This document shows, piece by piece, positions 1 to 64,000 of a stretch of 64,000 nt of DNA. A program made the position numbers and the translations under genes. Below the pieces are notes generated by a model that searched no databases, had not been told where the DNA came from, and worked only from the letters and a program-made list of their open reading frames with translations. Numbering within the stretch: position 1 is the stretch's first letter; the number at the start of each line of letters is the position of its first letter. This DNA comes from Mesorhizobium sp. B2-3-12. Its GTDB lineage: Bacteria; Pseudomonadota; Alphaproteobacteria; Rhizobiales; Rhizobiaceae. Where the stretch lies: contig NZ_VFVR01000005.1 in NCBI RefSeq assembly GCF_006442205.1, positions 62,001 through 126,000 of the forward strand. The letters are read 5' to 3'.

Positions 1-990
1 CAGCATGGTGATCTGGCCTTCATTGGTGCCGAGCGTGTATTTCAAATACTCGTAGGCAGCTTCCTTGTTCTTCGACGCCGAGGTGATGGCGAGCGAGGAG
101 CCGCCGAGATTGGCGGCGCGCGGGCCGTCCGCGGTCAGGCTCGGCATCAGATAGACGCCCCATTTGCCGTTCTCGCCCGCCGATTCGGTGCGAATGGTGC
201 CTTCATACCAGCCGCCATAGACCTGGGTGGCGACGGTTCCGGCGGTGTTGTTGGTGATCTTGGTGCCCCAGTCGGCTGACGAGACGATGCCGGCGTCCTT
301 CATCTCCTTGAGCTTGGTCATGGCGTCGACGCATTTGGGCTGGTTGACCGTGATCGACTGGCCGTCCTCCGCGAAATAGGCGCAGCCCTGTTCGTTGGCG
401 ATCATGCGGAAGAATTCACTGTCGCCGTTGAAATCGGCGTTGGTCATCGAGACACCCGGATTGGCGGCCTGGATCTTCTTGCCGGCGGCGATGAAATCGT
501 CCCAGGTCTTGATCGATGCCGGATCGACGCCGGCCTTCTCATAGAAGTCGCGGCGATAGAAGGCGGCGACCGGGCCGGAATCCCACGGCATGGCATAGGC
601 CTTGTCGCCGACCTCGAGTTCGGTGCGTTTGAAATCGGGGAATTTCTTCTGGTCCTCGGCGCTGTAGCCCAGCGTGTGCAGGTCGACAAAGCAGTCTGGG
701 AACTGGCTCCAGTAATTCTCGGCCTCGCCGTTCTCGATGGTGACGATGTCGGGCAGGCCGACGCCACCGGCGGCACAGCCGGCGATCGACTTGTCGTAAG
801 TCGGCTGATTGCCGAGATCCTGGACCGTGACCTTGATGTCGGGATGGAGCTTGTTGAAGCCGGCAACCGTCGCCTTCAGCGACGAAGCGGCGACATTCCA
901 GCTCCAGATGGTGATTTCGCCGGACTGCGCAAAGGCCGGGGCTGAGCCCAGGGCAAGCGCGAGCGCGGCGCATGTCAGTGTGATGCGCAT
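1..990 (-). CDS. Sugar ABC transporter substrate-binding protein (family 1), 3' end cut by window
   Basis: Extracellular solute-binding protein of a carbohydrate ABC importer, acting in the periplasm. About 330 codons are visible and the frame is still open at base 1, so the C-terminus lies outside the window. The start is ATG at 990, preceded by a strong GGGAGG ribosome site. Residues 1-22 form a signal peptide ending AFA. The mature part begins with an EITIWSW segment and contains the NGDSEFF and GGWYEGT stretches typical of family 1 binding proteins such as MalE/UgpB relatives. It is divergent from an AraC-type regulator, which suggests local sugar-responsive control. Permease and ATPase genes would be expected beyond the left edge. 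The substrate cannot be named from the sequence. Confidence 0.88.
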   Translation of the reverse strand, partial: MRITLTCAALALALGSAPAFAQSGEITIWSWNVAASSLKATVAGFNKLHPDIKVTVQDLGNQPTYDKSIAGCAAGGVGLPDIVTIENGEAENYWSQFPDCFVDLHTLGYSAEDQKKFPDFKRTELEVGDKAYAMPWDSGPVAAFYRRDFYEKAGVDPASIKTWDDFIAAGKKIQAANPGVSMTNADFNGDSEFFRMIANEQGCAYFAEDGQSITVNQPKCVDAMTKLKEMKDAGIVSSADWGTKITNNTAGTVATQVYGGWYEGTIRTESAGENGKWGVYLMPSLTADGPRAANLGGSSLAITSASKNKEAAYEYLKYTLGTNEGQITML

Positions 991-1079
991 TGAAATCCTC
1001 CCATTTCATTTGCTCTCTCTGCGAGCCCGGCTAGACTAGGCGGCGCGGAAGGCTTGTCGCCGACAAAGGGAATACGGAA

Positions 1080-1967
1080 TTGGCGGAAAGTAAGATGCCG
1101 GAACGGCCGTTTTACCAGCCAGGCGCCAGCAGCGTGGAAGGGCTGCCGCTGCTCTTGCAGATGTTTCACACCGCGCCGCTGGTGATGCTCAAGCCACATT
1201 GGCATGCCCAGGTCGAGGTGAATTTCATCGTACGCGGCAGTGTGCACTACCGCATGAACGAGCATGAGATTTCGCTTTCGGCCGGGGAGATGTGCTTTTT
1301 CTGGGGCGGCCTGCCGCATCAGATGGACGATCTCAGCGACGACGCCATCTATGCCGGCGCGCACCTGCCGCTGGTGCATTTCTTCCGGTTGCATCTGCCA
1401 GCCGACATACGCCACCGGCTGATGACCGGGGCAACGCTGGTGACCAGCGCCACCGACCAATCCGACAACGACAATTTTGCGCGCTGGAACCGCTATGCCC
1501 GCTCGGGCGATGCGGCACGGACCGAGCACGCCGTCAACGAGCTGCTGCTGCGGCTGGAGCGGGTGCGGTTCGAACCTTACAGGCTGGTGCCGGAAAACCC
1601 GGCCGGACAGGAAGCGGGCAACCCGTTCGACCAGCAATCGTCGCGCAATGTCGGGCGCATGTGCGATTTCATCGCCGAGAATTTCCTCTACGACATCGAT
1701 TGCGTGAACATAGCGGCGGCCGCCGACATCCACCCCAAATACGCCATGAGCCTGTTCAAGAAATCGACCGGCATGACGCTCAACGAATATGTCAACCTGT
1801 TGCGGCTGAGCTATGCGCAGGCGCTGCTGATGCACCAGGACGCCAATGTGCTGCGCGTCGCCATGGACTCTGGCTTCGGCTCGCTCAGCGCCTTCAACAA
1901 ATCCTTCCGCAAGCTCGCCGGCATGACCCCTTCCGATTTCCGCAAGGGGCTGGCAAGCGCCAGATAG
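1080..1967 (+). CDS. AraC-family transcriptional regulator with N-terminal cupin
   Basis: DNA-binding regulator of about 295 residues. Residues 20-150 look like a cupin-type sugar-sensing domain, with a PHWHAQVEVNFI stretch. Residues about 195-290 form the double helix-turn-helix AraC/XylS domain, including the closing SGFGSLSAFNKSFRKLAG signature. The layout resembles MelR/RhaS-type sugar regulators. I chose TTG at 1080 because AAAGGG lies 9 bases upstream; ATG at 1095, behind GGAAAG, is an alternative that shortens the protein by five residues. It is transcribed away from the sugar-binding protein gene, so the 90-bp gap between them probably holds both promoters. Likely role: activator of that ABC operon. 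This is inferred from position only. Confidence 0.88.
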   Translation: MAESKMPERPFYQPGASSVEGLPLLLQMFHTAPLVMLKPHWHAQVEVNFIVRGSVHYRMNEHEISLSAGEMCFFWGGLPHQMDDLSDDAIYAGAHLPLVHFFRLHLPADIRHRLMTGATLVTSATDQSDNDNFARWNRYARSGDAARTEHAVNELLLRLERVRFEPYRLVPENPAGQEAGNPFDQQSSRNVGRMCDFIAENFLYDIDCVNIAAAADIHPKYAMSLFKKSTGMTLNEYVNLLRLSYAQALLMHQDANVLRVAMDSGFGSLSAFNKSFRKLAGMTPSDFRKGLASAR

Positions 1968-2139
1968 GCCGGACCGCGGCGCGGAAAGCAGCGGATCGCA
2001 CGGCATTTCTTTTCCTGCCGGAAATCCACATCTAGGCGCTGGACAGGCCGGATTCCCATGCTATAACCCACGCGCTTTCAAGGGGCGCCCACGGCGCTGC
2101 CATGAAATCCGGAGCACGAGTTTTCGTTAGCCGGAACAG

Positions 2140-2215
<76 letters not shown>

Positions 2216-2271
2216 TCACTTTCCTTGCCGTCTGATTTGCACGGTTTTTTGCCCCGTTTTGTCCAGCCGAT

Positions 2272-3408
2272 TTACACCACCCCGTTTTTCTGGACACTTT
2301 TGTTCTCGGTTTCCTCCGCACCTTCCCTATCGGCAAGCAGTCCGACCGCGCTCTTGGCAATGACCTTTTGGCGCGCTGCCTTGGTGTAGCGCGTCACCTC
2401 TTTTGAGGTCTGATGCCCCGTCATCGACATGATCTGATGCTCGGTGGCGCCGCGATCGGCCATGCGGCCTGATGCTGCCTTCCGTAGGCCATGGGCGCTG
2501 CATTGCGGCAAGTTGGCTTCGTCGCACCGCTTCCGAAACCAGTTGCCGAAGCCGTTGCCAGTGAAGCCACGGCCGAACTCGGTCACCAGAAACGTCAGAT
2601 CCCCGCAGGGACTGTTGTCGATGGTGAACTGCAGCCTGGGGTGGATCGGGATTTCCAACGTGATCGGTTTTTTGTTTCGACCCTTGTACTGGGTGAAGTG
2701 GAGAACGCCCTTGCGCACGTGCTGCTTGCCGAACAGCACCACATCGCTTCGGCGCTGAAGGGTGTAGAGCAGCAGGTCGAGGGCAAGGCGGGCCTTGGTG
2801 CCGACCGGATGCCGTTTCTCGAACTGCTCGACCTCTTCGATGGTCCAGGAGTGGAAGCCTTCCGACCCTGTTTTGAAATAGGCGATATCTCGGGCCGGGT
2901 TGACGGTGACAAGGTCGATCTCGGGAAGGCATGCCCATTTGAAGACCTGGCGCAGCGCCTTGACGCGGCCGTTGGCTGCTTCCTTCAGGTCGGCCTTGCG
3001 GTCGCGCAGCACGCGCACCGACTTCGCCGTAAAGGCTGGCAGGGGCATATCCTCGAAGAGCTTCGTTCCGCGCGGCTTGGTCGGCTCAGCCCAGCAGGAT
3101 TCGAGAATGAGCCGGCGAACCTGGCGCGTCTTCGGGTCGAGGTGCTTGAACTCGGCCGACGCATAGTATTGCTCGCACAGCCAACGCAGAGTTCCCTTGC
3201 CGGCAAGCTTTGGACCTGTAGCGCCAATTTTGATCTCGCCTTTCAGGGCCTGATAATAGACTGTGTTGAATTCGTCGGTGCCGGGGACGCCGGGTAGCGG
3301 GATCTTCTTTGCTTTGCCGCGGCGGAAATAGAACCGGAGGATGCCATCCGTCCGATCCTCAACGATGTAGGCTGAAGCTTGCAGCCTGTTCAAGCCGCGC
3401 GCCGTCAT
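2272..3408 (-). CDS. Tyrosine recombinase / site-specific integrase
   Basis: Integrase of 378 residues, transcribed toward the tRNA-Phe gene and ending 56 bp from it. All catalytic residues of the tyrosine recombinase family can be placed: Arg219 in LQRRSD, Lys242 in QYKGRNKK, His306 and Arg309 in HGLRKAA, His332 in MTGH, and nucleophile Tyr341 in TRYTKAA. It therefore looks catalytically intact. Residues about 65-165 would be the core-binding SAM-like domain. The N-terminus does not show the usual P4-integrase opening, so it may be a different subfamily from symbiosis-island IntS. Start ATG 3408 lacks a clear ribosome site. It presumably performs integration and excision between the 17-bp repeats. 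No excisionase (RDF) gene was recognised. Confidence 0.9.
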   Translation of the reverse strand: MTARGLNRLQASAYIVEDRTDGILRFYFRRGKAKKIPLPGVPGTDEFNTVYYQALKGEIKIGATGPKLAGKGTLRWLCEQYYASAEFKHLDPKTRQVRRLILESCWAEPTKPRGTKLFEDMPLPAFTAKSVRVLRDRKADLKEAANGRVKALRQVFKWACLPEIDLVTVNPARDIAYFKTGSEGFHSWTIEEVEQFEKRHPVGTKARLALDLLLYTLQRRSDVVLFGKQHVRKGVLHFTQYKGRNKKPITLEIPIHPRLQFTIDNSPCGDLTFLVTEFGRGFTGNGFGNWFRKRCDEANLPQCSAHGLRKAASGRMADRGATEHQIMSMTGHQTSKEVTRYTKAARQKVIAKSAVGLLADREGAEETENKSVQKNGVV

Positions 3409-3427
3409 AGTGGTGTGTTGCGCCGGG

Positions 3428-3453
3428 AACCCGCCAAATCAGGCGGGTTTTTT
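3428..3453 (+). terminator. Intrinsic terminator-like hairpin inside the element
   Basis: AACCCGCC and GGCGGGTT form an 8-bp stem around AAATCA, followed on the plus strand by a T run and TTTG. It lies just upstream of the integrase start. Since the integrase is on the minus strand, it would stop plus-strand read-through rather than integrase transcription. Confidence 0.55.
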
Positions 3454-3500
3454 GTTGACTTCGTGGGGATCGAGCTGCGTGAGGGTCGCGGCTTCGAGGG

Positions 3501-3764
3501 CTACTGCGAACCTGGCATTTTGGCATATCCATTGGGATCTTTGTGGACGCCCGGCGACGGCGAGGTTTCCGCTGGCGCATTCCCACCCTGGTTTTGCTCA
3601 GGAGCGCGCTTGAACGGCGCTGTCCGCCATGAGCCCCCTGACAGGGGCGTAAGCACAAAAATTGCCAGCAGGCATAGTAAAATGGCCCCGGCCAAGACCA
3701 CTCCCCACTTGAGGACCCGGCCTGTTCCCTTCTGTTCCTCTCGGCGCGATAGATTGTCTGTCAT
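3501..3764 (-). CDS. Small single-span membrane protein, function unknown
   Basis: Starting at ATG 3764 the product is 87 residues; a TTG at 3785 in the same frame would add seven. The N-terminus is polar and basic (NLSRREEQK), followed by one hydrophobic helix (VLKWGVVLAGAILLCLLAIF) and a proline- and glycine-rich, probably disordered, tail. That gives a tail-out single-pass topology. It sits upstream of the integrase on the same strand inside the integrated element, separated from it by a palindrome. The ribosome site is weak. I do not recognise a family. It may be a real cargo gene or a leftover of a larger island. Confidence 0.45.
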   Translation of the reverse strand: MTDNLSRREEQKGTGRVLKWGVVLAGAILLCLLAIFVLTPLSGGSWRTAPFKRAPEQNQGGNAPAETSPSPGVHKDPNGYAKMPGSQ

Positions 3765-3851
3765 CGGGTTCACTTTCTGAATCAAGGCAATTCAGGCCCA
3801 AACTTGATGACAGCAACGATGTTCCATCTGAGCCCCCACAAGGAGACTTCT

Positions 3852-3980
3852 ATGTCAACTCGCTATGCAACCATCATCACGGACGACGACGGCCAAGAGG
3901 TCGTTTCAAACGTAGGCACGCCGACGTGCTTCCCTGCCAGATCTTTGGCAATGCGGATTGCGCGCTCCTCGCTCTGCTGA
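3852..3980 (+). pseudogene. Truncated 42-codon ORF with strong ribosome site
   Basis: ATG 3852 is preceded by an excellent AAGGAG site. The ORF opens MSTRYATIITDDDGQEVVS, which looks like the start of a small soluble protein, but after about 20 codons it runs into sequence that is antisense to the neighbouring minus-strand ORF and stops at 3980. The natural reading is that the 5' part of one gene has been joined to the reversed 3'-truncated part of another. I recall small rhizobial proteins with similar openings but cannot verify this here. Confidence 0.35.
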
Positions 3981-4084
3981 TCGGCCGGGCCGAATGCAGG
4001 GAATAGCTCGCCATCATTGCCACGATCGAAAGCGACGACGACGATGAGCTTCGGTCTCTTCTGGCTCGGAACCTGGTCAGACAT
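3863..4084 (-). pseudogene. Small hypothetical ORF, probably C-terminally truncated
   Basis: A 73-codon ORF that starts MSDQVPSQKRPKLIVVVAFD and runs through a plausible soluble segment with SEERAIRIAKDLAGKHVGV. Its last 16 codons are the antisense of the plus-strand ORF beginning at 3852. The protein-like part ends near 3915, so the original C-terminus seems to have been lost when the two sequences were joined. It lies inside the integrated element. Function unknown. Confidence 0.35.
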
Positions 4085-4192
4085 GCGCCATGATAGCTGC
4101 TGGACACTTTTGCGAAAAGATCAATGATTGCGTGGGAAGCGAAACTGTCCAGCCGCGCCGCAAGGCATTGAATCTGCCTATTTTCTGTGCCT

Positions 4193-4209
4193 CGCCTCTG
4201 GGCACCATC
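4193..4209 (+). repeat. att site, distal copy (17-bp direct repeat)
   Basis: A perfect copy of the 17 bases at 2201-2217, without the rest of a tRNA. It marks the far end of the integrated element. Chromosomal sequence resumes just beyond, leading into pcaR. Confidence 0.85.
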
Positions 4210-4292
4210 TTCCCTCCCGCCACTCCCTTTCGCCGAATCCCCTACGCTTGCGCGTGTGATCTTTTCCGAGAGTATTCCGGAAATCCCGGGCC

Positions 4293-5063
4293 TCAGACGA
4301 CGAAGAACTCCTCCACCCGCCCCTTGGCCATTCGAAGCACCGGCAGGATGTCGCGCTCCATCGCCTCGACAGAAAAGCGCGCCGACTGGGTCGAGACATT
4401 GATCGCGGCGACGATGTGGCCGGCGCGGTCGTTGATCGGTAAGGCGATCGACCGCAGCCCAAGCTCCAGTTCCTCGTCGACGATGGCGAACCCGACTGTC
4501 TTGGCCCTGGCAATGGCCTTCGCGAGCAACGGCCTCTCAACAATCGTCTTCGGCGTCCGCCGTTCGATCGTCGCCTTGCCAAGAAATGCTTCCAATTCCC
4601 CTGATGTCAGTCCTGCCAGCAGCATTCTTCCCATCGAGGTGCAATAGGCGGGCAGCCTGGTGCCGACATCAAGCGAGATGCTGACGATACGGCGGCCGGG
4701 AATGCGGGCGACATAGACGACATCCTCGCCCGACAGGATCGCCGCCGAACAAGCCTCGTTCAACTGCGCCGCCACGGCACGCATTATGGGCGTCGCGAAG
4801 GTCCACAGCGAGGCGCCTCCCAGCCAGGTGCGGGCGACAGTCAGCAGGCGCGGCGACAAGGAAAATACACGACCGGACTGGGTCGCGTAGCCGGTGGCGA
4901 CCAAGGTCAGCAGGAAGCGCCGCGCGCCGGCGCGGGTCAGGCCGGCTTCCTCGGCCATCTCCGTCAGGGTCATGCCGGTGGGATGCCGGGCCAGAATCTC
5001 CATCACGCCAAGCCCACGCTCGAGCGATCCGACATGGTCACGCGAAACGGTCTCGTCGTCCAA
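4293..5063 (-). CDS. pcaR: IclR-family regulator of the beta-ketoadipate genes (PcaR-like)
   Basis: IclR-type regulator of 256 residues. The N-terminal winged helix-turn-helix (SLERGLGVMEILARH to RRFLLTLVATGYA, residues about 12-55) is followed by the IclR effector-binding domain, which includes VGTRLPAYCTSMGRMLLA. I chose TTG 5063 because CCGGAGG lies 5-7 bases upstream; the longer open frame has no support. It is divergent from pcaIJF, with an inverted repeat in the shared 120-bp gap. Known background: PcaR/PcaU-type IclR proteins control pca genes in response to beta-ketoadipate or protocatechuate. The assignment rests on family and position together. Confidence 0.85.
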   Translation of the reverse strand: MDDETVSRDHVGSLERGLGVMEILARHPTGMTLTEMAEEAGLTRAGARRFLLTLVATGYATQSGRVFSLSPRLLTVARTWLGGASLWTFATPIMRAVAAQLNEACSAAILSGEDVVYVARIPGRRIVSISLDVGTRLPAYCTSMGRMLLAGLTSGELEAFLGKATIERRTPKTIVERPLLAKAIARAKTVGFAIVDEELELGLRSIALPINDRAGHIVAAINVSTQSARFSVEAMERDILPVLRMAKGRVEEFFVV

Positions 5064-5142
5064 TGCCGCCTCCGGAAATCCAATGCCACCGGATTGACTC
5101 GGCGGCAGAGCTCGACGTAAAAGTATCGCATATAAAACACAT

Positions 5143-5157
5143 GTTCGCAATACGAAC
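5143..5157. promoter_or_regulatory. Candidate PcaR operator in the pcaR-pcaI gap
   Basis: GTTCG and CGAAC form a perfect inverted repeat with a 5-bp spacer, lying 26 bp before the pcaI start in an AT-rich stretch. Position and symmetry suit an IclR-family binding site. No binding data can be read from sequence. Confidence 0.45.
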
Positions 5158-5183
5158 TTTTTTGCAGATGCGGAGCCATTGGA

Positions 5184-6041
5184 ATGGTCAAGTTCCTGCC
5201 CCTGAAAGAGGCTGTCGCGGAGAATTTGCATGACGGCGACACGGTGGCCTTCGAAGGTTTCACCCATCTGATCCCCACAGCCGCCGCGCATGAGGCGATC
5301 CGCCAGGGGTTTCGCGACCTGACCCTGATCCGCATGACGCCCGACCTGATCTACGATCAGATGATCGGCATGGGCATGGCGAAGAAGATTGTTTTCTCCT
5401 ATGTCGGCAATCCCGGCGTCGGCTTGCTGCGGCGCGCCCGCGACGCCATCGAAAACGGTTTTCCCCGCTCGATCGAGGTCGAGGAGCACAGCCATGCCGG
5501 TATGGCCAACGCCTATGAGGCGGGCGCCGCCGGTCTGCCTTGCGCCGTGTTTCGCGGCTATCGCGGCGCCGGGCTGGTTGAGGTCAATCCGAACATCAAG
5601 TCAGTCACCTGCCCATTCACCGGCGAGGTGCTCGCGGCCGTGCCTTCGATCCGGCCTGACGTCACCTTCATCCATGCGCAGAAGGCTGACAGAAAAGGCA
5701 ATGTGCTGGTCGAAGGCATCATCGGCATCCAGAAGGAAGCGGTGCTCGCCGCCAAACGCGCGGTGGTGACGGTCGAGGAAGTGGTCGACAGTTTCGACGA
5801 TCTGCACCCGAATCTGACCGTGCTGCCGCGCTGGACCATCGCGGCGATCTCGGTCGTGCCGGGCGGTTCGCATCCATCCTACGCGCATGGCTACTATGTC
5901 AGGGACAATGCCGCCTATCTCGAATGGGACGAGATCGCCGGCGACCGCGAGAAATTCCAGGCCTGGATGCAGGCAAATGTGATCGAGAAGAGCGCCAATG
6001 ATTTCGCCGCCCGGATCGAGCATCTGAGGAGAGCGGCATGA
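5184..6041 (+). CDS. pcaI: 3-oxoadipate CoA-transferase, subunit A
   Basis: Alpha subunit (285 residues) of the enzyme that moves CoA from succinyl-CoA to beta-ketoadipate, the penultimate step of aromatic degradation. The CoA-transferase family I fold shows in FEGFTHLIPTAAAHEAI near the N-terminus and in later VEVNPNIKSVTCPFTGE and FIHAQKAD segments. At 285 residues it belongs to the longer glutaconate-CoA-transferase/CatI-like class rather than the roughly 230-residue PcaI class. ATG 5184 follows GGAG at a good distance. It overlaps pcaJ by ATGA, so the two subunits should be translationally coupled. Confidence 0.88.
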   Translation: MVKFLPLKEAVAENLHDGDTVAFEGFTHLIPTAAAHEAIRQGFRDLTLIRMTPDLIYDQMIGMGMAKKIVFSYVGNPGVGLLRRARDAIENGFPRSIEVEEHSHAGMANAYEAGAAGLPCAVFRGYRGAGLVEVNPNIKSVTCPFTGEVLAAVPSIRPDVTFIHAQKADRKGNVLVEGIIGIQKEAVLAAKRAVVTVEEVVDSFDDLHPNLTVLPRWTIAAISVVPGGSHPSYAHGYYVRDNAAYLEWDEIAGDREKFQAWMQANVIEKSANDFAARIEHLRRAA

Positions 6042-6844
6042 GCGACAATGATAGCCCCTTGGGCTTCACCCCCAATGAGATGATGACCATCGCCGCCAGC
6101 CGCGCGTTGAAAAACGACGATGTCTGCTTCGTCGGCATCGGCGCGCCATCGGCCGCCTGCAACGTGGCCCGGCTGACGCACGCGCCCGACATCACCTTGA
6201 TCTACGAAAGCGGCACGATCGGTACCGCGCCCGATGTGCTGCCGCTGTCGATCGGCGATGGCGAATTGTGCGAGACGGCGGTCACCACCGTCGCGGTGCC
6301 GGAGATGTTCCGCTACTGGCTACAGGGCGGCCGCATTTCCATTGGCTTTTTGGGTGCCGCCCAGCTCGACAAGTTCGGCAACATCAACACCACCGTGATC
6401 GGCGGCTATTTCCATCCCAGGACCAGGCTGCCCGGCGGCGGCGGCGCACCGGAGATCGCGACCTCGTCGAAGGAGATCTACATCACCATGGCGCAGTCGA
6501 AGCGTGGCATGGTCGAGAAGATCGATTTCTTCACCTCCTTCGGCCATGGCGAGGGCGGCGATCATCGCAAGCGGCTGGGCATCGATACATCAGGCCCGAC
6601 GCTTCTCATCACCGATCTCGCCATCTGGAAGCCGGATCCGCTGACCAAGGAATTCATTGTCGTCTCGCTGCATCCCGGCGTCACCCGTCAACAGGTGCAG
6701 GAGAGCTGTGGCTGGACGGTCAGGTTCGCCGAGGCGCTTGACGAAACGCCGGCGCCAAGCGAACTCGAACTGAAGACATTGCGCGACCTGCAGGCCCGCA
6801 CCAAGGCGGCGCATGAAGGGACCGGAAAAGGGAAAGCAGCCTGA
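6038..6844 (+). CDS. pcaJ: 3-oxoadipate CoA-transferase, subunit B
   Basis: Beta subunit, 268 residues. The segment LIYESGTIGTAPDVLPLSIGD carries the likely catalytic glutamate (Glu57) that forms the glutamyl-CoA thioester in family I CoA-transferases. The GGGGAPEIATSSKEIYITM stretch is typical of the subunit. Like its partner it is of the longer GctB/CatJ type. The start overlaps the pcaI stop by four bases, and the gene ends one base before the pcaF ATG, giving a tight pcaIJF operon. The substrate could be another dicarboxylate, but the pcaF and pcaR neighbours favour 3-oxoadipate. Confidence 0.87.
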   Translation: MSDNDSPLGFTPNEMMTIAASRALKNDDVCFVGIGAPSAACNVARLTHAPDITLIYESGTIGTAPDVLPLSIGDGELCETAVTTVAVPEMFRYWLQGGRISIGFLGAAQLDKFGNINTTVIGGYFHPRTRLPGGGGAPEIATSSKEIYITMAQSKRGMVEKIDFFTSFGHGEGGDHRKRLGIDTSGPTLLITDLAIWKPDPLTKEFIVVSLHPGVTRQQVQESCGWTVRFAEALDETPAPSELELKTLRDLQARTKAAHEGTGKGKAA

Positions 6845-6845
6845 C

Positions 6846-8051
<1,206 letters not shown>

Positions 8052-8163
8052 CCGCTTCAGTGGGTGGTACGACTTTGCTCTCATCCGCCTTCTTGCGGAT
8101 TCAATTTGCTTGGTGATCCCACAACCCTAGGGCAAACTCCCTGCCGGGGCTGCAGGAGGTGAA

Positions 8164-8598
8164 ATGAGAGCACGCGCAGCGACGCTGGGGGATCTCGAGG
8201 ATGTCTTCCATGGCCTGTCCAAACGGATGTCGGACGAGTACGCGGCGGCCGGCAAGGACAGCAAGATCGCCTACGACAATCTGATGATGAATCTGAAGGA
8301 AGGCCGGGCGCACGCACTGGTCGAGGGCGACAAGGCCGTGGCGATCATTGCCTGGCATGAGAACAGCGACGCGGCCGATACGCTGTTTGCCGCGCAGGAG
8401 GATTTCTTCCGCGGCTCGACCGTGCGCTTCTGCAAGCGGCACATCAGGCATATCCAGGCGCTTGCCGGGAACCTGCCCATCCACTCGCGCAGCTGGCTGC
8501 AGGGGCCCGACGTCGCCCGATGGTTCGGCATTATCGGCTATGACGAGCGCGGCCAGGAAAACGGCGCCAAGCTGTTCGAACTGCTGCCGGCGCGCTGA
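8164..8598 (+). CDS. Hypothetical protein, possible GNAT-like fold
   Basis: Soluble protein of 144 residues with no signal peptide or membrane segment. ATG 8164 follows an excellent AGGAGGT site only three bases away. The opening (MRARAATLGDLEDVFHGLS), a central HALVEGDKAVAIIAW strand pair and a later WFGIIGYDERG stretch are arranged like small GNAT-type proteins related to phage DUF2833 proteins, but the acetyl-CoA loop is not obvious. It stands alone between pcaF and the convergent esterase gene. Function unknown. Confidence 0.6.
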   Translation: MRARAATLGDLEDVFHGLSKRMSDEYAAAGKDSKIAYDNLMMNLKEGRAHALVEGDKAVAIIAWHENSDAADTLFAAQEDFFRGSTVRFCKRHIRHIQALAGNLPIHSRSWLQGPDVARWFGIIGYDERGQENGAKLFELLPAR

Positions 8599-8606
8599 AC
8601 AGAAAT

Positions 8607-9473
8607 TTACCGCACCGCGAACGCCGCCTGCACCGCGCGATTGACGGTCACCGGCAGGATCGACATGTGGTTCTCGCCGGCGTGCAGCTCGAAACTCGCC
8701 CGCAGGCCCGGCAGCGCGTCGAGGCGTTCCGCCATCGCCCGCGCGAATTCGTCGGTGCGGATCAGTTTCTTCTGCTGCAGGCGCTTTTCCTCGTCTTCCG
8801 CGCCGATCTGGAACGGCGCCAGCTTTTCAGTCTCGTATTCGCCGGCCGACAGGATCACGTCAGCCTCCAATCCTTCTGGTATGGCGATTTCGAATGGCTT
8901 CAGGAAGCGGTCGATGGCGCGGTCTTCCCAGTAGATGGCCGGGCTGGCGGCGATGAAGGTACGGAACGAAAGCGGGCGCGTGAACAGGGCGTAGAGCGCG
9001 AACAGGCCACCGAAGGAGTGACCGTAAAGTGCCTGGCGGCTGGTATCGATTCTGACCCGGCTGGCGACCCAAGGCTTCAGCTCATCCTCGATGAAGGCCA
9101 GGAACTCCCCTGCCCCGCCGGTCCTGACTTCCGGTGTGCCTTCGTAGAAGGGCGGGTAGGTCTGGCCCGGTGGGGGTCCCAGGTCCCAGGAGCGGCGCAG
9201 CGGGTCGTAGGCGCCCTCGACGGGATAGCCGATGGCGACGATGACGCCCCAGCCGACGTTGGTGCCGGCGGGATAGAAGGCCTGCGCGCGCATGGCGTCG
9301 ACCGCCGTTGCGATGACGGCATTGCCGTCGGTCATGTAGAGCACCGGCCAGCCGGTCTCGGGCGCCGGGCCGGAGGGCACATGGATGAAGACCCGCCAGG
9401 GGGCGCCACCATAGGCCGGAACGAAATCGTGAGCAGTGGTGTCGGCGATCAAAGCGGGCGTCGACTTGGACAT
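8607..9473 (-). CDS. Alpha/beta-hydrolase, enterochelin-esterase-like (IroE/Fes type)
   Basis: Putative esterase of 288 residues. The nucleophile is Ser153 in LYGHSFGG, and the catalytic histidine is probably His269 in AGENHMS near the C-terminus. VLYMTDGNAVI and the long acidic loop resemble siderophore-trilactone esterases of the Pfam Esterase family. ATG 9473 follows GGAGA. No signal peptide is seen, so it should act in the cytoplasm. It is the last gene of fhuD-fhuB-esterase, which suggests release of iron by hydrolysing an imported ferric siderophore. A much longer open frame runs back into fhuB, but that part is out of frame with the permease and not coding. Confidence 0.8.
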   Translation of the reverse strand: MSKSTPALIADTTAHDFVPAYGGAPWRVFIHVPSGPAPETGWPVLYMTDGNAVIATAVDAMRAQAFYPAGTNVGWGVIVAIGYPVEGAYDPLRRSWDLGPPPGQTYPPFYEGTPEVRTGGAGEFLAFIEDELKPWVASRVRIDTSRQALYGHSFGGLFALYALFTRPLSFRTFIAASPAIYWEDRAIDRFLKPFEIAIPEGLEADVILSAGEYETEKLAPFQIGAEDEEKRLQQKKLIRTDEFARAMAERLDALPGLRASFELHAGENHMSILPVTVNRAVQAAFAVR

Positions 9474-9496
9474 GAATATCTCCACAGGGACAAACG

Positions 9497-11545
9497 TCAG
9501 CGGCGGCGCAGCAGCCACATCAGGACGGGGCCGCCGATCAGCGTCGCGACGAGGCCGGCCGGGATCTGGCGCGGGAAGATGGCGGTGCGGCCGATCCAGT
9601 CGGCACAGACCATGATCAGGGCGCCGGCGAGCACCGCGCCGATGGCTTGCGGCAGCGCGCGTGACAGGCCGAGGCGTCGGGCCAGGTGCGGCGCCATCAG
9701 GCCGATGAAGGTCAGCGGCCCGACGACAAGCGTCGAGGCGGCGGTGAGTGCGGCGACCATCAGGAGCACCAGCAGCCGTGTTGCCTTGAGGTTGACGCCG
9801 AGACTTTGAAGCGCGGCGGATCCGAGTGGCAGCATGTCCAGCCAGCGCATGAAGAGTGGGGTCGCCAGGAACAGGCAAAAGGCCGTCGTCGAGGTCAAAA
9901 GCGCCGAGCCCGCGTCGATGCCATAGGTCGAACCCGTGAGCCAGTTGAGCAGCAGCATGGCGCGCGGATCGCCGGTGGCGGTCAGCACCAGGATCAGCGC
10001 GTCGAACAGGGCCGTCAGAGCGACGCCGGCAAGCAGCAGCCGCTCCGGCGCATAGGCGGCGCGACGGCCGATCGCCAGCGTCACCAGAAGGGCGGCGAAG
10101 GCGCCGATCGTGGCGGCCACGGTCTGCACCGGCCGGCTGGCGTCGGCCAGCCCGAACAGCGCCACCATCATGCCAAGTGCCGCGCCGGCGCTGATCCCGA
10201 GCACTTCGGGACTTGCCATTGGATTGCCGGTCAGCCGCTGCATCATCAAACCGGCCAGCGCCAGCATCGCGCCGGCGGCAAGCGCCGCGGACACTCTGGG
10301 CAGCCGCCAGGACAACAAGGGTTGCAGCTGATCGCTGGACGCGAATGTCCAGCCATCTGGCCCCGGTGCATAGAGCAGCGCCAGCACGAGCATCAGAAGC
10401 AGGACGCCAGCGATCGCCGCCAGCACCAGGCCCGGCCTTGTCGTTCTGGGCAACCGCTCGACGGTGAGGGCCGGCGCTTCCGTCCCAAGCGCGAGTCGGG
10501 GCAGAAGCCACAGCAGCAGCGGCGCGCCGAGAAGCGCGGTCATCGCGCCGGTCGGCAGCAGGTCGCCCTGCGGCCCGGTCGCCACCTGCACCCCCTGATC
10601 GGCGGCCCACAGCAGTGCCGCGCCGATCAGCGGCGCCATCACCAGTTGCTGGCCAAGCCGGCGGGCGCCGCCGATGCGCGCGAGCGTGGCGGCTGCGAGA
10701 CCGACGAAGCCGATGACGCCGACGGCGGCAACGACGAAGGCGATCAGGGCGACCGCCGCCGCCAGGCCGGCGAAGCGATAGACACCGAGCGGAACGCCGA
10801 GGCTGCGCGCGCCTTCGTCGTCGAGGCCAAGCAAGGTCAGCGGGCGCACCATCAGGCCGATCGCCAGCGCGGCACCGCCAAGGCGCGGCAGAAGCCACAG
10901 CGTCGCCGACCAGTCCTGCTGGCCGAGCGAACCAGCGCCCCAGAGGAACAGGCTGGCCAGCCATTCATGCCGAAGCACCACCAGCGCGGCACCGATGGCG
11001 CCGGCATAAAGGCTGACGACCAGCCCGGCGAGCACGACCGAAAGCGGCGACAGGCCCTTGTGCCAGGAGAGCGCCAGGACCGCGGCAAGGGCCGTGAAAG
11101 CGCCGGCAAGCGCCACCCATTCGCGGCCGTGGGCCAACAGGGAGGGCGCCAGGAGCGTCGCCAGCGCCAGCGCCAGATAGGCACCGGCCGAAACGCCGAC
11201 GGTCTCCGGCGAGGCGAGCGGGTTGCGCAGAACCTGCTGCAGCACCGCGCCGGCCAAACCAAGCGCCGCGCCACAGAGAAGGCTGACGGCAAGCCTTGGC
11301 AGGAAGGCGTAGTGAACGAGCACCTGCCTGATATCTTCAACATCGGGATTTGCGAGCGCATCCGGCCAACGCGCCGCCGGCAATTGCACGCTCATGTTGG
11401 AGAGGGTCGCGGCGCTGGCCGCGCAGACAAGTACGACGCAGAGCAGCATCGCGCCCAGAGGATACTTGTCTGGCATGCGGGACGGCGAGGATTGGCCGCG
11501 CATGAGGCTGGCATCGTCGGGCAAGATTGCTTGCTGCTCAGCCAC
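9497..11545 (-). CDS. fhuB: Fe(3+)-hydroxamate siderophore ABC permease (fused FhuB)
   Basis: Inner-membrane permease of 682 residues made of two FecCD/BtuC-type halves in one chain, as in FhuB. The first half carries GAALGLAGAVLQQVLRNPLA with NPLASPETVGVSAG; the second repeats it as GAMLALAGLMMQRLTGNPMA and ASPEVLGISAG. The EAA-like cytoplasmic loops contact the ATPase. About 18-20 membrane helices are expected. The start is GTG 11545 behind GGAGA and overlaps the end of the binding-protein gene by 8 bp. The ATPase (FhuC) and outer-membrane receptor (FhuA) are not in this cluster and must be encoded elsewhere. Confidence 0.92.
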   Translation of the reverse strand: MAEQQAILPDDASLMRGQSSPSRMPDKYPLGAMLLCVVLVCAASAATLSNMSVQLPAARWPDALANPDVEDIRQVLVHYAFLPRLAVSLLCGAALGLAGAVLQQVLRNPLASPETVGVSAGAYLALALATLLAPSLLAHGREWVALAGAFTALAAVLALSWHKGLSPLSVVLAGLVVSLYAGAIGAALVVLRHEWLASLFLWGAGSLGQQDWSATLWLLPRLGGAALAIGLMVRPLTLLGLDDEGARSLGVPLGVYRFAGLAAAVALIAFVVAAVGVIGFVGLAAATLARIGGARRLGQQLVMAPLIGAALLWAADQGVQVATGPQGDLLPTGAMTALLGAPLLLWLLPRLALGTEAPALTVERLPRTTRPGLVLAAIAGVLLLMLVLALLYAPGPDGWTFASSDQLQPLLSWRLPRVSAALAAGAMLALAGLMMQRLTGNPMASPEVLGISAGAALGMMVALFGLADASRPVQTVAATIGAFAALLVTLAIGRRAAYAPERLLLAGVALTALFDALILVLTATGDPRAMLLLNWLTGSTYGIDAGSALLTSTTAFCLFLATPLFMRWLDMLPLGSAALQSLGVNLKATRLLVLLMVAALTAASTLVVGPLTFIGLMAPHLARRLGLSRALPQAIGAVLAGALIMVCADWIGRTAIFPRQIPAGLVATLIGGPVLMWLLRRR

Positions 11546-12467
11546 GGGCGGTCTCCGCCATCAGCGCCCGGGCCAGCAGCCGGGCAAAGCGGCGCGCCGA
11601 GGGCAGCGTGCCGAACATCAGCACCGCGGGCAGGCGCATGATCGAGCGGTTGCGCACGAACGGCATGGCGTTCCAGACCGGGCTCTCGGTCAGTGTACCT
11701 GTTGCCCCTTCAGGCAAGGGTTCGAGATAGGCAAGGCGTGCGTCGTAGGACGTCGCCAGGCCGTCGATGCCGACGGTCGCAAATCCCCAGTAATTGGTCT
11801 CGCCGGTCCAGGCATTGCGGATGCCGATGCGGTCAAACACCGCCTGGAACAGGCTTTTTTCGCCATAGACGCGAACATTGCGCGGATCGAGGAAGCTGAG
11901 GACATAGACCGGCCGTGCCGAAAGCGGTTCCAGCTGCTGCTTGATGGTTGAGAAATGGGCCGCCGTCGCCGCGATGAGCGCCTCGCCTTCACTTTCCTTG
12001 CCGACAAGCCTGGCCAGTTGCCGGGTCGCCTCGACGGCGCGCTGATAGGGCTGACCGTCCGGCGTATAGATGCCGATCGTCGTCACAGGCGCGACGCGTT
12101 CAAGCAGCGGCCTGATGCCGTCGAGAAAAGGGATGGAGAGGATGATGTCGGGACGAAGCTGCTGCAGGAATTCGAGATTGGGCTCCAGGATCGTGCCGAT
12201 ATCGGCGACCTCGGGCGGCAGCGACGGCTCGACGACCCACTTTTCCCAGACCGCGCGGTCGGCGACGGCGATCGGCGTGACGCCGAGCATGAGCAAAGTC
12301 TCCGCCAGCCCGTCATCGAGGCAGACGATGCGCAGCGGCTTCGCCTTGGCTGGCGGCGTCACCATGCCGGCCAAAGGCAAGGTGAACAGCGCGAGCGCGC
12401 GGCGGCGTGTGATCAGGCCGTGCGGGCGATTTGCCTCTCCTGGCCGGGGTCGATGGTCTGTGTTCAA
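11538..12467 (-). CDS. fhuD: Iron-siderophore ABC transporter substrate-binding protein (FhuD-like)
   Basis: Periplasmic siderophore-binding protein, about 309 residues from TTG 12467. The N-terminal region carries TRRRALALFTLPLAG, which fits a Tat signal, followed by a PeripBP_2 fold with IVCLDDGLAETLLMLG and LRPDIILSIPFL. The same frame extends back to a TTG at 12545, but that stretch contains promoter-like elements, so the shorter start is preferred; it has no strong ribosome site and remains uncertain. First gene of fhuD-fhuB-esterase. It delivers ferric hydroxamate-type siderophores to the FhuB permease; the exact ligand cannot be told. Confidence 0.82.
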   Translation of the reverse strand: MNTDHRPRPGEANRPHGLITRRRALALFTLPLAGMVTPPAKAKPLRIVCLDDGLAETLLMLGVTPIAVADRAVWEKWVVEPSLPPEVADIGTILEPNLEFLQQLRPDIILSIPFLDGIRPLLERVAPVTTIGIYTPDGQPYQRAVEATRQLARLVGKESEGEALIAATAAHFSTIKQQLEPLSARPVYVLSFLDPRNVRVYGEKSLFQAVFDRIGIRNAWTGETNYWGFATVGIDGLATSYDARLAYLEPLPEGATGTLTESPVWNAMPFVRNRSIMRLPAVLMFGTLPSARRFARLLARALMAETARG

Positions 12468-12515
12468 CTTGTCTTGCCTGTTTGCCGGGACCTGGTCTTC
12501 GGCGACCGATCCCGG

Positions 12516-12545
12516 TTGACTATAAAACAGGATATTTCCAGTCAA
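12516..12545 (-). promoter_or_regulatory. Promoter/operator region of the fhuDB-esterase operon
   Basis: On the minus strand TTGACT is followed 15 bp later by TATAGT, a short-spaced -35/-10 pair. TTGACT and AGTCAA also form an inverted repeat with an 18-bp spacer that spans the promoter, as an operator might. It does not match the TGA-N9-TCA iron-responsive (IRO) consensus exactly, so the regulator is unknown. Confidence 0.4.
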
Positions 12546-12737
12546 GTTTTAAGACGAGATGGGAGGCGACAAATGCGAGGGACGCAGGTGACGCGAACCG
12601 GCAACAGCTCCGGAAATCCGTCAGCAAACCATCGCCAAAAACGGGCCGAAGCCGGTGCCGGGCGCATCCGCCACAGCGCGATCGGGTTGCACTCGGCAGG
12701 CGTTGATGGTTTGTTGCCGGTCAGCGGAGATCAAGTG

Positions 12738-13082
12738 ATGCGAGAATCCATGGGTCAAGACGAATACGGGTCGGCGAACCCCTTCGATCCGGACGACCTG
12801 CCGAATCTGAACGCAATCGGTCCAGCCATGGGCGGCGGCAACGACTTCGAGAAATACGCGGTCGCCGTGATCATCGTGTTCGGCGCCCTGATCATCGGCG
12901 GGCTGATGGCCGCGTCGATGACGTTCGGCCATCGCAACGGCTTCCTCTTCGCCCTCGGCGGCGCCACGTCAGCCTGGATTTCCGGCAATGCGCTTCTGCT
13001 CGACCGGCCGCGCATCTACGCGCTGTTCGTCGGCATTGCCGCCTTGATGCTGATTGCATCGACCATCACACTGGTGACCTGA
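12738..13082 (+). CDS. Small membrane protein with three predicted helices
   Basis: From ATG 12738 (GGAG 8-9 bases upstream) the product is 114 residues. A polar N-terminus rich in Asp, Asn and Pro is followed by three hydrophobic segments: YAVAVIIVFGALIIGGLMA, GFLFALGGATSAWISGNALL and YALFVGIAALMLIASTI. An in-frame ATG at 12573 has an even better GGGAGG site and would add 55 residues, but that extension looks non-coding in composition. Divergent from fhuD and convergent with ggt. No known family recognised. Confidence 0.6.
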   Translation: MRESMGQDEYGSANPFDPDDLPNLNAIGPAMGGGNDFEKYAVAVIIVFGALIIGGLMAASMTFGHRNGFLFALGGATSAWISGNALLLDRPRIYALFVGIAALMLIASTITLVT

Positions 13083-13147
13083 CGGCACTTGCCGGTCCCG
13101 AAAGGCGGAGTCCGGCTTCGCCGCTCAGGGAACGGGCTTACCGCCTG

Positions 13148-14887
<1,740 letters not shown>

Positions 14888-14970
14888 GGCGGGACTCCTA
14901 AGCGGGGACGGCCTAGGAAAGACCTTCGGAAGGCGTTAGTCCAATAACAATTGAATAAGCGCGTGAGAGA

Positions 14971-15111
14971 CCCCCTCACCCGGATTGCCAAGTCGAATTG
15001 CAAGAGCAATTCGGGCAATCCGACCTCTCCCCAAGGGGAGAGGAGCTTGCGCCGGCGCTGACCTCTTCTCCCTCGGGGAGAAGGTGGCCGCGAAGCGGCC
15101 GGATGAGGGGG
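14971..15111. repeat. RIME-like mosaic of palindromes
   Basis: A 141-bp intergenic unit opens with CCCCCTCACCCGG and closes with CCGGATGAGGGGG. Inside are four stem-loops in a row: CGGATTGCC/GGCAATCCG enclosing GAATTGC/GCAATTC, CCTCTCCCC/GGGGAGAGG, CTTCTCCC/GGGAGAAG, and TGGCCGC/GCGGCC. This is the make-up of rhizobial intergenic mosaic elements. It lies between ggt and rhaI. A related short copy lies at 16452-16500. Confidence 0.75.
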
Positions 15112-15123
15112 AGTGGCTCGACC

Positions 15124-16416
15124 TCAGACGATTCCGCCGCCACCGCCAGCGACTGCAGGCCGTTCGGCCGCGACCTTGGCACGGTAGCCTGCCGCCCGGT
15201 AGGCGGCGACCGGATCGATGGCGCCGCCGGTCTTTAGCCGCGCCATGGCCAGGATCGGTTCGACATCGGTGCGGTAGGCTACTTTAAGCGTCTGCGTCGC
15301 CATCAGCGCGTCATTGCCCTCCTGAAACCCTTCGAGCGCCTTGCGATCGACCAGCAGCGCCTGCGCATAGGCGCGCTGCACCTCGACCGCCGACAGCATC
15401 AGGCTCTCGATCGGATCGGTGACGTTGTGGCTCTGGTCGAGCATGTGGGCGGGGTCGAACCCCTCGGCACCGGACAGTTCGGCGTCGACCAGTTCGTTGA
15501 AGACCAGGAACAGCCGGTAGGGATCGATCGAACCGGCGTCGAGATCGTCGTCGCCATATTTCGAATCGTTGAAATGGAAGCCGCCGAGTTTCTTGAACTG
15601 GATCAGCCGCGAAACGATCATCTCGATGTTGACGTTGGGTGCGTGGTGGCCGAGGTCGACCAGGCAGAAGGCCTTGTCACCCAATTCCTTCGATATGATG
15701 TAGTTGGTGCCCCAGTCCTGCACCACCGTGGAATAGAAGGCCGGCTCGTACATCTTGTGTTCGGTGAACAGCTTCCAGTCGGCCGGCAGGCCGGCATAGA
15801 CCTCCCGCATGGCGTCGAGATAACGCTCGAACGCCTTGGCGAAATTGACCTGGCCGGGGAAATTCGAACCGTCGCCGATCCACACCGTCAGGGCCTTGGA
15901 GCCAATCGTCTTGCCGATCTCGATGCATTCGAGATTGTGCTCGACCGCTTGCCGGCGAGCGCCGGCATCGGCATGCGACAGCGACCCGAACTTGTAGGAA
16001 TGCTCCTGGTCCTTCGCGTCGGAAAAGGTGTTGGAGTTCATGGCGTCGAAACCGAGGCCGAAGCGGGAGGCCGCCTGCTTCAGGCGGTTCGGATCGGCCT
16101 TGTCCCATGGGATGTGCAGGGAGACGGTCGGGGTCGCCTGCGTCAACTGCTTGATGACGGCGCAATCCTCGATCTTGTCGAAGACATCGCGCGGCTCGCC
16201 GGCGCCGGGAAAGCGGGCAAAGCGCGTTCCACCGGTGCCGACACCCCAGGAGGGGATCGCCACCGCGAATTTCTCGACCTTGTCGCGGATGGCGTCGACG
16301 GCGATGCCTCGGCGGTCGAGGCGTTCGCCGAGCGAGGCATAGTCACGCTCGAGGTCGGCCTCGCGCGCTGCGTTACTGCTGGCGACGATGTCGGCGGAGA
16401 TGATCAATTCGGACAC
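15124..16416 (-). CDS. rhaI: L-rhamnose isomerase (Pseudomonas/Rhizobium type)
   Basis: Cytoplasmic TIM-barrel sugar isomerase of 430 residues converting L-rhamnose to L-rhamnulose. Metal- and substrate-site segments include KLFTEHKMYEPAFYST, LVDLGHHAPNVNIE and FHFNDSKYGDDDLDAGS, as in the Pseudomonas-type rhamnose isomerase. I start at GTG 16416, which has a strong GGGAGG site; the frame runs a few codons further back without support. Encoded downstream of rhaD on the same strand with a short repeat-containing gap. It supplies rhamnulose for the RhaD-linked pathway. Confidence 0.93.
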   Translation of the reverse strand: MSELIISADIVASSNAAREADLERDYASLGERLDRRGIAVDAIRDKVEKFAVAIPSWGVGTGGTRFARFPGAGEPRDVFDKIEDCAVIKQLTQATPTVSLHIPWDKADPNRLKQAASRFGLGFDAMNSNTFSDAKDQEHSYKFGSLSHADAGARRQAVEHNLECIEIGKTIGSKALTVWIGDGSNFPGQVNFAKAFERYLDAMREVYAGLPADWKLFTEHKMYEPAFYSTVVQDWGTNYIISKELGDKAFCLVDLGHHAPNVNIEMIVSRLIQFKKLGGFHFNDSKYGDDDLDAGSIDPYRLFLVFNELVDAELSGAEGFDPAHMLDQSHNVTDPIESLMLSAVEVQRAYAQALLVDRKALEGFQEGNDALMATQTLKVAYRTDVEPILAMARLKTGGAIDPVAAYRAAGYRAKVAAERPAVAGGGGGIV

Positions 16417-16451
16417 TGCTGTTCCTCCCGGTATTCGCACGGCTGGCGCCG

Positions 16452-16500
16452 CCCCTCATCCGCCCTTCGGGCACCTTCTCCCCGTAGAACGGGGAGAAGG
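16452..16500. repeat. Short RIME-like palindromic repeat
   Basis: CCCCTCATCC is followed by a GCCC/GGGC mini-hairpin and the long stem CCTTCTCCCC/GGGGAGAAGG. It sits in the rhaD-rhaI spacer and shares sequence with the end of the 14971-15111 element. As a hairpin between co-transcribed genes it could affect mRNA stability. Confidence 0.65.
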
Positions 16501-16505
16501 AAAGC

Positions 16506-18608
16506 TTAGCGCGTAAAGCTCTGCGCGTTGCCGGCGTCGACGTTGATGATGTTGCCGGTCGATTTGGCCGACATGTCGGAGGCGAGGAAATAGATCGCCT
16601 CGGCGATGTCTTCCGGGAAGACGGAGCGCTTCAGCATCGAACGCGAGCGGTAATGTTCTTCCAGATCGTCGGTCGACATCTTGTAGGCGGCGGCGCGCTG
16701 TTCCTTCCACTCGCCGGTCCAGATTTTCGAGCCGCGCAGCACCGCGTCCGGGTTGACGACATTGACCCTGATCTGGGCTTCCGCCCCTTCCAGCGCCAGA
16801 CAGCGCGCGAGGTGGATCTCGGCGGCCTTGGCGGTGCAATAGGCTGATGCGTTGGGCGATGCGGCAAGGCCGTTCTTGGAAGCGACGAAGACGATGTTGC
16901 CGCCGATCTTCTGTACCCTGAACAGCCGGAACGCTTCGCGCGAGACCAGGAAATAGCCGGTCGACAGGATGTCCATGTTCTTGTTCCACAGCGCCAGCGT
17001 CGTCTCCTCGATCGGCGCCGAGGAGGCGAGCCCCGCATTGGAGACAAGGATGTCGATGCCGCCGAACTCGACCGCGGTCTCGGCGAAGCCGGCGACGACC
17101 TGATCCTCCGAGGTGACGTTGATGAGAACCGGCCGGACGAAATCCTTGCCATAGGCCTTTGCCAGTTCCTCATTGGCGCTGGCGAGCGCCGCCTCGTCGA
17201 TATCGGCCAGCACGACGCAGGCGCCTTCGCGCAACAGCCGGTTGGCCGTGGCGCGACCGATGCCGCCGGCGCCGCCGGTGACCACCGCGATCTGGCCAGC
17301 GAGCGACTTCGGCTTTGGCATGCGCTGCAGCTTCAGGTCCTCGAGCAGCCAGTATTCGATGTCGAACGCTTCCTGCGCGGGCAAGCCTACATAGGACGAC
17401 ACGGTCGAGGCACCGCGCATGACGTTGATGGCGTTGACGTAGAATTCGCCCGAGATGCGCGCCGTCGCCTTGTCGCCGGCGAAGGTGAACATGCCGACGC
17501 CGGGCATCAGGTAGACCACGGCATTGGGATCGCGGATGGCGGGCGAATCCGGATGCTTGCAGCTATCGTAATAGGCCTGGTAGCCGACGCGATATTCGGC
17601 AATGTCGTCGGCGAGGCGCGCGATGACGGCGTCGACATCGGGCTTCGCCGGATCGAACTCGATCACCAGCGGCCGGATCTTGGTGCGCAGGAAATGGTCC
17701 GGGCACGAAGTGCCGAGTGCCGCCAGCGGGCGCAAATTCCTTGAGTTGACGAATTCGAGCACGGCGGCCGAATCGTCGAAATGACCGAGCTTGTGGCTCT
17801 TTTCCGAGATCAGCCCGCGGATTTTCGGCATCAGCTTGGCGGCAATCGCGCGACGCGCGGTAGCGTCGAGCGCCTTCACCACCTCGCCACCGAAGATCGC
17901 CACGCCTTCGGAGCGGCGCTCGAACCACTCGATCGCCCGGTTGATCACCGCGATTGTCGTTTCGTAGCATTGCTTCGGGGTATCGCCCCAGGTGAACAGG
18001 CCATGGCTTTCGAGGATGACGCCTTTGGCGGCAGGGTGTTCGACGCAGAATTTCTCCAGCCACAGGCCAAGTTCGAAGCCCGGCCGTTTCCACGGCAGCC
18101 AGCCGATGGCATCGCCGAAGATTTCCTTGGTCAGCGCCCTGGAATCCTTCGCGGCGGCGATGGCGATGATGGCATCGGGATGCATGTGGTCGACGAAAGG
18201 CTTCGGCACGTAAGCGTGCAGCGGCGTGTCGATCGAGGCCGCGCGTGGATTGAGGTTGAAGGTGCAGTGGGGCAGATACCCCACCATCTCGTCTTCGTGC
18301 TCGACGCCGCGATAGAGGCCCTTCAGCGCCTGCAGCTTGTCCATGTAGAGCGTGGCGAAGCCGTCAAGCTTGATCGAGGCGCTGTCGCCCCCCGAGCCCT
18401 TCACCCATAGTACTTCCACGTCCTGGCCGGTGAGCGGATCCTTCTGCCGGATCTTCGATGACGTATTGCCGCCGCCATAATTGGTGACGCGCTTGTCGGA
18501 ACCGAGCGTGTTCGAGCGATAGACCAGCAGCTCGGGACCACTCATCCCCTGCACTTTCGCATCATCCCAAAGATTGGCGAGGCGCGAGCCGGAGCGCTTG
18601 TCGAGCAT
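16506..18608 (-). CDS. rhaD: Bifunctional rhamnulose-1-phosphate aldolase / short-chain alcohol dehydrogenase
   Basis: Fusion enzyme of 700 residues. Residues about 1-430 form a class II aldolase domain, with metal-binding regions NYGGGNTSSKI, HMHPDAIIAIA and ESHGLFTWGD. Residues about 445-700 form a short-chain dehydrogenase with nucleotide motif TGGAGGIGRA, the NAG segment VSNAGLAS, and a Tyr-x3-Lys (YCTAK). It should split rhamnulose-1-phosphate into dihydroxyacetone phosphate and lactaldehyde and process the aldehyde. ATG 18608 follows GGGAGGAT. Divergent from rhaR across an operator-like gap and upstream of rhaI. Confidence 0.94.
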   Translation of the reverse strand: MLDKRSGSRLANLWDDAKVQGMSGPELLVYRSNTLGSDKRVTNYGGGNTSSKIRQKDPLTGQDVEVLWVKGSGGDSASIKLDGFATLYMDKLQALKGLYRGVEHEDEMVGYLPHCTFNLNPRAASIDTPLHAYVPKPFVDHMHPDAIIAIAAAKDSRALTKEIFGDAIGWLPWKRPGFELGLWLEKFCVEHPAAKGVILESHGLFTWGDTPKQCYETTIAVINRAIEWFERRSEGVAIFGGEVVKALDATARRAIAAKLMPKIRGLISEKSHKLGHFDDSAAVLEFVNSRNLRPLAALGTSCPDHFLRTKIRPLVIEFDPAKPDVDAVIARLADDIAEYRVGYQAYYDSCKHPDSPAIRDPNAVVYLMPGVGMFTFAGDKATARISGEFYVNAINVMRGASTVSSYVGLPAQEAFDIEYWLLEDLKLQRMPKPKSLAGQIAVVTGGAGGIGRATANRLLREGACVVLADIDEAALASANEELAKAYGKDFVRPVLINVTSEDQVVAGFAETAVEFGGIDILVSNAGLASSAPIEETTLALWNKNMDILSTGYFLVSREAFRLFRVQKIGGNIVFVASKNGLAASPNASAYCTAKAAEIHLARCLALEGAEAQIRVNVVNPDAVLRGSKIWTGEWKEQRAAAYKMSTDDLEEHYRSRSMLKRSVFPEDIAEAIYFLASDMSAKSTGNIINVDAGNAQSFTR

Positions 18609-18701
18609 AGATATCCTCCCTGGGGACGCGAAAAGGCGCGGTCCATTTGGCCGGGAATGTCTACGCAAGCAGGCGGCTTGTCAATCACAAACGATCAACA
18701 T

Positions 18702-18738
18702 CGATCATATTGCACTGCACAATGAAATTATATGATCG
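18702..18738. promoter_or_regulatory. Candidate RhaR operator in the rhaD-rhaR gap
   Basis: CGATCATAT and ATATGATCG form a perfect 9-bp inverted repeat with a 19-bp spacer, midway between the divergent rhaD and rhaR starts. Extra half-site-like ACGATCA (18691) and TGATTG (18743) copies flank it. A TTGACA at 18746 may be the -35 of the rhaR operon. This fits a DeoR-family repressor controlling both directions. Confidence 0.55.
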
Positions 18739-18793
18739 GAAATGATTGACACTGCTCGTTTTGGGTGCCTAGATGGCCAGGCAGGGAGGAACC

Positions 18794-19597
18794 ATGCACG
18801 AAAAAGAGCGCCACAGGATCATTCTGTCCGCCGTCCAGGAAAAACCTGTGGTGACGGTGCAGGAGATGGTCGACCTGACGGAGTCCTCCGAGGCGACGAT
18901 CCGGCGCGACATCGCGGCTCTCCACGTGCAGAAACGCCTGCGCCGGGTGCGCGGCGGCGCCGAGGCGATCTCGCCGCCGCAGTTCATCGGGCTGGCCGGT
19001 CGGCCCTTCTCCGTCAACGAAACGCTCAATGCCTCGCAGAAGCGCGCCATCGCTCGAGAAGCGGTCGAACTGTGCACGGACGGCGAGCCGATCATCATCA
19101 ATGGCGGCACCACCACCTTCCAGATGGTGCATTTCCTGACCGGGCGCCGCATGCCGATCTTCACCAATTCGTTCCCGATCGCCGAGCACCTGCTCAAACA
19201 CTCCAAGAACACGGTGATGCTGTCGGGCGGCACGATCTACCGCGAGCAGAACATCATCCTGTCGCCGTTCGACAATGACGTGACGCGCAATTTCTACGCA
19301 CGCCGCATGTTCATGGGTGCTCAAGGGCTGGGGCCGCTCGGCCTGATGGAAGGCGATCCGCTGCTGATCCAGGCGGAGCAGAAGCTGATCGACCAGGCCG
19401 ACGAACTGGTGGTGCTGGTCGATTCCTCGAAATTCCGCAAACGCTCCAGCCTGATCCTGTGTGGTCTTTCGCGCATCGCCACCGTCATCACCGATGACGG
19501 CATCGAGGATCGCGAAGCCAAGATGCTGGAGACCGCGGGGGTGACGCTGATCGTCGCCCGCAAGTCGACAAAGGAAGAATCTTCACTGCAGGCCTGA
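18794..19597 (+). CDS. rhaR: DeoR-family regulator of rhamnose genes
   Basis: Regulator of 267 residues. The N-terminal helix-turn-helix (VTVQEMVDLTESSEATIRRDIAALH, residues about 18-43) is typical of DeoR proteins. The rest is the DeoR sugar-phosphate-binding domain, with IINGGTTTFQMVHFL, TVMLSGGTIYRE and VLVDSSKFRKRS. ATG 18794 has AGGGAGGA upstream; the frame's earlier start has no such site. It is the first gene of the rhaRSTPQUK strand and divergent from rhaDI, so it probably represses both until a rhamnose catabolite binds. Confidence 0.9.
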   Translation: MHEKERHRIILSAVQEKPVVTVQEMVDLTESSEATIRRDIAALHVQKRLRRVRGGAEAISPPQFIGLAGRPFSVNETLNASQKRAIAREAVELCTDGEPIIINGGTTTFQMVHFLTGRRMPIFTNSFPIAEHLLKHSKNTVMLSGGTIYREQNIILSPFDNDVTRNFYARRMFMGAQGLGPLGLMEGDPLLIQAEQKLIDQADELVVLVDSSKFRKRSSLILCGLSRIATVITDDGIEDREAKMLETAGVTLIVARKSTKEESSLQA

Positions 19598-19653
19598 GAC
19601 CAACTCACGTCCGCGGCGGCGATGGAAATGCAACGCTCAAGGGAGGATATCAG

Positions 19654-20649
19654 ATGAGCTTCTTGAAGAAATTGATGGTGACCGCGGCCTTCTCGGCCGC
19701 CATGTTCGTGAATGCCGCCTACGCGGAAAACGTCAAGATCGCGCTGGTGGTGAAGTCGCTCGGCAACGGCTTCTTCGATGCCGCCAACAAGGGCGCCGAA
19801 GAGGCCGCCAAGGAACTCGGCGACGTCGATATCATCTACACCGGCCCGACCAAGGCGACCGCCGAGGCACAGATCGAAGTGGTCAATTCGCTGATCGCGC
19901 AGAAGGTCAACGCCATCGCGATTTCCGCCAATGACGCCGACGCGCTGGTGCCGGTGCTGAAGAAGGCCATGGAGCGCGGCATCACCGTCATCTCCTGGGA
20001 TTCGGGCGTCGCCAAGGAAGGCCGCCAGCTTCACCTCAACCCGTCCGACACCGGCCTGATCGGCGAGACCATCATCAAGCTCGCCGCCGACTATCTGCCG
20101 GAAGGCGGCGACGTCGCCATCCTGTCGGCCTCCTCGACCGCGACCAACCAGAATTCGTGGATCGAAGCGGCCAAGAAAGTGCTGCCGGAGAAGTTCCCCA
20201 AGATCAAGCTCGTCGCCACCGTCTATGGCGATGACGATTCGGCCAAGAGCACCGACGAAGCCAAGGGCCTGTTGAAGTCCTATCCGAACCTCAAGGCGAT
20301 CATCGCGCCGACCACCGTCGGCGTCGTCGCCGCCGCCCAGGTCGTCACCGACGAGAACCTGATCGGCAAGGTCAACGTCACCGGCCTGGCGCTGCCGTCC
20401 GAGTTCAAGAAGTTCATCGACAACGGCGCCTCGCAGGCCGTGGCTCTCTGGAACCCGATCGACCTCGGCTATTCCGCCGTCTACCTCGCCCATGACCTGG
20501 CGGTGAAGAAGGAAGAAGCCAAGCCCGGTGCGACGCTGTCGATCGGCCGTGTCGGCAAGGTGACGCTCGACGACACCAACTCGGCCGCGATGGCTCCGCC
20601 CTTCCAGTTCGACAAGAGCAACATCGAAAAGTTCTCCAAGATCTATTGA
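19654..20649 (+). CDS. rhaS: L-rhamnose ABC transporter substrate-binding protein
   Basis: Periplasmic binding protein of 331 residues. Signal peptide 1-24 ends AYA. The mature chain opens ENVKIALVVKSLGNGFFDA, the hallmark of the RbsB-like Peripla_BP_4 family, and has IAISANDADALVPVLKKA and the hinge-region SSTATNQNSW. ATG 19654 follows GGGAGGAT. It is followed by a perfect hairpin and a dispersed repeat before the ATPase gene, which may raise its expression over the other components. Note that in rhizobia the name rhaS denotes this transporter protein, not the E. coli activator. Confidence 0.92.
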   Translation: MSFLKKLMVTAAFSAAMFVNAAYAENVKIALVVKSLGNGFFDAANKGAEEAAKELGDVDIIYTGPTKATAEAQIEVVNSLIAQKVNAIAISANDADALVPVLKKAMERGITVISWDSGVAKEGRQLHLNPSDTGLIGETIIKLAADYLPEGGDVAILSASSTATNQNSWIEAAKKVLPEKFPKIKLVATVYGDDDSAKSTDEAKGLLKSYPNLKAIIAPTTVGVVAAAQVVTDENLIGKVNVTGLALPSEFKKFIDNGASQAVALWNPIDLGYSAVYLAHDLAVKKEEAKPGATLSIGRVGKVTLDDTNSAAMAPPFQFDKSNIEKFSKIY

Positions 20650-20667
20650 TCTCCGAGTTCTCAAGCT

Positions 20668-20697
20668 GACGCGGCGGGACTCACGTCCCGCCGCGTC
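20668..20697 (+). terminator. Strong hairpin after rhaS (partial terminator or mRNA stabiliser)
   Basis: GACGCGGCGGGAC and GTCCCGCCGCGTC form a perfect 13-bp stem with a TCAC loop, 19 bp after the rhaS stop. Only TTC follows rather than a long T run, so it is more likely a processing or stability element that lets rhaS mRNA accumulate than a full terminator. Confidence 0.6.
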
Positions 20698-20708
20698 TTC
20701 AAACGGAC

Positions 20709-20814
20709 CTAGAGCGGTTCAGCGTTTGATGGAATCGCCGACCCGCTCTAACTCTTTGTTTTCACGCAATTCCGGACGGAAAACCGTTACACGCTTTTCC
20801 TGGAATTGCTCTAG
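20709..20814. repeat. Dispersed palindromic repeat, copy 1 (rhaS-rhaT gap)
   Basis: It contains AGAGCGG/CCGCTCT arms and then CGCAATTCC, GGACGGAAAACCG and GGAATTGCTCTAG. The ends GCAATTCC and GGAATTGC are complementary. Related copies lie at 38844-38894 (same orientation) and 55943-56020 (reversed). No ORF is present. Confidence 0.7.
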
Positions 20815-20834
20815 TTTCAGGGCTTGATACGGAT

Positions 20835-22372
<1,538 letters not shown>

Positions 22373-22376
<4 letters not shown>

Positions 22377-23350
22377 AGGCTTTGCTCAAATACCGCGAAA
22401 TCTGGCTGCTGGCCGCCATCGCCGTGCTGATCGGGCTGATCTCGACGCGCTTTCCGGCCTTCGCCGACCCAGGCAATCTGCGGCAGGTGTTCAACGACAC
22501 CTCGATCCTGATGATCCTGGCGCTCGGCCAGATGGTGGTCATCCTGACCCGCTCCATCGACCTGTCGATGGCCTCGAACCTGTGCTTCACCGGCATGGTG
22601 GTGGCGATGCTGAACGCCGCCCATCCGGCGATCCCGATCCCGCTGCTGATCGTGATCGCACTTGCCGTAGGGCTGGTGCTCGGCGCCATCAACGGTCTTC
22701 TGGTGTGGCGGCTCAACATCCCATCGATCGTGGTGACGCTGGGCACGCTCACCATCTATCGCGGCGCCACTTTCGTCATTTCGGGCGGCGCCTGGGTCAA
22801 TGCCGACAAGATGAGCCCGGACTTCATCGGCTTCCAGCGCGCCGCTTTGCTCGGCATTCCCGTGCTGTCCTGGATCGCCATGCTGGTCATCGCGCTGTTC
22901 TTCGTCCTGATGACGCGTACCGCGCTCGGCCGCTCGATCTATGCGATCGGCGTCAATCCGACGGCATCGGTCTATACCGGCATCGATGTCGGCCGCACGA
23001 AATTCATCGTCTTCTGCATCTCCGGCATGATCGGCGGCCTCGCCGGCTATCTCTGGATCTCGCGCTACGTAATCGCCTCGGTCGAGGTCGCCAACGGCTA
23101 TGAGCTCAACATCATCGCCGCCTGCGTCATCGGTGGCATCTCGATCGCCGGCGGCATCGGTTCGGTCGGCGGCGCGGTGCTCGGCGCATTGTTCCTCGGC
23201 ATCATCTCCAACGCGCTGCCTGTCATCAACATCTCGCCCTTCTGGCAGATGGCGATCTCGGGCAGCGCCATCATCCTGGCCGTCGTGCTCAACGCGCGCG
23301 GCGAACGCCAGCAGGGCCGCATCATCCTGAGGAAAGTGGAGGCGGCATGA
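22373..23350 (+). CDS. rhaP: Rhamnose ABC transporter permease
   Basis: Inner-membrane permease of 325 residues with about nine hydrophobic segments of the BPD_transp_2 (RbsC-like) family. Typical stretches are [34 protein letters not shown], and the late [21 protein letters not shown] that contacts the ATPase. Start ATG overlaps the rhaT stop, and its own stop overlaps the rhaQ start (ATGA), so the operon is translationally coupled. It forms the channel together with RhaQ. Confidence 0.93.
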
Positions 23351-24348
23351 CCGACGTTCCCGTCCCGCGCCACATTCCCGACCGGCTCGACAAGCCGCTC
23401 TCCTCGGCGATCTTTTCCTGGGAAGCGCTGCTGGTCGTGGTGGCCATCGCCATCTTCGCCATCAACAGTTTCGCCTCGCCCTATTTCCTCGACCCTTATT
23501 CGCTTTCGGACCTGACCTTCAATTTCACCGAGAAGGGCCTGATCGCCTTTGCCATGGCGTTGCTGATCATTTCGGGCGAGATCGACCTGTCGGTGGCCGC
23601 AATCATCGCACTCGCCTCGACCATGATGGGCATGGCGGTGCAGGCCGGCGCTGGCACGCCGGTGCTTGTCTTGATCGGCATCGGCGTCGGCCTCGGCTGC
23701 GGCGCCTTCAACGGGCTCCTCGTGACGCGCCTCGGCCTGCCGTCCATCGTCGTCACCATCGGCACGATGAGCCTGTTTCGTGGCATCGCCTTCATCATCC
23801 TCGGCGATCAGGCCTACAAGGGCTATCCAGAAAGCTTCGCCTTCTTCGGCCAGGGTTATGTCTGGTGGGTGGTGTCGTTCGAACTGGTGCTCTTTCTCAT
23901 CGCGGCCGTCGTCTACTGGTTTGTGCTGCACCGCACGAGTTTCGGCCGCCGTGTCTTCGCCATCGGCAACAATCCGATCGCGGCGCAGTTTTCCGGCGTG
24001 CGCGTCGGCCGCACAAAATTCATCCTGTTTTGCCTGACCGGGCTGATGTCGGGCATCGCCTCGGTGCTGATCACCTCGCGGCTCGGCTCGACGCGGCCGT
24101 CGATCGCGCAGGGCTACGAGCTCGAGGTGATCACCATGGTGGTGCTTGGCGGCGTCTCGATCCTTGGCGGCGCCGGCAGCATTGTCGGCGTGGTGCTTGC
24201 CGCCCTGATCATGGGGCTGGTGACATTTGGTCTGGGCCTGCTCAACGTGCCCGGCATCGTCATGTCGATCTTCATCGGCCTGCTCCTGATCATCGTCATC
24301 GCCCTGCCGATCGTCTGGCGGCGGCTGCGCGGGAGACGCCTGGCCTGA
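23347..24348 (+). CDS. rhaQ: Rhamnose ABC transporter permease
   Basis: Second permease, 333 residues, paralogous to RhaP. It has [32 protein letters not shown] and [18 protein letters not shown] in the expected order. About eight to ten helices are predicted. Overlaps at both ends (four bases with rhaP, one with rhaU) show a compact operon. RhaP and RhaQ probably form a heterodimeric pore. Confidence 0.93.
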
Positions 24349-24665
24349 TGTCCGAGAAATACGCATTCAAGATGACGCTCAAACCCGACATGAAGGCCGA
24401 GTACAAAAAGCGTCATGACGAAATCTGGCCGTCGCTGGTCGCGCTGCTGAAACAGGCCGGCGTTTCCGACTATTCGATCCATCTCGACGAAGACACCAAC
24501 ATCCTGTTCGGCGTGCTGTGGCGGCGCGACGATCACGGCATGGCCGATCTGCCCAGCCATCCGGTGATGCAGCGCTGGTGGGCCCACATGGCCGATGTCA
24601 TGGAGACGAAGGCGGACAACGAGCCAGTGGCTGTGCCGTTGGAAACCGTGTTCCATATGGAATGA
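24348..24665 (+). CDS. rhaU: L-rhamnose mutarotase
   Basis: Small cytoplasmic dimeric alpha/beta-barrel protein of 105 residues that interconverts alpha and beta anomers of L-rhamnose (RhaM/YiiL in enterics, 104 residues). Conserved features are [20 protein letters not shown] at the N-terminus, the internal [14 protein letters not shown] strand, and the paired tryptophans in [13 protein letters not shown]. Start ATG overlaps the rhaQ stop by one base, and the end overlaps rhaK by four. Confidence 0.93.
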
Positions 24666-26038
24666 GCACGCTCCGCCACATCGCCGTTATCGATATCGGC
24701 AAGACCAACGCCAAGGTGGCGCTGGTCGATCTCGCCACATTGAGCGAGGTGGCGCTGCGCCGCATGCCGAACGCGCCGGTGCGGCAGGCGCCCTACCCGC
24801 ATCACGATGTCGAAGCGCTGTGGGCGTTCATCCTCGACAGTCTCGCCGACCTCAACCGCGACCAGCGCATCGACGCGATTTCCATTACCACCCATGGCGC
24901 GACCGGCGTGCTGGTCGACGCCACGGGCGAGCTGGTGCTGCCTGTGCTCGACTATGAATTCGACGGACCCGACGGGCTCGCGGCGGACTATGACGCGATC
25001 CGCCCGCCTTTCGCCGAGACCGGCACCCCGCGCCTGCCGCTCGGCCTCAATCTCGGCGCGCAATTCTTCTGGCAGCAGCAAAGCTTCCCGACGCAGTTCG
25101 CGAAGGTCGCCGCGATGCTGATGTACCCACAATACTGGGCGCTGCGCCTGACCGGCGTCGCCGCCAATGAGGTGACGTCGCTCGGCTGCCACACCGATCT
25201 GTGGAACCCTTGGACAGCAGATCTTTCGGCGCTGGTCGACCGGCTGGGCTGGCGCGGCCTGATGGCGCCCGTGCGACCTGCCAGGGACCGTCTTGGCTCG
25301 GTCCTGCCCGTGCTTGCGCAGCGCACCGGGCTCGATCCTCTAACGCCCGTCTTTTGCGGCCTGCACGATTCCAACGCCTCCCTGCTGCCGCATCTCCTGG
25401 CCGACAAACCGCCTTTCTCGGTCGTCTCGACCGGCACCTGGGTGGTGTCGATGGCGGTCGGCGGCAGGACGGTGGCGCTCGACCCTGCAAGGGATACGCT
25501 GGTCAACGTCAATGCGCTCGGCGACCCCGTGCCCTCGGCGCGTTTCATGGGCGGCCGGGAATTCTCGCTGCTGACCGAAGGCGCGGCGCAGGACTGGACC
25601 GACAACGACGTTGTCGCCGTGCTGGCGCGCAGGACCTTGCTTTTGCCTTCGACCCAGCAAGGCTCGGGGCCGTTTCCGCATCATGCGGCCGCATGGCGCA
25701 AGGGCGAGGCCATCCCTCCCGGCCAGCGCTTTGCCGCCATCTCCTTCTACCTGGCGCTGATGACAGCGACGTGCCTCGACCTCATCGGCGGCGATGGCCC
25801 GACCACCGTCGAGGGACCTTTTGCGCGCAACCAATTGTTCACACGGATGCTCGCCGCGAGCACTGGCCGTGCGGTCATCGCATCGCAAGCCGCGACCGGC
25901 ACCAGCATCGGGGCCGCTCTGCTGGCATCGGATCAGGGAGCCGCGCATGGCAAGGGCCAGACACAAGAGCCCCCGGTCGATCCGGCCTGGGCGGAGTATG
26001 CGCGCGCGTGGCGGACGGCGGTCGAGGCAGTTGGGTAA
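24662..26038 (+). CDS. rhaK: FGGY-family sugar kinase (rhamnose kinase)
   Basis: Kinase of 458 residues. The phosphate-binding loop [12 protein letters not shown] near the N-terminus and the second ATP-site motif [15 protein letters not shown] mark the FGGY family. [16 protein letters not shown] is the linker region typical of rhamnulokinase relatives. It starts within the rhaU stop (ATGA). Known background: in Rhizobium leguminosarum RhaK is needed both for phosphorylation and for activity of the rhamnose ABC transporter. The stop codon abuts the stop of the convergent racemase gene with no gap. Confidence 0.9.
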
Positions 26039-27865
26039 TCAGAGGATCCGCTTGCCGAAGGCCGACATGACGAAGTTGATGGTGTCGCTGCCGATCCTGG
26101 GTTCAAGATCGGTGGCCAGGCCGGAGACATCCATCGACAGCAGCCCGCCGGACAGCGCGATCGCCTCCATTGCCTGATGCGTTTCGCGCACGGTGAGGCC
26201 GCCGGAACCAGCCGCCCAGCCGGCGAATTCGGTCGCCGTGGGCGAATAGCTGACATGAAAACCTTGTGTGCCGGAGGTGGCGATGCGGATCGCCTCGTGC
26301 ATCAGGTCGCGCATGCCCATGGCGTCGATATCGGTCATGGTGAAGGCCGAGACGCGCGAATCCTTCAGCACCCGCGCTTCCGCCGGATCGGCATGGCGCA
26401 GCCCGACGATGACGACGTTTTCCGGCGACAGCCGCGGCTGCAGCGCGCCCGCCTTGTGGTCGAGCCCAAGCGTACGCGCCAGCACGGACGCCTCCGGCAG
26501 ATCGATGCCTTCCTCTTCTTCCGGCATGAGGGCGGCGATGGAATCGACCCAGATCAGGCCGAAGGAGTGTGTCGCGCGCGCGGTCGTCGTCAGCGCCTTG
26601 TGAGCGATGCGCCGGTCAGCGCCAGCGGTCAGCCGGATCAGGCCCGAGGGCGGCCGGTCGATATCGGCCAGTTCGACGACATCGAAATTCATCGCTTCCA
26701 GCCGAGCACCGGTGCCTTCCCTGGCCAGGATGCCGGCGGCCCCAGGCTCGGCCGTGATCTGCACCATCTTGCGGCCGGAAAAGTCGGCGACATCGTGCAT
26801 CGGGGCCTTTTCGACATATTCCGAGGTCATCGCCAGCAGCATGGCGCCATAGCTCATGCGGAAGGCGACGCGGTCGCCGACGGCCGGCGGCGGATCGGCG
26901 TCCTGCACATCGAGCAGCAGATGGTCGCTGGAGGCGCCGAGCACCCGTATCCCCTTTGCGATCGGCGTCAGCCCTTCGACCAGCACGTCCTCGCGGCCGA
27001 TATTGGCGATGGCGCGCAGCCTGTCGCCTTCGTCTGGAAAGACCGGCTGGTTGCCGAACGCATCGTAGCCCGACATGCCGATCGGCCGTGACGGCTTTAG
27101 CTTGACCTCGATGACGTCACTGGTCAGCCGACAGGCATCGGGTTCGAGTTCGGCCCATGGCACATCGCGAAAAGTCTCGACGCCGCCCTGCAGGATCGCC
27201 TCGCCGACCCTGAGATTATTGATGCCGGCCGGCAATTTGCCTTCGAGCAACAGCGGCAGCGACGACGAGGCGCCGCCGGAGATGAAGTCCAGGCTTTTTC
27301 CTGACAGACGCTCGGTCTTGTAGGCATGGGCGACGAGCTGGCCGAGATTTTCCTGGGTCGGCATGATGGCGCCGAAGCAGCCGAGATTGGTGCCGATGCC
27401 GGCGATGCGCACGCCCTTCATGTCCAGAATCTGCTCGACCGTGGGGATGAGGTCGTTCGGCCAGATGCCTTCTCTGAGATCGCCGAGATCGATCATCAGC
27501 ATGATGTCGTGGACACGGCCCATGCGCTCGGCGATGCGCGAGATCTCGCGGATGATGGTCAGTTCCGACTGCAGGCTGACGTCGACGGTGCGCACCACCT
27601 CCTCGACGCGCGCCATCGGCGGACTGCGCAACAGCATGATCGGCGCCGATATGCCGCTGGCGCGCAGCCGGCGGATATTTTCGAAGCGGGATTCGGCAAT
27701 GCCGGCCACCCCACCGCGCAGCATGGCGCGCGCCACTTGCGGCATGCCGCATGTGCCCTTGGTAACGCCGAACACCTTGATGCCAGAAAGCGCGCAGCGG
27801 TCGACGATGGTGCGGGCGTTGCGCTCGATGCGGCCAAGGTCGATGGCGACTTGCGGTCCCGACAT
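26039..27865 (-). CDS. PLP racemase fused to a metal-less arginase-like domain
   Basis: A 608-residue fusion. Residues 1 to about 350 are an alanine/ornithine-racemase-type PLP barrel, with the Schiff-base lysine as Lys36 in FGVTKGTCG and the phosphate region INNLRVGEAIL. Residues about 366-600 follow the arginase fold in order (VVIVGLRHADPAEARVL, SAFTMTDIDAMGM, GGLTVRETHQAMEA), but the manganese sites are lost. The GGDHS region reads AGADRR (414-419), DAHxD reads VDSIAA (440-445), and DxD reads SYSPT (539-543). Only one of six usual ligands seems to remain, so hydrolysis of arginine is unlikely. It is encoded one base after dadA, suggesting D-amino-acid (perhaps D-ornithine) metabolism. The arginase-like part may be structural or sensory. 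Confidence 0.82.
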   Translation of the reverse strand: MSGPQVAIDLGRIERNARTIVDRCALSGIKVFGVTKGTCGMPQVARAMLRGGVAGIAESRFENIRRLRASGISAPIMLLRSPPMARVEEVVRTVDVSLQSELTIIREISRIAERMGRVHDIMLMIDLGDLREGIWPNDLIPTVEQILDMKGVRIAGIGTNLGCFGAIMPTQENLGQLVAHAYKTERLSGKSLDFISGGASSSLPLLLEGKLPAGINNLRVGEAILQGGVETFRDVPWAELEPDACRLTSDVIEVKLKPSRPIGMSGYDAFGNQPVFPDEGDRLRAIANIGREDVLVEGLTPIAKGIRVLGASSDHLLLDVQDADPPPAVGDRVAFRMSYGAMLLAMTSEYVEKAPMHDVADFSGRKMVQITAEPGAAGILAREGTGARLEAMNFDVVELADIDRPPSGLIRLTAGADRRIAHKALTTTARATHSFGLIWVDSIAALMPEEEEGIDLPEASVLARTLGLDHKAGALQPRLSPENVVIVGLRHADPAEARVLKDSRVSAFTMTDIDAMGMRDLMHEAIRIATSGTQGFHVSYSPTATEFAGWAAGSGGLTVRETHQAMEAIALSGGLLSMDVSGLATDLEPRIGSDTINFVMSAFGKRIL

Positions 27866-27866
27866 T

Positions 27867-29117
27867 TTATCCCCCGTAGACCAGTCCCTGGGGATCGATC
27901 TCCGGCTTGCGCCCGGCAACTAGGTCGGCGAGGAATTTGCCCGAGCCGCAGGCCATGGTCCAGCCGACATGGCCGTGGCCGGTGTCGAGATAGAGGTTGC
28001 GGTATTTCGCCTGGCCGATGACCGGCACCGAGTTCGGCATCATCGGCCGCAAACCCGCCCACAGCTCGGCTTTCTTCTCGTCGAAAGCGCCAGGAAACAG
28101 ATCCTTGCCGGTCCTGAACATGGTGGCGAAGTCGCTGGGCTTGTGGGTGCGGTCGAAGCCGGTGAATTCGGCGGTCGAAGCCAACCGCAATCGATTGCCA
28201 AGGCGCGAATAGGCCATCAGCTGGTCCTCGTCGGCGCCGCCCATGGTCGGGCCCTTGCTCTCGTCCTCCAGCGGAATCGTCGCCGTGTAACCTTTCACCG
28301 GATAGACCGGCAGGTCGATGCCATAGCGGCGGCCGAGCAGACCGCTCTCCGGCCCCATCGAGATCACCACTGCATCGCCGGTGACCGGCCCGGCCGAGGT
28401 CATCACGGCACGCACCCGGTCGCCTTCGATGTCGAGGCCTTCGACCGTGGTGCCGTAGCGAAACCTCACGCCGAGCTTTTCGGCGGCATAGGCGGCCAGA
28501 TTTTCCACGAACTGCCGGGAATCGCCGGTCTGGTCGATCGGCGAATAGACGCCGCCGGCGATCTTTTCCTTGACACCGGCAAGACCCGGTTCAAGCTCGA
28601 CCAGCCGATCGCGGCCGACGATCTCGATCGGCAGGCCATGCTCGGCCAGATAGCGATAATTGTCGGTGCCGGTATCGAGGCTGTGCTGCGAGCGGAAGAA
28701 ATACAGGATTCCCTTCTTGCGCTCGTCGTAATGGATGCCAGTCTCGGCGGAGATGGCGTTGATGCAGTCGCGCGAATAGAGCGCCAGCCGCAGCTTGACC
28801 TGGCTGTTGGCGCGCAGGCGGGCCACCGTGCACTGGCGCAGGAAGCGCAGGCTCCAGGCGAGGAAATAGGGATCGAAGCGCAGCCTGACCTTGATGCCGA
28901 GATCATGATTGTAGAGCCCGCGCAGGAACGTCTTAAGTGCCGCGGGCGAGGCCCAGGCGGTGGCATCCCCGGGAGACACCAGGCCGGCATTCGACTGGCT
29001 GGTGCCCCGCGCCGGCGCCGGATGGCGCTCGATCACGGTGACCTCGTGACCGTCCGCGGCCAGATAATAGGCGGCTGCCGTGCCGACGACGCCGGCTCCA
29101 AGCACCGTTATCTTCAT
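27867..29117 (-). CDS. dadA: FAD-dependent D-amino-acid dehydrogenase (DadA-like)
   Basis: Flavoprotein of 416 residues of the DAO family. It begins MKITVLGAGVVGTAAAYYLA, the FAD dinucleotide fold, and continues with SNAGLVSPGDATAWASP. The C-terminus has YLDTGHGHVGWTMACGSGKFLADL, which closes the FAD site. These are DadA features. It should oxidatively deaminate D-amino acids and pass electrons to the respiratory chain. ATG 29117 follows a purine-rich GGGGGAT. The next gene, the racemase fusion, starts one base after its stop, so the two are probably co-translated and act on the same substrate. Confidence 0.9.
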   Translation of the reverse strand: MKITVLGAGVVGTAAAYYLAADGHEVTVIERHPAPARGTSQSNAGLVSPGDATAWASPAALKTFLRGLYNHDLGIKVRLRFDPYFLAWSLRFLRQCTVARLRANSQVKLRLALYSRDCINAISAETGIHYDERKKGILYFFRSQHSLDTGTDNYRYLAEHGLPIEIVGRDRLVELEPGLAGVKEKIAGGVYSPIDQTGDSRQFVENLAAYAAEKLGVRFRYGTTVEGLDIEGDRVRAVMTSAGPVTGDAVVISMGPESGLLGRRYGIDLPVYPVKGYTATIPLEDESKGPTMGGADEDQLMAYSRLGNRLRLASTAEFTGFDRTHKPSDFATMFRTGKDLFPGAFDEKKAELWAGLRPMMPNSVPVIGQAKYRNLYLDTGHGHVGWTMACGSGKFLADLVAGRKPEIDPQGLVYGG

Positions 29118-29222
29118 GCGATCCCCCAAAGCTCCTCGCGGCACGGCGCCTCGGCACCGTATCGCGAATGCTTCCATAGCGCGTCGCCGCGCGGCTTGCG
29201 AGCCCTTGGGGAAAGCGCGGGC

Positions 29223-30218
29223 TTAGCCCCGCGCGGAGTTTTTGCTGGTCAGGATACGTTCCCAGGCGAGCGCGTCGTTGACGATCTGGTCGAGATCGTC
29301 GCGCTGCGGGGTCCAGCCGAGTTCAGAGCGGGCAAGATCCGAATTGGCCACCACGGCGGCGGCGTCGCCGGCACGCCGGTCGCCCATCCTGACCTCGAAA
29401 TCATGGCCGAAGGCGCGGCGCACGCTGTCGATGACCTCGAGCACGGAATAACCATGGCTGTAGCCGCAATTGGCGACGAGGCTCTGTCCCCCATCGCGCA
29501 GCCGCTGCAGGGCCAGGCGATGCGCGGCGGCCAGATCGCTGACATGGATGTAGTCGCGCATGCAGGTGCCGTCCGGCGTTGGATAGTCGGTGCCGAAGAC
29601 CTGCATGAACGGGCGCTTGCCGAGCGCGGTTTCGCAGGCGACCTTGATCAGATGGGTGGCGCCCGGGGTGGACTGGCCGGTGCGGCCCTTCGGATCGGCG
29701 CCGGCGACGTTGAAATAGCGCAGCGCCGTGTAGCGGATGTCGTGCGCAAGGCTTGCGTCGCGCAGCATCCACTCGCTCATCAGCTTGGACAGCCCATAGG
29801 GCGATTCCGGCGCCAGGCGGGCATCCTCGCGCACCGGCTCCAGTCCGGCGCCGCCATAGACGGCGGCTGTCGAGGAAAAGATGAAATTCGGCACGCCCTC
29901 GCGCACCGCGGTTTCAATCAGCGTGCGGGTCTTCGAGGTGTTGTTCTCGTAGTAGGCGAGCGGGTCGGCGACCGATTCCGGCACCACGATGGAACCGGCG
30001 AAATGGATGATGGCGTCGACCTTGTTTTCCCGGATGATCGAGCCGACCAATTCCCCGTCGGCGACATCGCCGACGACCAGCTTCGCCTCAGGTGCCACCG
30101 CCCATTCGAAGCCGGTGGAAAGGCGGTCGAGAACGACGACGTTCTCGCCCGCATCCAGCAACTCCCAGACCATATGGCTGCCGATATAGCCGGCGCCGCC
30201 TGTTACCAAAACCGTCAT
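29223..30218 (-). CDS. galE: UDP-glucose 4-epimerase
   Basis: Extended short-chain dehydrogenase of 331 residues interconverting UDP-glucose and UDP-galactose for surface polysaccharides. The NAD motif is TGGAGYIGSH at residues 7-16. The catalytic Tyr141-x3-Lys145 lies in SPYGLSKL, with the serine/threonine part in FSSTAAVYG. RYFNVAGADPKGRTGQ and CMRDYIHVSDLAAAH are the usual sugar-nucleotide contacts. Start ATG 30218 behind GAGGAC is preferred over a TTG seven codons upstream. Divergent from hemA. Confidence 0.93.
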   Translation of the reverse strand: MTVLVTGGAGYIGSHMVWELLDAGENVVVLDRLSTGFEWAVAPEAKLVVGDVADGELVGSIIRENKVDAIIHFAGSIVVPESVADPLAYYENNTSKTRTLIETAVREGVPNFIFSSTAAVYGGAGLEPVREDARLAPESPYGLSKLMSEWMLRDASLAHDIRYTALRYFNVAGADPKGRTGQSTPGATHLIKVACETALGKRPFMQVFGTDYPTPDGTCMRDYIHVSDLAAAHRLALQRLRDGGQSLVANCGYSHGYSVLEVIDSVRRAFGHDFEVRMGDRRAGDAAAVVANSDLARSELGWTPQRDDLDQIVNDALAWERILTSKNSARG

Positions 30219-30316
30219 CCCAAGTCCTCGCTTACCCAAGATTTATCGGAAACTGTCTCAACAACCGCCTTACTGGAAAGTCTGCCGTCTGCCCATTAAA
30301 ACGAGAGGTAACCAGC

Positions 30317-30355
30317 GTTCACTTGATGTGGCATCGTGCGGAAACAAAAGTGAAC
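30317..30355. promoter_or_regulatory. Inverted repeat in the galE-hemA gap
   Basis: GTTCACTT and AAGTGAAC form a perfect 8-bp inverted repeat with a 23-bp spacer that itself holds GATG/CATC. It lies about 145 bp before hemA. It could be an operator or a leader hairpin. No known consensus is matched, and the rest of the 280-bp gap shows nothing else clear. Confidence 0.3.
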
Positions 30356-30498
30356 CAAAGACCGTGCCATGAATTGGGAATAGGCCACGATCCGCTGTCG
30401 TTAGGAACAGGTCCGGGGCGTGGCATTTTGACCAAATCGGCCCGGTGGACGACCAAAAGGCCAATGATTATGATCCCGCGCAAAATTGGGAAGTCGAT

Positions 30499-31776
30499 AT
30501 GAACTATCAGCGGTTTTTCGAGGAAGCGATCGATCAGCTCCATGCCGAGCGTCGCTACCGCGTCTTCGCCGACCTCGAGCGCATCGCGGGCAGGTTCCCG
30601 CGTGCTATCTGGCGTTCCAACGGCCGCGCCGAGGAAATCACCGTCTGGTGCTCCAACGACTATCTCGGCATGGGCCAGCACGCCGACGTCATCGCCGCGT
30701 TCCAGAACGCGGCCGGCAAGATGGGTTCGGGCGCCGGTGGCACCCGCAACATTTCCGGCACGTCCAACCCGCTGGTCGAACTCGAGCATGAGCTGGCCGA
30801 CCTGCACGGCAAGGAAGCCGCCTTGGTCTTCACCTCCGGCTTCGTCTCCAACGAGGCCTCGATCTCGACCATCGCACGGCTTTTGCCCAATTGCCTGATC
30901 ATCTCGGACGAGCTGAACCATGCCTCGATGATCGAAGGCGTGCGGCGCTCGGGCGCCGAGAAGAAGATCTTCCGCCACAACGATGTCGCGCATCTGGAAA
31001 GCCTGCTGCAGGCGGCGGGCCGCGAACGCGCCAAGCTGATCGTCTTCGAAAGCGTCTATTCGATGGACGGCGACATCGCGCCGATCAAGGAGATCGTCGA
31101 GCTCGCCGAGCGCTACAATGCCTTGACCTATATCGACGAGGTCCATGCAGTGGGCATGTACGGGCCGCGCGGCGGTGGCATCACCGAGCGCGAAGGCCTC
31201 GCCGACCGCATCGACATCATCGAAGGCACGCTTGCCAAGGCCTTCGGCACGCTGGGCGGCTACATCACCGGCACGAGCGCCGTCATCGACGCGGTTCGCT
31301 CCTACGCGCCAGGCTTCATCTTCACCACCGCGCTGCCGCCGGCGATCGCCGCCGCGGCCACCACCTCGATCCGTCACCTGAAGCGCTCACAGGCCGAGCG
31401 CGACGCCCAGCAGCAGCAGGCAACGCGAACCAAGCAGATCCTGTCGGCGGCCGGCCTGCCGGTGATGGCGTCGCCAACCCATATCGTACCGCTGCTGGTT
31501 GGCGATCCGGAACTCTGCAAGATGGCCAGCGACCGCCTGCTCGGCGTGCACGGCATCTACATCCAGCCGATCAACTACCCGACCGTGCCGCGCGGCACGG
31601 AGCGGCTGCGCATCACGCCGACGCCATTCCATTCCGATGCGCTGATCGCCGAACTGCAGGACGCGCTCGTCGAGACCTGGGACGCACTCGGCATCCCCTA
31701 CGGTTCGGCGGGACGGCCTTCGGTGGCCAAAAGCGACCGGATCATTCCGCTGCTGGTGCCCAAGTCGGGCGGTTGA
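30499..31776 (+). CDS. hemA: 5-aminolevulinate synthase
   Basis: PLP enzyme of 425 residues that condenses glycine with succinyl-CoA, the first step of heme synthesis in alphaproteobacteria. The substrate-binding N-terminus is [20 protein letters not shown]. The glycine-rich [12 protein letters not shown] loop, the [15 protein letters not shown] site and Schiff-base Lys247 in [13 protein letters not shown] are all in place. I start at ATG 30499 because this matches the usual N-terminus and follows GGGAAG; an upstream in-frame start adds an unlikely extension. In symbiotic rhizobia this gene supports heme supply in nodules. Confidence 0.95.
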
Positions 31777-31968
31777 CGGCGCTGTTCGTAGGCGACTGGC
31801 TGGTTAGGGCGCCGCCTTCCGCCCGTTTCTTCAGCCCACCTCAACTGTAGCATGGCAAAAACACACAGGATCCTAGGGTCTCCGCCGCGACATCAGCCGA
31901 AGAATGCGACGGTCGGCCGCTACCGCCGCACGCTATCGTCTTGCGAGACCATCAATCCCAAACCGACC

Positions 31969-33135
31969 TCAAACAGTCTTCACCCACTTCGCCAGCCGGT
32001 TTGCCGCTTCCTCGAGCTGGTCGAGGCGGCGGTGGAAGCATAGGCGCAGGAACGCTTCGCCGCCGGGGCCGAAGGCGGTGCCGGGTGCCAGGCCGACATT
32101 GGCCTTGTCGACGATGTCGAAGGCGGCGCTGCGTGAATCGGTGATGCCGTCGACCGTGAAGAACAGGTAGAAGGCGCCTTGTGGCACGGTGAAGCGCGCC
32201 TTGCCGGTTTCGCCGAGAATGCGGCAGACCAGGTCGCGGGCTTTCCGTGCCCGCTCCACCTGTTCGGCGACGAAGGCATCGCCCTCGTCGAGCGCCGCGA
32301 CCGCGCCGCGCTGCATGAACTGGGCGACGCCCGAGTTGGAATACTGGATCAAGTTCTCGAACACCTGCTGCAGGCTCGGATGCGTCTTGATCCAGCCGAC
32401 CCGCCAGCCGGTCATCGCCCAGTTCTTGGAGAAACTGTTGACGAACAGGATGCGGTCTTCGGCCTCGGCAATATCGAGGAAGGACGGCGCGCGGCCATGG
32501 CCGTAGTGAAACAGCGAATAGATCTCGTCGGCGATGATCCACAGGCCCTTGGCCCGGGCGAGATCGAGGATCGCACGCAAGGTCTCATGGTCGGCGGTCC
32601 AGCCGGTCGGATTGGACGGTGTGTTGATGAACAGCGCCTTGGTGCGCGGCGTGACCGCTGCGGCGATCTTCTCGACGTCGCAGGACCAGCCATTTCCGGA
32701 ATGGTCGAGCGTGACCGGCACCGGCACGGCGCCCGCGATGGCGGCGGCGGCGTCGAAATTCGGCCAGGCGGGCGACAGGTAGATCACTTCGTCGCCGGCG
32801 CCCGCAAGCGCGTCGAGGGCTAGCTGGATGGCATGCATGCCGGAGCCGGTGACGATGAATTGTTCCTCGGGGAAGGTCTTGCCGAAATGCCTGGCGTAGT
32901 AGCGCGCCAGCGCCTGCCTGAGATCGGGAATGCCCCTCTGCCAGGTGTAGAACGTCTCGCCGCCGGCCAGCGCCTTCGACGCGGCATCGGTGATGAAGGA
33001 CGGTGTCGGCAGGTCGCCCTCGCCGGCCCAGAGCGGGATCAGGCCCTCGCGCAGTCGGCCATAGTTGACGACGGCGACGATACCGCTTTCAGGCGCGGCC
33101 AGGGCCTCGGGGCGCAGGGTCTGGATCAAGGTCAT
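31969..33135 (-). CDS. Class I/II pyridoxal-phosphate aminotransferase
   Basis: Aminotransferase of 388 residues of the AspC/AvtA fold. PLP-binding features are the TGSGMHAIQLAL loop, LFINTPSNPTGW, the IIADEIYSLF segment and Schiff-base Lys237 in NSFSKNWAMTGWR. The carboxylate-binding arginine is in AFLRLCFHR near the C-terminus. ATG 33135 is the first start. It stands alone between hemA (convergent) and mscL (same strand, separated by a terminator). Substrate unknown; aromatic or branched amino acids and aspartate are all possible. Confidence 0.88.
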   Translation of the reverse strand: MTLIQTLRPEALAAPESGIVAVVNYGRLREGLIPLWAGEGDLPTPSFITDAASKALAGGETFYTWQRGIPDLRQALARYYARHFGKTFPEEQFIVTGSGMHAIQLALDALAGAGDEVIYLSPAWPNFDAAAAIAGAVPVPVTLDHSGNGWSCDVEKIAAAVTPRTKALFINTPSNPTGWTADHETLRAILDLARAKGLWIIADEIYSLFHYGHGRAPSFLDIAEAEDRILFVNSFSKNWAMTGWRVGWIKTHPSLQQVFENLIQYSNSGVAQFMQRGAVAALDEGDAFVAEQVERARKARDLVCRILGETGKARFTVPQGAFYLFFTVDGITDSRSAAFDIVDKANVGLAPGTAFGPGGEAFLRLCFHRRLDQLEEAANRLAKWVKTV

Positions 33136-33192
33136 TGGGAAGGTCCGTTGTCTCGGGCGGTCTCAAGCGCTGCTTACCAGATACGAAAACAG

Positions 33193-33222
33193 AAAACCCC
33201 GGCCGTGAACGACCGGGGTTTT
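33193..33222 (-). terminator. Intrinsic terminator of mscL
   Basis: AAAACCCCGG and CCGGGGTTTT make a 10-bp stem around a 10-base loop, 23 bp after the mscL stop. On the minus strand it is followed by CTGTTTTCG, so it should end mscL transcription before the aminotransferase gene. Confidence 0.8.
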
Positions 33223-33244
33223 GGTCCAGAAGAACCGTATCCGC

Positions 33245-33664
33245 CTATCGCCTGGCCAGCAGATCGCGGATTTCGGTGAGCAGCGCAACGTCAGCGGGGG
33301 GCGGCGCGGCGGGAGCAACAGGCTTCTCGCGCTCAAGTCGGCGGCGAAGATTATTCACCGCCTTGACCATCAGAAAGATGACAAAGGCAATGATTAGGAA
33401 GTTCAACGCCACGGTGATAAAGCTGCCATAAGCAAAGACAGCGCCTTGCTTGCGCGCATCTTCAAGATTGGTGGCAGTTACATTGTGTGACAGCCCAATG
33501 AAGTAGTTATTGAAGTCGACTCCTCCGAGTGCACCAATGAAGGGCATGATGACGTCGTCGACCAGAGAAGTGACGATCTTGCCGAAGGCAGCGCCGATGA
33601 TGACGCCGACGGCCAAGTCCATCACATTGCCCTTGGAAATGAATTCCTGGAATTCTTTCAGCAT
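33245..33664 (-). CDS. mscL: Large-conductance mechanosensitive channel
   Basis: Inner-membrane channel of 139 residues that releases solutes on hypo-osmotic shock. The N-terminal helix [20 protein letters not shown] leads into the pore-lining first helix with [16 protein letters not shown]. The second helix is [16 protein letters not shown], followed by the cytoplasmic bundle ending [13 protein letters not shown] 33664 has a perfect AGGAGGG site; the longer frame upstream is not supported. Single-gene unit with its own terminator. Confidence 0.97.
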
Positions 33665-33917
33665 TTCGACCCTCCTTATCATGGCGGGCCGCGCTGCCGC
33701 TTCCCACCTCTCCGGCACCGGCCCGCGGACACCATAACAAAAACCTCAAGTTGCAACATGGGCAAAAAGGAGAAAACAACCGGCTTCGCCTTACCTTGCG
33801 TTACCCCTTTGAAATCAGATGCTTCATGCGCCCAAAGCCGTGATGGACTCATGTGCCAAGCTGTGATTGCGTCTAACCCGGCTAGATGAAAATCGGCACA
33901 GGGAGGATCTTGCCGGC

Positions 33918-36900
33918 GTGCAGGGCTTGTTCATCGTCTTCATCGCGATCGCCTATGTGACGCTGCTGTTCGCCATCGCCAGCCTGGGCGACCGCCGCTC
34001 GGCCTTATCAGGCCCCAGCAGGGCGCGACCCTTTATCTATGCGCTCAGCCTTGCCATTTACTGCACGTCCTGGACCTTCTTCGGCTCGGTCGGCCTTTCC
34101 TCCGAACGCGGCCTGGAATTCCTCGGCATCTATACCGGCCCGGTGCTGGTGTTCGTGTTCGGCTTTCCGCTGCTCAACCGTATCGTGCGGCTGGCCAAGA
34201 CCGAGAAGATCACTTCGGTCGCCGACTTCCTCGGCGCGCGTTACGGCAAGAGCTTTACCGTGGCCGCGATCGCCACGCTGATCGCCACCATCGGCGCCGT
34301 GCCCTATATCGCCCTGCAATTGAAGGCGATCTCCGGCTCGGTCAGCCTGATGGTCGAGCATTATACTGGCTCGCCACCCTCTTTCGATCCCTTCGTCAGC
34401 GACATTTCGCTGGTCGTCGCCATGCTGCTGGCCCTGTTCGCGGTCCTGTTCGGCACCCGTCATGCCGACGCCACCGAACATCAGGACGGGCTGGTGCTGG
34501 CGGTGGCGGTCGAGACGGTGGTCAAGCTTGCCGCCTTTCTGGCGATCGGCCTGATGGTCACCTTCCTGATCTTCGGCGGCCCCGGCGACATGTTCGACCG
34601 GCTGGCCGAGAATGGCCAGGTGCGGCAGGCAATGGGCTATTCGACGTCGCTTGCCACCTGGCTGGTGCTGACCTGCCTGAGCGGCTTCGCCATAATCCTT
34701 CTGCCGCGGCAGTTCTACGTCACCATTGTCGAGAACCGCAGCGAGGCGGAGCTGCGCACCGCGACATGGGTGTTTCCGCTCTACCTCGTGGCGATCAACC
34801 TGTTCGTGCTGCCGATCGCCTTTGCCGGCCTGACGCTGGTCGGCACAAGGACGAGCAGCGACCTCTACGTGCTGTCGCTGCCGCTGTTCAGCGGCCATGA
34901 TTTTCTGGCCATGGCCGCCTTCATCGGCGGCCTGTCGGCGGCAACCGCCATGGTCATCGTGGAGAGCGTGGCGCTGTCGATCATGATCTCCAACGACCTG
35001 ATCATCCCGTTGTTTGTGCGCCGGCTGTTGCGCACGACCACTTCCGAAAACGAGGACTGGTCGACGCTCATCCTCAATGTGCGGCGCGGAGCGATCTTCA
35101 TCCTGCTCTTCATCGCCTTTCTCTACTACCGCGAGAGCACCAACAGCGCCCGGCTATCCTCGATCGGCCTGATGTCCTTCGCCGCGATCGCGCAATTCGC
35201 GCCGGCCCTGATCGGCGGATTGATCTGGCGCGGCGCCAACGGCCGGGGCGCGGCACTCGGCATGGTCGCCGGCATCCTGGTCTGGGGCTACACGCTGCTG
35301 GTGCCGTCGCTCGTCCCCCCCGATACCGGCATCATCGTGCATGGACTGTTCGGTTTCGAGGCATTGCGGCCGCAGGCACTGTTCGGCACCGTGGCCGAAC
35401 CGCTGAATCACGGCGTGCTCTGGAGCCTGTCGATCAACACGCTGTTCTTCGTCTTCGGCTCGCTGTCGCGGGCGTCGGTGCCGCTTGAGCGCATCCAGGC
35501 GTCGATCTTCGTGCCGCGCGAAGCCGGCCCGATGCCGAGCCTGCGCCGCTTCCGCACCGCCATCACCGTCAACGACCTCAAGGACACGATCTCACGCTAT
35601 CTCGGCGTCGAACGCACCGAGCGGTCCTTCCAATCCTTCGAGAAAAGCAACGGCACCTCGCTGCACGGCAACGAGCAGGCCAGCATGGACGTCATCCGCT
35701 TTTCCGAACAGCTTTTGGCCAGCGCCGTCGGCTCGTCCTCGGCGCGGCTGATCCTGTCGCTGCTGTTTCGCCGCCACGACCGCGAATCCAGGGACGCCTT
35801 CCGCCTGCTCGACGACGCGACGGAGGCGCTGCAGCACAATCGCGACCTGCTGCAGATCGCGCTCGACCAGATGGAACAGGGCATCACCGTCTTCGACCGC
35901 GATTTCCGCCTGATCTGCTGGAACCGTCAATACCGGGCGCTGTTCGACCTGCCAGACGAGATGGGCCAGGTCGGCGTCTCGCTCGACCGTATCCTGCGTC
36001 ATCTGGCCGAGCGCGGCGACATTCCCTCCGACCAGCGCGTGGCGATGCTCAACCGGCTGACCAGCTTCGTCAGCCCGTGGCAGACGGAACTGAAGACCAG
36101 CGGCCGCATCCTGGAACTTCGCTCCAACCCGATGCCGGACGGCGGCATCGTCGCCACTTATGCCGACATATCGGGACGCGTCGAGCAGGACCTGGCGCTG
36201 AAAAGTGCCAATGAATCGCTGGAGCAGCGCGTGAAGACCCGCACCATCGAGCTGACGAGGGTCAACGAGGAATTGATCCGGGTCAACGAGGAATTGATCC
36301 GGGTCAACGAGGAACTGGCACAGGCGCAGATGCTGGCCGAGGAGGCCAATCTCGGCAAGACACGCTTCCTCGCCGCCGCCGGCCACGACATCCTGCAGCC
36401 CTTGAATGCCGCCCGGCTCTATTGCTCCTCGCTGATCGAGAAAGCCGGCCGGGGACCGGCCGGCAAGGCGGCGGTCAACATCGAATCCTCGCTGGAATCG
36501 GTCGAGACCATCCTGGGCGCGGTGCTCGACATTTCGCGCCTCGATGCCGGCGCCATGAAACCGGATGACACGGCCTTCAACCTCGACGGACTGCTCAGCC
36601 AGATCGGCAATGATTTTCGGCCGATGGCCGCGGCAAAGAAGCTCGAACTGACCATTATTCCGTCCTCACTGACGGTGATGACGGACCGCAATCTTTTGCG
36701 CCGCCTGATCCAGAACCTGGTCTCCAACGCCATCAAATATACCCGCCAAGGCCGCATCCTGGTCGGCGTGCGGCGCCGTGGCGAATTGGCGGAGATCCAG
36801 GTCATCGATACCGGCATCGGCATTGCCGGCGACAAGCTGAACACCGTCTTCCACGAGTTCACCCGGCTGGACGAAGGTGCACGCGAAGCCGAAGGTCTTG

Positions 36901-37448
36901 GTCTCGGCCTCTCCATCGTCGACCGCATCGCCAGGGTGTTGCGGCTCGAGATCCGCATCTTCTCCAATCCTGGCAAAGGCACGCGCTTTTCTGTCATCCT
37001 GCCGGTAGCGGCCGCGCAGGAGCCGCTACGCGAGGTCGAGGCCAGGGCGCCGGCCCGCGCGGCGGCTTCGCTGTCGGGACTGCGTGTGCTGTGCATCGAC
37101 AACGACACCCGTATCCTCGAAGGCATGCGGCTGCTGCTCGAAGGCTGGGGCTGCAATGTCGCCACGGTCACCGGCTCGCAGGATCTGGACAGGGCCGCGA
37201 TCGAGCGTCCGGACATCGTGCTTGCCGACTACCATCTCGACCGCGAAACCGGTCTCGATATCATTGTCGGGCTGCGAGCGACCCATGGGGACGACCTGCC
37301 GGCCGTGCTGGTCACCGCCGACCGCTCCAACGAGGTGCGGGCGGCGGCGGGCAGGCTCGAGATTCCGGTGATCAACAAGCCGTTGAAACCCGCCGCCCTG
37401 CGCTCGATGATGGCCAGGGTCAGGCCGCTGGCTTCGGCCGCCGAATAG
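33918..37448 (+). CDS. SLC5-linked hybrid sensor histidine kinase (CrbS-like)
   Basis: Membrane sensor of about 1,176 residues. Residues 1 to about 560 form a sodium/solute-symporter (SLC5) domain with around 13 helices. A STAC-like segment (SEQLLASAVGSSSARLIL) follows near 595, then a PAS domain near 645-760. A heptad coiled coil of repeated VNEELIR covers about 782-800, the histidine-kinase core has His823 in AGHDILQPL, the ATP-binding N-box is NLVSNAIKYT near 932, and a receiver domain has Asp1104 in LADYHLD. This order matches CrbS/MxtR. In Vibrio and Pseudomonas such sensors with a LuxR-type partner control acetyl-CoA synthetase. The start is GTG 33918 behind GGGAGG at a rather long 11-base spacing. 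A LuxR-type regulator lies convergent downstream. Confidence 0.88.
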   Translation: MQGLFIVFIAIAYVTLLFAIASLGDRRSALSGPSRARPFIYALSLAIYCTSWTFFGSVGLSSERGLEFLGIYTGPVLVFVFGFPLLNRIVRLAKTEKITSVADFLGARYGKSFTVAAIATLIATIGAVPYIALQLKAISGSVSLMVEHYTGSPPSFDPFVSDISLVVAMLLALFAVLFGTRHADATEHQDGLVLAVAVETVVKLAAFLAIGLMVTFLIFGGPGDMFDRLAENGQVRQAMGYSTSLATWLVLTCLSGFAIILLPRQFYVTIVENRSEAELRTATWVFPLYLVAINLFVLPIAFAGLTLVGTRTSSDLYVLSLPLFSGHDFLAMAAFIGGLSAATAMVIVESVALSIMISNDLIIPLFVRRLLRTTTSENEDWSTLILNVRRGAIFILLFIAFLYYRESTNSARLSSIGLMSFAAIAQFAPALIGGLIWRGANGRGAALGMVAGILVWGYTLLVPSLVPPDTGIIVHGLFGFEALRPQALFGTVAEPLNHGVLWSLSINTLFFVFGSLSRASVPLERIQASIFVPREAGPMPSLRRFRTAITVNDLKDTISRYLGVERTERSFQSFEKSNGTSLHGNEQASMDVIRFSEQLLASAVGSSSARLILSLLFRRHDRESRDAFRLLDDATEALQHNRDLLQIALDQMEQGITVFDRDFRLICWNRQYRALFDLPDEMGQVGVSLDRILRHLAERGDIPSDQRVAMLNRLTSFVSPWQTELKTSGRILELRSNPMPDGGIVATYADISGRVEQDLALKSANESLEQRVKTRTIELTRVNEELIRVNEELIRVNEELAQAQMLAEEANLGKTRFLAAAGHDILQPLNAARLYCSSLIEKAGRGPAGKAAVNIESSLESVETILGAVLDISRLDAGAMKPDDTAFNLDGLLSQIGNDFRPMAAAKKLELTIIPSSLTVMTDRNLLRRLIQNLVSNAIKYTRQGRILVGVRRRGELAEIQVIDTGIGIAGDKLNTVFHEFTRLDEGAREAEGLGLGLSIVDRIARVLRLEIRIFSNPGKGTRFSVILPVAAAQEPLREVEARAPARAAASLSGLRVLCIDNDTRILEGMRLLLEGWGCNVATVTGSQDLDRAAIERPDIVLADYHLDRETGLDIIVGLRATHGDDLPAVLVTADRSNEVRAAAGRLEIPVINKPLKPAALRSMMARVRPLASAAE
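36261..36317 (+). repeat. 21-bp in-frame tandem repeat inside the sensor kinase gene
   Basis: The unit GTCAACGAGGAATTGATCCGG occurs twice in a row, identical, and a third partial copy follows with one change. It encodes VNEELIR heptads of the signalling coiled coil between PAS and kinase domains. One unit is exactly one heptad, so gain or loss would keep the frame and the coil register. Confidence 0.92.
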
Positions 37449-37524
37449 CCCGCCAAGAGCCAAGGGCAACCGAAGCAGGGAATTTGGACAGCTCCGTGGA
37501 GATTGGGTCGTCCCGGACATCCGG

Positions 37525-38184
37525 TCAGCCCGCCGGCTGCAGCGGGTCGCTGCCAATCTTGGACAAGAGGATCACCGCCTGGGTGCGGCTGTCGACGCCG
37601 AGCTTCTGCAAGATGGCCGAGACATGCGCCTTGATCGTCGCCTCGGAGACGCCAAGCTCATAGGCGATCTGCTTGTTGAGCAGCCCCTCGGCCAGCATCC
37701 CGAGCACGCGCGTCTGCTGCGGCGTCAGCGCCTGCAGCCGTTTGATCAGGTCCGATATTTCGGGATCGCGTTCGACGCCGAGATCGACGCCGACGGGTGC
37801 CGCGATATCGCCGGCAAGCACCGACTGCACCGCGCCGCGGATCTCCTCCATGCTGGCCGACTTGGAGATGAAACCGGAAGCGCCGAGATCGAGCGCGCGC
37901 CGGATGGTCGCCGGATCGTCATGCGCCGACACCACGACCAGCGGCACCGCCGGATGGATGCCGCGCAGCGAGATCAGGCCGGAGAGGCCGCTGGCGCCGG
38001 GCATCGACAGGTCCAGCAGCACCAGATCGACGTCTTCATTGGCCACGACCAGCGCCTTGGCGCTTTCGAAATCGCCGGCCTCGTGGATAGCCGTGACGTT
38101 GCCGATGCCGGCAAGCGCCTCGCGCAGGGCGCCGCGAAACAGCGGATGATCGTCGGCGATGACGAAAGAATAGCCTGACGGCAA
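37525..38184 (-). CDS. LuxR-family response regulator (CrbR/ErdR-like)
   Basis: Response regulator of 219 residues. The receiver domain opens SFVIADDHPLFRGALREAL and has phospho-acceptor Asp58 in LVLLDLSMPG and the conserved lysine in SGFISKSA. The C-terminal LuxR/NarL helix-turn-helix spans LTPQQTRVLGMLAEGLLNKQ to IKAHVSAILQKLGV. I start at TTG 38184, which follows GGGGAGGG; the longer frame lacks a ribosome site. It lies tail to tail with the SLC5-type sensor gene, as crbR-type partners often do, and is the obvious phosphotransfer target. Confidence 0.85.
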   Translation of the reverse strand: MPSGYSFVIADDHPLFRGALREALAGIGNVTAIHEAGDFESAKALVVANEDVDLVLLDLSMPGASGLSGLISLRGIHPAVPLVVVSAHDDPATIRRALDLGASGFISKSASMEEIRGAVQSVLAGDIAAPVGVDLGVERDPEISDLIKRLQALTPQQTRVLGMLAEGLLNKQIAYELGVSEATIKAHVSAILQKLGVDSRTQAVILLSKIGSDPLQPAG

Positions 38185-38306
38185 ATGTCCCTCCCCGAAT
38201 CCCCGATTTACTGCTTTTTGCGGGATCAGTCGGACGATTATGAGGGGCGGCGCGCTGTTTTCAAGCGGCAAAGCCAACGCGCCGCGTTTTCCCTCGTCTA
38301 TGGCGC

Positions 38307-38741
38307 TCAGGTCTTCTGCGAGTTGAGCTGGGCGCCGTTGCCACTGTCCTTGTCCATGTCCTTGACGATGCCCATGAAGCTCCTGAGGAAGCGCTCCATG
38401 TAGCTCATCGTCGTGTTGAAATCCTCTTCGCTCGGCAGTTTCGATTCGAGGCGGGCGGAGAGCGAATTCTCCAGCTTGGTGACGCGCTCGTCCATAGCCT
38501 TCATCGAGCTCTGCAAGCGATCGACCTCATCCTGGTAAGCGGCGCGTTCGTCGGCGGCCATCTTGCAGACGAGCTGGCCCGAACGCTCCTCGCAGATCGA
38601 CATCGCGCCGGTCTGGGTGTCCATGCGGATATAGCCGGTGGCCGACTTTTCCAGCCGGTAGCGGTCGGTTTCTTCCGAATAAGCTGAAGCCGCGACCAGC
38701 GAAACGAGCGCGGCGGGGATCAGGATGTGCTGCAGACGCAT
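38307..38741 (-). CDS. Secreted coiled-coil protein of unknown function
   Basis: A 144-residue protein. ATG 38741 follows GGAGG at five bases and gives a clean signal peptide (MRLQHILIPAALVSLVAASA). The mature part contains YRLEKSATGYIRMDTQTGAM and a CEERSGQLVC stretch with two cysteines that could pair, then a coiled coil (VDRLQSSMKAMDERVTKLEN) and a C-terminal helix SYMERFLRSFMGIVKDM. It is probably periplasmic. Proteins of this pattern are found in related bacteria, but I know no function. Confidence 0.75.
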   Translation of the reverse strand: MRLQHILIPAALVSLVAASAYSEETDRYRLEKSATGYIRMDTQTGAMSICEERSGQLVCKMAADERAAYQDEVDRLQSSMKAMDERVTKLENSLSARLESKLPSEEDFNTTMSYMERFLRSFMGIVKDMDKDSGNGAQLNSQKT

Positions 38742-38843
38742 GTCGTCCTCCATGGCCAAAGCCTGAAATATCGCATGTTTGCGCCGGAAATGGGGAAGAC
38801 CCTTGGCCTGGCCTTCCCCGCACGACTGGTTCGGACTCGTCTG

Positions 38844-38894
38844 ACGCAATTCCGGACGGAAAACCGCCTCACACTTTTCCCGGAATTGCTCTAT
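38844..38894. repeat. Dispersed palindromic repeat, copy 2
   Basis: ACGCAATTCC, GGACGGAAAACCG and GGAATTGCTCTAT match the core of the copy at 20764-20814 almost base for base. It lies between two divergent genes, directly upstream of the DUF952 gene, and could influence that transcript. Confidence 0.7.
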
Positions 38895-38903
38895 AGCGCA
38901 ACC

Positions 38904-39254
38904 ATGTCACAGATTATCTACAAGATAACCCCGCAAGCGCCTTGGCGCGAGGCCGAAGCCAATGGCCGCTTCACCGGGGCGCCGATCGACATCGCCGACG
39001 GCTTCATCCATTTCTCGACGGCGGCGCAGGCCAGGGAAACGGCGGCCAAGCATTTCCGCGGCCAGGCCGACCTTCTGCTGGTCGCCATCGACGGCGCCAG
39101 CCTGGGTGAAGCGCTGAAATATGAGGTCTCGCGCGGCGGTGCGCTGTTTCCGCATCTCTACGGCGTGCTCGACCTGAAAGCGGTGCTATGGGTCAAGCCG
39201 CTGCCGCTTGGTGCTGACGGCACCCACCAGTTCCCCGCCCTGGAGGGGCAATGA
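38904..39254 (+). CDS. DUF952 family protein
   Basis: Small soluble protein of 116 residues. The pattern IYKITPQAPWREAEANGRFT, DIADGFIHFSTAAQARETA, LLVAIDGASLGEALKYE and FPHLYGVLDLKAVL is that of DUF952, a family with an ADP-ribosyltransferase-like fold and no settled function. ATG 38904 lacks a strong ribosome site and follows the dispersed repeat closely. The stop overlaps the pyrD start by four bases, an arrangement I recall from other alphaproteobacteria, so the two are co-translated. Confidence 0.88.
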   Translation: MSQIIYKITPQAPWREAEANGRFTGAPIDIADGFIHFSTAAQARETAAKHFRGQADLLLVAIDGASLGEALKYEVSRGGALFPHLYGVLDLKAVLWVKPLPLGADGTHQFPALEGQ

Positions 39255-40327
39255 GCGTGTTCGACCGGATCGGCCAGAAGCTGCTGTTCACCTTCGATCC
39301 GGAAACCGCGCATGGCCTGTCGATCGCGGCACTGCGCTGCGGCCTGCCGGTCGGCGCGCGGACGGTACGCGATACAAGGCTGAAGATCAGCCTTTGCGGT
39401 CTCGATTTCCCCAATCCGCTTGGCATGGCGGCCGGCTACGACAAGAACGCCGAGGTGCCCGACGCGCTGCTTGGGCTGGGCTTCGGCTTCGCCGAGATCG
39501 GCACCGTCACGCCATTGCCGCAATCCGGCAACCCGAAGCCGCGCATCTTCCGGCTGACCTCGGATGAAGCTGTCATCAACCGGCTGGGCTTCAACAATGA
39601 AGGCCACGCCGCGGCCGAAAAACGCCTTGCCGCGCGCAAGGGGCGCGGCGGCATCGTCGGCGTCAACATCGGCGCAAACAAGGACAGCACCGATCGAATC
39701 GGCGACTATGAGCGCGGCGTCACCCGCTTCGCGCCCCACGCCAGCTATCTCACCGTCAACATTTCCTCGCCCAACACGCCGGGCCTGCGCACCATGCAGG
39801 CGCGCGAACAGCTCGGCGAACTTTTGTCGCGCGTCATGGCCGCACGCGCCGCGGCGTCCGCGCGGCCGCCGGTCTTCCTCAAGATCGCGCCGGATCTGGT
39901 CGAGGCCGAGCTGGAGGATATCGCCGCCGAGGTCACCGAAAAGCGGATCGACGGCATCATCGTTTCCAACACCACGATTTCCCGGCCGGCGCTGCGCGGC
40001 GACGCCGCGGGGGAGACGGGGGGGCTCTCGGGAAAGCCGCTGTTCGAGCGCTCGACCATGGTGCTTGCCAAGATGCGCAAGCTGCTCGGGCCCGACATGG
40101 CCATCATCGGTGTCGGCGGCGTCAACTCGTCGGAGACGGCGCTTGACAAGATCCGCGCTGGCGCCGATCTCGTCCAGCTCTACACCGGCATGATCTATGC
40201 CGGACCGGCGCTGCCGGGCCGGATCGTGGCCGGGATGGCGCGCTTTGCTCAGACGGAGAAACTCAGCTCGATGCGCGAGTTGCGCGACAGCCATCTTGAC
40301 CAGTGGGCGTCGAAGCCGCTCAGCTGA
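39251..40327 (+). CDS. pyrD: Dihydroorotate dehydrogenase (quinone), class 2
   Basis: FMN enzyme of 358 residues that oxidises dihydroorotate to orotate in pyrimidine synthesis, bound to the inner membrane. The N-terminal helix for quinone access is FDRIGQKLLFTFDPETAHG. NPLGMAAGYDKNAE, RLGFNNEGHAAAEKRL, the catalytic-serine loop NISSPNTPGLR and the FMN phosphate site GVGGVNSSE identify class 2. The start overlaps the DUF952 stop (ATGA), and the end overlaps the convergent MATE gene by 8 bp. Confidence 0.96.
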   Translation: MSVFDRIGQKLLFTFDPETAHGLSIAALRCGLPVGARTVRDTRLKISLCGLDFPNPLGMAAGYDKNAEVPDALLGLGFGFAEIGTVTPLPQSGNPKPRIFRLTSDEAVINRLGFNNEGHAAAEKRLAARKGRGGIVGVNIGANKDSTDRIGDYERGVTRFAPHASYLTVNISSPNTPGLRTMQAREQLGELLSRVMAARAAASARPPVFLKIAPDLVEAELEDIAAEVTEKRIDGIIVSNTTISRPALRGDAAGETGGLSGKPLFERSTMVLAKMRKLLGPDMAIIGVGGVNSSETALDKIRAGADLVQLYTGMIYAGPALPGRIVAGMARFAQTEKLSSMRELRDSHLDQWASKPLS

Positions 40328-41660
40328 ACGCGGTCCGCATCCGCAGCCGCAGAATTGTCAGCAGGCTCAATCCCCGCACCAGCAGGAAAACGTGCAGCGC
40401 GGCCCACAGGCCGTGATTGCCGAAGGCGGGCGCCAGCGTCATCAGCGCGGCGGCGAAGACGAGGAATGACAAGAGCATCATGTTGCGCATGTCGCGTGAC
40501 CATGTCGCGCCGATGAAAACCCCGTCCATCTGGAAAGCGAGCACACCGCTCAGCGCGGTGAAAGCCGCCCACGGCAGATACACATCGGCCACGGCGCGGA
40601 CCTCCTGCGATGTCGTCACGACAGCGACCAGGTTGGCACCCGCCAGCGACAGCACCAATGTCGCGCCGGCGGCCAAGCCGAAGCCCCAGAACAGGGTCAG
40701 ACGGACCGCTTGCCGGAAGGGTTGTGCCGCCCGCGCGCCGATGGCGCGGCCGGCCAGCTGTTCGGCGGCGGTGGCGAAACCATCAAGGAAGTAACCGGCG
40801 ACGAGAAAGAAATTCATCAGCACCGCATTGGCGGCAAGCGTCACCGTGCCGAACGCAGCCCCCTGGCGGGTGAACAGCGCGAAGGCGGCGAGCAGCGAGA
40901 ACGAACGGATCATGATATCGCGGTTGAGCGACAGCATGCGCAGGAAGGCTGACATGTCGAGCAGGCGGTGGCGGGGCAAGGGCGGGCTGGATCGGAACCG
41001 GCGCACCACGATCGCCAGACCAAGCAGCATGGCCAGGAATTCGCCGGTGACGGTTGCCCAGGCGACGCCGGAAACGCCCCAGCCAAGTTCAAGGCCGAGC
41101 AGGAAGCAGAGCGCGATGTTGATGCCGTTGAGCACCAGTTGCAGGACAAGCCCGAGCCCGCCCTCGCCGCGCCCCAGCACGTAACCGAGGATGGCGTAGT
41201 TGATCAGCGAGAACGGGGCGGCGAGGAGCCTGATCCTGACATAAACGCCCATCGCGTCGCTGACGCGTGGTCCAGCGTCCATGAACCACTGGCCGCCAAG
41301 GGCGATGAGCGGCGAAAGCGCTGCCAGCACGACGCCGGCAACGACCGCGATCAGCACGGCGCGCCAGAACACCGCCTGTTCCTCGAGGGCGTCGCCGCGT
41401 CCGAATGCCTGGGCGACGAGGCCAGTTGTGCCCGAGCGCAGGAAATTGAAGGTGGTGAAGACGACGTCGAAAGCCAGCGCGCCGGCCGCCAGGCCGCCGA
41501 GCAAGGCGGCATCCCCGAACTGGCCGACCACCGCCGTATCGACCAGGCCGAGCAGCGGCGTCGTCAGATAGGCGAGCGTCATCGGCACGGCAATGGCAAG
41601 CACCGAGCGGTTGGTGACGGAAAAGGCCCTGGCGTCGGTTGGGCTGGCACCCTGGTCCAA
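40320..41660 (-). CDS. MATE-family efflux transporter (DinF-like)
   Basis: Inner-membrane exporter of 446 residues with twelve predicted helices in two MatE halves. Typical stretches are PMTLAYLTTPLLGLVDTAVVGQFG, FNFLRSGTTGLVAQAFG in the first half and VLMNFFLVAGYFLDGFATAAEQLAG in the second. I prefer TTG 41660, with AAGG upstream; the open frame runs further back over the divergent deacetylase-like gene. It probably exports cationic or phenolic compounds using a sodium or proton gradient. Substrate unknown. Confidence 0.9.
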   Translation of the reverse strand: MDQGASPTDARAFSVTNRSVLAIAVPMTLAYLTTPLLGLVDTAVVGQFGDAALLGGLAAGALAFDVVFTTFNFLRSGTTGLVAQAFGRGDALEEQAVFWRAVLIAVVAGVVLAALSPLIALGGQWFMDAGPRVSDAMGVYVRIRLLAAPFSLINYAILGYVLGRGEGGLGLVLQLVLNGINIALCFLLGLELGWGVSGVAWATVTGEFLAMLLGLAIVVRRFRSSPPLPRHRLLDMSAFLRMLSLNRDIMIRSFSLLAAFALFTRQGAAFGTVTLAANAVLMNFFLVAGYFLDGFATAAEQLAGRAIGARAAQPFRQAVRLTLFWGFGLAAGATLVLSLAGANLVAVVTTSQEVRAVADVYLPWAAFTALSGVLAFQMDGVFIGATWSRDMRNMMLLSFLVFAAALMTLAPAFGNHGLWAALHVFLLVRGLSLLTILRLRMRTAFS

Positions 41661-41790
41661 AGGATTGCTGCCTTGCTGATTGCGACTTGATCGGGGAACC
41701 GATGTGCCCCATTTTCCGGCCACCGCGCAATCGCCGTTACGCGACGGCCAACCGAAATCCCGCTCTGGCGCGAAACCGTCCGACCAGTTC

Positions 41791-42693
41791 ATGCCCCTGC
41801 AGATCGTCCACCACCCCGACTACGACGCCGGCTTCGCCACCAACCATCGCTTTCCGATGAGCAAATATCCGTTGCTGATGGAGGCCTTGCGGGCCCGCGG
41901 CCTGACCGGACCCGAGACGCTCAACACAGCCGGGCCCGCGCCGGCGTCCTGGTTGAGGCTTGCCCACGCCGCGGACTATGTCGACCAGGTCATCAACTGC
42001 GCCGTGCCTGAAAAAATCGAGCGTGAGATCGGCTTTCCGGTCGGCCCGCGCGTCTCGCTGCGCGCACAGCTTGCCACCGGCGGCACGGTGGCGGCGGCGC
42101 GGCTTGCCTTGCGCCACGGCATCGCCTGCAACACCGCCGGCGGCAGCCATCATGCGCGGCGCGCGCAAGGCGCCGGCTTCTGCACCTTCAACGATGTTGC
42201 CGTCGCCGCGCTGGTGCTGCTTGAAGAGGGCGCGGCACAAAATATCCTGGTCGTCGACCTCGACGTGCATCAGGGCGACGGCACGGCCGACGTTCTGCGA
42301 GATGAACCCCGCGCGTACACCTTTTCCATGCATGGCGAACGCAACTACCCCGTACGCAAGATAGCCTCGGACCTCGACGTGGCGCTGCCCGACGGCACCG
42401 GCGATGCCGCCTATGTCGAAAGGCTCCATACCATCCTGCCGGAACTCTCCGCCCGTACGCCCTGGGACATCGTCTTCTACAATGCCGGCGTCGACGTCCA
42501 TGCCGAGGACCGGCTGGGCAGGCTGGCGCTTTCCAACGATGGACTTCGCGCCCGCGACGAGATGGTCATCGGCCATTTTCGGGCGCTCGGCGTTCCCGTC
42601 TGCGGTGTCATCGGCGGCGGCTATTCCACCGATGTGCCGGCGCTTGCGGCGCGCCACGCCATCCTGTTCGAGGTCGCCTCGGGCTACGCCTGA
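41791..42693 (+). CDS. Histone-deacetylase-like zinc amidohydrolase
   Basis: Protein of 300 residues of the HDAC/acetylpolyamine amidohydrolase superfamily. The active site shows in NTAGGSHHARRAQGAGFCTF (the tandem histidines) and in VVDLDVHQGDGTADV (zinc ligands Asp and His). VFYNAGVDVHAEDRLGRL carries the third ligand. GVIGGGYS near the C-terminus completes the pocket. ATG 41791 starts the conserved MPLQIVHHPDYD. Bacterial members hydrolyse acetylated polyamines or other amides; the substrate here is unknown. Divergent from the MATE gene. Confidence 0.9.
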   Translation: MPLQIVHHPDYDAGFATNHRFPMSKYPLLMEALRARGLTGPETLNTAGPAPASWLRLAHAADYVDQVINCAVPEKIEREIGFPVGPRVSLRAQLATGGTVAAARLALRHGIACNTAGGSHHARRAQGAGFCTFNDVAVAALVLLEEGAAQNILVVDLDVHQGDGTADVLRDEPRAYTFSMHGERNYPVRKIASDLDVALPDGTGDAAYVERLHTILPELSARTPWDIVFYNAGVDVHAEDRLGRLALSNDGLRARDEMVIGHFRALGVPVCGVIGGGYSTDVPALAARHAILFEVASGYA

Positions 42694-42696
42694 AGG

Positions 42697-42960
42697 TCAT
42701 TTCCGGTAGTTGGCGACCCTGAGCAGGATGAAGGCCGGCACGACGATCGCCGCGCCGAGCAGGATATAGCCGAGGAAGCGGTCGATGGCGTGGAAGCCGA
42801 GATTCCAGAGGTCCATGAAGAACTTCTGGATGCCGTAGAACACGTCCATCGGCGACCAGCCGAAGGCATTCATGACCAGGCCGACGAGAAAGGATATCAC
42901 CAGCAGCTTCAGGACAACCCTGAGCGGCGAGTCGCCGAGAAAGCGCGTCAGTGCGGACAA
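42697..42960 (-). CDS. Small two-helix membrane protein (DUF6460-like)
   Basis: From TTG 42960, which has GGGAGA upstream, the protein is 87 residues. An amphipathic start (LSALTRFLGDSPLRVVLKLL) leads to helix ISFLVGLVMNAFGWSP, a conserved-looking DVFYGIQKFFMDLWNLGF loop and a final helix GYILLGAAIVVPAFILLRVA. This pattern fits a small rhizobial inner-membrane family that I recall as DUF6460. The stop lies four bases from the end of the convergent amidohydrolase gene. Confidence 0.7.
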   Translation of the reverse strand: MSALTRFLGDSPLRVVLKLLVISFLVGLVMNAFGWSPMDVFYGIQKFFMDLWNLGFHAIDRFLGYILLGAAIVVPAFILLRVANYRK

Positions 42961-43239
42961 GGTCGTCTCCCGATTGAGATGCCCGGACTCGTGGGCACGG
43001 CCCAGAGATACGTGCTTGGCGGCCATCCATCAAGCCGGCGCGGCGCATGGCTGGAACCGACAAGCCGCGGCCCAGAGGGGGCCCTCTATCGTTCGAGCAA
43101 CTGGCCGAGCGGCTTCAAGCCCTTCGCAATTCTTAAAAACGGGTAAACAAATTCATTTTAATTTATTGAAAATAAAGCACAAAATCGCCATTTTCCAGTT
43201 CTGCGCAATGTGCGTGCAATTTTCACTTGCGAGATGTCA

Positions 43240-43368
43240 GGCGTCTTTCAGGTGACGGACCGCGCGGCGCTCTGCCCCTACCACAGCCGGTGAAAGCCGG
43301 TCCCCAAAGCCGCGCAACCATCCCTGAAAGACACCAATCGGAGCCGACCGCCCCAACGGTCCGGCTCC
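43240..43368 (+). ncRNA. Candidate structured leader RNA upstream of the OMP gene
   Basis: Nested complementary arms are readable directly. P1 is GTCTTTCAGG (43243) with CCTGAAAGAC (43323), a 10-bp stem that extends by two pairs past one mismatch. P2 inside is GCGCGGC (43262) with GCCGCGC (43309). A small CCGG/CCGG hairpin lies within. Just downstream, GGAGCCGACCG and CGGTC-C-GGCTCC form an 11-bp stem with one bulge (43340-43368). No convincing ORF covers it, and the upstream stretch 43120-43230 is unusually AT-rich, as for a promoter. It could be a cis-regulatory leader or a small RNA. The remainder of the 463-bp gap 42961-43423 shows no other feature except a GCGCATC/GATGCGC hairpin at 43383-43403. 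Confidence 0.45.
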
Positions 43369-43423
43369 TCGGCAGTTAACCAGCGCATCGGTGCCGGATG
43401 CGCGTTTGTGTTGGAGTAATGCA

Positions 43424-44041
43424 GTGTCCTCTCGAGCAAAGATCGTCCTGACGGCGAGTGTCCTTGCCGTCTGTCTCCTCGGACCGGCGATGGCCGCCGA
43501 CCTGTCGCCCACCTACAACGATCCCCCGGCCTTCCAATGGAGTGGCGCCTATGTCGGCGTCCATGGCGGGACGGCGTTCACGGGAATGCCGAACCCGTTC
43601 GCGGGCCGAAACGGCCTCAGCGGCGGCGTCCAGGCCGGCTATGTCAAGCAGGTGGGTCCGGCGGTTCTCGGCGCCGAGATCGAAGGTTCCTATCTGGGCG
43701 GCGCCGAGCACGATGTCCGGGGCGGCAAGATCAAGGAAAAATGGCGTGGCGCGGCCAAGGCGAAGGCCGGCGTCAGTTTCGACCAGACCCTGCTGTTTGG
43801 GACCGGCGGCGTGGCCATGACCAGGTTCGACAAGGGCGACGGCGTGATAAGCAGCGACGGCTGGAAGGTCGGTTACCTTGTCGGCGCCGGCATCGAGCAG
43901 GGCTTCGCCGGCGGCCTCTCGGCCAAGGTCGAGTACGACTATGTCCGCACCCCCGGCGTGGAAACGACATCGACCCTTGGCAGATCCAGGGAGACAATCG
44001 GCAGCCATGAGTTGAAAGCCGGCATCAACTACCGGTTCTAG
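43424..44041 (+). CDS. Outer-membrane beta-barrel protein (Omp25/31-like)
   Basis: Protein of 205 residues from GTG 43424 (GGAG nine bases upstream). The signal peptide ends AMA, and the mature start ADLSPTYNDPPAFQWSGAYVGVHGG is the classic opening of rhizobial/brucella Omp25/31-like porin-related barrels. GGVQAGYVKQVGPAVLGAEIEGSY, the alternating strands and the final KAGINYRF with C-terminal Phe fit an eight-strand barrel inserted by BAM. Upstream lies a long structured leader, suggesting post-transcriptional control. Confidence 0.88.
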   Translation: MSSRAKIVLTASVLAVCLLGPAMAADLSPTYNDPPAFQWSGAYVGVHGGTAFTGMPNPFAGRNGLSGGVQAGYVKQVGPAVLGAEIEGSYLGGAEHDVRGGKIKEKWRGAAKAKAGVSFDQTLLFGTGGVAMTRFDKGDGVISSDGWKVGYLVGAGIEQGFAGGLSAKVEYDYVRTPGVETTSTLGRSRETIGSHELKAGINYRF

Positions 44042-44214
44042 CAGTGGCAAATGGCGGATTCGATCGCGCGATGCCAGCAACGGCATTGCGCGATCTTCTC
44101 GGTCTTGGTTCCTGGACACCGATCTCCCTTCGAGGCCGCGAACATTCCATGCTTGTCGCAATGTCGATGTAATCTTCGCAATCTAGGTCCGGCGTTTTCA
44201 CCATGGAATCAGCA

Positions 44215-44601
44215 ATGTCCACGCATCGCGCCGGCCGACTGACGTCCAAGATAGTATTCATCGCGACCGCGTTCGCCCTGGCGGGCTGCGCCTCCGACAT
44301 CATGAAGAACTATGTCGGACAGCCGGTCGAATCGGTCGTCCTGGACTACGGTCCACCAACGGCGGTCGTCGATCTCGGCCAGGGGGAGCGTGCCTATCAA
44401 TGGCGCCAGGTCTCGACGTCAACGGTTGCCGGGACATCGAGCGGCGAGGTTCGCCACACAAAACACGGAACCGTCTATGAAGAGACCGAGACGCCCGGCT
44501 ATATCGAGCGTCAGGAATGCTTCTACACATTTTACGCCCGCGCTTCCGGCGGCCGCTGGTTCATCACCAATTTCCGCCGGCCAAAGCTGGAATGCGAATG
44601 A
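44215..44601 (+). CDS. Lipoprotein of unknown function
   Basis: Small lipoprotein of 128 residues with a lipobox FALAGC at residues 20-25 (lipidated Cys25), followed by ASDIMKNYVGQPVESVVLDYG, a pattern seen in small outer-membrane lipoproteins of the SmpA/OmlA-like shape. QERAYQW-type strands and two further cysteines (QECFYTF, LECE) follow. An in-frame ATG at 44203 is possible. It lies between the OMP gene and a two-component pair in the same direction. It may have an envelope role, but function is unknown. Confidence 0.8.
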   Translation: MSTHRAGRLTSKIVFIATAFALAGCASDIMKNYVGQPVESVVLDYGPPTAVVDLGQGERAYQWRQVSTSTVAGTSSGEVRHTKHGTVYEETETPGYIERQECFYTFYARASGGRWFITNFRRPKLECE

Positions 44602-44651
44602 ACCGCCGCGGCGGCGGCAAATCCCGCGGCTACGGGTGAAGGAGAACGCCA

Positions 44652-45326
44652 ATGCGCGTCCTGCTGGTCGAGGACGAACCGGAAATGGCCTCCGTGTTGA
44701 AGGCCGCCCTGGAACGTCTGGATATCATCGTCGACCATGCCGCGACCTTGACCGACGCGGAGGCGGTCGCTCGCCTGGGCCATCACGACGCCGTGGTGCT
44801 GGACCGCCGGCTGCCGGATGGGGACGGTCTCAGCCTGATCCCGCGCCTGCGCGCATTGCACCTGGATGTGCCTGTCATCGCGCTGACGGCGATGAGCGGG
44901 TTGGATGACCGGGTCGCCGGGCTCGATGCCGGCGCCGACGATTACATGGTCAAGCCTTTCGCTACGGTGGAACTCGTCGCGCGGCTGCATGCGCTCCATC
45001 GCCGCTCGTTCACTCCGCGCGCCAACCAGACGATGGTCGGCCGCCTCACCTATGATTTCCGCCATCGCGAGGCGCTGGTCGAGGATCAGGCCCTTGATTT
45101 GCCGCGACGTGAGAGGCTGGTGCTTGAAACCCTTATCCGCCGGCCGGGCCGGACCATCATGCGCGGCGCTCTGGAGGAGGCCGTCTACGCCCTGGACGAC
45201 GAGATCGGCTCAAATGCGCTCGACGCACATGTCTCGCGGCTGCGCCGCAAACTCGATGATGTCGCGGCCGGCATCGAGATACGGGCGATCCGCAACCTTG
45301 GCTATCTCCTGCGGGCAGTCTCGTGA
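44652..45326 (+). CDS. OmpR-family response regulator
   Basis: Response regulator of 224 residues. The receiver opens MRVLLVEDEPEMASVLKAAL with phospho-acceptor Asp51 in AVVLDRRLPDGDG and the switch residues VIALTAM and DYMVKPFA. The C-terminal winged helix (LTYDFRHREALVEDQALDL to SRLRRKLDD) is OmpR/PhoB-type. ATG 44652 follows GAAGGAG. The stop overlaps the histidine-kinase start. Target genes may be the neighbouring OMP, lipoprotein or glycan cluster; this is inferred only from position. Confidence 0.92.
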   Translation: MRVLLVEDEPEMASVLKAALERLDIIVDHAATLTDAEAVARLGHHDAVVLDRRLPDGDGLSLIPRLRALHLDVPVIALTAMSGLDDRVAGLDAGADDYMVKPFATVELVARLHALHRRSFTPRANQTMVGRLTYDFRHREALVEDQALDLPRRERLVLETLIRRPGRTIMRGALEEAVYALDDEIGSNALDAHVSRLRRKLDDVAAGIEIRAIRNLGYLLRAVS

Positions 45327-46753
45327 AGAAGATCCGCACGCGATCGCTGCAATGGATCCTGGTCCGCCGGCTGATCCTGCTGCAGGCAGCAACGCTGCTC
45401 TTCTTCATCGTGCTTTGCGCGGCGGCCCTTTGGATTGCCAATCCGAGGCTGCTTATCGACAATGAGGCTGCCGTCGCGGCCGTCAAGGATGCCGTCGACC
45501 GCGATAAGGGCGGCAGCTTGATCGTGCGTGAAACGGAAGAACTCGCGGCGTTTCGCCGGGGCTTCCCGAATGTCTGGTACATCGTTCGCGACGATCGCGG
45601 GCAGAGCGTCCGTTCCGGCACGATACCAGCTGTCTACACCAAGGATTTCGGTGGGCTGCTCGGTGAAGCAGACCACGCCACGATCGGATTCTCCGATGAG
45701 GATATGCGCCCGGAAGCCTATATCGAAAACGCTTCGACCAGGGCCGGGGCGGTCCGGATCATCGCCGCGACGCAGTCCTCGCGTCAGGAGACCGACGGGC
45801 TCGAGATCAACATTTCGGCCACGGTCGAGGTCGCCCGGTATCCGGATGGCAGCAGGAACTGGGAGCGCGCGCTGCCGGCGCTGGCGCTCGTCATCGCCAT
45901 ACTGCTGTTGCCCATCGTCCTGGTCATGGGCGCCACCACGCTGGTGACGACGCCGGCCGTGGTGCGCCGTTCCTTTGCCGGCCTTGTCGAAACCGTCCGC
46001 CAGGCTGCCCGCATCGATATCGGTACCCGCGCGATGCAGTTGCCCGTCAAGCATGTGCCGCAGGAGATCGCGCCGCTGGTGCATGCCTTCAACGAAGCCT
46101 TGGCCCGCCTGGCGCAGGGCTATGACCGGCACAACCGTTTCCTCACCGATGCCGCGCACGAATTGCGCACGCCGATCGCCATCCTGCGCACGCGCGCCGA
46201 ATTGCTGCGGCAGGAGCCGCAGAGCGCGCGGCTGCTGCATGATATCGAGCGCCTGTCGCATCTTGCACAGCAATTGCTGGACCATCAATTGCTCGACCGG
46301 CCATCGGACCAGCGCGAGATCGTCGATCTCGAGGGTCTCGTCAGCCGGGTGGCGGCCGACTTCGCGCCGCTCGCCGTCGAGGCCGGCTACGACCTTGCCT
46401 TCGAGCCCTCGCCTGACAAGACACGCGTCGAAGTCAACGTGCCGCAGATCGAGCGGGCGCTCGCCAACCTCGTGCGCAACGCGATTGAGCATGGCGGCGG
46501 CGTCGGCACGATCACGATCGCGATCGACAAGGCCGGTGGCATCGAAGTGCGCGACGAAGGCCCGGGCATTCCCGTGGAAGAGCAGGAGAATGTCTTCGAA
46601 CCCTTTTATCGCCTCAGGCCGCAGTCGCGTGGGGCGGGGCTGGGGCTTAATCTTGCCCGGCAGATCGCCCTGTTGCACCAGGGAACGATCCGGATCCTGG
46701 CCGGCTCATGGCGCGGCGCCCGCATCCGCATGGAACTGCCGGTTTGTTTGTGA
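45323..46753 (+). CDS. Sensor histidine kinase of the OmpR-type pair
   Basis: Membrane kinase of 476 residues from GTG 45323, overlapping the regulator stop. Helix 1 (residues about 17-39) and helix 2 (about 180-205, ALVIAILLLPIVLVMG) flank a periplasmic sensor region of about 140 residues. A HAMP-like linker precedes His279 in DAAHELRTPIAIL. NLVRNAIEHGG, RDEGPGIP and GAGLGLNLARQIA are the N, G1 and G2 boxes of the ATPase domain. The signal sensed is unknown. It precedes the glycan-modification genes by 121 bp. Confidence 0.92.
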   Translation: MKKIRTRSLQWILVRRLILLQAATLLFFIVLCAAALWIANPRLLIDNEAAVAAVKDAVDRDKGGSLIVRETEELAAFRRGFPNVWYIVRDDRGQSVRSGTIPAVYTKDFGGLLGEADHATIGFSDEDMRPEAYIENASTRAGAVRIIAATQSSRQETDGLEINISATVEVARYPDGSRNWERALPALALVIAILLLPIVLVMGATTLVTTPAVVRRSFAGLVETVRQAARIDIGTRAMQLPVKHVPQEIAPLVHAFNEALARLAQGYDRHNRFLTDAAHELRTPIAILRTRAELLRQEPQSARLLHDIERLSHLAQQLLDHQLLDRPSDQREIVDLEGLVSRVAADFAPLAVEAGYDLAFEPSPDKTRVEVNVPQIERALANLVRNAIEHGGGVGTITIAIDKAGGIEVRDEGPGIPVEEQENVFEPFYRLRPQSRGAGLGLNLARQIALLHQGTIRILAGSWRGARIRMELPVCL

Positions 46754-46874
46754 CTCGGGCCATTGACGGCACCAAAAGCATCGCGGCAGGGCCGGCAACC
46801 GCCGCGCCGATCCCTGGCTTATCTGTTTTCTAACCAATTGCCGCTATTGCCATCTCCAAAGCGGGAGCCAGGCT

Positions 46875-47906
46875 TTGGTGGGAACGGAAAAAATCGGCGC
46901 GCACCGCGCACCCATGTTGTCGGTCGTCGTGCCTTGCTACAATGAGCGCGACGGCGTGGCGGAGCTTCATCGACGCGTCAGCGCCGCATGTCTCGAGCAA
47001 AGCCTCTCCTACGAGGTCGTGCTCGTCATCGACGGAGCGACCGACGGCACCCGCGAGGCCATTTTCGAGCTGGCCGAAAAGGACGACCATGTGGTCGCCA
47101 TCGACCTTGCCCGCAACTACGGCCACCAGATCGCCTTGAGCGCGGGACTGGAGTTCTGCCGCGGTCAGCGCATCCTCATTCTCGATGCCGATCTCCAGGA
47201 TCCGCCTGAACTGCTCGGCGCGATGCTGGCGAAGATGGATGAAGGCTTCGACGTCGTTTACGGCCAAAGGGTGAAACGGGACGGCGAAAGCTGGTTCAAG
47301 CTGGCCTCCGCCTCGATGTTCTACCGTTTGCTCGGCCGGATGGTCGATGTCGAGATCGCGCCAAACACCGGAGATTTCCGGCTGATGAGCCGCCGTGCTC
47401 TGGACCACCTGAACACGATGCCCGAACGCTACAGGTTCATTCGCGGCATGGTGAGCTGGATCGGGCTGAGGCAGGTGGCCTTCCCCTATGAACGGCACCG
47501 GCGCTATGCCGGAGCCACCCACTACCCGCTGAAGAAGATGGTTCTTCTGGCGGTCGACGCGATGACCAGCTTTTCGATCGTGCCGCTGCGGTTTGCCTCG
47601 TTGCTGGGAATGATGTTCGGCCTGCTCGGCCTGGTGGTGCTGGGTTATGCGCTGTTCGAATGGTCCATGGGCAACGTGATGCCCGGCTGGACGAGCCTTG
47701 CCGCGATCATCCTCATCCTGGGCAGCGTCCAGCTTCTGGTGCTCGGCATCTTCGGCGAGTATCTCGGCCGCATGTACATGGAGACGAAGCGGCGGCCGCT
47801 TTACTTCGTCAACGAGATCGTTTCACGAAGCCAGGCGGCGACCGAAGACCAGGATTTGCCTGTCCACCGCCTCCAGGAGATGGCAAAGAGGGCCGCCCGT
47901 GCTTGA
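46875..47906 (+). CDS. Family 2 glycosyltransferase, GtrB/DPM1-like
   Basis: Enzyme of 343 residues with an N-terminal GT-A domain (LSVVVPCYNERDGVAEL, LDADLQDPPELL with the DxD-like site, APNTGDFRLMSRRAL) and two C-terminal helices (ASLLGMMFGLLGLVVLGYAL and AAIILILGSVQLLVLGIFG). This is the layout of polyprenyl-phosphate sugar transferases such as GtrB. They load glucose or mannose onto undecaprenyl phosphate at the cytoplasmic face. TTG 46875 behind GGGAG is the likely start; ATG 46914 is possible. Its stop overlaps the methyltransferase start. A GtrA flippase is encoded two genes on. Confidence 0.88.
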   Translation: MVGTEKIGAHRAPMLSVVVPCYNERDGVAELHRRVSAACLEQSLSYEVVLVIDGATDGTREAIFELAEKDDHVVAIDLARNYGHQIALSAGLEFCRGQRILILDADLQDPPELLGAMLAKMDEGFDVVYGQRVKRDGESWFKLASASMFYRLLGRMVDVEIAPNTGDFRLMSRRALDHLNTMPERYRFIRGMVSWIGLRQVAFPYERHRRYAGATHYPLKKMVLLAVDAMTSFSIVPLRFASLLGMMFGLLGLVVLGYALFEWSMGNVMPGWTSLAAIILILGSVQLLVLGIFGEYLGRMYMETKRRPLYFVNEIVSRSQAATEDQDLPVHRLQEMAKRAARA

Positions 47907-48600
47907 AGCCGAGTTCGACCAGTTCGCGCGAGAATACCAGGAACAGCATGCCGCGAGCATAAGACTGAGCGGCGAGACGCCGGAATTCTTCGCGAAATAC
48001 AAGATCGACGATGTCGCGGCGACGCTGGCGCAAGCCGGTGTGACGCCCCGGCGCATACTCGACTTCGGCGCCGGGGTCGGCAATTCGCTCGGCCATATGC
48101 GCCGCGCGTTTCCCGACAGCGAGATCGTCTTGCTCGATCCTTCGCGGGAATCGCTCGACATCGCCCGCAAGCGTTTTCCCGGCCAGGGCGTCTTCGCGCA
48201 TTTCGATGGCAGGACGATTCCGTTCGCTGACGGCAGCTTCGATCTGGCATTCGCGGCCTGCGTCTTCCACCACATTCCCGAAACCCTCCAGGTCGGGCTG
48301 CTCGCCGAGATCGGCAGGGTGATGGCCGATGGGGGCAGCTTTTTTCTCTTCGAGCACAATCCGTGGAATCCTCTGACCACCCACGCGGTCAGAAATTGCG
48401 CCTTCGACGAGAATGCGGTGCTGATCACCTCGCGCGAGATGCGCGGGCGATTGGCCGCGGCGGGTCTTTCCCACACGCGGATCGTCTACCGGATTTTCTT
48501 CCCCAGACTGCTTGCGAGGCTGAGGCCGCTGGAACGGTTTCTCACCAAGATACCCGTCGGAGCCCAATATTTTGCGCATGTGGTCAAGCCTGCCGTTTGA
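47899..48600 (+). CDS. SAM-dependent methyltransferase
   Basis: Class I methyltransferase of 233 residues. The SAM-binding motif I is RILDFGAGVGNSLGHM, with motif II IVLLDPSRESLDIARKRF and FDLAFAACVFHHI as the post-motifs, and RVMADGGSFFLFEHNP further on. GTG 47899 has GAGGG seven bases upstream and overlaps the glycosyltransferase stop by eight bases; the same frame continues upstream inside that gene without being coding. Set between gtrB- and gtrA-like genes, it may methylate a sugar or lipid-linked intermediate. Target unknown. Confidence 0.87.
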   Translation: MLEAEFDQFAREYQEQHAASIRLSGETPEFFAKYKIDDVAATLAQAGVTPRRILDFGAGVGNSLGHMRRAFPDSEIVLLDPSRESLDIARKRFPGQGVFAHFDGRTIPFADGSFDLAFAACVFHHIPETLQVGLLAEIGRVMADGGSFFLFEHNPWNPLTTHAVRNCAFDENAVLITSREMRGRLAAAGLSHTRIVYRIFFPRLLARLRPLERFLTKIPVGAQYFAHVVKPAV

Positions 48601-49048
48601 CTGTTCGAGGCTGCTTCGTTTCGGTGCGGTCGGCCTGTTGAACACGGCGCTGGGATATACGGTTATCCTGGCCGGGCTTGCTCTTGGGCTTGGCGACATC
48701 CTTGCCAATGCGACCGGCTATGCGGCGGGTCTGGTCGTGGGCTTCTTTCTCAACCGCAACTGGACCTTCGGCGGGAGGGATGGCTCGCGGCGCGGAACGG
48801 CACTGCGCTATGGAAGCGTCTTCCTGATCGCCTACGGCCTCAACCTGGCAATCGTGATCGCGGCCCGTTCGGCCGGCTTGATCGAGAGCCCTCTGGTTCA
48901 CCTTGCGGGGATCTGCGTCTACTCGATTGTCTTCTACCTCGGCTCGGCGCACTTCGTGTTCGTGGACCATGGCGATCACGACAATGCCGGCCGCAAAATT
49001 CCAATGACGGAGCGGCCGGGGCGGTCGCCGTCCGGGCCGGTGTCTTGA
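48572..49048 (+). CDS. GtrA-family membrane protein (lipid-linked sugar flippase)
   Basis: Membrane protein of 158 residues with four helices. RLLRFGAVGLLNTALGYTVIL, ATGYAAGLVVGFFLNRNWTFGG and VYSIVFYLGSAHFVF are the GtrA signatures. Such proteins move undecaprenyl-phosphate sugars to the periplasmic side. TTG 48572 has GGAG nine bases upstream; ATG 48578 is close behind. It overlaps the methyltransferase end by 29 bp. Together with the GtrB-like enzyme it forms the core of a glycan-decoration system. Confidence 0.88.
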   Translation: MRMWSSLPFDCSRLLRFGAVGLLNTALGYTVILAGLALGLGDILANATGYAAGLVVGFFLNRNWTFGGRDGSRRGTALRYGSVFLIAYGLNLAIVIAARSAGLIESPLVHLAGICVYSIVFYLGSAHFVFVDHGDHDNAGRKIPMTERPGRSPSGPVS

Positions 49049-49085
49049 ACCAAACGCCGGCGCAAACAGTCAGGGGCAACGCAAT

Positions 49086-50561
49086 ATGACGAACGCTCAG
49101 CCGGAGGCGGTGCAGGGGGAACGGATCAGGCTGATGTTCTGCCTCCTCGCAGCCTGTTTCACGGCTATGGCACTCGTCCCCTTTGCCGGCGCGACCCTAC
49201 AGGACCCCGACAGCTGGTGGCAGGTGAAGGTGGGGCTGGACTTCCTGGCGAACCGGACATTTCCGACCGTCGACCCCTATTCCTATACTTTCGCCGGCCA
49301 GCCCTGGATCGCCAAGGAATGGCTGGGCCAGGTCCTTCTCGGACTAGCCTATCGCGCTGCCGGCTGGAATGGCGTCGTCACGCTGATCATCGCCACGATC
49401 GGGCTGATGGTCCTGATGATGACATGGTTCCTCACCGCGCGGCTCAAGCCGACACTGGCGGTGGCGCTGGCCTTCGCCGCCGCCTTTCTGATCGCCCCGA
49501 TCTATACCGCGCGTCCACATGTCTTCACCTTGCCCATCATCGTCGCCTGGACCGCGGTGCTGTTTCGCGCTTCGGCCGAGGAGCAGGCGCCGCCCTGGTG
49601 GCTGCTTGCGCTGGTCGTCTTGTGGGCGAACCTGCACGCGACCTTCACGCTGAGCTTCGTGATCGCCGGCTTTGCCGGCCTGAACCTTCTGGCACGCATC
49701 GGCCTGTCGAAGCCCGCGCTCCTGGCAAGATGGGTCGCGTTCGGCCTGCTTTGCCTGGTGGCCAGCCTCATCCATCCTTACGGCGTGAAAGCAATCCTGG
49801 CCACATTCACCGTCGCCAGCGGCAATGAGGCGGTATCCCTGATCCAGGAATGGCGCCCTTTCAACGCGAGCGAGCAATCTTCCCAGGAAATCGCAATGCT
49901 GGCGGCGCTTTTCGCACTGCTGGTGTCGCGGATACGAATCGACTGGGCCAAGGCGCTGTTCATCGCCTTCACCTTGCATGTCTATCTCACCCATCTGCGA
50001 TTTATGTATTTGCCCTTTCTGTTGATACCCCTGGTGATGGCGGTCGAAATCGCACGGCAATATCCGCCGCTCTCGGCCACGACCTGGCTGGCGGAAAAGC
50101 GAGACAGCTTGGAAATGTTCTTTGCCAGGCGGTTCCACGCGCTTTGCGCCGCGGTCATTGTCCTGGTGCTCGGTGTGGCCGCGATCGCCGGCAGTGCCTA
50201 CCAGGTCGAGCCAAGTCCGAAGACATCAGCCAGCGGTGCGCTTGCATTCGCCAGGGATCACAACCTCGCCGGCAACGTGCTGAATTCCTACAATTTCGGC
50301 GGCACGCTGATTTTCCACGGCATCAAGACCTATATCGATGGCAGGACCGACCAGTTGTTCCTGGGCGGGTTCATGAAAGCGGATGACGCGACGGGGCAAA
50401 GCGACGGGAAACCGCTGCTGGAGGCGCAGTTGAAGAAATACGCCATTAGCTGGGCGCTGCTTGCCGCCGACGACACACGCATCCCCTTCTTCGCGGAGTT
50501 GGGCTGGAAGCGAGCCTATTCCGACGACCATGCCGTAATCTACCTGCCTCCCGGCGCCTGA
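49086..50561 (+). CDS. Multi-spanning membrane protein, possible GT-C glycosyltransferase
   Basis: Integral membrane protein of 491 residues with about ten helices. A first periplasmic loop has LQDPDSWWQVKVGLDFLANR and PTVDPYSYTFAGQPWIAKEWLGQ; acidic residues just after the first helix are typical of GT-C transferases. The C-terminal soluble part has NVLNSYNFGGTLIFHGIKTYIDGR. ATG 49086 follows AGGGGCAACGCAAT. Placed after gtrB-, methyltransferase- and gtrA-like genes, it is a good candidate for the type-specific enzyme that transfers the sugar to its final acceptor. This is inferred and not family-proven. Confidence 0.72.
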   Translation: MTNAQPEAVQGERIRLMFCLLAACFTAMALVPFAGATLQDPDSWWQVKVGLDFLANRTFPTVDPYSYTFAGQPWIAKEWLGQVLLGLAYRAAGWNGVVTLIIATIGLMVLMMTWFLTARLKPTLAVALAFAAAFLIAPIYTARPHVFTLPIIVAWTAVLFRASAEEQAPPWWLLALVVLWANLHATFTLSFVIAGFAGLNLLARIGLSKPALLARWVAFGLLCLVASLIHPYGVKAILATFTVASGNEAVSLIQEWRPFNASEQSSQEIAMLAALFALLVSRIRIDWAKALFIAFTLHVYLTHLRFMYLPFLLIPLVMAVEIARQYPPLSATTWLAEKRDSLEMFFARRFHALCAAVIVLVLGVAAIAGSAYQVEPSPKTSASGALAFARDHNLAGNVLNSYNFGGTLIFHGIKTYIDGRTDQLFLGGFMKADDATGQSDGKPLLEAQLKKYAISWALLAADDTRIPFFAELGWKRAYSDDHAVIYLPPGA

Positions 50562-50775
50562 TTTATCGCCTCCCTTCGCAAACCGGCACCACCGGCGCTC
50601 ACGGGCCTGGCATTCGCCTTGACATGCATGTTGCGGTGCAGCAAAACTATGCTGCAGGGCACATTCCGTGAGGCCTACAAGCCATGATTTTTCGCACGAC
50701 GCGGGATCACCGCATGACGAGCCTGTCAGGTCCCGCCGAGCGACCGTCGCGGGTCACGGCGTTGGGACCGGCCGA

Positions 50776-52706
50776 ATGAACTACAGGCGTGACATCGATG
50801 GCCTGCGGGCCGTCGCGGTGCTGCCCGTCGTGCTCTTCCATTTCGGCGTGTCCGCCATTCCCGGTGGCTTCACCGGCGTCGACATCTTTTTCGTCATATC
50901 GGGCTATCTGATCAGCGGCAGCCTGCTCGACGATCTCGATCGCGGCCAGTTCTCGATCGGACGCTTCTACTGGCGCCGTGCAAGGCGGATCTTGCCGGCT
51001 CTGAGCTTCGTCATCCTGCTTTCAAGCATTGCGGCCTGGTTCATCCTGCTGCCGTCGGACCTGCACGAATACAGCCTCAGCGTGATCGCTGCCTCGACCT
51101 TCTGGTCGAACATCTATTTCTGGAAGACGACGAACTATTTTTCGATCGACGCCGAGCTGCGGCCGCTGCTGCACACATGGTCGCTGTCGGTCGAGGAGCA
51201 GTATTACATCTTCGCGCCGATCCTCGTGTACCTGATCTACCGCTATGCCTCGAAGCGCTGGCTGACGATACTCCTGCCGATCGCCATCGGCAGTTTTGCG
51301 CTGGCGGTGACGGCGACCACGCTGGCGCCGACCGCCGGCTTCTACTCCTGCCGACACGCATCTGGGAACTGGCGCTGGGCGCCATGCTGATGCTGAAAAA
51401 GCCGCCGGCGCTTGCCAGCCGGCCGGCGACGGAACTGATCGGCCTGGCAGGCTTTGCCCTGCTCGCCTTCGGCTTCCTGACGATTTCGGAGAGCGACCCG
51501 TTTCCCGGCTACAATGCCCTGTTTCCCTGCATCGGAACGGCGCTGCTCATCTACGCGGGCCAAAATCACGCGGACCGGCCGGTGCCGGTCGCCACGCGCG
51601 TGCTCCAATTCGCTCCGATGGTCTGGGTCGGCCTCATCTCCTATTCGCTCTACCTCGTTCACTGGCCGATCAATTCCTTCGTCCACTACCTCTCCCTTAA
51701 AGCCATCTCCGTGCCGACGATCGTCGCGATGACGGTGGCCAGCTTCGCCCTGGCGACCTTTTCGTGGAAATATGTCGAACAGCCTTTCCGGCAGAAGCGG
51801 GCCTTCACCGCACCGCTGCCGATCTTCGCCTTTTCGGCGACGGCGATCGCGCTGCTGTGCATCGGCGGCCTGGCCGGCATGCTCGGCAATGGGTTTCCAC
51901 AGCGGTTTCCCGATTTTTCGACACAAAGGATCGTGGTGGGCGACTGGCGCAACGGTGTCTGCTTCAACGAGGGCGGGAACCGGATCGAGAACTGGAATCT
52001 CGCCGCCTGCACGCGCACGCACGGCTTTGCCACCAATGTGCTGCTGTGGGGCGATTCCTTCGCCGCCCACTATGTGTCGGGCCTGGAGGCCAACGCCGAT
52101 AAAATCCAGGCCAACGTCATCCAATATACCTATGCCGGCTGCCCGCCCAACCTGACCTATTTTTCCTACGCCCGGCCGGCCTGCACCCGCTTCAACGAAC
52201 GGGCGCTGTCGATCATCCGCGAGGCCAACATCCAGGCGGTGATCCTGAGCGGCCGATGGACCGACTACCAGGCCAGGGGCTTCGACGGGCTGCAGACGAC
52301 GATCGACCGACTGCGCGACATGGGTGTCAAGGTCTATGTCATCGGCCAGTCTCCGGAGTTCATCGCCGATGTCCAGAAGATCGCCTTCTTTGCAAAACAC
52401 GAGGGCGCCGTGAGCACATCCTGGCCGATGGCCATGGATCCCGACATCAACAAGGAGGTACAGCCCTACGCCAAGGGCGCGACCTTCATCGATCCGCTCG
52501 CCTATCTGTGCGACGCCACTGGCTGTTCCTACGCGGATGCCGCCAGCAAGCAGTTCCTCTATTTCGACTACGGCCATTTCTCTTCCGCCGGCGCGACGCT
52601 GGCCATCTCGAAATACTGGCCGAGCTTCGCCGCCGGCGGCGAAGTCGCGAAGGCCAGGGAGCCAGCGCCGACCGTCACCGGCGAACTGGCGAAGCCCGCA
52701 TTGTGA
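50776..52706 (+). pseudogene. Acyltransferase-3 / SGNH O-acetyltransferase, frameshifted
   Basis: Two overlapping frames together encode one OafA-like protein of about 643 residues. Frame 1 (ATG 50776 to about 51345) carries NYRRDIDGLRAVAVLPVVLFHF, the catalytic-histidine helix, and further membrane helices up to TAGFY. Frame 2 continues from about 51346 with LPTRIWELALGAMLML, more helices, and a periplasmic SGNH domain (WGDSFAAHYV, and YFDYGHFSSAGA with Asp and His). One missing base in the TAC-TCC-TGC region near 51345-51347 explains the break. It should O-acetylate a surface glycan. It is either a recent inactivation or a sequencing error; both halves otherwise look undamaged. Confidence 0.85.
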
Positions 52707-52758
52707 GACCGGTTTGCGATTGCCCGACGCCATGGCGTCATGATAACGAGGCTGCAGC

Positions 52759-52832
52759 GCGGGTATGATGTAATGGTAGCCTGTCAGCTTCCCAAGCTGA
52801 ACGCGCGGGTTCGATTCCCGCTACCCGCTCCA
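52759..52832 (+). tRNA. tRNA-Gly (CCC)
   Basis: The acceptor stem GCGGGTA pairs with TACCCGC. The anticodon stem TCAGC/GCTGA encloses TTCCCAA, giving anticodon CCC. The T-arm GCGGGTTCGATTCCCGC is intact, and CCA is encoded. No integrated element or repeated 3' end is seen on its downstream side within 200 bp. Confidence 0.96.
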
Positions 52833-53046
52833 GCCTGACATCGCAGTATCTAGGTTGTCGGCTTGTTAGGCCCGCCCGATTCGCACCTGCGCCTTCGCCC
52901 GGCCACAGGAAATCGCCTGCGAAGGCGGTCCTGTCGCTGCAGCACGACCCGACCCATGTCACGGCGCCGAACGCATTCATTGTTCCTGGAATCGGGAGCA
53001 GGCGCCGGCCATGCTGTAGGCCGGCGCCTACTCAGTCAGAAGCCGA

Positions 53047-53403
53047 TTACAGCCAGGCGCGGAGCCAGACGCGCTCGCGCCAGCAGCGGCTACGGCGGCG
53101 GCCATGGCGCCAGTAGCTGCGGCAAACTCGTCTCCAACCGCGACGACGCCCGTGGCGACGGCGCCAGCGGCCATTGTAGCCATCGTGCCCATGGTGGCCA
53201 CGATGCCCGCTGCGATGCGAGACCTGCTCCAGCTCGACCGCCTCATCCCCTTCGAAGACCGCCGAATCCGGCTTGTCCAGCTCATCGAGAATTCCGTTGC
53301 CCTGGGGAACACCTGCAACCGCGCGGCCGGTTCCGGCTACACCAGCAAACGCCACTGCCCCCGCAACGCCAAGCAATCCAGTAAGAAACAACCGACGTTC
53401 CAT
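53047..53403 (-). CDS. Small secreted Arg/His-rich protein
   Basis: Protein of 118 residues. ATG 53403 has an ideal GGGAGGT site. The N-terminus MERRLFLTGLLGVAGAVAFAG is a Tat- or Sec-like signal, and the middle is acidic (GILDELDKPDSAVFEGDEAVELEQV). From residue about 61 the chain turns extremely basic, with Arg, His, Trp, Gly and a few Cys (GRWRRRHGRRRGWRRVCRSY). The shape recalls small rhizobial proteins loosely annotated as protamine-like. The acidic half may neutralise the basic half until export or cleavage. Function unknown; possibly nucleic-acid, metal or polysaccharide binding. Confidence 0.65.
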   Translation of the reverse strand: MERRLFLTGLLGVAGAVAFAGVAGTGRAVAGVPQGNGILDELDKPDSAVFEGDEAVELEQVSHRSGHRGHHGHDGYNGRWRRRHGRRRGWRRVCRSYWRHGRRRSRCWRERVWLRAWL

Positions 53404-53509
53404 AAAGACCTCCCGAGTTGTTGACCATCGACACCTCGTTCCCTCGCCCAAAAAAGGCTCCAGCGCGCATGCCGATTGGTTTGAACGCGCGACTGCAATT
53501 CTCGTTCCA

Positions 53510-54499
53510 TCATCCCACTTCGCGCAGGATGAAATCATGCAGCATCTTGGCCGCCGGCGACAGTACGCGATTCCTGACCGTAATCAGGCTGTAGGGCCTG
53601 ACCTCGATGTCGAATTCGGTCTGGACGACATCGATGGCGCCGGCAAGCCCGTCCGGGTTCTGGATGAACTTCGCCACCTGCACCGAGACCGGCGCGATGG
53701 CATCGGATTGCGCGACCATGACCAGGGTCAGCAGCAGCGAGCTGGTGTTCAAGATGCGGTCCGGCAGCGCGATGTTGCGGTTCAGGAAGTTGCTCTCCAT
53801 CGCCTGGCGCAAGGGCGAACCGCCCGACTGGAAGACCCAGTCATAGGCAGCGGTGTCTTCCAGCCGCACCACATTGCCCCTGGCGAGCGGGTGGCCTCGG
53901 CGCACGATCAGGCAGGCCTTCTCGACGCCGATCACACGCGATTCGAACAGCCGCGGATTGAGGTCGTCGGGAATGCGGGCGATGATGAAGTCGTGGCGCG
54001 AGGCGATCAGCTCGCGGGCGAGCACGTTAGACGTCTCGACCTGCATGGTGATCTCGATGCGCGGGTAGATGCGGCGGATCTCGCGGATCGCCGGCACCGC
54101 CAATTCGATTGCCGGCGCGGTTACCGCGCCGAGGAAGACCGCGCCGCCCTTGCCGGCCTTGAGCTCGGCAATCTCGCGGTCGGCCTCGCGCATCTCGAGC
54201 AGGATCGAGCGAGCTCGCCTGGCGAGTGCCTGGCCATAGGGCGTGAGGGTGACGCCGCGCGGCAGCCGTTCGCACAGTTTGACGTCGAGCACCGCCTCCA
54301 TCTCGGCGATCATGCGCGAGGCGGCCGGCTGGGAGATGTTCATGACCTGGGCCGCGGCGCTCACCCTTCCGTGATCGTCGAGGGCGGCGATCATGCGCAT
54401 GTGGCGCAAGCTCAGGCCGCTCCGCAGCAGCGTCTCCCCGTCTCTGGGGAGCTTCTCGTAACTCACTGGAATTGCATCGGGATCGCGCAATGCCGCCAT
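53510..54499 (-). CDS. gbpR: LysR-family regulator (GbpR-like)
   Basis: LysR-type regulator of 329 residues. The N-terminal helix-turn-helix LSLRHMRMIAALDDHGRVSAAAQVMNISQPAASRMIAEME covers residues about 29-68, followed by an effector-binding domain with VFLGAVTAPAIELAVPAIRE and ARIPDDLNPRLFESRVIG. ATG 54499 follows GGAAG; the longer frame is not supported. It is divergent from chvE. In Agrobacterium, GbpR sits beside chvE and controls it in response to sugars, so the same role is likely here. Two palindromes lie in the intervening gap. Confidence 0.88.
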   Translation of the reverse strand: MAALRDPDAIPVSYEKLPRDGETLLRSGLSLRHMRMIAALDDHGRVSAAAQVMNISQPAASRMIAEMEAVLDVKLCERLPRGVTLTPYGQALARRARSILLEMREADREIAELKAGKGGAVFLGAVTAPAIELAVPAIREIRRIYPRIEITMQVETSNVLARELIASRHDFIIARIPDDLNPRLFESRVIGVEKACLIVRRGHPLARGNVVRLEDTAAYDWVFQSGGSPLRQAMESNFLNRNIALPDRILNTSSLLLTLVMVAQSDAIAPVSVQVAKFIQNPDGLAGAIDVVQTEFDIEVRPYSLITVRNRVLSPAAKMLHDFILREVG

Positions 54500-54541
54500 G
54501 ATCTTCCAATCTTTCCGCCGGTTCCTTCCGCATGCTAAATC

Positions 54542-54557
54542 ATACCGGTTTCGGTAT
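54542..54557. promoter_or_regulatory. Palindrome near the gbpR start
   Basis: ATACCG-GTTT-CGGTAT is a perfect 16-bp inverted repeat, 43 bp upstream of gbpR. Symmetry and place fit a LysR-type autoregulatory site. Confidence 0.45.
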
Positions 54558-54577
54558 AGCAATCACCAGAGATCGCA

Positions 54578-54595
54578 TTTGACAGTTATGTCAAA
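54578..54595. promoter_or_regulatory. Palindrome in the gbpR-chvE gap
   Basis: TTTGACA-GTTA-TGTCAAA is a perfect 18-bp inverted repeat, 195 bp before chvE. It contains TTGACA, so a bound regulator could cover a -35 element. Candidate GbpR site. The rest of the gap to 54790 shows no other clear element. Confidence 0.45.
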
Positions 54596-54790
54596 GCGAC
54601 CCACCCTTCGCGCGTTCCGAAGCGCAGGGGTCGGCGACGGCCAAAATCGTATCGATTGAAACTGCGTCGCGGAGCCGATTGGGAGGATACCGGAGATCGA
54701 TAAAGCCGACAGCGGCGCGTTTGCGCTCCTGCTTGGCCGCGCGGCCCGCGAAGCCCCGAGGTGTCGCGTCCATCAACCAGGGAGAGTAAT

Positions 54791-55861
54791 GTGAAGATTA
54801 TCAAGACGCTGGCCGCCGTGGCGGCCCTTGGCATCGCTGCCATGAGCTATCAGGCGCACGCGGCCGACAAGGGTCTTGTCGGCGTGCTGATGCCGACCAA
54901 GACCTCGCAGCGCTGGATCAATGACGGCGACGCCGTCAAGTCCCAGCTCGAGGCTCTCGGCTACACGGTCGACCTGCAATATGCGCAGGATGACATCCCC
55001 AACCAGCTCAGCCAGCTGGAAAACGAAATCACCAAGGGCCCGAAGGCGCTGATCATCGCCTCGATCGACGGCACCACCCTGTCGGATGCGCTGCAGAAGG
55101 CCAACGACGCGGGCGTCGTCGTCATCGCCTATGACCGCCTGATCAAGAAGACCAAGAACGTCGACTATTACACCACCTTCGACAATTTCGGCGTCGGCGT
55201 GATCCAGGCTAATTCCCTGGTCAAGGGCCTCAAGGAGCGTTTCCCGAACACCAAGCCGTGGAACGTCGAACTGTTCGGCGGTTCGCCCGACGACAACAAC
55301 GCCTTCTTCTTCTACAATGGCGCGATCTCGGTCCTGCAGCCGCTGATCGACGACGGCTCGATCAAGATCAAGTCCGGCCAGACCGGCATGGACAAGGTCG
55401 GCACGCTGCGCTGGCTCGCCGCCACCGCCCAGGCGCGCATGGACAACCTGCTGTCGGCCAACTACTCGGACGGCAGCCGCGTCGATGGCGTTCTGTCGCC
55501 CTATGACGGCCTGTCGCGCGGCATCACCGCCTCGCTGCGCGCCGTCGGCTACGGCACCGACGCACAGCCCTGGCCGATCGTGACCGGCCAGGACGCCGAG
55601 ACCGCCTCGGTCAAGCTGATCATCTCGGGCGAGCAGTACTCGACCGTGTTCAAGGACACCCGCGAACTGGCCAAGGCCACAGTGCAGCTGGTCGACAAGG
55701 TGCTCTCGGGCGGCAAGCCGGACGGCCTCGATGAAAAGACCTACAACAACGACGTCAAGGTGGTTCCCTCGATCCTGCTGACGCCGCATGAGGTCGACAA
55801 GTCGAACTACCAGGCGCTGGTCGTCGACTCCGGCTACATCAAGGCCGAAGACCTGAAGTAA
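54791..55861 (+). CDS. chvE: Multiple-sugar-binding periplasmic protein
   Basis: Periplasmic protein of 356 residues binding galactose, glucose, arabinose and related sugars. The signal peptide 1-25 ends [27 protein letters not shown], the [21 protein letters not shown] segment, [16 protein letters not shown] and [19 protein letters not shown] match Agrobacterium ChvE closely in order and wording. In Agrobacterium ChvE also presents sugars to VirA. GTG 54791 follows GGGAGAG. A terminator-type hairpin separates it from gguA, so it is probably made in excess over the permease. Confidence 0.94.
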
Positions 55862-55878
55862 TCCCGGTTACAAGGACA

Positions 55879-55907
55879 GGGGTCCTGCGCGACGCAGGGC
55901 CCCTTTT
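55879..55907 (+). terminator. Intrinsic terminator/attenuator after chvE
   Basis: GGGG-T-CCTGCG pairs with CGCAGG-G-CCCC around CGA, followed by TTTT. It lies 18 bp after chvE and before gguA in the same operon, so it probably lets only part of transcription continue into gguABC. Confidence 0.75.
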
Positions 55908-55942
55908 CGTTCACAAGCGACCCCGGTATTGTTTCTGCCGGC

Positions 55943-56020
55943 CTAGAGCAATTCCAGGAAAAGCGCGCGGCGGTTTTCCTGGAAAAGCGCCTGGCGCTTT
56001 CCCTAGGGAATTGCGTAAAA
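55943..56020. repeat. Dispersed palindromic repeat, copy 3 (chvE-gguA gap)
   Basis: It opens CTAGAGCAATTCCAGGAAAA and closes GGGAATTGCGTAAAA, the reverse orientation of the copies at 20764 and 38844. The middle differs and has GGTTTTCC and AAAGCGCC/GGCGCTTT-type arms. It ends 15 bp before the gguA ribosome site. Confidence 0.7.
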
Positions 56021-56048
56021 ACAAGAAAGTCTAGGAGGAGCTTGCCTA

Positions 56049-57581
56049 ATGACTTCGACGATTTTGGAGATGCGCGACATCACCAAGACGTTCCCCGGCG
56101 TGAAGGCGTTGTCGAACGTCAATCTCAGCGTCGAGGAAGGCGAAATCCATGCCGTGGTCGGCGAGAACGGCGCTGGAAAATCGACATTGATGAAGGTGCT
56201 GTCGGGTGTCTATCCCTCCGGCACCTATGACGGCCAGATCATCTTTCAGGGCCAGGAATGCCATTTCAAAGGCATCCATGACAGCGAACACAAGGGCATC
56301 GTCATCATCCACCAGGAGCTTGCGCTGGTGCCGATGCTGTCGATCGCCGAAAACATTTTCCTCGGCAACGAGCGCGCGAGACACGGCGTCATCGACTGGG
56401 ACGCCAACGAGGCGCGCACGGCCGAGCTGTTGAAGAAAGTCGGGCTCAGGGAAGACCCCAAGACGCTGATCACCCATATCGGCGTCGGCAAGCAGCAGCT
56501 GGTCGAAATCGCCAAGGCGCTGAGCAAGGAAGTGAAGCTCTTGATCCTCGACGAGCCGACGGCGTCGCTCAGCGAAAAGGACAGCCAGGCGCTGCTCGAT
56601 CTCCTGCTCGAGTTCAAGCGGCAGGGCATGACCTCGATCCTGATTTCCCACAAGCTCAACGAAGTGAACCGCGTCGCCGACAAGGTGACGGTGATCCGCG
56701 ACGGGCGCACGATCGAAACATTGCCGAGGAAGGAGATCAGCGAGGACCGGATCATCACCTCGATGGTCGGCCGCTCACTCGACGACCGCTATCCACCGCG
56801 CGAGCCAAACATCGGCGACGTCATTTTCGAAGTCAAGGACTGGTCGGTCTACCACCCGATCCATGCCGAACGGCAGGTGATCAAGAGCATCGACCTCAAG
56901 GTGCGCAAGGGCGAAGTGGTCGGCATCGCCGGGCTGATGGGCGCCGGCCGCACCGAATTCGCCATGAGCCTGTTCGGTCGCTCCTATGGCCGGCGCATCA
57001 GCGGCGAGGTGTTGCTCAACGGCAAGCCCGTGGACCTTTCGACAGTGGGCAAGGCGGTGCAGAACGGCGTCGCCTATGTCACCGAGGACCGCAAGACCTA
57101 TGGGCTGAACCTCATCGACCATATCAAGCACAATGTGACGCTGGCCAACCTCGGCGGCGTTTCCAGCGGCGGCGTCATCGACGACATGCGCGAGATGAGC
57201 GTCGCCAACGACTATCGCAAGAAGACCAATATCCGTGCGTCGAGCGTCTATCAGCTGACCGGAAACCTCTCGGGAGGCAACCAGCAGAAGGTGGTGCTGT
57301 CGAAATGGCTGTTCGCCGACCCGGAAGTTCTGATCCTCGACGAGCCGACGCGCGGCATTGACGTCGGCGCCAAGTACGAAATCTATACAATCATCGCCCG
57401 CCTCGCCGCCGAGGGCAAGGCGATCATCGTCATCTCGTCGGAAATGCCGGAACTGCTCGGCATCACCGACCGGATCTATGTCATGAACGAAGGACGCATC
57501 GTCGGCGAGATGGCGGCAAGCGACGCCAGCCAGGAAAAAATCATGCGCGCCATTGTCCGCGGAGAAGGAAAAGCATCATGA
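56049..57581 (+). CDS. gguA: Sugar ABC transporter ATP-binding protein
   Basis: Double ATPase of 510 residues for the ChvE-linked importer. Domain 1: Walker [10 protein letters not shown], signature [16 protein letters not shown] and Walker [13 protein letters not shown]. Domain 2: degenerate Walker [10 protein letters not shown], canonical signature LSGGNQQK and Walker [18 protein letters not shown] 56049 has GGAGGAG eight bases upstream. It overlaps gguB by ATGA. Agrobacterium GguA and GguB with ChvE take up glucose and galactose. Confidence 0.94.
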
Positions 57582-58870
57582 GCACAGACAGCGCTCCCGC
57601 GCCGCAAAGCGGCACCGCCGAGGACGTCAAGCAGGGGTCTCGCGTCGCCGTCTCCGCGCTGACGACGAACCTGCGCGAATACGGCCTGATCATCGCGCTG
57701 ATCGTCATCATGCTATTCTTCCAGTACACGACGTCGGGAACGCTGTTCAAACCGGTCAACCTCAGCAATCTGGTGCAGCAGAACTCGTTCATCATCGTGA
57801 TGGCGCTCGGCATGCTGCTGGTCATCGTCGCCGGCTATATCGATCTCAGCGTGGGATCGGTCGCCGGTTTCATCGGCGCGCTTGCCGCGATGATGATGGT
57901 GATCTGGCCGCTCGGCATATTCAGCAATCCGCTCGTGGTGTCGATCGTCTGCCTCATCGTCGGAGGGCTGATCGGCGCCGCGCAAGGGTACTGGATCGCC
58001 TATCACCGCATTCCGAGTTTCATCGTGACGCTGGCCGGCATGCTGATCTTCCGCGGCATCTGCCAGGCCCTGCTTGGCGGCGGCTCCTCGGTCGGCCCGC
58101 TCCCCGACAGCTTCAAGGCGCTGAGTTCCGGCTTCATCCCGGACGTGATCGGCCCGCTGACGCTGATCCCGCCGACGGTTAACGCGGCCGGCAAGACCAT
58201 TTTGGGCAGCGGCCTGACGCTGCACATGACGACGGTCGTGCTCGGCCTGATCGCCGTGCTGGCCTATGCCTATTTCGGCTTCAGGACGCGGCGCAAGCGC
58301 GAGCTTCATGGTTATGAGGCAGAGCCTTTCACTCTGTTCGTCATCAAGACCCTGGTGGGCAGCGCGCTGGCGCTCTTCCTGGTCTTCCAGTTCGCGACCT
58401 ATCGGGGCCTGCCTATCGTGCTCCTGGTGATGGGCGTGCTGATCTCGCTGTTCGTCTTCGTCACCAAGCGCATGACCATCGGCCGGCGCATCTATGCGAT
58501 GGGCGGCAATGCCAAGGCCGCGCAGCTGTCGGGCATCAACACCGAAAGGCTGACGCTCTGGGTGTTCGTCAATATGGGCGTGCTGTCGGCGCTCGGCGGC
58601 CTGATCATCGCGGCGCGTCTCGGCCAGGCCGTGCCGGCGGCGGGCCTCGGCAGCGAGCTCGACGTGATCGCGGCCGTCTTCATCGGCGGCGCCTCGGCGA
58701 TGGGCGGCGTCGGCCAGGTGATCGGCGCGGTGGTCGGCGGCTTTATCATGGGCGTGATGAACAACGGCATGTCGATCATGGGCGTCAATGTCGACTGGCA
58801 GCAGGTGGTCAAGGGCCTGGTGCTGCTCGGCGCCGTCATCTTCGACGTCTACAACAAGAACAAGGCTTAA
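57578..58870 (+). CDS. gguB: Sugar ABC transporter permease
   Basis: Permease of 430 residues of the BPD_transp_2 family, longer than the usual 320-340 because of a loop insertion around residues 195-290 that includes charged [17 protein letters not shown], as seen in XylH-type permeases. [37 protein letters not shown] and [21 protein letters not shown] are the family landmarks. Start overlaps gguA. A single permease gene is present, so the channel is probably a homodimer. A 203-bp gap without recognisable genes follows before gguC. Confidence 0.93.
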
Positions 58871-59073
58871 GGGCTGGGGGCACAGACTAGGAGGCATACG
58901 GGTTCTAGACCGCGAAGCTGCCGGCAGACCGTCGGCACCAAGAAGTCCGTCGAGGACCAGGCTCGCGAACGCAATCCGGACGAAGCATTTCAACCGTGGC
59001 GCGTTCCCGCGCCGCGCCGGTGCGGATTTTGCCGATTGGCAGCCGGATACAGATAAATGAGAGAGGACTGATC

Positions 59074-60066
59074 ATGCTGATCTCGCAGATTCTCGACGAC
59101 GCCGAGACGATCCGTGTCGTTGCCCGCAGCGGCGGCAAAACCCGGATCATCAACGGGGCGCGAAGCGTCTATTCGCTGGCGATGGAGGCCGCCCGTACGG
59201 GTGTGGGCCTCGCCGCCCTGATCGAACGCAAGGGGCTCGGCGAGACGATCGATCTCGACGCCGCCTATAAAAGGGGGCGCCTGCTGTCTCCGATCAATCA
59301 CCCCGACCCGGCGCATCTGCACCTGACCGGCACGGGGCTGACGCATCTCGGCTCGGCGGCAACGCGCGATTCCATGCACAAGAAGCTCAGCACCGACGGC
59401 GAGGAGCAGCTCACCGATTCCATGAAGATGTTCCGCATGGGACTGGAAGGCGGCAAACCCGCGAAAGGTCAGGTCGGCGTGCAGCCGGAATGGTTCTACA
59501 AGGGCAACGGCACCATGGCGGTCGCGCCGGGCGCGGCGCTCATGTCGCCGGCCTTTGCCAAGGATGCCGGCGAGGAACCCGAAGTCGCCGGGATCTATGT
59601 CATCGGCGACGATGGCGCGCCGTTCCGCGTCGGCTTCACCCTGTCGAACGAATTCTCCGACCATGTGACCGAGCGCGTGAACTATCTCTTCCTCGCCCAC
59701 TCCAAGCTGCGCAATGCCTCATTCGGGCCGGAGATCCTGATCGGAGATCTGCCTTCGGACATCAGAGGCACGTCGCGCATCGTGCGCGACGGCAAGACAT
59801 TGTGGGAAAAGCCCTTCCTGTCGGGTGAAACGAACATGTCGCACACCATCGCCAATCTCGAACACCACCACTTCAAATATTCAGCCTTCCGCCAGCCGGG
59901 CGACGTGCATGTGCACATGTTCGGCACCGCCACGCTTTCCTTCGCCGACGGCATCAATACGGAGGCCGGCGACGTGTTCGAGATCGAGGCAGGGGATTTC
60001 GGACTGCCGCTGCGCAACCCGCTGGAAATCGAAAAGCCGGTGAAGGTGGCGGTGAAGGCGCTTTGA
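59074..60066 (+). CDS. gguC: GguC / AraD1-family protein (FAH-like fold)
   Basis: Cytoplasmic protein of 330 residues. Conserved-looking stretches are LSPINHPDPAHLHLTGTGLTHLGSA, GVQPEWFYKGNG, the VGFTLSNEFSDHVTERVNYLFLAHSKLR region with acidic metal ligands, and a C-terminal HMFGTATLSFADGI, consistent with the fumarylacetoacetate-hydrolase superfamily. In Agrobacterium gguC ends the chvE-gguAB operon; AraD1 relatives act on 2-keto-3-deoxy sugar acids such as L-2-keto-3-deoxyarabonate. ATG 59074 follows GAGAGG. The precise reaction here is inferred. Confidence 0.87.
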   Translation: MLISQILDDAETIRVVARSGGKTRIINGARSVYSLAMEAARTGVGLAALIERKGLGETIDLDAAYKRGRLLSPINHPDPAHLHLTGTGLTHLGSAATRDSMHKKLSTDGEEQLTDSMKMFRMGLEGGKPAKGQVGVQPEWFYKGNGTMAVAPGAALMSPAFAKDAGEEPEVAGIYVIGDDGAPFRVGFTLSNEFSDHVTERVNYLFLAHSKLRNASFGPEILIGDLPSDIRGTSRIVRDGKTLWEKPFLSGETNMSHTIANLEHHHFKYSAFRQPGDVHVHMFGTATLSFADGINTEAGDVFEIEAGDFGLPLRNPLEIEKPVKVAVKAL

Positions 60067-60117
60067 AAGCCATGAGCGCGGGATCTCCCTCTCGTGGGGA
60101 GATCGGCGGCTTCGACC

Positions 60118-61230
60118 TTACCGCACCGGGCGGAAATGCTTTGAGAGCTTGAGGCCTTGCGCCTGGTAGTTCGAGCCCAGATCGGTCCCGTAAAGCGCCC
60201 GCGGCCGCTTCAGCATGTGCTCGTAGACCAGCCGGCCGACGATCTGGCCATGGTCGAGGATGAACGGCACTTCGTGGCTGCGCACCTCGAGCACCGCCCG
60301 GCTGCCGGTGCCGCCGGACGCCGAATGGCCGAACCCCGGATCGAAGAAGCCGGCATAGTGGACACGGAACTCGCCGACCAGCGGGTCGAAGGGCGTCATC
60401 TCGGCGGCGTAGAGCGGCGGCACATGCACCGCCTCCTGGCTGACCAGGATGTAGAACTCGTCGGGATCGAGCACCAGCTCGCCGGCACCGCTCTTGTGGA
60501 TCGGCTCCCAGAAGTCGACGACATCCTGCGCGGCACGCTTGTCGACATCGACGAGGCCGGTGTGGTGCTTGCCGCGATAGCCGACCAGCCCATCCTTGTC
60601 GCCGTTGAGGTCGATCGAAAGCGCGATGCCGCCGCCGGAAATGTTGGGCGGCTCGGTGGCGACCAGCATTTCGGCGCGGTGCAACTCGTGCAACTCGGCT
60701 TCCGAAAGCAATGCGTTACCCGTTCGAAAGCGGATCTGCGACAGGCGCGACCCGGTGCGCGCAATGATCGGGAAGGTGCGCGGGCTGACTTCGAGATAGA
60801 GCGGACCGTGATAGCCGGCGGCGATCTTGTCGAACTCGTGGCCACGGTCGGTCATCACGCGAGTGAAGATGTCGAGCCGCCCGGTCGAGCTCTTCGGATT
60901 GGCCGAGGCCGAAATGTCAGCCGGCAGCGCCAGACTTTCGAGCAGCGGCACAATATAGACGCAGCCGGTTTCGAGAACCGCGCCTTCGGTCAGATTGATC
61001 TCGTGGAGTTGCAGCCGATCGAGCTTTTCCGAAACCTTGTGGTTGGGACCGGGCAGGAACGAGGCGCGCACCCGCCAGGCCTTTTCGCCCAATCTGAGAT
61101 CAAGGCTGGCGGGCTGGATCTGGTCGGGATCGAGGGCGCGCGGCGACTTCAGCGCGCCGGACTGGAACAGCGCCGAAATGTCCTGATCGGGAAGAATGCC
61201 TGTCTGCCGCAAAGTCTGGCTCCGCCCCAA
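60118..61230 (-). CDS. dcd: 2'-deoxycytidine 5'-triphosphate deaminase (long, double-domain form)
   Basis: Protein of about 370 residues with two dUTPase-like modules, a form I associate with alphaproteobacteria. The first module has IQPASLDLRLGEKAWRVRA and ISASANPKSSTGRLDIFTRV; the second has YAAEMTPFDPLVGEFRVHYAGFFDPGFGH and ILDHGQIVGRLVYE. It should deaminate dCTP to dUTP for thymidylate synthesis. TTG 61230 with AAAGGGA upstream is the likely start; TTG 61263 is an alternative. It is transcribed away from metZ. Confidence 0.85.
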   Translation of the reverse strand: MGRSQTLRQTGILPDQDISALFQSGALKSPRALDPDQIQPASLDLRLGEKAWRVRASFLPGPNHKVSEKLDRLQLHEINLTEGAVLETGCVYIVPLLESLALPADISASANPKSSTGRLDIFTRVMTDRGHEFDKIAAGYHGPLYLEVSPRTFPIIARTGSRLSQIRFRTGNALLSEAELHELHRAEMLVATEPPNISGGGIALSIDLNGDKDGLVGYRGKHHTGLVDVDKRAAQDVVDFWEPIHKSGAGELVLDPDEFYILVSQEAVHVPPLYAAEMTPFDPLVGEFRVHYAGFFDPGFGHSASGGTGSRAVLEVRSHEVPFILDHGQIVGRLVYEHMLKRPRALYGTDLGSNYQAQGLKLSKHFRPVR

Positions 61231-61358
61231 GACTGGTCCCTTTGTTGCAGGTTCTTGCCGCAAAACCGCTGGGCACTTTCGCGGAACCTGCCTTGGTACA
61301 AACCTCTTAATGAAGCCGGCAATTGACGCAAGCGTGGCGCGGGTCTAAAGGGTCGTTA

Positions 61359-61414
61359 TCCCGTGGTGATTTGGCCGGTCGGCTTGCAGCCACGTTAAAC
61401 AAGTCGCTAAAGGA
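61359..61414 (+). ncRNA. SAM-II riboswitch
   Basis: The compact SAM-II (metA motif) pattern is readable: CCGTGGTGATTTG, a GGCCGG/CGGCTTGCAGCC pairing region, CACG closing P1 with CGTG, then TTAAA and the pseudoknot strand GCTAAAGG. It lies about 70 bp before metZ, the classic place for this aptamer in alphaproteobacteria. S-adenosylmethionine binding would lower metZ expression. Confidence 0.9.
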
Positions 61415-61438
61415 CCGTCGGGCCGCAAGGCCGTATGG

Positions 61439-61470
61439 ACCGGTTGCGACTTTTCGCGGCCGGTTTTTTT
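61439..61470 (+). terminator. Intrinsic terminator between riboswitch and metZ
   Basis: ACCGG/CCGGT and GCGA/TCGC form an interrupted stem around CTTT, followed by six T residues, 16 bp before the metZ ATG. A stable GGCC-GCAA-GGCC tetraloop hairpin lies just before it (61421-61432). It is probably the SAM-dependent expression platform. Confidence 0.65.
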
Positions 61471-61486
61471 GTGTTTGGACAGGACG

Positions 61487-62677
61487 ATGACGAGCAAGAC
61501 GCGCAACTGGAAGCCTCAAACCGCACTGGTGCATGGCGGAACCCTGCGTTCCCAATTCGGCGAAACCGCCGAGGCGATGTATCTGACCCAGGGCTATGTC
61601 TACAAGACCGCCCAGGCGGCGGAAGCCCGGTTCAAGGGCGAAGAGCCAGGCTTCATCTATTCGCGCTACGCGAACCCGACCGTCGACATGTTTGAAAAGC
61701 GCATGTGCGCGCTGGAAGGCGCCGAGGACGCGCGCGCCACGGCATCGGGCATGGCGGCGGTGACGGCGGCCCTTCTGTGCAGCGTCAAGGCCGGCGACCA
61801 TATCGTGGCGGCGCGCGCGCTGTTCGGCTCCTGCCGCTGGGTGGTCGAGACGCTGGCGCCGCGCTACGGCATCGAGGCCACGTTGGTCGACGGCACCGAT
61901 ATCGCCAATTGGGAAAAGGCGGTCAGGCCGAACACCAAGCTGTTTTTCCTGGAAAGCCCCACCAACCCGACGCTGGAAGTGGTCGACATCGCGGCAGTCG
62001 CTTCGCTTGCCAATTCGATCGGCGCGCGGCTTGTCGTCGACAATGTCTTCGCCACGCCGCTGCAGCAGAAGCCGTTGCAGCTTGGCGCGCACATCGTCGT
62101 CTACTCGGCCACCAAGCACATTGACGGCCAGGGCCGTTGTCTCGGCGGCGTCATCCTGTCGGACAAGAAGTGGATCGACGAGAACCTGCACGACTATTTC
62201 CGCCACACCGGCCCGAGCCTGTCGCCCTTCAATGCCTGGACCTTGCTGAAGGGCCTGGAGACGTTGCCGCTGCGCGTGCGCCAGCAGACGGAAAGCGCCG
62301 GCAGGATCGCCGATTTCCTGGCCGAGCAGCCGCAGATCGCGCGTGTGATCTATCCCGGCCGCGCCGACCACCCGCAGGCCGACATCGTCAAGAAACAGAT
62401 GTCGGGCGGCTCGACGCTGATCTGCCTCGACGTCAAGGGCGGCAAGCCGGCGGCCTTCGCCCTGCAGAACGCCCTCGACATCGTGCTGATCTCGAACAAT
62501 CTCGGCGACGCCAAGAGCCTGATCACCCACCCGGCGACGACCACGCACAAGAACCTGAGCGACGAGGCCCGCGCCGAACTCGGCATCGGGCCAGGTACGC
62601 TCAGGCTGTCTGTCGGCCTGGAGGACGCCGACGACCTGCTGGAGGATATCGCGCAGGCGCTGAAGACGGCCAAGTAG
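61487..62677 (+). CDS. metZ: O-succinylhomoserine sulfhydrylase
   Basis: Cys/Met-metabolism PLP enzyme of 396 residues that makes homocysteine directly from O-succinylhomoserine and sulfide. Features: TALVHGGTLRSQFGETAEAMYLTQGY at the N-terminus, SRYANPTVDMFEKRM, FFLESPTNPTLEVVDI, the PLP lysine in YSATKHIDGQGR, and ISNNLGDAKSLITHPATTTH. ATG 61487 follows AGGA; an upstream in-frame start lies in the terminator. It is preceded by a SAM-II riboswitch, tying it to methionine supply. Confidence 0.95.
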   Translation: MTSKTRNWKPQTALVHGGTLRSQFGETAEAMYLTQGYVYKTAQAAEARFKGEEPGFIYSRYANPTVDMFEKRMCALEGAEDARATASGMAAVTAALLCSVKAGDHIVAARALFGSCRWVVETLAPRYGIEATLVDGTDIANWEKAVRPNTKLFFLESPTNPTLEVVDIAAVASLANSIGARLVVDNVFATPLQQKPLQLGAHIVVYSATKHIDGQGRCLGGVILSDKKWIDENLHDYFRHTGPSLSPFNAWTLLKGLETLPLRVRQQTESAGRIADFLAEQPQIARVIYPGRADHPQADIVKKQMSGGSTLICLDVKGGKPAAFALQNALDIVLISNNLGDAKSLITHPATTTHKNLSDEARAELGIGPGTLRLSVGLEDADDLLEDIAQALKTAK

Positions 62678-62707
62678 CTGCTCAGCAGCAGGCAGCGGGG
62701 CGGAGAG

Positions 62708-63034
62708 TTACAAACCCACCGCCTTGCGCAGCGCTTCATTCATGCGTGTCTGCCAGCCATCGCCATCGGCCTTGAAACGGTCGAGAACATCGGCGTCGAG
62801 CCGCAACTGTATGGCACGCTTGGGCCGCGCCAGCGGCGGCCTGCCGGCCTTGCGGCGCGAGACGACATCGGTCGGCTGCGCATCCGGATCAGCCTCGGCC
62901 GCAACGCTGATCGCAGCGTTTTCCTCGTTGGTCATCGCGGCAAGCGCCTTGCGTGCGAGCGACAAAGCCTTTGCACGTGACCGTTTTGGCGGAGCAGCCT
63001 CACGGCGCACAACTGTCTTAGAGGTTTTCGACAT
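62708..63034 (-). CDS. brnA: BrnA-type antitoxin
   Basis: Antitoxin of 108 residues. The basic, flexible N-terminus precedes a conserved C-terminal RHH-like block: RRKAGRPPLARPKRAIQLRLDADVLDRFKADGDGWQTRMNEALR, in which RLDADVL and the GDGWQTRMN motif are the BrnA hallmarks. The start overlaps the toxin end by 17 bp, in the toxin-first order usual for BrnTA. It should bind BrnT and repress the shared promoter. Confidence 0.9.
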   Translation of the reverse strand: MSKTSKTVVRREAAPPKRSRAKALSLARKALAAMTNEENAAISVAAEADPDAQPTDVVSRRKAGRPPLARPKRAIQLRLDADVLDRFKADGDGWQTRMNEALRKAVGL

Positions 63035-63287
63035 AGTCCATAATTTCTTGCCTTGTGGCCCTGCGTAACGAAATAACGCGGACGGCATCGCCTCGCTCGA
63101 CATAAACCATCACATAAACGCCAGCCTCGATCAGACCGATGGCAACAAGACGGTCCTCACCAAAGTCCTCACTGTCATCAAGCCTGACAAGGGCATTGGC
63201 AAAATCAAAGGACGAGGCGATCGCAAAGTCCACGCCATGTTTGGCCCGGTTTGTCCTTGCCTTGGTTTCATCCCACTCGAACAGCAT
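63018..63287 (-). CDS. brnT: BrnT-type toxin (RelE-fold ribonuclease)
   Basis: Toxin of 89 residues. FEWDETKARTNRAKHGVDFAIA is the characteristic BrnT N-terminus, followed by DRLVAIGLIEAGVYVMVYVERGD and the catalytic-region VISLRRATRQEIMDY. Family members are RelE-like ribonucleases that halt translation. It is the first gene of the brnTA operon and has a strong promoter directly upstream. Lengths of both partners are normal, so the module looks intact. Confidence 0.92.
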   Translation of the reverse strand: MLFEWDETKARTNRAKHGVDFAIASSFDFANALVRLDDSEDFGEDRLVAIGLIEAGVYVMVYVERGDAVRVISLRRATRQEIMDYVENL

Positions 63288-63313
63288 TCGCCGACGGTGC
63301 GTCCCGTAAATTG

Positions 63314-63358
63314 CGTATACACAAAAATAGCGTGCGAGTCAATAATTCTGTATATACG
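63314..63358 (-). promoter_or_regulatory. brnTA promoter with overlapping operator arms
   Basis: On the minus strand TTGACT and TATACG are separated by exactly 17 bp, a near-consensus sigma-70 promoter 27 bp before brnT. The -10 lies in CGTATAC (63314-63320), whose counterpart GTATATACG lies at 63350-63358, an inverted pair bracketing the promoter, as expected for BrnA autorepression. Confidence 0.6.
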
Positions 63359-63395
63359 ATAATTACAGCTGAAAACAGACGGAACTTCCGCGCCT

Positions 63396-64000
63396 TCAGG
63401 CGCGCGACGGCGTCTCCTCCAGTTCGGCTGTCTTGGTGCGGATGGTCATCGCGTTGCCGCGCCAGTCGACGGCGCCGCCAAGCCAGCCGCGCGTCCACAT
63501 CGCCGGCAGGATCAGGTCGCGAACCATCATGGCCGCGACCATGCGCGACGACACGTACCAGCCTTTGGACAAGGCCAGGGCGTATTCCGGAAGGTAGAAG
63601 GCCGCCAACACGGCGATCGCCGTCAGTGGCAGACTGACGCCCGCGCTCGCCGCCGCAACCAGAGCAAGCACCAGCGGCACCGCCGCTCCAGTCAGGATTT
63701 CGGGCGCGAAGAACAGCGGGAAGGTGACGCGGCGCAGGCGCGCCCAGCGGGCCTGGCGCGACCAGATCTCGCCAAGCGTGCGCCGACCAAGCGGCTGCTC
63801 GAAGGGTGCCGCCACGAGATTGACGCGCAGGCCGAGGCCGTTCACCAGCTTGGTCGCGGCGGCGTCCTCGGCGATCTCGGCGGCCAGCGCGCGAATGCCG
63901 CCATTGGCATCCAGCATCGGCTTGTTCCACAGCATGCTCTTGCCCTGGGCGAAGCCGAGGCCGAGCGCCTCGCCGGCATACTGCCAGCGGGCCTGCAGCG
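63396..64000 (-). CDS. GT21-like (ceramide glucosyltransferase type) glycosyltransferase, 5' end cut by window
   Basis: The C-terminal 200 or so residues of a membrane glycosyltransferase whose start lies beyond 64000. From the edge inward it has QARWQYAGEALGLGFAQGKS, NGGIRALAAEIAEDAAATKL with the EDxxxxxL acceptor motif, and RQARWARLRR, which matches the (R/Q)xxRW motif of processive or ceramide-type GT2/GT21 enzymes. C-terminal helices (LTGAAVPLVLALVAAASAGV, LPLTAIAVLAAFYLPEYALA) follow. It is probably a membrane glycolipid synthase. The donor site (D1, D2) is outside the window. Confidence 0.82.
   Translation of the reverse strand, partial: LQARWQYAGEALGLGFAQGKSMLWNKPMLDANGGIRALAAEIAEDAAATKLVNGLGLRVNLVAAPFEQPLGRRTLGEIWSRQARWARLRRVTFPLFFAPEILTGAAVPLVLALVAAASAGVSLPLTAIAVLAAFYLPEYALALSKGWYVSSRMVAAMMVRDLILPAMWTRGWLGGAVDWRGNAMTIRTKTAELEETPSRA

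Follow-up and report, generated by a model that had tools for sequence, protein, structure and literature searches.

The locus examined here raises the question of why a PLP racemase should carry, in the same polypeptide chain, an arginase-like domain that has lost nearly all of its metal ligands. The gene lies in a 64,000-nucleotide stretch of DNA from Mesorhizobium sp. B2-3-12, hereafter called the window. Its main features, and that of the gene preceding it, are as follows.

26039..27865, minus strand: fusion gene, racemase plus pseudo-arginase, 608 residues, ATG at 27865 and stop TGA at 26039-26041
26807..27865, minus strand: PLP racemase domain of Orr type, residues 1-353 (Pfam PF01168; NF040742, 388.1 bits over residues 4-353, below the cut-off of 480)
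27758-27760, minus strand: codon of the PLP lysine K36, present in 84/84 fusions
26042..26770, minus strand: degenerate arginase domain, residues 366-608 (Pfam, PDB sequence match, structure comparison)
27867..29177, minus strand: DadA-type D-amino-acid dehydrogenase, one base upstream of the fusion; likely start 29117, 416 residues

An earlier note, made from the sequence alone, had described one 608-residue chain of a PLP racemase and an arginase-like C-terminal domain, with Lys36 intact and a DadA-type gene one base upstream. This description was confirmed by Pfam, by a PDB sequence match and by an AlphaFold2 model, by the invariance of K36, and by the score of the upstream gene against PRK00711 (461.9 bits versus 383). 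Ala_racemase_N matched residues 8-224 (E 1.4e-26, 94 bits) and Arginase (PF00491) matched residues 408-589 (E 7.1e-16, 58.9 bits versus a cut-off of 22), and the top match among PDB sequences was the B. caldovelox arginase 1cev (E 5.8e-18). In NCBIfam the racemase half matched Orr best without reaching the curated score, and the arginase half likewise fell short of that of RocF TIGR01229 (71 bits versus 227.6). The model, built with 27 aligned sequences, had a mean pLDDT of 85.5 and a pTM of 0.65. Its residues 366-608 aligned to the T. thermophilus arginase 2ef5 with Z 28.1 and rmsd 2.5 over 233 residues at 29% identity, and to B. caldovelox 2cev with Z 26.9, and residues from about 1 to 360 aligned to alanine-racemase chains with Z about 27-30. 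Profile search and structure prediction, the checks proposed in the note, thus both identified the C-terminal part as arginase-like, and in the model the arginase fold is complete along its length, with deletions. Since each of the 50 Foldseek matches listed for the model was a PLP chain of fold III, either a racemase or of aldolase/dehydratase type, the arginase half was judged from the separate structure comparison. A chance or artefactual reading frame was ruled out by the Pfam matches, the fold and the 80 homologous loci (best 80 of 141). In the racemase half, residue 267 (27065-27067), which we take to be the position of the alanine racemase catalytic tyrosine, varies among Y, I, V, F, P, M and L in the fusions, and the adjacent downstream DAFG is invariant in 84/84; the second catalytic base of the fused racemase family may be different from that of alanine racemase. 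The Shinella zoogloeoides fusion protein is named 'alanine racemase' in RefSeq.

Homologues were collected by scanning an 84,980-species collection, from which the best 80 of 141 loci were used. These are mostly from Mesorhizobium, with others from Aminobacter, Pseudaminobacter, Labrys, Shinella, Aestuariivirga and Taklimakanibacter, and they include Thiofilum, three spirochaete MAGs, Pseudogulbenkiania and a Lentisphaeria MAG. The aligned set holds 84 fusions, 82 of them distinct (L192/L041 and L211/L086 are identical pairs), and six are shorter than 590 residues, one of which (L221) is cut at its start; L182 and L213, with broken frames, and L203 and L219, at contig ends, were left out. The frame is apparently broken in three Mesorhizobium genomes, in the fusion of L213 and L182 and in the DadA gene of L146, which appears to reflect decay or sequencing error. 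One genome carries, about 13 kb away from its full copy, a 77-residue piece of the fusion C-terminal end with 70% identity (G226:C57:70177-70407).

The C-terminal half matched 32/297 genomes of the family sample, 16 of which were counted as fused, one (L043) being a 123-residue fragment that entered the co-occurrence test below on the fused side; the other matches were about 30% identical and lay mostly in frames of 310-400 residues. Matches were found in 18/347 genomes of the order sample, 9 of them full-length fusions, and in 13/337 and 11/349 genomes at class and phylum level, where those outside the source family end at residue 349-378 and are racemases alone. Several stand-alone racemase relatives adjoin a DUF1611/DgcN-like gene (L089:7844-9034; 158 bits to DgcN with a cut-off of 480, one scanned), which suggests that the single-domain form belongs to a different D-amino-acid pathway. 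In the source genus the fusion occurs in 3/9 genomes listed and is therefore accessory there. Matches were found in 4/106 genomes of the Lentisphaeria phylum, with a fusion in the query genome only, in 12/149 of the spirochaete phylum, full-length in the query genome only, and in 12/61 of the Pseudogulbenkiania family, three of them full-length. A second clade (L044-L047 and L087) is 37-40% identical, with an arginase half even more eroded, and the phage collection gave two weak matches to the C-terminal half. The fusion family is old.

The state of the metal site was read from an alignment with 12 RocF arginases in 1CEV (B. caldovelox) numbering (12 of 13, L266 being left out). The positions concerned are these.

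26612..26614, minus strand: R418, replacing the metal ligand H99 (GGDH), by alignment
26531..26545, minus strand: D441 (D122 kept), S442, I443 (H124 lost), A444, A445 (D126 lost), by alignment
26237..26245, minus strand: S541-T543, replacing the ligands D226 and D228 (S541 and T543), by alignment

The fusion protein of the window thus keeps one of six ligands, D122, and the ligand table rules out a misread intact arginase. The note's estimate that about five of six ligands are gone proved right; it had also read the DAHxD motif as replaced by VDSIAA, and the motif is indeed lost, but the D122 ligand position is still present as D441. All six ligands are found in 12/12 reference arginases, whereas the 84 fusions (82 distinct) keep none in one case, one in 64, two in 16 and three in three (L217, L222 and one other), so that the losses are common to every fusion aligned and none of the 84 has a complete arginase site. 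The substrate site fared no better: among 35 non-redundant fusions (below 90% identity), every one of the 11 columns with a catalytic or substrate role varies, and the N and H of SGNxHG together with E271 survive in 1/84 fusions, L223 only. The arginase half is probably catalytically dead, as the alignment indicates, in agreement with the pseudoenzyme reading of the note. Because the substrate residues were lost along with the metal ligands, the old pocket is implausible as a place for arginine, and the note's proposal of an arginine or ornithine sensor there was not borne out; if any sensor site exists, the subunit interface described below would be a better candidate. A metal or arginine bound at a relocated site inside the old pocket could be imagined from the retention of D441 in 33/35 non-redundant fusions, but the other ligands and the substrate-loop residues are not conserved, and we consider this very improbable.

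The residual ligands form a mosaic. L223 (Lentisphaeria) keeps H99, GGDHS and the GNLHG loop and has lost the other five ligands; L222 (Pseudogulbenkiania) keeps D122, D226 and D228; L217 (spirochaete) keeps D122, H124 and D228; L201 and L211 keep H99 and D122; and L195 keeps D122 and H124. In the arginase tree, the C-terminal domains of the fusions group in a single clade (support 92/91, not starred). This grouping, together with the mosaic retention, suggests that a once-intact domain decayed more than once, and ligand decay was probably repeated among lineages. In the racemase tree the fused rows formed one clade in 6% of bootstrap trees, and a single clade was not rejected (p-AU 0.4). Median dN/dS was 0.107 for residues 366-608 and 0.092 for residues 1-353 (54 equal-length sequences, the pairs not being independent), showing that the arginase half is under purifying selection and ruling out a pseudogene relic. 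The related idea that this half is a functionless appendage in decay draws on the erosion of the catalytic residues and on the large arginase-domain deletions in L044-L047. However, the dN/dS lies near that of the racemase half, an arginase fold is predicted, and 12/207 arginase-half columns are invariant across phyla, making the idea, already disfavoured, very unlikely.

What has been retained instead are residues of the arginase subunit interface. In B. caldovelox numbering they are D199, R249, E250 and E256, which are presumed to correspond to rat D204, R255, E256 and E262.

26324..26326, minus strand: D514 at the interface, aligned with arginase D199 (presumably D204 in rat), present in 84/84 fusions
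26183..26188, minus strand: R560-E561, aligned with arginase R249-E250 (presumably R255-E256 in rat), present in 84/84 fusions
26165..26167, minus strand: E567 at the interface, aligned with arginase E256 (presumably E262 in rat), present in 84/84 fusions

As a control, 50 columns conserved in at least 11/12 arginases were compared with the 35 fusions below 90% identity. Nine of the 50 do not vary in these fusions, and the nine include all four interface residues (p 5.5e-4, to be taken as a guide, since the invariant columns had been seen before the four were picked out from the literature). Against the reading, the same positions are also well conserved among arginases in general, D199, R249 and E256 in 11/12 and E250 in 12/12. 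Alanine-racemase-fold enzymes are dimers, the arginase of B. caldovelox forms a dimer of trimers, and a study by Lobos et al., going by its title, reportedly concerns Glu256 and Asp204 of arginase. In rat arginase, an excerpt of PMC7925462 states, R308 bridges E262 and D204 and the R308A variant is monomeric; the B. caldovelox enzyme (3CEV) ends at M299, and free L-Arg occupies that interface place (same excerpt). The fusions mostly end where the bacillary arginase stops, without the mammalian tail. A change at E278 disrupts the B. caldovelox hexamer according to an excerpt of PMC11271267, and the fusions have a gap at this position in 33/35 and A in 2/35, which favours a trimer over a full hexamer. 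The oligomeric state of bacterial arginases varies, some being monomers or dimers (excerpt of PMC6988801).

An assembly role of the dead domain is the simplest reading of these invariant residues, and the oligomerisation domain that the note had offered as its second option gains support from them. That the interface site may also sense arginine is a further, weaker step. Taking both steps together, we propose tentatively, and regard as rather improbable, that the dead arginase is an arginine-responsive trimerisation module for the racemase, acting via the retained second arginine site at the interface. If this were true, joining a naturally dimeric racemase to a trimer-former would give a closed symmetric assembly (a D3 hexamer or larger cage), and the assembly or activity of the racemase would respond to the arginine level.

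The neighbourhood bears on the substrate. At the source locus only the DadA gene accompanies the fusion, without a ureohydrolase alongside; other contigs of the source genome carry a gene of the AruI family, with 47% identity to the operon form, and one of agmatinase type, with 44%. On the other side, an FGGY sugar-kinase gene (plus strand, last base of the stop codon at 26038) and the fusion (minus strand, stop 26039-26041) stand tail to tail with zero bases between them; the kinase belongs to a plus-strand cluster at 19654-26038 (binding protein, ABC ATPase, two permeases, 105-residue protein, FGGY kinase) that presumably corresponds to a rhizobial rhamnose operon. Longer operons were found in Labrys (L198-L200), Shinella (L204/L206) and Shinella zoogloeoides (gene names as in RefSeq), where a ureohydrolase, a 5-guanidino-2-oxopentanoate decarboxylase (AruI family, 735 bits versus 500) and an aldehyde dehydrogenase are followed by a biotin-carboxylase-like protein, a C45 hydrolase, DadA, the fusion and RidA. 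The gammaproteobacterium Thiofilum (L220) has a permease, ureohydrolase, AruI, aldehyde dehydrogenase, DadA, the fusion and RidA. L201, L209 and L211 run from AruI to the fusion without ureohydrolase and RidA within the stretch, and Shinella L207 has DadA, the fusion and RidA only, without the upstream genes.

Across the 80 loci (best 80 of 141), DadA was found in 72, AruI in 13 and a ureohydrolase in 11 within the mapped stretch. Four of the eight loci without DadA (L175, L218, L221 and L223) start less than 400 bases from the fusion gene and therefore cannot show it. In 53/80 the mapped neighbours are only DadA and GalE (and HemA), leaving these loci without the arginine pathway in cis, and 2/80 have GalE without DadA. 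GalE is followed directly by the fusion, with no DadA found, in L193 and L194 (M. camelthorni and M. alhagi) and in L037. The loci of Pseudogulbenkiania L222 and Lentisphaeria L223 gave no match to the operon proteins. In the family sample the AruI family occurs in 16/16 genomes counted as fused versus 105/281 others (p 3e-7, kinship ignored), or by genus in 10/10 versus 36/99; as genera share history and one copy is the operon's own in two genomes, this co-occurrence is supportive only.

The operon enzymes would act along a route of Pseudomonas type, in which L-arginine is converted to D-arginine, 2-ketoarginine, 4-guanidinobutanal, 4-guanidinobutyrate and finally GABA plus urea. Gene content makes the Labrys, some Shinella and Thiofilum operons appear to be pointing to L-arginine breakdown via D-arginine rather than to ornithine. 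Rid2 and Rid3 act in vitro on the imine from the D-arginine dehydrogenase DauA, whereas RidA and Rid1 proteins are inactive on iminoarginine (excerpt of PMC5619798). In the spirochaete L217 the fusion follows the D-ornithine 4,5-aminomutase OraE (1216.5 bits versus 800) and a GlmL-like partner (653.6 versus 600), and an ornithine route via D-ornithine aminomutase is described for Clostridioides in an excerpt of PMC8803604; in this lineage the OraE neighbour argues for ornithine as the candidate substrate. More generally, the protein could be an ornithine racemase, with the dead half the remnant of a bifunctional enzyme that turned arginine into ornithine and then D-ornithine, and with DadA leading to a 5-amino keto acid or pyrroline and ultimately proline. 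Orr as the top NCBIfam match, the OraE and GlmL-like neighbours of L217, and a mosaic of ligands implying a once-active arginase domain all fit, but the 2-ketoarginine decarboxylase and ureohydrolase of the Labrys, some Shinella and Thiofilum operons would not be needed for ornithine, and for the family as a whole we hold this account to be somewhat improbable. The note's suggestion that the arginase once fed ornithine to the racemase accordingly suits the deeper lineages, with their mosaic retention and the OraE locus, but not the Labrys, Shinella and Thiofilum operons.

The same operons invite the thought that the dead domain pairs with the intact ureohydrolase in a heteromer, as MetCb does with MetCa in the metformin hydrolase MetCaCb (excerpt of PMC11271267). 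A ureohydrolase is nearby in 8/21 mapped loci and 11/80 loci (best 80 of 141), directly adjacent in L087 and L044, and the neighbouring ureohydrolases inspected retain the GGDH, DAHxD or DAHRD, and DxD motifs. This partnership is nevertheless unlikely, given that the operon ureohydrolase is agmatinase-type (TIGR01230, 4/4 scanned) and far in the tree from the RocF-type fused domain, and that none stands beside the fusion at the source locus.

The explanation that we favour, and hold to be about as probable as its negation, is an arginine/ornithine racemase whose dead arginase half serves as a module for oligomerisation and may contain a second arginine site. L-Arginine would be the most likely substrate of this PLP enzyme of the ornithine-racemase family in alphaproteobacteria, ornithine possibly being another, because the Labrys, some Shinella and Thiofilum operons contain a 2-ketoarginine decarboxylase and a ureohydrolase. 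The DadA-type dehydrogenase encoded next to the fusion would take over the D-amino acid, and its product 2-ketoarginine would go on to the decarboxylase, aldehyde dehydrogenase and ureohydrolase. The dead domain would have been kept because it oligomerises, tying racemase dimers into a larger assembly, and the place for free arginine known from the B. caldovelox arginase may survive as a regulatory site. The observations underlying this explanation are the fold, the ligand loss and its commonness among the fusions, the invariant interface residues, the purifying selection and the operon context; from them we infer the racemase substrate, the oligomeric state and the arginine binding at the interface.

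The fusion family amounts to a natural experiment in what an arginase still needs after losing catalysis: metal and substrate residues disappeared across phyla while four subunit-interface residues stayed. For a gene annotated in RefSeq as 'alanine racemase', it also offers arginine, broken down by way of D-arginine, as a substrate that can be tested directly. In the open-licence literature, none of the matches listed concerned a racemase-arginase fusion by title or abstract start, no biochemistry of the fusion family was found, and no paper was found on 2-ketoarginine together with an arginine racemase, or combining three of four terms of the D-arginine route. Among known systems, TbARG, an arginase-like protein of Trypanosoma brucei, reportedly shares with the dead half an arginase fold without the binuclear manganese site; it is stand-alone and eukaryotic. 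Orr (NF040742) and RocF (TIGR01229) are matched by the two halves, both below the curated cut-offs, and differ from them in that the Mesorhizobium halves are fused and the arginase site is lost. MetCb, as presented in the excerpt of PMC11271267, is likewise a ureohydrolase-family protein that lost its ligands and was kept as a binding partner, but it is a separate chain partnering an active paralogue, whereas the Mesorhizobium dead domain is fused to a PLP enzyme. The nearest published case found is the ancestral-form ornithine decarboxylase of Fusobacterium nucleatum, which carries a fused C-terminal arginase/agmatinase homologue; this was judged unlikely to be active, two metal-binding aspartates being replaced by Ser and Asn, and the PLP domain alone is about as active as the whole protein (excerpt of PMC8503589). 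Both are PLP enzymes of basic amino acids with a C-terminal arginase domain lacking an intact metal site, but the F. nucleatum enzyme is an AAT-fold decarboxylase reportedly fused only in Fusobacteriaceae, according to that excerpt, whereas the Mesorhizobium type has an alanine-racemase fold and occurs in several phyla. The unrelated PLP partners suggest separate fusion events, making the present family a second, apparently separate, case of this architecture; if the trimerisation proposal were true, the Fusobacterium fusion may have reached the same solution separately. Together with MetCb, the F. nucleatum decarboxylase indicates that a dead ureohydrolase can occur either attached to an active enzyme or alongside one.
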